Source of the DNA: a virus
Strand: one strand, 5' to 3'
IMG/VR virus record: IMGVR_UViG_3300042564_002100
Span: 1-20,088 of that record
DNA: 20,088 nt
Shown: positions 1-20,088 of the stretch, one piece after another
Position numbering within the stretch: position 1 is the stretch's first letter
Layout of the letters: every line of letters starts with the position of its first letter
The notes under the pieces: model-generated
Database searches by the model: none
Told to the model about the DNA's origin: nothing
Seen by the model: only the letters and a program-made list of their open reading frames with translations
Translations under genes and position numbers: made by a program

Positions 1-1366
1 TCATATCCGTATTTTTATTTGAGGTTAAATAATGTTCTTGGAACAATCCCAACTCATCGAAACCTTCAGGGTCAACATAGAATGTTTGTCCTTGACAACA
101 ATTTGTTGATTTGTGCCATTGTAACCAAGGTATTGTGAATCTGAAATTTCTCGCCATACCAACTGTATTGGTTTCATTCAAAGGATCGTATGGTTGTAGT
201 GCGAATTTCTCACCATAAACAAAATCAATAGTATTATTAGTATAATGGACAATAGCAATTGCTTTTTGGTCTTTACCCGGTACAATGATTTTATCACCAA
301 GAGAGTTATAATAATAAACAGAATCACTATCCGTTTGACCGTTACTATTACTGTAACCAAAAAATTCCTTACTACCCAAATAATTAACAGATCCGAAATT
401 GGTATAGTCCTTATAAACAGAACTATTTAAACCTGCCGGTGATTCTGACCAAGGAATATTCATATTCCATATATTAACATTAAATAAGTCAATGTCACAT
501 ACAGATTCAAAGTTTAAAACATCTTGATTCCAATGTGGCTCTGGTGTCCCACTATCGTAGAAATTGGTCATGCCTGATGGGTATACCAAGACCCTCGCTT
601 CTCCTCCTATTGATAATGTCGTATAGTTAGGAATATTTCTATCCACAGTGATTATATCACCATTAACTTCTGTAATTCTATATGTTAAAATAGGCGTACA
701 ACTTTGAAATGACATAAGGCAAGATCTGTCACTAGGTGGTACTGGTGGGCATGGATTGTATGGTGAATAAACTGTCGTACAAGGGGATGAAACCGAAGTA
801 TAAGTACAATTACAATTAGTTAATCCTAACCCATCATAATAAATTGTAACAAAATCTCCCGCTGAAAATGAATATGTTGTTGCGGTATTACAAATACTCG
901 GAAATAATTCCATAGTATTTTCGTTGAAACCCAAATCAATCATATTAACATAATAGTTACCCGTCTTTACATATTCACTACCCGTTCTCGCATACCAATT
1001 AGTAGGTAGTGTGGTTGTGTCAGCACTGAAAAATCCTCTCATAGGTGCAACATTATAGACATTTGAAACTATGGAATCCATAAATGGTATTCCGTATGTT
1101 GCTCCCGATACGGTATCAACATAATATGGGTACTTTACATTTTGAAAGTTGGCTTGGGGTACAGGCGCTCCATTTTGTGAATTAAAAGCGGGTTCTAACA
1201 CAACACTATTTGTTTGATTAAAACCGCTTATTGCGTTGTATGAAACCTCACTATCCCCAACTTGGAAATAAGTTATGTTAAAATTACCTTGTGATATTTT
1301 TTGTCTACCAATATCGGTAATTCTTGTATTAACTAAACCTGATGTATTTTTTAATATATAAGCCAT
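1..1366 (-). CDS. Putative tail-fibre or tail-collar structural protein, C-terminus missing
   Basis: The frame is open from ATG at 1366 to the left edge, giving about 455 codons with no stop, so the gene is cut by the window. The protein begins MAYILKNTSGLVNTRITDIG and continues with RQKISQGNFNITYFQVGDSE. The pattern of a short 'TD.GR' helix followed by a strand and 'GDSE' recalls the N-terminal attachment part of phage tail-collar fibre proteins; this is a resemblance I recognise by eye, not a search result. Further in there are Cys-rich stretches (NCNCTY, PCPPVPPSDRSC) and many aromatic and Asn/Gly residues, typical of beta-rich fibres. It is the last gene visible in the adhesin block, 28 bases after the 537-residue protein. 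The start is chosen because AGTATTTATA lies 4 bases upstream and the preceding gene ends at 1395. The receptor and exact role are unknown. Confidence 0.72.
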   Translation of the reverse strand, partial: MAYILKNTSGLVNTRITDIGRQKISQGNFNITYFQVGDSEVSYNAISGFNQTNSVVLEPAFNSQNGAPVPQANFQNVKYPYYVDTVSGATYGIPFMDSIVSNVYNVAPMRGFFSADTTTLPTNWYARTGSEYVKTGNYYVNMIDLGFNENTMELFPSICNTATTYSFSAGDFVTIYYDGLGLTNCNCTYTSVSSPCTTVYSPYNPCPPVPPSDRSCLMSFQSCTPILTYRITEVNGDIITVDRNIPNYTTLSIGGEARVLVYPSGMTNFYDSGTPEPHWNQDVLNFESVCDIDLFNVNIWNMNIPWSESPAGLNSSVYKDYTNFGSVNYLGSKEFFGYSNSNGQTDSDSVYYYNSLGDKIIVPGKDQKAIAIVHYTNNTIDFVYGEKFALQPYDPLNETNTVGMARNFRFTIPWLQWHKSTNCCQGQTFYVDPEGFDELGLFQEHYLTSNKNTDM

Positions 1367-1370
1367 TTTC

Positions 1371-1380
1371 TATAAATACT
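1371..1380 (-). promoter_or_regulatory. AGTATTTATA motif 4 bases before a start codon
   Basis: On the minus strand the gap reads AGTATTTATA, then GAAA, then the ATG at 1366. The same ten bases with the same 4-base spacer occur before the plus-strand gene at 3113. As a -10-type element it would place transcription start at or very near the ATG, giving a leaderless mRNA. It could instead be a translation-initiation signal. The function is inferred only from position and recurrence. Confidence 0.4.
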
Positions 1381-1394
1381 TTATTAGTTGTTTT

Positions 1395-3008
1395 TTATCG
1401 AGTAGGGATGTTCATAACATTACTTTGTGGTGATCCTGTGACATTACAACAACTACATCCCTCAATTTTTGATGTAGTTATATATACTTTATCGGTTGAT
1501 TTAACGTAACAAGACGAAGGATTCTTAATTATTGAAGTTATAACCGTTCCTGATATCACGTCAGTACCTGATATTGTAATACTATTATATGTTAAAGTGG
1601 TCGCGGTTGAGTATTCTTGAGTGTTTGGTAGACATGTTGAAACTCCTGTAGTTATGATTTGTGTTGATGATGCGGTTGTTGGTGTTATACTCACAGGAAC
1701 TCCATTTTTATGTACTTGAACAGTATTGGTTTTACTTCCAAACGCCGGATTGGTCGCCACCATAAAATTATTATATTCGGATAAATTAAATGTTATTATT
1801 GTACCGGACGGTAAGTTTGATATAATATTATTACTTATATCTCTAACGACAACTTTAAATGTTAATTTATACTGAGTTAACCCTAATTGTATTATTGTAG
1901 AATCTATCGTTAAATTATATGAATTTGTTGATGGTCCGTTTGGAACAACTGCGGTCTGTTGTAATACTGTTGACACTCCATCTTGTACCCAAATACTATA
2001 AGTACCCGCCGGTAAATTATTAAACATTGGTGATTGTTGTGTTGTAATACCTCCATCTTTTGAATATATTACGGGTGGTTGAGCGTTAACGGGATTTATT
2101 ATTAAAGATCCCGTAGAGGTGTTAACACAATTAGGAGCGCTAATAGTGGGTGAAATTAAACTCATTACAGGTGAAGTACAAGCCCCCACATATGTGGTGG
2201 CATTACCCGGTGGTCCGTATAAATCCCAACTACCTATTGGTGGAATACTTGCGTTAGTGTCTATTATCATTGTTTGTTGATTTATATCAACAAACCAATA
2301 AGCTTGTGATAATCCTCCCCATCTCATAACGAGAGATCCAGAACTCCAAGTTGGTTTACCATTTACAATATTACCCGTTGGTATGAATGTATATAATGTA
2401 GTATTTCCTTCAGAGTTAGTATATTGTAAACATAGATTAGGATACACAACAGGTATTGGTGTCGGTGTTGGTGTGGGAGTTGGTGATGGTGTTGGACTAG
2501 GAACAAGTAAAGAACAGGTTGTCGTTGCCGTATAATCAGGACCTCCGTTTGGCCAATTGTAGTCGGTTACTGTTACAGTATACACTCCATTGGAAGTAGC
2601 GTTAAGTAAAGTAGCCCCTAAAGTTCCTGTACTCCAAAGAATTTTGTAAGGTGGCGTTCCACCCGATACCAACATAGTAATACTATTATTTGATAGATTT
2701 GGACTACAAGTAATAGTCATTGGTGTTATTGTAACAATATCACACTGATTAACCCCTGTAACTCTATTACAAACATAAGATGCGGTACATACACCACAAT
2801 TAGCATAAGAGCCCTGTAAAGTGGTTCCTATTGATGAATATGTGGGTGAATTAGGATATAATGAACTAAAACTAATAACAGTACAACAACCACTGAAATA
2901 ATTTGGTACTACCACATACCATACTTGACCAAGAATTAATGGTGATGCGTAGTCGGTTAGTGTAAATGTAAAACTGGAATCACAACAGGATTTGAAATAA
3001 TATGTCAT
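1395..3008 (-). CDS. Mosaic tail adhesin: Cys-rich module, two SprB-like repeats, Pro-Thr linker
   Basis: This 537-residue protein is a string of distinct modules. Residues 1-75 form a Cys-rich unit (YFKSCCD, then WYVVVPNYFSGCCTV, then CGVC) that resembles the C-terminal half of the protein at 3274-4014. Residues about 95-168 form an SprB-like repeat (GGTPPYKILWSTG, then NGVYTVTVTDY). Residues 170-187 are a Pro-Thr linker. Residues about 189-277 form a Trp/Gly-rich domain containing MRWGG, IPPIGSW and a closing GAC. Residues about 286-355 are a second SprB-like repeat ending in LPAGTYSIWVQDG. The remainder (356-537) is beta-rich, ends in a Cys cluster (GCSCC), and is not recognised. No signal peptide is visible, which fits assembly in a phage particle rather than secretion. 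It lies downstream of the baseplate genes, so a host-binding fibre or adhesin is the likely role. The start follows a gap bearing an AGATATTTATA motif. Confidence 0.75.
   Translation of the reverse strand: MTYYFKSCCDSSFTFTLTDYASPLILGQVWYVVVPNYFSGCCTVISFSSLYPNSPTYSSIGTTLQGSYANCGVCTASYVCNRVTGVNQCDIVTITPMTITCSPNLSNNSITMLVSGGTPPYKILWSTGTLGATLLNATSNGVYTVTVTDYNWPNGGPDYTATTTCSLLVPSPTPSPTPTPTPTPIPVVYPNLCLQYTNSEGNTTLYTFIPTGNIVNGKPTWSSGSLVMRWGGLSQAYWFVDINQQTMIIDTNASIPPIGSWDLYGPPGNATTYVGACTSPVMSLISPTISAPNCVNTSTGSLIINPVNAQPPVIYSKDGGITTQQSPMFNNLPAGTYSIWVQDGVSTVLQQTAVVPNGPSTNSYNLTIDSTIIQLGLTQYKLTFKVVVRDISNNIISNLPSGTIITFNLSEYNNFMVATNPAFGSKTNTVQVHKNGVPVSITPTTASSTQIITTGVSTCLPNTQEYSTATTLTYNSITISGTDVISGTVITSIIKNPSSCYVKSTDKVYITTSKIEGCSCCNVTGSPQSNVMNIPTR
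2452..2493. repeat. Seven degenerate GGTGTT-type hexamers coding a Pro-Thr linker
   Basis: On the plus strand there are seven consecutive six-base units of the form GGNGNN or GGTATT (GGTATT, GGTGTC, GGTGTT, GGTGTG, GGAGTT, GGTGAT, GGTGTT). Read on the minus strand they encode alternating Pro with Thr, Ser or Ile, forming the linker at residues about 171-186 of the 537-residue protein. Short tandem units of this kind can change copy number by slippage, which would change linker length without shifting the frame. Confidence 0.7.
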
Positions 3009-3054
3009 TTAATAATAATTCTTACAAACTAAATAATAATTGGTTATTTTTAGT

Positions 3055-3065
3055 TATAAATATCT
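3055..3065 (-). promoter_or_regulatory. AGATATTTATA motif upstream of the 537-residue adhesin gene
   Basis: The minus strand reads ACATTAATTA, then AGATATTTATA, ending 46 bases before the ATG at 3008. This is the AGTATTTATA motif with one extra A. The upstream ACATTA is also found just before the motif copy at 10235-10244. The position, in the gap that separates this gene from the convergent pair upstream, suits a promoter that restarts transcription of the last part of the cluster. There is no experimental support. Confidence 0.38.
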
Positions 3066-3098
3066 TAATTAATGTTTTGTGGTATTAATAAGTATTAG

Positions 3099-3108
3099 AG
3101 TATTTATA
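3099..3108 (+). promoter_or_regulatory. AGTATTTATA motif 4 bases before the plus-strand small gene
   Basis: The plus strand reads AGTATTTATA, TTAT, then the ATG at 3113. The motif and the 4-base spacer match the copy before the gene at 1366 even though the two genes are on opposite strands. This supports a signal tied to gene starts rather than a strand bias in composition. A leaderless promoter is the simplest reading; no Shine-Dalgarno sequence is present. Confidence 0.42.
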
Positions 3109-3112
3109 TTAT

Positions 3113-3295
3113 ATGAAATTATTAAGAACTATAGAAAAGATGGTTACTGAAGCGGAGAGAGCTTATGAAGAAGCATGCGAGAGAGGCGCTAAACCACAGG
3201 TGTTGGATAAATTAGAAAAAAACTATTTGGACTCACTTAAACTGATGTCTTTATACGAGAGTGTTGAGAAAAATCAACAAGGGAAGACACCCTGA
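3113..3295 (+). CDS. Small charged helical protein, the only plus-strand gene
   Basis: The 60-residue product starts MKLLRTIEKMVTEAERAYEE and is rich in Glu, Lys, Leu and Ala with almost no Gly or Pro, so it should form a helical hairpin broken near residues 25-28 (GAKP). That composition is coherent and quite unlike the Thr/Ser/Asn/Gly-rich beta proteins around it, which argues for a real gene. It lies in the gap between two minus-strand genes, reads away from the 537-residue adhesin gene, and its last 22 bases overlap the end of the convergent gene at 3274-4014. The AGTATTTATA motif sits 4 bases before its ATG. I do not recognise the family. A small accessory or regulatory (moron-like) protein is possible, but no DNA-binding motif is evident. 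Confidence 0.62.
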   Translation: MKLLRTIEKMVTEAERAYEEACERGAKPQVLDKLEKNYLDSLKLMSLYESVEKNQQGKTP

Positions 3296-4014
3296 CAATC
3301 ATTACAATCTCTCATTGGTGGGTATGGGAATATATTAGAGGTTTCTCTATTTGTCGTGTTGTCCCAATCAACACTCGTGTATGTCTCACTTGGTAATGAG
3401 TAATTAGCCACCACTGTGGTACATCCTGTATATCCTGTGCCACTACCCAAAGATGATCCCGACATATTAATATACCAACTTGTATTAGGTGTAAATGTGT
3501 CTTGAAACACACCATCCAGAGTGAATGTGTAGTCATAACAACAAGCACTAAAATAGGTTGGTGCTACCACATTATAACACCCTTGACAAGTTGTAAAAAC
3601 AGATCCACTATAAGTTATAGGTAACGCAACGTCATTTGTGAATTGATATCCAGAATATACCCAACACTGACTATAATCATCTAATGAAACAATGTCACCA
3701 AAATTAAGATTTGGATTATCTTCCGTATAGATACAATTAGACAAATCACTACAATTACAGAAGGTAAAATATACATTTGGTAGATATGTACAAGTAACTA
3801 ATTGAAATTTTTCACAGGGGACTATGGTCTCAATAATTTTAAGACCCACTGATGGGGCGTCAATAAATAATGGTGGTAGTGGTATTACATCAATTGGGGG
3901 TACATTATTGGTTATAGTATCAATATATTGACATTGATTACCATAAACATCACAAATATATATTTCATATGGTGGTGTAAGACCCGTTATTGATGATATG
4001 ATAATACTCCTCAT
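3274..4014 (-). CDS. Cys-rich adhesin-like protein related to the 537-residue protein
   Basis: This 246-residue protein has many Cys residues, often paired (CNCSDLSNC, CQGC, ACC, CNDC), and ends in Cys. The N-terminus (ITGLTPPYEIYICDVYGNQC) resembles the end of an SprB-like repeat. The second half (YFSACCYDYTFTL, later WYINMSG and GCTTVVANYSL, closing DCNDCQGVFPC) matches residues 1-75 of the protein at 1395-3008 in order and spacing of its Cys, Trp and aromatic residues. It starts 7 bases after the 761-residue SprB-repeat gene ends, so the two are probably co-transcribed and may act in the same tip structure. The Cys pattern could bind metal or form disulfides after release from the cell; the sequence does not decide which. 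The last codons overlap the plus-strand gene by 22 bases. Confidence 0.68.
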   Translation of the reverse strand: MRSIIISSITGLTPPYEIYICDVYGNQCQYIDTITNNVPPIDVIPLPPLFIDAPSVGLKIIETIVPCEKFQLVTCTYLPNVYFTFCNCSDLSNCIYTEDNPNLNFGDIVSLDDYSQCWVYSGYQFTNDVALPITYSGSVFTTCQGCYNVVAPTYFSACCYDYTFTLDGVFQDTFTPNTSWYINMSGSSLGSGTGYTGCTTVVANYSLPSETYTSVDWDNTTNRETSNIFPYPPMRDCNDCQGVFPC

Positions 4015-4021
4015 AACTTAT

Positions 4022-6307
4022 TTAACAAGATACACAATTTATATCATACAATATGGACACTTGTACAGTAACGTTTTGGTTTGATAATGTGTCTGTAGTT
4101 TCTTCACAACTTGTATTAACCGTAATTGTATTATTTTCACTATCAACAATAACCTCACCAATACCTGTTACACTACTTAGTAATGAGTCAACAGTATTGT
4201 ACCAACTAGTATTTGCCGGTACATCATTTAAAGTTGTTGCGGTATAGAATGATTGAGTAAAAGCACTTCCGGCAACTGTTGCCACCGCAGAGAATGTTGC
4301 TGAACTTAATAAACAATCAACACACCCACTAGTTAGATCCAAGTACCCCTCAAGTAACATTTTACCTAAAGTTCTTTCTGTAATATTACCACTTGATATC
4401 GTACTTTCACAAATATTATATTCACTAAGGTTTGATAATACAAATACCCCGGTTAATGTTACCGATTTAGTTATCGCACATCCATCGTTGTCTTGTACCG
4501 TTAAAGTGTATGTACCTGCGGATAGATTGTTAATTGACGTACCTGTTTGACCATTGACATTTGATGACCATGTTAGGGTAAATGGGGGTATTCCTTGATA
4601 TATGTTAGCAAATATCTCCCCATTGGATCCGTTAGTGGAGCTTGTCGGTATTAACATAAAATTTATTTGTTCACTATCATCTATTGAGAAATAATTAATC
4701 TCTCTACACCCAAAAAAATCCTCTACCATTACTTGATAATACCCTGACGATAGATTATTAAAAGTACATGAACTCGATGGGATTTGAGGTGATGGTGGAA
4801 CATAACTTCCATTACCCCCTTGAATTGAGTATATGAATGGTGAAGTTCCTCCGGTTGTTTTGAATATTTCAACTACCCCGTTATTACCACCACAAGTAGT
4901 TCCTGTTACTTGTGTTGTGATATTATATAGTGATGTTGCCGAGATTATAACGGTACCACTATAAGTACAAATATTGTCTGTTATTTTTAGTGTATACGTA
5001 TCGGGAAATAAACCATTAAACGACGTACTTAAAGACGTTGTTTGAACCGATACATCACCATTAGTATTTGTAAGAGAATAGTTATAATCAGAATTCGCAT
5101 TACCATTTAATATAATTGTTATACTACCATTGTTGTTACCACAAACACTATTAATTCTATCAATTGATCTTACGGCAAAACTATTTGGTTGGGCTAATAT
5201 TACTTGAGTTGGACTAACACACAGGGATGAGTCGGTTACAATTATATCGTATATACCCCCATATAAACCAGAAAAGGTATATGTTTGGTTATAAGATATA
5301 TCAATATAATTTATTGATGGTATATAATACCTATATGGTGGAGTTCCATTAATTACCGTTATCTGTATTGATCCGTTGGGGTCAAAGCAAGTCGGTGGTG
5401 TTGGTACCACTTCCTGTATTGTAACAGGGGGTACTTCACTTATTTGAGCACTCTGAGTATATGTACAACCTTGAGCGTCTGTCACTGTAACATTATACAC
5501 GCCGGCGGTTAGTCCCGTTATTGATGTACCCGTTAATGACTGACCATTAATTAATAATGATGGCGTTGGTGATGACCATAAATAAGTATATGGTGATACA
5601 CCCGTTAAACCTGTTATCAATATTTTACCGACCCCTTTTGAAACATCTCCACAATTTGAACTATTAACCGGATATAATCCGTAATTTAATTGAGTTGATT
5701 CCTGTATTATACAATTCTCGCTTCTTCCAGTACATCCACCGCCATCATCAGCAATCACATAATAAATACCATATGGTAAACTATCGAAAACTAACGAACC
5801 GGAGTCTACGGATACTAATCTTATTAAATCAGGATCCGATGGTTCGTTTGGTGGTGTAAGAACCGGAGTTACTCTATTGTTGTTGTTTTCTAAATATAAT
5901 TTATATGTAACAGTACCATTAACATTGGCAACCTCAGCAGTTAAGGATCCATTTTCTAAACCGCAAGTCGTTGCGCTTACGCTAGTAATTGACGCACAAC
6001 TGGATGCGGAAGAAACATATATATTAAGTGTTGTTCTATTGTTTTGTGTGGTGGCACTAGGTCCTCCACACGAATCATTTATTTCTAAAACATATAAACC
6101 GGCAGGTAAGTCACTATATGTTCTTGGTCCACTTAAGATACCTGTTTCAACTGTTTCTGAACCACCAGGTCTCCAAGGGTTAGGTAAAAACCAAGTAATA
6201 CTAATCGGTTCTGACGATGCGGACAAATTAAGGGTAAATGACCCCGATCCATTATTTTGACAGTCACCAATTACACTAAAACTACTAAAATTAAAATCGC
6301 AAGCCAT
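4022..6307 (-). CDS. Phage adhesin with about seven tandem SprB-like repeats
   Basis: The 761-residue protein is built from about seven units of 70-95 residues (roughly 4-85, 103-199, 206-290, 297-373, 380-455, 463-543, 548-619). Each follows the pattern 'C...NGSI.I...GGTPPY.Y.W......' then 'L.AG.Y.V.VTD..GC', for example SITGLTAGVYNVTVTDAQGC and NLSAGTYTLTVQDNDGC. This is the pattern of SprB repeats in the cell-surface gliding adhesins of flavobacteria. Residues 620-761 form a different C-terminal module that resembles the end of the gpI-like protein at 6309-9290. No signal peptide or type IX secretion tail is evident, so it is not a secreted host protein. The gene starts 1 base after the gpI-like gene stops, placing it in the tail operon. 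The likely role is a baseplate-attached fibre that contacts the host surface. Confidence 0.8.
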   Translation of the reverse strand: MACDFNFSSFSVIGDCQNNGSGSFTLNLSASSEPISITWFLPNPWRPGGSETVETGILSGPRTYSDLPAGLYVLEINDSCGGPSATTQNNRTTLNIYVSSASSCASITSVSATTCGLENGSLTAEVANVNGTVTYKLYLENNNNRVTPVLTPPNEPSDPDLIRLVSVDSGSLVFDSLPYGIYYVIADDGGGCTGRSENCIIQESTQLNYGLYPVNSSNCGDVSKGVGKILITGLTGVSPYTYLWSSPTPSLLINGQSLTGTSITGLTAGVYNVTVTDAQGCTYTQSAQISEVPPVTIQEVVPTPPTCFDPNGSIQITVINGTPPYRYYIPSINYIDISYNQTYTFSGLYGGIYDIIVTDSSLCVSPTQVILAQPNSFAVRSIDRINSVCGNNNGSITIILNGNANSDYNYSLTNTNGDVSVQTTSLSTSFNGLFPDTYTLKITDNICTYSGTVIISATSLYNITTQVTGTTCGGNNGVVEIFKTTGGTSPFIYSIQGGNGSYVPPSPQIPSSSCTFNNLSSGYYQVMVEDFFGCREINYFSIDDSEQINFMLIPTSSTNGSNGEIFANIYQGIPPFTLTWSSNVNGQTGTSINNLSAGTYTLTVQDNDGCAITKSVTLTGVFVLSNLSEYNICESTISSGNITERTLGKMLLEGYLDLTSGCVDCLLSSATFSAVATVAGSAFTQSFYTATTLNDVPANTSWYNTVDSLLSSVTGIGEVIVDSENNTITVNTSCEETTDTLSNQNVTVQVSILYDINCVSC

Positions 6308-6308
6308 T

Positions 6309-9290
6309 TTATAAACAAGTTATATTGAAATTTATACCCACATTTATTTTAAAATCTGAGTTTAGGTTATTACCATCACAAGTTAGTGTGTATATAGTTA
6401 CCACATCATCCGCTATGTAATAATCTAACCCATAATTAATAAGTAAATCCAATTGTGATTCAAGCGCCACTAACCACTGAGTAGATGATGGATAACTAAC
6501 GCCAGCACCTAAAGTTAAACCACGACCATTAGTAAAGAATGGATAACTTATTATCTCAGACCCACCTAACGATATTTTAACATACCACTCGGACGATAAT
6601 GTGTTAAAATTACAAGTATTTCCATTAGTATAATTTGAAACTAATTGGCTTAAAACTGAACCGAAAGTAGTTATATTAGGATTACTAGTCCAAGGATACA
6701 CATCACAAGTTGTTGATGCTTGTGGACAATCAATTGTTAATATTGGACCGATAAGAGTACAAGGATTACAAGGAACAGGTACAATTTGACAACCTCTTTG
6801 TCTTCTCCATACAAATTTTTGACGATGAAAAGCTGAATTCTCGTATCTAACACCTGTATTCCAAATAGTGGTCGCTGGCACCATTTGTTCAACCAATCTT
6901 ATCCAATAATCACCCAACCCACCTATATAATCAATCATTTTTTGATATGTATAGTCGGTATTTGGGGCGTTATTACCTTCACCTGATTTCAAATACTTCC
7001 AATAAATGTATTCTAATGTTGGATAACCTCCGGTCTTACCGTTGGTTACATATTGCCTATCCCTAACATTAATCATATTTTGCCAAAAGGTTTGAGCAAA
7101 TTCAAAGAATGTTTTTTGAGATGGATTTGGGTCAATTAAAGTACTATCTAATATTGTTGGATTAAGGTATGTTGGGCAATAACAATTACCGCTAATAGTT
7201 AATCCTGATGCAGGGATTGGGTAATCATAATTACTTGATGTATACCATACATCATAAACTAAGGCTTGTCCGGGATTTAAGAAAAGGTCAACATTTTTTA
7301 CATTAAGTACTAGTTTTTCATCATCAACAAAGTAAAATGAATTATTACCATCTGAATTTCTTCTTAGTCCTGTTTCTAAAGTTGACCAACTTTTCTTGTT
7401 ATCTATTGTTTTAGTTAAAGTAAAACCTAAGTCCGTATATGGGAAATCTCTAAATCTATCTAAATAAACTTGACCATATGTAAATGGTGCTAATTTGGTT
7501 TGATAATTAGGATTCTGACCTGTGAAAGTAGTGTTAACAGAATCAAATACCTCATTAGATCTATGTGAAGGCGTACTTTCAAACCATCCCGCGCCTATTT
7601 GGAAATAAAAACTATCTGTGTCTTCGGGGGCTCTAGGATATCCATTAATATCTATTGGAAACTCTTCCAAGGTTATATCAGCATCTTGTACTATTGTCTC
7701 TGTAGTGAATCCTGTAAATACTCGTCCGTGGACTTTGAATGTATTATTAGGTTCTAGTACGGGTAGTTCTTTTGAATATGTCCCACCTGATATCTGAGCA
7801 AATTCTTGATTGAATTGCGACATATTAATCTTTTGGTCGGCAACATAGATATACTCATTAAAATCAACCAATGCGTCAGGCGCTCCAATTAATCTCATTA
7901 ATCCCTCAATTGATTTTCTTGTCCCTTTTGATTTAAAAAGGTATGCGGAATTCAGAATCAAATTTCTATAAAATTGATAATTTAACTCATCAGGAGTATA
8001 ACCCCTACCAACACCAGGAAATTCACTAAATTCTTCACCACCAAAAACAGAATTTAAAAAATCTTCGTTAGTGATTGGTGATATGTTTTTTGACCAACCT
8101 AATGTTTGGGCTAAGTTCTTTAATAGTTGTGATGGTATATCATTACTCACATTATAATTAACAGAATTCATAAAAGCCAAAGCATCTATGAATTTTTTTA
8201 CTTGATCAAAACTTCTACCATATAACTCTAAAACTTTACTTATTTTCTGATCATATGTATCGAAATCTTTAAACGCACCTGTGGTTAAAAATCTATTAAT
8301 TAAGTTTGTTTTAAATGAATTAAAATTTTCAGCAATAATACTTACATTCACCACATAATCTTGAAAAACAGGGGTTCTTATATCTAAATTCCAAACACCG
8401 TCCAAAGGCCATGTTACCGATTGAGTACTAACATAGTATTTCCCATTATTATCCTCCTCAACGACTTGAAAATCAGCGGTATAAATTGGTGTTACCAATC
8501 TATTTAGTAAAAATCTCTCAATTTCATCAAAATCCTGCCCGAAAACCATTTCAGTTGTTTCGTAATTAGGTCTTATGATAAAATTATCGTAAGTTGTGGT
8601 TACACCAGTAAAAGGATTACCTCTAACAAACATTTTTAATGTCCCTGAAGATAGATTATCTGTTGGGGTCATCGAGATTAATTTGTAACTACCTCCACTA
8701 ATATATAAACTATATTTTGTGTAGGTAGTTGTCATATCCCTTAGTGGTGATAATTCAATCTCACTAACACTTATGTTTCTCGGAGCGTTTATTGTAAAAT
8801 CAATATCAAAAGGATTTCTTATCCTCGCAAGGTCAATTTCCAAATAACTTATATCGTTGATAACATCGTATTGTATATTTGTTGCAGTTGCTCCTGTTGT
8901 ATAGTTTGGGGATTTAAAAGTCACCTCCAACGCCGCAGGGAAAAAATTAATTATCTTGGTAATTGATACCGATAATCTTTTAGTTAATGACCCATATTGT
9001 GAAAAATTGGAGACCTGACTTAAATCAAAATTAGGATATACCTTAAAGTTTTTCTCAATTATTGATCTTGACTCCTCTATGGATCGAACCCCAAGACTAT
9101 CTAACGTTATTGGGTCAGAAAAAGAACCTATAACAAAATCCCTATTAGATTTTTCAGTAATCCCTACCGTAAACTCAAAATTACCTTGTGTCAATCCACC
9201 CCCATCAACTAATTGGAAACCAACTAAATTGTCAGAAAAAGTATTATCTGCGGTTGCTTTTTGCGGTGGACACGTATATTTTTTAGCCAT
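6309..9290 (-). CDS. Baseplate protein with gpI/gp7-like tail domain
   Basis: The 993-residue protein carries at about residues 345-480 a segment typical of P2 gpI-type phage tail proteins. It has the run LLKNLAQTLGW (389-399), then YRNLILNSAYLFKSKGTRKS (441-460), then IEGLMRLIGAP. In the P2 family this 'layer of helices plus KGT' region belongs to the baseplate wedge. In T4 the equivalent position is held by gp7, a large protein of similar length that forms a complex with gp6. A gp6/gpJ-like gene is present upstream at 19305, consistent with that pairing. Residues 1-340 are beta-rich and unassigned. Residues about 860-993 are a Cys-containing C-terminal module shared with the SprB-repeat protein next door. 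The ATG overlaps the stop of the preceding gene (TAATG), which suggests translational coupling. The assignment to gpI/gp7 is by motif and context, without a search. Confidence 0.72.
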   Translation of the reverse strand: MAKKYTCPPQKATADNTFSDNLVGFQLVDGGGLTQGNFEFTVGITEKSNRDFVIGSFSDPITLDSLGVRSIEESRSIIEKNFKVYPNFDLSQVSNFSQYGSLTKRLSVSITKIINFFPAALEVTFKSPNYTTGATATNIQYDVINDISYLEIDLARIRNPFDIDFTINAPRNISVSEIELSPLRDMTTTYTKYSLYISGGSYKLISMTPTDNLSSGTLKMFVRGNPFTGVTTTYDNFIIRPNYETTEMVFGQDFDEIERFLLNRLVTPIYTADFQVVEEDNNGKYYVSTQSVTWPLDGVWNLDIRTPVFQDYVVNVSIIAENFNSFKTNLINRFLTTGAFKDFDTYDQKISKVLELYGRSFDQVKKFIDALAFMNSVNYNVSNDIPSQLLKNLAQTLGWSKNISPITNEDFLNSVFGGEEFSEFPGVGRGYTPDELNYQFYRNLILNSAYLFKSKGTRKSIEGLMRLIGAPDALVDFNEYIYVADQKINMSQFNQEFAQISGGTYSKELPVLEPNNTFKVHGRVFTGFTTETIVQDADITLEEFPIDINGYPRAPEDTDSFYFQIGAGWFESTPSHRSNEVFDSVNTTFTGQNPNYQTKLAPFTYGQVYLDRFRDFPYTDLGFTLTKTIDNKKSWSTLETGLRRNSDGNNSFYFVDDEKLVLNVKNVDLFLNPGQALVYDVWYTSSNYDYPIPASGLTISGNCYCPTYLNPTILDSTLIDPNPSQKTFFEFAQTFWQNMINVRDRQYVTNGKTGGYPTLEYIYWKYLKSGEGNNAPNTDYTYQKMIDYIGGLGDYWIRLVEQMVPATTIWNTGVRYENSAFHRQKFVWRRQRGCQIVPVPCNPCTLIGPILTIDCPQASTTCDVYPWTSNPNITTFGSVLSQLVSNYTNGNTCNFNTLSSEWYVKISLGGSEIISYPFFTNGRGLTLGAGVSYPSSTQWLVALESQLDLLINYGLDYYIADDVVTIYTLTCDGNNLNSDFKINVGINFNITCL

Positions 9291-10198
9291 TATTGAGTAA
9301 TATTTACGAAGTTTTTACTGTAATCTATATTAGTTCCTCTATCTTGTCTAACTTCATATAATAACTCATTAAACTCATCTCTAACTTCATAAAGATTGTA
9401 CTGTTTGTAAATATTGTTATCACTGTCGTATATCGTGTAGATACCATCATCCATAGATTTGGTTTGATTACCGTATAGAGCAATAGCAAGAGTTGATATA
9501 TCGTGTTCTACTATCTCAACCTCAATACTAATAGGGTTGAAGTATGTGTTACTTATAGTTACATTTTGATTTGGCTGACCGATGAATGGGGTTGCGTTTG
9601 GTTTGTTTGTTGGTGACGAAGATGGTGATACCGTACAAAATAATAAGTTCGTAGCCCCATCAACATATCTATATCTAATTGACTTTTGTGATGAATTTGT
9701 TTGATTTTCCGTAACAGGCTCACAATAAAATGAAGATGTTATAATTCTAAAAAAGTTGGGTATTTTACTTCCGTCAGGGTTTAAATATTCTATTCTGAAT
9801 CCAACTAATCCTTGAGCAACAAATTTGTTTCTGTATTGAGATGGTACTTGTTCTAAATTAAAAATTAGTCCTTTAACGTTCGGTATTGCGGATAACACAC
9901 CACAATCATTAATTGTTGTTCTAATTTGTGCAGGTCTAATATATAGGTTGTAAATACCCAAAGCATTAAATTGGTCGGCAGGTAATTTTAGGTTATATAA
10001 ACCACCTAGTATCTCAACATCGGCATTACCACCCGTATCTCCATTATTGAAGTATGGTTTTAGTACGTCTTGAGCATTTAATGTTGTAAGCGTAAAATTA
10101 TCGGTATTATCCCTGCTTGGGGTGTAATTTAATATTATCTCAACGTCTTCGGGGGAAACATCCGCCGGTCTTATAGTTCCATATGATCCAGTTGCCAT
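9290..10198 (-). CDS. Unrecognised virion structural protein
   Basis: The 302-residue protein begins MATGSYGTIRPADVSPEDVE and has no membrane segment, signal peptide or catalytic motif. The N-terminal part reads as an attachment region ('GTIRP.DVSPEDVEI...YTPSR'), followed by a mixed alpha/beta section (residues 80-190) with LYIRPAQIRTTI and a late Asp/Tyr-rich tail (IYTIYDSDNNIYKQYNLYEV). It directly precedes the gpI/gp7-like gene and overlaps it by one base, so it is probably a baseplate or tail component made together with it. The start at 10198 is preferred because an upstream in-frame ATG at 10231 meets a stop after seven codons. I do not know the family by name. Confidence 0.68.
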   Translation of the reverse strand: MATGSYGTIRPADVSPEDVEIILNYTPSRDNTDNFTLTTLNAQDVLKPYFNNGDTGGNADVEILGGLYNLKLPADQFNALGIYNLYIRPAQIRTTINDCGVLSAIPNVKGLIFNLEQVPSQYRNKFVAQGLVGFRIEYLNPDGSKIPNFFRIITSSFYCEPVTENQTNSSQKSIRYRYVDGATNLLFCTVSPSSSPTNKPNATPFIGQPNQNVTISNTYFNPISIEVEIVEHDISTLAIALYGNQTKSMDDGIYTIYDSDNNIYKQYNLYEVRDEFNELLYEVRQDRGTNIDYSKNFVNITQ

Positions 10199-10207
10199 CT
10201 TTACTAA

Positions 10208-10231
10208 TTAAATTATTATTTTTTTAACCAT
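10208..10231 (-). other. Seven-codon upstream reading frame (MVKKIII)
   Basis: An ATG lies 3 bases after the AGTATTTATA motif and opens a frame encoding MVKKIII followed by TAA. It is in frame with the main gene, whose ATG comes 9 bases after this stop. If the motif is a promoter that starts transcription near the first ATG, as inferred at 1371 and 3099, this small frame would sit at the 5' end of the mRNA and could affect initiation at the main start. It may equally be chance in AT-rich DNA. Confidence 0.25.
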
Positions 10232-10234
10232 ATT

Positions 10235-10244
10235 TATAAATACT
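10235..10244 (-). promoter_or_regulatory. AGTATTTATA motif in the gap before the 302-residue gene
   Basis: The minus strand reads ACATTA, AGTATTTATA, AAT, then ATG of a seven-codon frame; the real gene starts at 10198. The motif overlaps a perfect 12-base palindrome TATTTATAAATA (10231-10242), so TATAAATA, the classical T4 late-promoter core, is also present in the sense direction. It lies in one of the few real gaps in this cluster, directly upstream of the gene pair 302-residue protein/gpI-like protein. It is a candidate promoter on position and recurrence only. Confidence 0.42.
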
Positions 10245-10249
10245 TAATG

Positions 10250-11440
10250 TTAGGTTTTATTGACATTAAAAAATTTATAACCATACGATACTAACCCCCC
10301 AATTGTTGATACTTCCCCTATTCTATGTATGCTCTCAAGTGCGGAGTTTTTACCTCTCTCAATATATACATTGGAGAAGACCTGTACCTGATCAATCACA
10401 TTTAATAATGCTTCATCTTTAGTCAATCCCGATGAAACTAACCAATCTTGAGTTAATCCTGATGACTCAACAACATATATTGTCGATCCATCATCATAGT
10501 CATAATAGTCAACACCATTAATAACATAGGCCTCCGACATATTATCCGGAGTTCTACCTTTATAGACACCAACAGTGTTACTTGTCCCCGTTATTTGTTG
10601 ATTAAGTTTAAACGACTTTCCGTCTTTCGTAACATCACCTTTATATTGTGATAAGTCACCCAAGGTTGATTTTGTATAACCCGTAATATAGAAAGGAACT
10701 GTGGTATAGTTTGAACTAATATGGTCTAATAGATTGGTGTTTGAATCCCCTGAAAAAATGTAATCATACATTATTGGAGTTCCTGACCAATCACCCCCTT
10801 GTGGAATGAAATAAGCAGTTCCATTAGGATTAAATATTGGTACATTTGTAAAAGGTACTTGGACTTGTTTTTCAATTACCGTCACCCCAAATTGGGTATA
10901 CCCTGATAGTGTTATAATATATTGAGCGCTTCCTGATGGGTATGTATGTGATGTATAATTAGGTGCGACCGAGGTTAAAGTTTGTACAGGTGTATTATCA
11001 CCCCAATCTATCATAAAAGTCGCACTTTTTAGAAATTTCTTATACTGAACATCCGACGTATTATAAACATAATATGTTGATGAATTGACCCCCGTAACTG
11101 CCGAGAATAAAAAGTTAGTAATAACATCTTTTTGTAAGATAGCCCCATCAAAAACGGAATAATAACCAATGTCTGTAATATTTTGAGTGAATAGAATAGG
11201 TATGGTCAGTCCCGTCATTAGAGAAGTTCCACTTGTACCGCCAGTAACAACCGCAGACATTTGTAGTTGTACTCTTGTCGATGCGGTGGTAAAATAAAAG
11301 TTCTCAGTATAACTCGTAAAGTCACAACAAGTCAAATCCAAACTAAGGGTTACTCCCGTAGATGCGGTATAGACCATTGTAACAATATCACTAGTTATTA
11401 CTTCAGGTGAAATCTTAATATAGTATCTTTGATCTTCCAT
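10250..11440 (-). CDS. Structural protein with a PKD-like domain
   Basis: The 396-residue protein has a PKD-like beta-sandwich at about residues 138-190: TFMIDWGDNTPVQTL, then SHTYPSG, then YIITLSGYTQFG. The WGD.T start, the H.Y centre and the Y.ITL strand are the family's usual landmarks. PKD domains in surface and virion proteins act as spacers or carbohydrate-binding modules; which applies here is unknown. The rest is Thr/Ser/Tyr-rich and beta-like, with a CC pair near residue 38. The start ATG overlaps the stop of the preceding gene by one base (TAATG), and there is no Shine-Dalgarno sequence. It lies between unrecognised structural genes and the gpI-like unit, so a baseplate-peripheral or fibre-connector role is likely. 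Confidence 0.68.
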   Translation of the reverse strand: MEDQRYYIKISPEVITSDIVTMVYTASTGVTLSLDLTCCDFTSYTENFYFTTASTRVQLQMSAVVTGGTSGTSLMTGLTIPILFTQNITDIGYYSVFDGAILQKDVITNFLFSAVTGVNSSTYYVYNTSDVQYKKFLKSATFMIDWGDNTPVQTLTSVAPNYTSHTYPSGSAQYIITLSGYTQFGVTVIEKQVQVPFTNVPIFNPNGTAYFIPQGGDWSGTPIMYDYIFSGDSNTNLLDHISSNYTTVPFYITGYTKSTLGDLSQYKGDVTKDGKSFKLNQQITGTSNTVGVYKGRTPDNMSEAYVINGVDYYDYDDGSTIYVVESSGLTQDWLVSSGLTKDEALLNVIDQVQVFSNVYIERGKNSALESIHRIGEVSTIGGLVSYGYKFFNVNKT

Positions 11441-12270
11441 TATTTAGGGTTAACGTATTCATACCAATTTATGGGGTTAGATTCATTACCAACTCTCAAA
11501 TCAGATCCGGTTACGTAATCAAATATTTGATATGTGTAATCAGAATAATCCAATTTTACCTTATAATAAAAATACTTTTCACCATTAAAACCGAACTTAT
11601 CTCCCGATAACTCCGGTGATAGTTGACTTCTATTTATCATTTTTACAAAATTACCGGTACTTCCATTAAAGAATTTAGCGGACATATAAAATGTGTCAAT
11701 ATTTAAAAACTCTCTACTTTTTAACCAATAAAAAAAGTAACCTTCTTTTTGTGTCCCAACAAAATCTAATTTAAATTTTGGTATACTAATATTAACATCA
11801 GGTAGGTAAACCGATATTGACTTTAACACGTCCGAAGATTGATTAGCAAATAGAATTACCGTAAAGTAATTTTTTTGAGTTTTACCGTCTTTAGTATCGT
11901 AAAAATCCAATTTAAAGAATGACTTTTGGAATGGTTTTGTTGTGTAGTATATATCTTTATCCGAAAATCCTTCACTATTATAAGTTAATTCCCATGAGTT
12001 TGAATTTGCTACGTTAATGTTTGCGGGGATTCCATTATAAAAATAGAAATTGTAATTAACTGAAGTTTCATAAGAATCGCCAGGATATTGTTTATTTTCA
12101 AATCTGGCTAATTCAAAATCTTTTGGTTTTCCAACTACTTTTTCAATAATACCCTCCTGTATTTCATCAATACTATCATCCCTACCATAGAAATCCCATT
12201 TAATCTCCACGGGTATATTAATATACTTATCAGTACTTGTTTTTACTATCTTAAACTTATTCACACTCAT
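11440..12270 (-). CDS. Unrecognised structural protein, probable start MSVNKFKIV
   Basis: The product is 276 residues from the ATG at 12270 (MSVNKFKIVKTSTDKYINIP). A further in-frame ATG at 12288 would add six residues (MLYLLQ) lying deeper inside the preceding gene. The inner start is preferred because it gives a 14-base overlap and a normal soluble N-terminus. The protein is rich in Lys, Asp, Phe and Tyr (YYYKVKLDYSDYTYQIFDY, ISVYLPDVNISIPKFKLDF) and should be mostly beta strand. It has more Lys and less Thr than its neighbours and lacks Cys. No catalytic motif, signal peptide or membrane segment is seen. Its place between two tail genes indicates a virion part, probably of the baseplate; I do not recognise the family. 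Confidence 0.62.
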   Translation of the reverse strand: MSVNKFKIVKTSTDKYINIPVEIKWDFYGRDDSIDEIQEGIIEKVVGKPKDFELARFENKQYPGDSYETSVNYNFYFYNGIPANINVANSNSWELTYNSEGFSDKDIYYTTKPFQKSFFKLDFYDTKDGKTQKNYFTVILFANQSSDVLKSISVYLPDVNISIPKFKLDFVGTQKEGYFFYWLKSREFLNIDTFYMSAKFFNGSTGNFVKMINRSQLSPELSGDKFGFNGEKYFYYKVKLDYSDYTYQIFDYVTGSDLRVGNESNPINWYEYVNPK

Positions 12271-14056
12271 CTGTAGTAGGTAAAGCAACCGTATTTATTG
12301 TTGATAAAGGTGTTGACGCACCTTCAGGGATTACTCTAAATATTGTATTGGTGAAAGGATAATGAACCCCATTTAAAAACGGATAATCAACTCCAACACC
12401 ATCGGTATCTATGAACCCATATGTATATATATCTCTCCAAATGAAAGTTCCATTTGTTTTTGAAAAAACAGCGTAATCAGGTATTTCACTTACCGTTGCG
12501 GGGTCTCCGTCCTCAATATATGATGAAAAATCCCTTATTTTAATTGGATTATGTGGTTTATAGTAATACCCTAACGGGTTTGTTGCCGGCGCTTGAGCGG
12601 TTATGTTAATATCAAAATGTTCATCATTATATATTATTTTATGATAAGCATCTGAGATAACTCTCTCCGTATATTCATAATCATTCCACTCACAAAAATC
12701 ACCATCAAGAGTATCTCCATTATTTAATGGTTTGTTATAATAAAAAATAATAGTGGTTGACCCCGATGGTTTTGTGTATGATATTGTTGGTATGGACGTA
12801 TATGCGTTTGGTGTTAAGTTTTGTGGATCATTGTCCCACCAATCAGATGGTTGTCCGTTATTTAATGGTATATTAAAATCAAAACCCTCCTTCAAGGCAA
12901 TATATGGATTCACAGGTGGATAGGTGGGTCTTGATGTCCATCCAAATCTACCAATCCACTGAAAAGTAAAGAATAATTGAGTTAGTGGTCTACTTTGATT
13001 ATCTACAAGATTATCTATTGATATGTCTTTTGAAAAAGATAATGTGTATGATTGACTACCTTCTTTTACCGAAATTCTCGATATATTATTTGGTGTTAAT
13101 GCCGATGGTTCATATTGTTTAACTACCTTGAATGGATTTAATTCAAATCCAGCATTTACCAACACCGCATCTTCAGGATTCGTTATTATTTTATGTTTTC
13201 TAACATAATATTCGGACATCGTATCTTGGTAGTTATTCTCGTCAATAACTCTTTTAAAAGTTCCCGTAGTTCCCGGATTAAAAGTACTACCAGTGTAACC
13301 TAAATTTGAAATACTAAATACGTATTCTTCGGATCCATAATTACCGTCACCTAAATCATATACTTGGAATAATCTTTGTCCATTATAATCAATAGATAAA
13401 TAAGCAAATTCACCAACACTTAATCCATGTCTACAAACAGATCTAAAGGTTATTAAACTTTGACCATTTGATGTTGTATCACCTATAGTAAATGGTATTC
13501 CGTCAAATGCCGTCCAATTTAGAGTTGTATTGGTTGTTGGATCGACCGCTTTTAAAGTTTTATTTATATTATCATAAGGGTAACTAATAAAAAAATTCCA
13601 ATTATAAGATGATGCATTTGTACCAACGAAATCAATATGATTAGTTGTGCCAGGTTTTGTGTACCCGGCGACATTATTGTCAGTCCTCATTAAATCAAAT
13701 TCATTATACAATGGATATCCTGACCAATAAACATCATTATTACCATCACCACAAAATTGTCTAGATGAGGTTAACGCATTCACATAATATAAATTTTCAG
13801 TAAATGGCACATAATTAGTGTGACCATAATAAGTGTTTTTAAATAAATAAGTTATTTTGGTGACTGGTCTAAATGTGGTTGACGCCTGTCTTTCATTTTC
13901 ATAAACCTGAGCCAAATCAATTGTATTACTCCTATCAAACTCCACAGATTCTTTAGATGTCTGTGATAATCCAATATCAACCATATTATCAACAATTGGT
14001 GATGATTTGTACCTTAAAGTACTAAGGACTATTTTTGTATTATTCTCGTTTCCCAT
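12257..14056 (-). CDS. Large unrecognised virion structural protein
   Basis: The 599-residue protein begins MGNENNTKIVLSTLRYKSSP and is rich in Asn, Thr, Tyr and Trp, with Pro/Trp-dense stretches (RFGWTSRPTYPPVNPY, PSDWWDNDPQNL). This is typical of large beta-rich phage tail or fibre proteins. No enzyme motif, transmembrane segment or signal peptide is visible. It follows the 1724-residue gene with a gap of two bases, and its 3' end overlaps the next gene, so all three are probably translated from one message. The C-terminus (residues about 520-590) repeats a Tyr/Phe-rich pattern with Gly and Asp (GFIDTDGVGVDYPFLNGVHY). A baseplate or fibre-connector role is inferred from context only. Confidence 0.66.
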   Translation of the reverse strand: MGNENNTKIVLSTLRYKSSPIVDNMVDIGLSQTSKESVEFDRSNTIDLAQVYENERQASTTFRPVTKITYLFKNTYYGHTNYVPFTENLYYVNALTSSRQFCGDGNNDVYWSGYPLYNEFDLMRTDNNVAGYTKPGTTNHIDFVGTNASSYNWNFFISYPYDNINKTLKAVDPTTNTTLNWTAFDGIPFTIGDTTSNGQSLITFRSVCRHGLSVGEFAYLSIDYNGQRLFQVYDLGDGNYGSEEYVFSISNLGYTGSTFNPGTTGTFKRVIDENNYQDTMSEYYVRKHKIITNPEDAVLVNAGFELNPFKVVKQYEPSALTPNNISRISVKEGSQSYTLSFSKDISIDNLVDNQSRPLTQLFFTFQWIGRFGWTSRPTYPPVNPYIALKEGFDFNIPLNNGQPSDWWDNDPQNLTPNAYTSIPTISYTKPSGSTTIIFYYNKPLNNGDTLDGDFCEWNDYEYTERVISDAYHKIIYNDEHFDINITAQAPATNPLGYYYKPHNPIKIRDFSSYIEDGDPATVSEIPDYAVFSKTNGTFIWRDIYTYGFIDTDGVGVDYPFLNGVHYPFTNTIFRVIPEGASTPLSTINTVALPTTDECE

Positions 14057-14058
14057 TA

Positions 14059-17000
14059 TTAAGCAAATCCGTCTGTATCAATCCATTTAGCGGTAAATCT
14101 ATCAAAAGCCGACGCTCCTTTAGTTAATCCAAAATAAAAATAGAACGGGGCTCCAAGTAAATACGATCCAGGTATCCCTGTAGTTGGTTTATAGTCAAAT
14201 TCACCCGTCGCATCGTTAATTGGGTTACTTATTGTTGAGTAATCATCAACATTATAAATCCACCCTTTATGATATTTTATTTGATTTATGTTAGGATCTG
14301 GTTGAAAGTTTTTTGATGCTGAGTATAACCTATCTATTTTTTGATATCCATATGAAAAAATTTCATTTGACCAATTATTTTTTTGATTTCCGAAAATATT
14401 ACTTACAGATTCATTACCTTCAATTTTCCAAAGATAAAATGGTACGACTTGTGTTTTTAATGGTATGTAACTGAAAGCACAAGCGTTATCAGCACCAATT
14501 CTACCATCTGGGTTATAAATTGTTCTATTTGGTGAAATATAATCTCTAGCCTGAGAATCTCCGGTATAAAAAATTCCAAATACAATATCACTAGTTTTAT
14601 TAAAAAATGTAGGTAGGAATAAAGATGAGTTAAAAGTCGTACCTGTTGGTTCCGGATAGCTTTCGGGTTCGTAAGCCGCAATTCCGAATTGTGAGTTTGT
14701 CGCAATCATTTGAGCAAAATCACCATCAACAAATTTTCTTTTCCTACTATCAAAGAAATTTAAAACACTAGATGATCTAGATTTAAAAAAGGTAGTAAAT
14801 GAAGTGTTTGCTAATCTTGATAATACAAATATATTTAATAAATCTGAAGTATCTCCGAATGTAGTTGATTCTAATTTATTCATAATATATCCATCCCAAT
14901 TTCCACTTTGAGATAAGAATTTTTGTAGTTCGTCTCTTGGACCTAAATCCATAATTGTCGTGGGGTACATATGGTTTTTTTTATTACCTCCAACATCTTC
15001 ATCCCCGTCCCTACCTATAAATCTATTACTACTGTCATTATACGGGGCACTTCTGTAATAAAAATTAAATGTGTCTGGATGTAAAAAAATATTAGTAGTA
15101 CAAACCTTATTATATGGTTGACTAGGTGGATTTGCGTTAGGTCCTGTAAAATATCTTGTATTTCTAAAAGGAAAAGCGTATAAGGTACCATTAATCCAAC
15201 TATTAAAGAACCCATGAGCAAAAACTTCCCTACAAGCACCAAAATTAATATTCATTCTTGAATACCATTCATTAACTAATTCTCTATCGTTTTTAACATT
15301 ATTAGTCTCGTTATAAGGTGGTCTAACCAATGAATAACAAGAACCTTCAATAAAATACCTCTCTCCCTGATAATATTGACAAGCACTAGGTTGTTGAACA
15401 TATATACTATCGGGTGGGTCTGATTGATAACACTCAATAGGTACTAAAGAATTACAGGTAAATGTATCTAATAAAGCAGCAATTTTATTAGGTATTTCAG
15501 GTTCAGCCGGATTATATGCTATGATTTCAGGTTCGTTTACAAGAAAAGTTGGTGATGGATTAGAGCCTGCCGAAACAACACCATCGTCAGATACTTCCGC
15601 AATATAAAATTGACCATTTGCCATCATTGTCATACTATTATTACCGAATACTTGAAATCTGTCTGACGTTGGCATTCTATCACTCCTCATTACAATCCTT
15701 TCACTATTACTCATTAAGAAACAATCATAATCTTGTGTCGGTTCTACATATTTTCTAGAATAATATGCGGAATATCTCCTATAATATAACTGAACGACAT
15801 CTAAACTACCGGTCCAATTTAAATTAGCCCCTCCTGTAAGAATCATGGATCCACCTTCTATACTCTCACCAGGTACGTACCCAGATTGAAATTGTTCACC
15901 AACAGAGTAATTTGTTAGTACATCATAATTATATTTTCTAGTGTAGAAATTAGCAACTCCAACCCTTAATCCACCCCCAAATGATGCTGGTGCTATGGTG
16001 GTATAATTACTCATACTAGAGTAGTTAACAGGAGGGGTTATATCTGTATTTCCAATATTATCCGCCTCAGATAATGAAGAGTATTTATAGACACTTCTGG
16101 TTCTAAATTGTGTCCATTGGGTTGGTGATGGTTTAAAGTGAAATGATTTAAAGAAAGTTCTTCCGCTCGAGTAAACGTCAATACCTGAATTAGTATTTCC
16201 AAGTCCGTCATGTTTAACACATCTATGTGCTTTATTTCTTGCCGAAGTATTGCCAGGAATAGTTGGTGCGTCACCAAAATCCAGTCCATCATTTGGTTGT
16301 AAAGGTATGTTTAGTTTATAGTTACCTGAAACACTAAATCTCCAGTGGTCATAATTTGAAAATAACCTACCTAATCCATATGTAACGGGTTGTCTTGTTG
16401 AATGTGGGTCAACACCTCTAACTAATATTGTAAAATATGTACTTTCTTTTTGATTATAATTCATCCAAGGATTACCATAAGACCATCCAAAACCAGGAGT
16501 TCCTCCTTGTGAGAGATTATAAAAATTAATTGCTGACCAACGATCAATAACTCTATAACTAAAAGAGCACCATCGCATTTGATTAAATGAATCCATAGGT
16601 ACCGACATACCAATTTCATTTAAAGTCATTGCAGTTATAACTTGAAAATACTCTATATCGGTTGGGTATCTTAAATAGTTGTCATTATCCTCATTAGTTT
16701 GATTTAACCTGTATGCGGTTATTAACCTTTCCCCCGTATATGGATTAGTATGACTAACATTAATTGTTGTCGCGGAATTTACATTGATAGGAGTTCCTGT
16801 AATTGATGACGCTCCATAAAAATTTGGAGTACTACCACTTAAATTAGGGTCATTAAATGAATACGGGTTATTAAATGTTAGTATAGTCCCTGCATCATAT
16901 TTTTCCTCAATTGCTAAAATCAAAACATTATCGTAGTGAAATCCATTACTAGTAGAATTTAAATCTAGGTAGTTATTGGGTTGCTGATCCCAATTTAGAT

Positions 17001-19233
17001 TTACCCCATTTAATTCAGTGTTAAAACACACCTTAATTTGTGATGTTCCCCCACCTAACATAGACCCGTAGGTTGGGGAAACATTTAACGGTGAGTTATT
17101 AGCAACTTCACCAAAAACGGCATTTCCAAAAAATTTACCTTTAAAGTTCATTAGATTTACTCGTTCGTGTAAAGGTAAATCTAAAGTGTAAATACCAACA
17201 TAATCAGGCGCCGCAGTCCCATCACCATCATAATCATATCTAAATAATGATATTTGGGGGGTTCTATATCTCATCCATTCATTAGCAGGATCTGTGCCTT
17301 GGTATCCCGCAAATATTTGTTGGAACACTGGTGTAAAATCATTATAATCGTCTCCGTTTGGCCAATCATAACTATTAGGGTCAATAAAATCGGCTAATAT
17401 ACTATTATTTACAAATTGAGCTTGTTTTGTTAGTGTACCACTTGGAGACGTAACTGTTGTTGTTTGTGATTTACAAGAACAAATCTCGCAGTCCGGATAT
17501 GAATATAATGGTAAATTTATTCTTGAAAACCCTTCAAGTAATTTCCTTATTTTACCTATTGGTCCGTTTAGACTAAAAAAACTTTGACCGTCATGAATTT
17601 TTTGTAGTAAATCTATTATATCAGTTAATAACTTACATATTACGTGAAATATCTTAACAACTATTTTAATAATAACAGTAATAAACCCCAATAAAATGGT
17701 AAAAGCGATGAATAGTAAATCTGGCTTAAATTGAGCGTCATTTGTAGGTAATTTATTACTAACACTATCACACTCCTCATCGGTTATATTTTTAATACCT
17801 AAATATCTTCTATTTAATGTACCTTTTGTATATCTTGTTATAAGTTGTGAGATAGTATATACTTTATTATAAGTCATTTCATAGAACATATCCTTACAAT
17901 CAATAGCATCCTGAATCATTATTTCACCTTCAGTGTTTCCAGTGACCCCGTAATCCGCCCAATCTTTACTAAAGGCATAAGACGCTTTGAGTAATTGATA
18001 ATTAATATTAGGTCCTGATGTGAATACACTAATAGGATCAGTGCTTGAGTTCGTCCACCCATGTTCTTTAACATTAGGTACTAAGAATGTACCTCTTTTA
18101 ACGGGAGCGCTCAAATCAGGTGTTTGAGTCCACCTTATTTTAAATCTATATTTGGCTTTGGTTGGTACTCCTTTCCTTTCGTCGTTTGAAAATATTTGCT
18201 CCCCAAATTCATTGGTTATTATATAATCCATGTTCATTGGAGTGTCTAATAACCACGTACCGTCATAATCAATAACGTTCCCATTATTCTCCAATTCGTA
18301 TTCCTCTAATACGGGTCTACCATTTATGTCTTGTTTTATTGTTTGTCTAACCGCTAATATTTGACCAGGTCCTGAGATTAGAGAACACATTTGTCCTGAC
18401 TTTAACTTAGGTTTACAGTTCCTTTTAAGAGCTCCCTTATCAATATCCGAGAATATTGACCCCATAAAAATAGCGGTTGGTTTAATAGTTACATTAGCCT
18501 CGGCAGTTAAATCAAAATCGGTTCTTGTAATTGATGGTTGACAAATTTCAGGTTCTCCCCACAATGGTAATACCTCAACGGTCTTATTTAAGAATATAAT
18601 TTGTGGTAGTGTTGTTAGGTTCTCTGATGTTTGGAATTTAGTTCCGTTAACTTGACTATCAGTTGCTAACCCTATTCGTATTAAATCTTGTGGTGATTGT
18701 GAAAATGGACCCATATCAGATAAGTCCAAATTCATTAAAATTGTATAACTACCAACAGGAACTCCGAACATCATAAAGTCACCACTATCATTGGTTGTTA
18801 CCGTAAACTTATAATACTTGTCGTATAACTCAATGGCCGTAGGATTTGTTAATACATCCTCTAAGTCAGGAAATGAACCTGTTGCTGAATGACCAGGAAA
18901 TGATGGTTTGTATGGTAATAAATTATACCTATAACCATCCTCATTAATGTCACTTATTGTTTTATAGGGGTATATTTCACTAATAGAAGGATTTAACTCA
19001 TCAGCTGCGGTTATTGGTATAAATAACGATAATTTAGCATTAGGAATTCCATATCCATCATTAACTGACACTCTACCCGCAATTACTCCATAGTCAGAAC
19101 ATTGTCTTATGTATATCTCACTTTGTGATAATTTTAAGGATAATATTTCCAAAAAATCAAAATCTTGATCTAAATTTACAACTACCGATTTGTCGATTCC
19201 GACCTGCGTTCTTACCCTATATGATTTTGACAT
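14059..19233 (-). CDS. Giant (1724-residue) baseplate-associated protein with internal hydrophobic segment
   Basis: Residues about 48-170 look like a carboxypeptidase-regulatory or CnaB-type beta domain: GVIAGRVSVNDGYGIPNAKL, a long insert, then NDSGDFMMFGVPVGSYTIL. Residues about 503-543 are strongly hydrophobic (PDLLFIAFTILLGFITVIIK and IVVKIFHVICKLL), long enough for one or two membrane-spanning helices, and are followed by a Cys cluster (DCEICSC, 581-587). Residues 667-677 (DYDGDGTAAPD) resemble an Asp-rich calcium loop. The remainder (about 700-1724) is beta-rich, full of Asn, Tyr, Phe and Trp, with no recognised enzyme motif. The gene follows the gp6/gpJ-like wedge gene after a 71-base AT-rich gap. 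The size and position suggest a central baseplate or tail-tip protein; the hydrophobic segment could enter the host membrane during infection. That role is an inference. Confidence 0.7.
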   Translation of the reverse strand: MSKSYRVRTQVGIDKSVVVNLDQDFDFLEILSLKLSQSEIYIRQCSDYGVIAGRVSVNDGYGIPNAKLSLFIPITAADELNPSISEIYPYKTISDINEDGYRYNLLPYKPSFPGHSATGSFPDLEDVLTNPTAIELYDKYYKFTVTTNDSGDFMMFGVPVGSYTILMNLDLSDMGPFSQSPQDLIRIGLATDSQVNGTKFQTSENLTTLPQIIFLNKTVEVLPLWGEPEICQPSITRTDFDLTAEANVTIKPTAIFMGSIFSDIDKGALKRNCKPKLKSGQMCSLISGPGQILAVRQTIKQDINGRPVLEEYELENNGNVIDYDGTWLLDTPMNMDYIITNEFGEQIFSNDERKGVPTKAKYRFKIRWTQTPDLSAPVKRGTFLVPNVKEHGWTNSSTDPISVFTSGPNINYQLLKASYAFSKDWADYGVTGNTEGEIMIQDAIDCKDMFYEMTYNKVYTISQLITRYTKGTLNRRYLGIKNITDEECDSVSNKLPTNDAQFKPDLLFIAFTILLGFITVIIKIVVKIFHVICKLLTDIIDLLQKIHDGQSFFSLNGPIGKIRKLLEGFSRINLPLYSYPDCEICSCKSQTTTVTSPSGTLTKQAQFVNNSILADFIDPNSYDWPNGDDYNDFTPVFQQIFAGYQGTDPANEWMRYRTPQISLFRYDYDGDGTAAPDYVGIYTLDLPLHERVNLMNFKGKFFGNAVFGEVANNSPLNVSPTYGSMLGGGTSQIKVCFNTELNGVNLNWDQQPNNYLDLNSTSNGFHYDNVLILAIEEKYDAGTILTFNNPYSFNDPNLSGSTPNFYGASSITGTPINVNSATTINVSHTNPYTGERLITAYRLNQTNEDNDNYLRYPTDIEYFQVITAMTLNEIGMSVPMDSFNQMRWCSFSYRVIDRWSAINFYNLSQGGTPGFGWSYGNPWMNYNQKESTYFTILVRGVDPHSTRQPVTYGLGRLFSNYDHWRFSVSGNYKLNIPLQPNDGLDFGDAPTIPGNTSARNKAHRCVKHDGLGNTNSGIDVYSSGRTFFKSFHFKPSPTQWTQFRTRSVYKYSSLSEADNIGNTDITPPVNYSSMSNYTTIAPASFGGGLRVGVANFYTRKYNYDVLTNYSVGEQFQSGYVPGESIEGGSMILTGGANLNWTGSLDVVQLYYRRYSAYYSRKYVEPTQDYDCFLMSNSERIVMRSDRMPTSDRFQVFGNNSMTMMANGQFYIAEVSDDGVVSAGSNPSPTFLVNEPEIIAYNPAEPEIPNKIAALLDTFTCNSLVPIECYQSDPPDSIYVQQPSACQYYQGERYFIEGSCYSLVRPPYNETNNVKNDRELVNEWYSRMNINFGACREVFAHGFFNSWINGTLYAFPFRNTRYFTGPNANPPSQPYNKVCTTNIFLHPDTFNFYYRSAPYNDSSNRFIGRDGDEDVGGNKKNHMYPTTIMDLGPRDELQKFLSQSGNWDGYIMNKLESTTFGDTSDLLNIFVLSRLANTSFTTFFKSRSSSVLNFFDSRKRKFVDGDFAQMIATNSQFGIAAYEPESYPEPTGTTFNSSLFLPTFFNKTSDIVFGIFYTGDSQARDYISPNRTIYNPDGRIGADNACAFSYIPLKTQVVPFYLWKIEGNESVSNIFGNQKNNWSNEIFSYGYQKIDRLYSASKNFQPDPNINQIKYHKGWIYNVDDYSTISNPINDATGEFDYKPTTGIPGSYLLGAPFYFYFGLTKGASAFDRFTAKWIDTDGFA

Positions 19234-19304
19234 TTAATACTTTTTGAATAAATAGTTTATATTCTACTTTCAAAAAATAATTGATTTAATAAAAAAATAA
19301 ATTA
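19234..19304 (-). other. AT-rich gap with a degenerate copy of the start motif
   Basis: This gap separates the gp6/gpJ-like gene from the 1724-residue gene. The minus strand has ACTATTTATT (19256 to 19247), which matches AGTATTTATA at 8 of 10 positions and ends 13 bases before the ATG. An A/T-only run (19289-19299) and a weak 5-base inverted repeat (TTGAT/ATCAA) are present, but there is no GC-rich stem, so no convincing terminator. It may hold a weak promoter for the giant gene. Confidence 0.3.
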
Positions 19305-20088
19305 TCAACTGAAATTAACCGTTTTTAGGTTTTTAACCCTAACTCTAATATCTCTACCGGGATATCTAACTTGATATATCTGTGTCGGTTCAGCGAATAT
19401 CGTTTCGTCAATTAATTCTATCTGTCTTGTTGTTGAATCCAAATATCTTTGTGATGTTTGTGATGATGAATACTGACCACCTACTTCATTTATAACATCT
19501 ATCGCCGCCACACTAATAACACCGTTTAAAGTTTGTACTTGTCTTCTTATTTCAGATATATAAACATTCTCACCCATCTCTCTAACTGACGGTGAGAAGT
19601 ATTTGGTTACAATATCAATTATTTGTGAAATAACCACACCTTGATTTTGACTTGAATCCAATACAACTGATATGTCCATACTCAAGTCTACAACTTGAGC
19701 ACTTTCTACTGATATATAGTCATTAATCATTCGGTAGTTTGAAAGATAACTAGCGATGTTTGTTTTGAGTGTGTTTGAAATAACATTACTTAAACCCCCA
19801 CTTGAGTCGTATGATAATATCTGAATTTTAATTTTATTCTCTTGTTCGGTTACCGCCACTTTGGCAGGTGCTCCGAATTGTGATGGCATTTTTCTAATTA
19901 AAGATTCGTAGTCATTAATTGTAACCGCTCTGTTTTGTGCTGCGAAATTGTATGTTACATAATTTCTAACTTCTTCAACCGTTGGTACATTCGCCCCACC
20001 AATCGCCGCAGTCGTATTATTACATCTCAATGAATTGATTACTGTTGTGTTTTGTGTTTGTGATGGTCCATTAACGAAGAATGAGACC
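19305..20088 (-). CDS. Baseplate wedge protein, gp6/gpJ-like, N-terminus missing
   Basis: The frame is open to the right edge and yields 260 codons of the C-terminal part, starting VSFFVNGPSQTQNTTVINSL. A TTG near 20030 is an internal leucine, not the start. The region EVRNYVTYNFAAQNRAVTIN, then DYESLIRKMPSQFGAPAKVA, is the hallmark of T4 gp6 and P2 gpJ-type baseplate wedge proteins ('NRAVT..DYE.L'). The later part (YFSPSVREMGENVYISEIRR, then LNGVISV) matches the C-terminal gpJ region, where successive wedges contact one another. In contractile tails this protein forms the wedge ring together with the gp7/gpI partner, seen here at 6309-9290. It is upstream of, and probably co-transcribed with, the whole minus-strand cluster. 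The product acts in the virion baseplate and has no membrane or signal segment. Confidence 0.78.
   Translation of the reverse strand, partial: VSFFVNGPSQTQNTTVINSLRCNNTTAAIGGANVPTVEEVRNYVTYNFAAQNRAVTINDYESLIRKMPSQFGAPAKVAVTEQENKIKIQILSYDSSGGLSNVISNTLKTNIASYLSNYRMINDYISVESAQVVDLSMDISVVLDSSQNQGVVISQIIDIVTKYFSPSVREMGENVYISEIRRQVQTLNGVISVAAIDVINEVGGQYSSSQTSQRYLDSTTRQIELIDETIFAEPTQIYQVRYPGRDIRVRVKNLKTVNFS

Follow-up and report, generated by a model that had tools for sequence, protein, structure and literature searches.

The window analysed here, a 20,088-base virus record, is a fragment that carries no sigma gene and holds 12 genes, 11 of them on the minus strand. A fragment of a baseplate wedge gene, the last gene of the window, places it in the structural region of a myovirus. 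The gaps between genes carry a motif with the core TATTTAT, which we read as a promoter element; predicted promoters are called near class where TATTTAT ends 4-6 bases before the start codon and far class where it ends 13-17 bases before it. The features concerned are listed below.

2..1366, minus strand: 455-aa open-ended gene of the structural cluster, with a near-class promoter upstream
1367..1378, minus strand: predicted near-class promoter; TATTTAT at 1378-1372, predicted +1 at 1366, the A of the ATG; leaderless mRNA predicted
3050..3062, minus strand: predicted promoter; TATTTAT at 3062-3056, predicted +1 at 3050, leader of about 42 nt to the gene start at 3008
3101..3112, plus strand: predicted near-class promoter; TATTTAT at 3101-3107, predicted +1 at 3113, the A of the ATG
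3113..3295, plus strand: 60-aa gene, the sole plus-strand gene of the window, with a near-class promoter upstream; homologues in relatives G001 and G009
10230..10242, minus strand: predicted promoter; TATTTAT at 10242-10236, predicted +1 at about 10230, leader of about 32 nt to the gene start at 10198
14059..19233, minus strand: 1724-aa gene adjoining the baseplate wedge gene; query used to find relatives
19242..19254, minus strand: predicted far-class promoter; TATTTAT at 19254-19248, predicted +1 at 19242 within an A run, 9-nt leader to 19233
19305..20087, minus strand: baseplate wedge (gp6 / baseplate J-like) gene fragment

PHROG and Pfam searches returned no family for the 455-aa gene. The ten-base word AGTATTTATA occurs exactly at 1371-1380 (minus), 3099-3108 (plus), 10235-10244 (minus) and 16080-16089 (plus), and with one mismatch allowed there are 11 copies in the window against 8.0 expected. 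As this count is at chance level, the signal of the ten-base word in the window is positional and its raw number uninformative. On the strand of the downstream gene, the core TATTTAT lies at 1372-1378 (minus), 3056-3062 (minus), 3101-3107 (plus), 10236-10242 (minus) and 19248-19254 (minus), and these five copies occupy all four gaps longer than 20 bases (1367-1394, 3009-3112, 10199-10249 and 19234-19304). On the minus strand of the window, 4 copies fall in 264 gap bases, versus 6 in 19.9 kb of sense-strand coding sequence (P about 2e-6). The coordinates thus bear out the sequence-only reading of this DNA, which had placed AGTATTTATA 4 bases before the ATG of the genes at 1366 (minus) and 3113 (plus) and had seen copies or variants, including those near 3055-3065 and 19247-19256, filling every gap longer than 20 bases; it is the core that all four gaps contain. 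The same reading had set the copy at 10235-10244 just before an ATG; that ATG is present, but it opens only MVKKIII followed by a stop, and the real start, at 10198, lies 37 bases past the seven-base core. The copy at 16080-16089, which had been offered as a counterexample inside a gene, is a weak one, being antisense to the gene at 14059-19233 (minus). The micro-ORF encoding MVKKIII (10208-10231, minus) has its ATG at the predicted transcription start, and L023 and L020, the two closest relatives, retain this ATG together with the first codons; it is possibly a leaderless leader peptide, or else a product of chance.

A scan with the 1724-aa gene returned 22 relatives, the closest long one being G001 (261 kb), which is 86% identical over 15.4 kb, and with a sigma-like protein of G001 as query G007 (322 kb) and G009 (203 kb) were added as further long contigs. 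A near-identity search of known phages gave no match, nor did a protein search with the 1724-aa gene. Because the pooled k-mers of all contigs are partly redundant, with one conserved block lying before the 1724-aa gene, the main statistics rely on G001, G007 and G009, for which gene starts were predicted by the analysis's own caller, one method being used for all; these three genomes share ancestry, and their counts are not fully independent. The predicted promoters of the window recur in the relatives. TATTTAT before the homologue of the gene at 2-1366 is kept in G001, G002, G006 and G007, reads TATTTAG in G003 and is absent in G004, while the core of the plus-strand promoter (3101-3107) is conserved in G001 and G009 and that of the promoter at 3050..3062 (minus) in G001, G002, G004 and G006. 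The core of the promoter at 10230..10242 (minus) lies nearer the ATG in many relatives, and the one before the 1724-aa gene is unchanged in 22 of 22, with a spacer to the ATG of 14-20 bases. Upstream of the latter gene, a block TTTTTTGAAAGTAGAATATAAACTATTTATTCAAAAA (19241-19277, minus), mostly GAAAATAG in relatives, is strongly conserved in 22 of 22 relatives and is readable as an inverted repeat around the promoter.

Enrichment of the motif in the relatives is pronounced. In the pooled, partly redundant contigs, the upstream gaps contain 19 copies of AGTATTTATA and the coding sense contains none, and TATTTAT ranks first among the 7-mers of the upstream gaps of G001 (101 copies versus 21.8 expected), G007 (108 versus 20.1) and G009 (77 versus 18.8). 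The total of 286 copies in these three genomes compares with a mean of 49.6 in shuffled gap sequences, the shuffling being intended to preserve dinucleotides. Spacing to the start is bimodal: 70 copies end 4-6 bases before it, versus 2.9 in the shuffles, and 78 end 13-17 bases before it, versus 4.1. Both peaks are present in all three genomes, weakest in G009, and only about a third of motif-bearing starts show the 4-6 base spacer, the second class being that at 13-17. The flanks, mostly A or G before and A or T after, give the consensus RTATTTATW. Enrichment at gene starts with a fixed spacer of 3-5 bases, across the genome and its relatives, was the check that had been proposed for the window's motif; it was run, and three related genomes passed it. 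No such spacing peak appears in LR756508 or Microcystis phage Mel-JY01, both of which have the gp6-like protein in common with the window. The upstream gaps of the pooled relatives are also enriched in TCACGACA / ATCACGAC (10 versus 0.4 expected), which are perhaps terminator stems.

The motif is concentrated at the heads of transcription units. TATTTAT lies at most 25 nt from the start of 214 of the 554 genes preceded by a gap of at least 10 bases, versus only 8 of the 318 whose gaps are smaller (P 1.5e-39). Convergent gaps hold a single copy in 4740 strand-bases, and in 22 of 80 divergent gaps two copies point outward, one per gene. Gaps of 40 or more bases that contain an intrinsic terminator carry the motif more often than those that do not (28/48 versus 108/339; P 6e-4), and it often lies 10-15 bases past the terminator hairpin. 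It also seldom shares a gene with TAnnTTTG, the host sigma-A box, being present at only 8 of the 74 genes with that box (P 1e-8), and the eight-base core TATTTATA lacks the TTTG of this Bacteroidetes -7 box. Placement at unit heads, near-absence from convergent gaps, association with terminators and rarity beside TAnnTTTG are together more in keeping with a promoter than with a signal in the mRNA. No -35 element was found in 177 aligned sites, which show only T-rich bases near -27. The genes that carry the motif include a terminase gene, the baseplate-region homologue of the window's 1724-aa gene and a DnaB-like helicase gene, and since a helicase belongs to the class, "late" may here mean dependent on a phage sigma and not strictly late; the TATTTAT class may comprise middle plus late genes.

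Alignment of the sites points to where transcription would begin. With the first T of TATTTAT numbered -12, far-class sites have A at the predicted -1, +1 and +2 with frequencies of 0.88, 0.91 and 0.89, and for all copies at least 12 bases from the ATG the values are 0.77, 0.73 and 0.71; control 7-mers have no such A run downstream. In near-class genes it is the A of the ATG that falls on -1, +1 or +2, and in the window it is exactly +1 for the genes at 1366 and 3113. At the 70 near-class starts of the three genomes (versus 2.9 in shuffles), the first T of the box is about 12 bp ahead of the start codon, as in known leaderless genes. Host-type boxes show a similar arrangement: in the gaps of G001, G007 and G009, TAnnTTTG ends exactly 4 bases before the ATG in 24 cases (12 in G009), and in F. 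johnsoniae 4-5 nt separate this box from the start site (PMC6847099), so that both promoter types appear, independently, to be placed for leaderless mRNA. Among the genes with TAnnTTTG in this position are some that are small or lipoprotein-like, as well as genes for a DNA methyltransferase and an RNA ligase. In the hosts, absent or very short leaders are the exception: 5.5% are leaderless in F. psychrophilum (PMC9723704), and 3.7% of leaders in B. thetaiotaomicron are under 10 nt (PMC7366714). Phage tRNA genes with TAnnTTTG upstream were seen in G001 (82758-82832 and 87275-87350, minus) and G007 (90379 and 94254, plus); all four tRNA promoters with any match are of this type and none has TATTTAT, so the phage box could not be examined at non-coding genes by way of the tRNAs.

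A candidate reader of the box is encoded by the relatives. The family phrog_234, which includes T4 gp55, weakly matches a single protein in each of G001, G007, G009 and Flavobacterium phage immuto. The protein of G001 (40578-41321) is strongly conserved and has 254 relatives in one viral collection. Its profile finds T4 gp55 (7d7c_F) as the best PDB sequence match, at a weak E of 0.084 and collinear over about 130 residues, and Pfam Sigma70_r2 matches at only E 0.18. In an AlphaFold model of moderate confidence (pLDDT 77, pTM 0.46), residues 26-127 adopt the fold of region 2 of sigma-E (4lup, Z 8.8, rmsd 2.9) and the C-terminal 90 residues form an additional helical domain; among the structure matches listed, almost all of the best are sigma factors. 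Superposition on T4 gp55 gives Z 8.0 over 114 residues (rmsd 4.6), though a Z near 8 for helical folds can reflect a common arrangement. A genome scan with the protein returned one phage-like contig in a MAG and no host link. Searches of the phages for RNAP beta-prime or another multisubunit RNA polymerase gene gave no match, and the host polymerase is therefore assumed; nor was a T4-type clamp (phrog_223) or DnaN clamp (PF00712) matched, searches that a divergent clamp could escape. These lines are individually suggestive, and the divergent gp55-like sigma of the relatives is the probable reader of the TATTTAT box.

Other explanations of the motif must be weighed against this evidence. Had UAUUUAU been a translation-initiation signal, its fixed distance guiding the Bacteroidetes ribosome to the AUG, the short and constant spacing to the ATG would be expected, the more so as such hosts do not use the Shine-Dalgarno sequence (PMC6847099). 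We consider this very unlikely, as operon-internal genes are translated too and nearly lack the motif (8/318), genes with TAnnTTTG promoters are largely devoid of it, it comes after terminators, and the A run holds its distance to the motif and not merely to the ATG. The sequence-only reading had offered an unusual initiation signal as its second option, and the operon-internal genes and those with host-type promoters disfavour it; its first, a phage late promoter giving leaderless transcripts, is the one that enrichment and spacing in the three genomes support well. Cleavage of read-through RNA at UAUUUAU by an endonuclease, leaving 5' ends near the AUG, would likewise yield short leaders at fixed spacing, yet copies directly behind strong terminators would meet little read-through RNA and divergent gaps can hold one outward copy for each gene, which makes such processing highly improbable.

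Two further possibilities concern what kind of promoter this is. Since TATTTATA is the reverse complement of the T4 late core TATAAATA, and the palindrome TATTTATAAATA is present in some gaps (near 10231-10242 in the window), the copies could be canonical T4 late promoters lying on the opposite strand. This is scarcely credible: TATAAATA in sense is weakly enriched and has no spacing peak whereas TATTTATA in sense is sharply placed, in co-directional arrays such sites would drive transcription away from the gene beside them, and the T4 late region, analysed as a control of the method, returns TATAAATA as its top 8-mer. Recognition of TATTTAT by an alternative sigma of the host, in place of a phage sigma, is also improbable. 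The motif alone is certain, its reader being deduced, and no phage RNA polymerase was found, both of which would suit a host factor. However, the start-site map of F. psychrophilum comprises TAnnTTTG variants, sigma-54, TAnnTTGY and a CGT-box class with no TATTTAT (PMC9723704), the phages themselves encode a conserved sigma-like protein, and an AT-rich MAG of unassigned phylum shows no TATTTAT spacing peak.

We conclude that the motif is very probably the -10 element of a phage-specific promoter in large T4-related Bacteroidetes phages, probably read by a phage gp55-like sigma and predicted to give leaderless or short-leader mRNAs. The motif and its orientation, bimodal spacing, unit-head location, the A run, its rarity at genes with host-type promoters and the conserved sigma-region-2 protein were computed, and from these we infer promoter function, sigma pairing, exact start site, leaderless translation and timing. 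In the mechanism we propose, host RNA polymerase carrying the phage-encoded gp55-like sigma would read RTATTTATW and initiate about 12 (11-13) bases past the first T, on an A. For near-class genes this A would be that of the start codon or adjacent to it, producing a leaderless mRNA, and in the far class the start would fall within the AAA run, producing a leader of roughly 8-12 nt. Searches of the open-access literature turned up no report that treats TATTTATA as a phage promoter.

The proposed promoter resembles those of T4 late genes in consisting of one AT-rich 8-base -10 element that lacks a -35 element, and the systems share a sigma region 2 resembling gp55, T4-type structural genes and a presumed host polymerase. 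The core differs in being TATTTATA in sense and not TATAAATA, a change of only the two central bases from AA to TT, and unlike T4 late promoters the box is placed for mRNAs that are leaderless or have leaders of about 10 nt. The sigma is longer than T4 gp55 (about 247 versus 185 aa) and has the additional C-terminal helical domain, and the gp45-like clamp of the T4 late apparatus was not detected in the phrog_223 and PF00712 searches. In cellular genomes, leaderless genes are marked by a TANNNT box that precedes the start codon by about 12 bp (Zheng et al. 2011, PMC3160421). The phage box likewise has its first T about 12 bases ahead of the A of the ATG, as a -10 box that would force a leaderless mRNA; unlike the cellular boxes, it is phage-specific and found in phages predicted to infect Bacteroidetes, hosts in which few mRNAs are leaderless.

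As to host, the 761-aa tail-region protein of the window (4022-6307, minus) contains the SprB repeat (PF13573), a Bacteroidetes gliding adhesin repeat, above the cut-off. G007 and G009 encode bS21 and are similar in size and GC to the bS21-encoding Bacteroidetes lake phages of Chen et al. 2022 (PMC9723584), a report that makes no mention of a promoter, sigma or leaderless feature. The TAnnTTTG boxes, the SprB repeat and bS21 in G007 and G009 agree with membership in this lake-phage group. The bS21 gene of G007 has TATTTAT 5 bases before its ATG, and G001, the closest long relative of the window, yielded no bS21 match that reaches the family cut-off. Flavobacterium phage immuto (MW353175) is alike in encoding a distant gp55-like protein (immuto26A_153) and in its enrichment of TATTTAT (37 versus 6.3); it differs in having no 4-6 base peak, most spacings being 11-24, which implies longer leaders. 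Its upstream gaps (L055-L058) also show strong enrichment of overlapping words around TATTTAGGTATCAATAATT, which seem to mark a promoter or regulatory class that is related to this one yet distinct.

Our findings offer a readable regulatory code for widespread uncultivated large phages, in which the genes dependent on the phage sigma would become listable from sequence. They show how a T4-like late box can change, alongside a co-occurring sigma whose specificity is testable, and suggest that many phage mRNAs are leaderless in hosts that seldom make such messages. It is conceivable, though we regard it as rather unlikely, that a two-tier leaderless programme, with an altered T4-late box and phage sigma on one tier and host-type promoters at start codons on the other, sets phage messages apart from those of the host at the ribosome, and that in members encoding bS21 this protein, whose own gene apparently has a leaderless promoter, could retune ribosomes to favour them. 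Leaderless mRNAs of this kind would make testable the question of why some of these phages carry a ribosomal protein for translation initiation.

Follow-up and report, generated by a model that had tools for sequence, protein, structure and literature searches.

A seven-repeat SprB-type gene in the tail operon of phages likely infecting Bacteroidota

The window (we use this word for the whole stretch of DNA analysed, 20,088 nucleotides) is a 20-kb virus record, IMG/VR IMGVR_UViG_3300042564_002100, in which all the main ORFs are on the minus strand, with a baseplate J/gp6-like gene preceding them at the high-coordinate end. It is because of this gene, at 19305-20088, that the operon is counted here as a tail operon. 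The ORF at 4022-6307 has ATG as its start codon, and a single base separates it from the stop of a 993-aa gene (6309-9290) that precedes it. The claim of an earlier note on this DNA, that the repeat gene belongs to a tail operon and follows the preceding gene at this distance, is borne out. The features are as follows.

19305-20088, minus: baseplate J / gp6-like baseplate wedge protein, 5' end open (PF04865 30.9 bits, PHROG 6 and 219, partial TIGR02243)
6309-9290, minus: conserved tail/baseplate-type gene, 993 aa, directly upstream of the repeat gene, synteny anchor (51-95% identity in 80 viral loci)
6312-6755, minus: C-terminal domain of the 993-aa protein, residues 846-993 (hhalign, profile, model)
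4022-6307, minus: seven-repeat SprB/Ig-like tail-region protein, whole gene, 761 aa (ORF, Pfam, alignment, profile, AlphaFold)
6002-6307, minus: repeat D1, residues 1-102 (homologue alignment; own clade in the tree, support 75)
5693-6001, minus: repeat D2, residues 103-205 (alignment, phage-repeat profile, tree)
5429-5692, minus: repeat D3, residues 206-293 (alignment, phage-repeat profile, tree; nearest host repeats at 43-54% identity)
5183-5428, minus: repeat D4, residues 294-375, including the PF13573 match at 5321-5407 (Pfam, phage-repeat profile, tree)
4928-5182, minus: repeat D5, residues 376-460 (alignment, phage-repeat profile, tree)
4673-4927, minus: repeat D6, residues 461-545 (alignment, phage-repeat profile, tree)
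4436-4672, minus: repeat D7, residues 546-624 (alignment, phage-repeat profile, tree)
4025-4435, minus: C-terminal alpha/beta domain of the 761-aa protein, residues 625-761 (hhalign, profile, models)
3274-4014, minus: 246-aa protein encoded between the genes of the two repeat proteins, with synteny kept in close relatives
1395-3008, minus: 537-aa tail-region protein with two more SprB-like domains (residues 91-151 and 284-355) and a PT-rich linker

The same operon encodes a 1724-aa protein (14059-19233, minus strand) that had no significant family match and includes a long hydrophobic stretch (PDLLFIAFTILLGFITVIIKIVVKIFHVICKLL), odd for a tail protein; at the corresponding place the closest long relative of the window, contig G001, has one of 2067 aa. 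A Cys-rich motif (around C-C-D/T) recurs in the proteins at 3274-4014 and 1395-3008 and at the N-termini of the genes of L065, L066, and L072, and is possibly a mobile domain.

The 761-aa product consists of seven SprB/Ig-like domains, in most of which a Cys is conserved close to either end, and then a C-terminal domain. Its AlphaFold model (mean pLDDT 79.5) has seven successive beta-sandwiches followed by an alpha/beta domain and, with a pTM of 0.34, gives the folds of the domains and not their arrangement. There is no signal peptide at the N-terminus (maximum 12-residue hydropathy 1.0, against 2.5 in the secreted-type SprB proteins of related phages) and no T9SS sorting domain over the cut-off of NCBIfam or Pfam, in agreement with the earlier reading of the gene as one without a secretion signal. 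That the contig could be a host chromosome is rejected, as it is an IMG/VR virus record with a baseplate gene and as every relative searched gave a terminase-like match.

The earlier description of about seven tandem units with the SprB pattern also proved correct. The Pfam SprB family (PF13573) matches the 761-aa protein with 31.5 bits (cut-off 28, E 1.4e-7), and one repeat alone (residues 301-328) passes unaided, so that for the other six the pattern was checked through relatives. A SprB match was obtained in all 39 aligned syntenic homologues from viral contigs (E <= 0.01, best 2e-30); PF13573 was over its cut-off in all the tail-operon records tested and gave no match in the 14 control genomes. 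With a profile made from phage repeats D3-D7, six domains were recovered in the window protein (E 6.9e-100), the seventh and N-terminal one (D1) being located by the homologue alignment. The repeats are real and well above chance. The same profile also detects, at E near 0, host SprB proteins in which the repeats number as many as 54, and the search of one window repeat against one genome each for 84,980 prokaryote species gave 258 relatives, of which 80 were kept, 79 of them in Bacteroidota records with 35-54% identity (a host set selected by likeness to D3 and biased accordingly towards D3-like repeats). Since the host relatives come from Bacteroidota and the phage profile reaches their multi-repeat proteins, the family is that of the host SprB repeats. 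A 10-repeat SprB protein (L140 3874-7011) is encoded on a 488-kb contig labelled as a Proteobacteria MAG, by either mis-binning or transfer.

The 993-aa gene was the anchor for the comparison of loci, with 157 relatives in the viral collection, 80 of them kept. Its protein gave no convincing match in Pfam, PHROG, NCBIfam, or PDB, P2 gpI and T4 gp7 included, and its model is poor (mean pLDDT 45), so that the gpI/gp7-like label of the earlier note is no more than putative. An ORF starting -20 to +10 nt from the stop of this gene exists in all 76 viral loci that were long enough, and 75 of these ORFs match the repeat profile, the exception (L066) being a fragment that ends inside an N-terminal extension. 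Exactly seven repeats were counted in each of the 66 complete genes (one was scored as eight because its D2 is split), an architecture kept among homologues at 36-79% identity. The lengths range from 708 to 1201 aa, mainly because some lineages add domains, N-terminal in L061, L065, L072, and L084, and C-terminal in L018 and L019. The family evolves faster than the 993-aa protein, and its conservation is rather even (29-49% per domain between clades), with no conspicuous hypervariable domain or tip in this between-clade comparison.

A tree of 147 repeats (86 columns), including 50 host repeats, resolved each position from D1 to D7 as one phage group apart from the host repeats, five of the groups with starred support. 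When the best match of a repeat was sought outside its own phage clade, in 267 of 272 cases it was the same position in another phage clade. The identity of the positions therefore predates the phage clade, and neither the tree nor the 272 best-match cases gave any sign of later exchange of repeats with hosts. This goes against the exchange by recombination that had been suggested, for which a grouping of phage repeats with host repeats was expected. The array, to judge from these sequences, is old, fixed, and vertically inherited within the phage clade, a large one in which it is widespread. The situation is different for the 537-aa protein, whose two SprB-like domains are conserved in close relatives and score higher when compared with host repeats than with the 761-aa array, making it a better candidate for a later acquisition.

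The C-terminal domain has a counterpart in the gene next door. By hhalign, residues 647-759 of the 761-aa protein align with residues 877-993 of the 993-aa protein (probability 89.5, E 2e-6), while repeat D3 used as a control in place of this domain gave nothing; these are profile comparisons of shallow alignments. Positions 835-985 of the 993-family profile also match the equivalent SprB gene of G021 (E 3.2e-6), and the order helix-strand-strand-helix-strand-strand-strand is the same in both models, the 993-aa one being too poor for use except in this domain. The likeness suggests a common docking module, and from it we infer a duplication that would place both proteins on one assembly partner.

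Besides the tail array, at least five contigs of the clade (G001, G018-G020, and G021, which are three distinct phages) encode a separate SprB protein with a signal peptide and a T9SS domain. In G001 (L169 8742-11318, i.e., G001:C1:88742-91318) it has 858 aa, with a signal peptide, SprB repeats, PKD domains, and a T9SS type B domain (TIGR04131 43.2 bits, cut-off 35; PF13585 62.3, cut-off 27), and its repeats, unlike those of the tail, are nearest to host repeats in five out of five cases. A relative of 815-818 aa with the same plan is found alongside the tail operon in G018-G020 (mutually very similar) and in G021, and similar proteins of 816-817 aa are present in further contigs (L186, L195, and others). 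Another contig, G022, combines the tail operon with a T9SS-tagged 187-aa protein lacking SprB; one of its genes is split across the record ends, as in a circular genome, yet there is no exact end overlap. These numbers reflect how the contigs were collected, as G018-G022 were found via the sorting domain, while among 17 viral records found via the tail operon only G001 had it, the others being fragments of 40-166 kb. The exported-type proteins are apparently meant for the host surface, as their sorting domains would indicate.

T9SS-type genes were seen in viral records in several forms. The 815-818-aa protein just described, which combines SprB repeats and a PKD-like domain with a signal peptide and a CHU_C sorting domain, is conserved at 73-87% identity at L190 1859-4315, L203 1868-4315, L195 1865-4315, and L186 1862-4315, in contigs of up to 291 kb. 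The only record obtained from the phages collection, LR756502.1 (642 kb), was discarded as a tail homologue, its matching protein being of the secreted SprB type: 1670 aa (L003 18894-23906), with a signal peptide, 13-14 SprB repeats, and a T9SS type B domain. This record has three CHU_C matches in all, and no relatives of its 1670-aa protein were found in viral contigs. In other cases a signal peptide and CHU_C make up the whole of a free-standing mini-protein, 110-116 aa long (L204 4001-4333, L202, L214, L236, and L180 1438-1788, minus strand). These could compete with the host type IX machinery or act as its decoys, or they could be remnants of degraded cargo. In G001 (L182 1450-3164, minus strand) three consecutive small ORFs, two of them with signal-peptide-like starts, resemble a broken-up T9SS cargo protein.

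Bacteroidota are the likely hosts of these phages, given the T9SS-tagged proteins encoded in genomes of the clade, the scarcity of SD-like 4-mers (before 19 of the 287 ORFs in G001), and the bS21 gene, which in G004, G005, G018, G020, and G021 lies on the strand opposite to TerL and a few kb away from it. The same layout, bS21 near TerL and on the opposite strand, is known in freshwater Bacteroidetes-infecting myoviruses (PMC9723584), a work that does not mention SprB; the likeness is one of layout. The clade would likely be one of big or jumbo myovirus-like phages.

Taken as a whole, the probable reading is that the 761-aa protein is a captured and fixed Ig-like stalk in the tail or baseplate host-contact apparatus of this clade. 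An ancestral phage would have taken SprB-type domains from a Bacteroidota surface adhesin (or both would share an older common source), and the array would have been fixed at seven before the clade diversified, to be inherited vertically ever since. The seven beta-sandwich domains in their fixed order would form the stalk, and the C-terminal domain would most likely dock it on the baseplate or on a partner shared with the 993-aa protein. The whole may act as an adhesive or spacer stalk, provided with extra end domains in some lineages. A tail role is most likely from the position of the gene and the one baseplate match, and adhesion by the repeats is plausible.

An Ig-like array that is purely structural, i.e., a whisker, decoration, or spacer of the tail or neck without any role in host binding, is a possible but rather unlikely alternative. 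A structural stalk accounts for the fixed repeat number and register no less well than a diversified binding tip would, the evenness of conservation over the protein goes in the same direction, and among the PDB sequence matches of the family are phage decoration Ig domains and a neck whiskers protein. However, the gene adjoins baseplate genes, and the variable end domains of some lineages fit a host-contact device. It is scarcely credible that the protein is instead a surface adhesin exported by the infected host and no part of the virion. Proteins of this kind are indeed found in related phages, encoded at other genomic places, but these have both a signal peptide and a sorting domain, whereas the tail-locus homologues have no signal-peptide-like start and the window protein has no sorting domain over the cut-off, and we have rejected a secreted adhesin at this locus.

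Two other possibilities concern the origin of the repeats. That the likeness to SprB is a convergence of generic Ig-like folds (with motifs such as G-T-P-P-Y and V-T-D) instead of shared descent is very improbable: the domain is short and has weak matches to other Ig families too, but the phage profile reaches host proteins with tens of repeats, the host matches reach ca. 50% identity, and Pfam recognizes every homologue and tail-operon record tested while the control genomes are silent. The idea of the earlier note that repeats are swapped with host SprB adhesins by recombination, changing receptor specificity, is hardly tenable either; homologous repeats are certainly abundant in Bacteroidota genomes, but the separate clades of the seven positions, the same-position matches in other phages, and the invariable repeat number all speak against it. 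A host-type array can thus settle as a stable part that is passed on vertically, and need not be a hot spot of recombination. Beyond the stalk itself, we regard as doubtful that SprB repeats would act together on both sides of the infection, the seven-repeat array on the virion and the T9SS-addressed protein on the infected host; both genes do occur together in G001, G018-G020, and G021. If so, the displayed protein could occupy or mimic the host partner of the virion stalk (superinfection exclusion), or it could serve to stick progeny and cells together.

With the SprB-repeat proteins of Bacteroidota (PF13573, e.g., the SprB gliding adhesin) the phage protein shares the repeat family and its motif, at ca. 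43-54% identity to the nearest host repeats. However, the host proteins have up to tens of repeats, and SprB is exported by the T9SS, while the phage protein has exactly seven, neither signal peptide nor CTD, and a gene in a phage tail operon. It is a member of the SprB repeat family and not a SprB-type gliding adhesin. The best fold matches in PDB were pieces of the Aureispira grappling-hook protein GhpA (9flp, 9fly, and others; E 2.5e-18), a Bacteroidota surface protein with a similar chain of domains, but the likeness is at the domain level only (16-19% identity, low global TM-score). Among viruses, the best fold match was A0A6J5LD72 (UniProt/BFVD), 714 aa, from an uncultured Caudovirales phage, full-length with 30% identity (E 9.6e-61), evidently of the same family. 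Being already deposited as "SprB repeat", it indicates that the family is present in public databases; this is a database label for which we found no description of context or function, nor did we find papers describing SprB repeats in phage tails in the open-access literature searched.

A parallel is offered by the BACON domains that crAss-like and other gut phages have in tandem in their tail genes (PMC6949934). In both cases host-type Ig-like domains of Bacteroidota surface proteins have come to form a stable tandem array within a gene of the tail region, and the crAssphage BACON domains are also distinct from the bacterial ones. However, they belong to another family (PF13004, absent from the Pfam matches of our 39 homologues) and to other phages, with eight domains arisen via internal duplications, whereas here there are seven SprB-type domains and a C-terminal domain common to the preceding baseplate-type gene. 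Phage-encoded T9SS cargo is also known, in Cryophage (PMC7468147) and in one crAss-like cluster (PMC6949934), Bacteroidota phages with sorting-domain genes like the relatives of the window. In the former, enzymes and a PA14 protein have the domain, of type A, and in the latter it is one BACON ORF; in the relatives of the window the domain is of type B (CHU_C) and belongs to SprB-repeat proteins, the phages in question having a tail gene with SprB repeats as well. SprB repeats join in this way the host-type Ig-like domains that Bacteroidota phages have turned into tail parts. With precedents such as the BACON arrays and the UniProt "SprB repeat" phage protein, more surprising is the exported-type SprB protein that coexists with the tail array. 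This coexistence is the part most worth following, and the pair offers, within a single clade, a concrete and testable route to how phages handle the T9SS-decorated surface of uncultured Bacteroidota.
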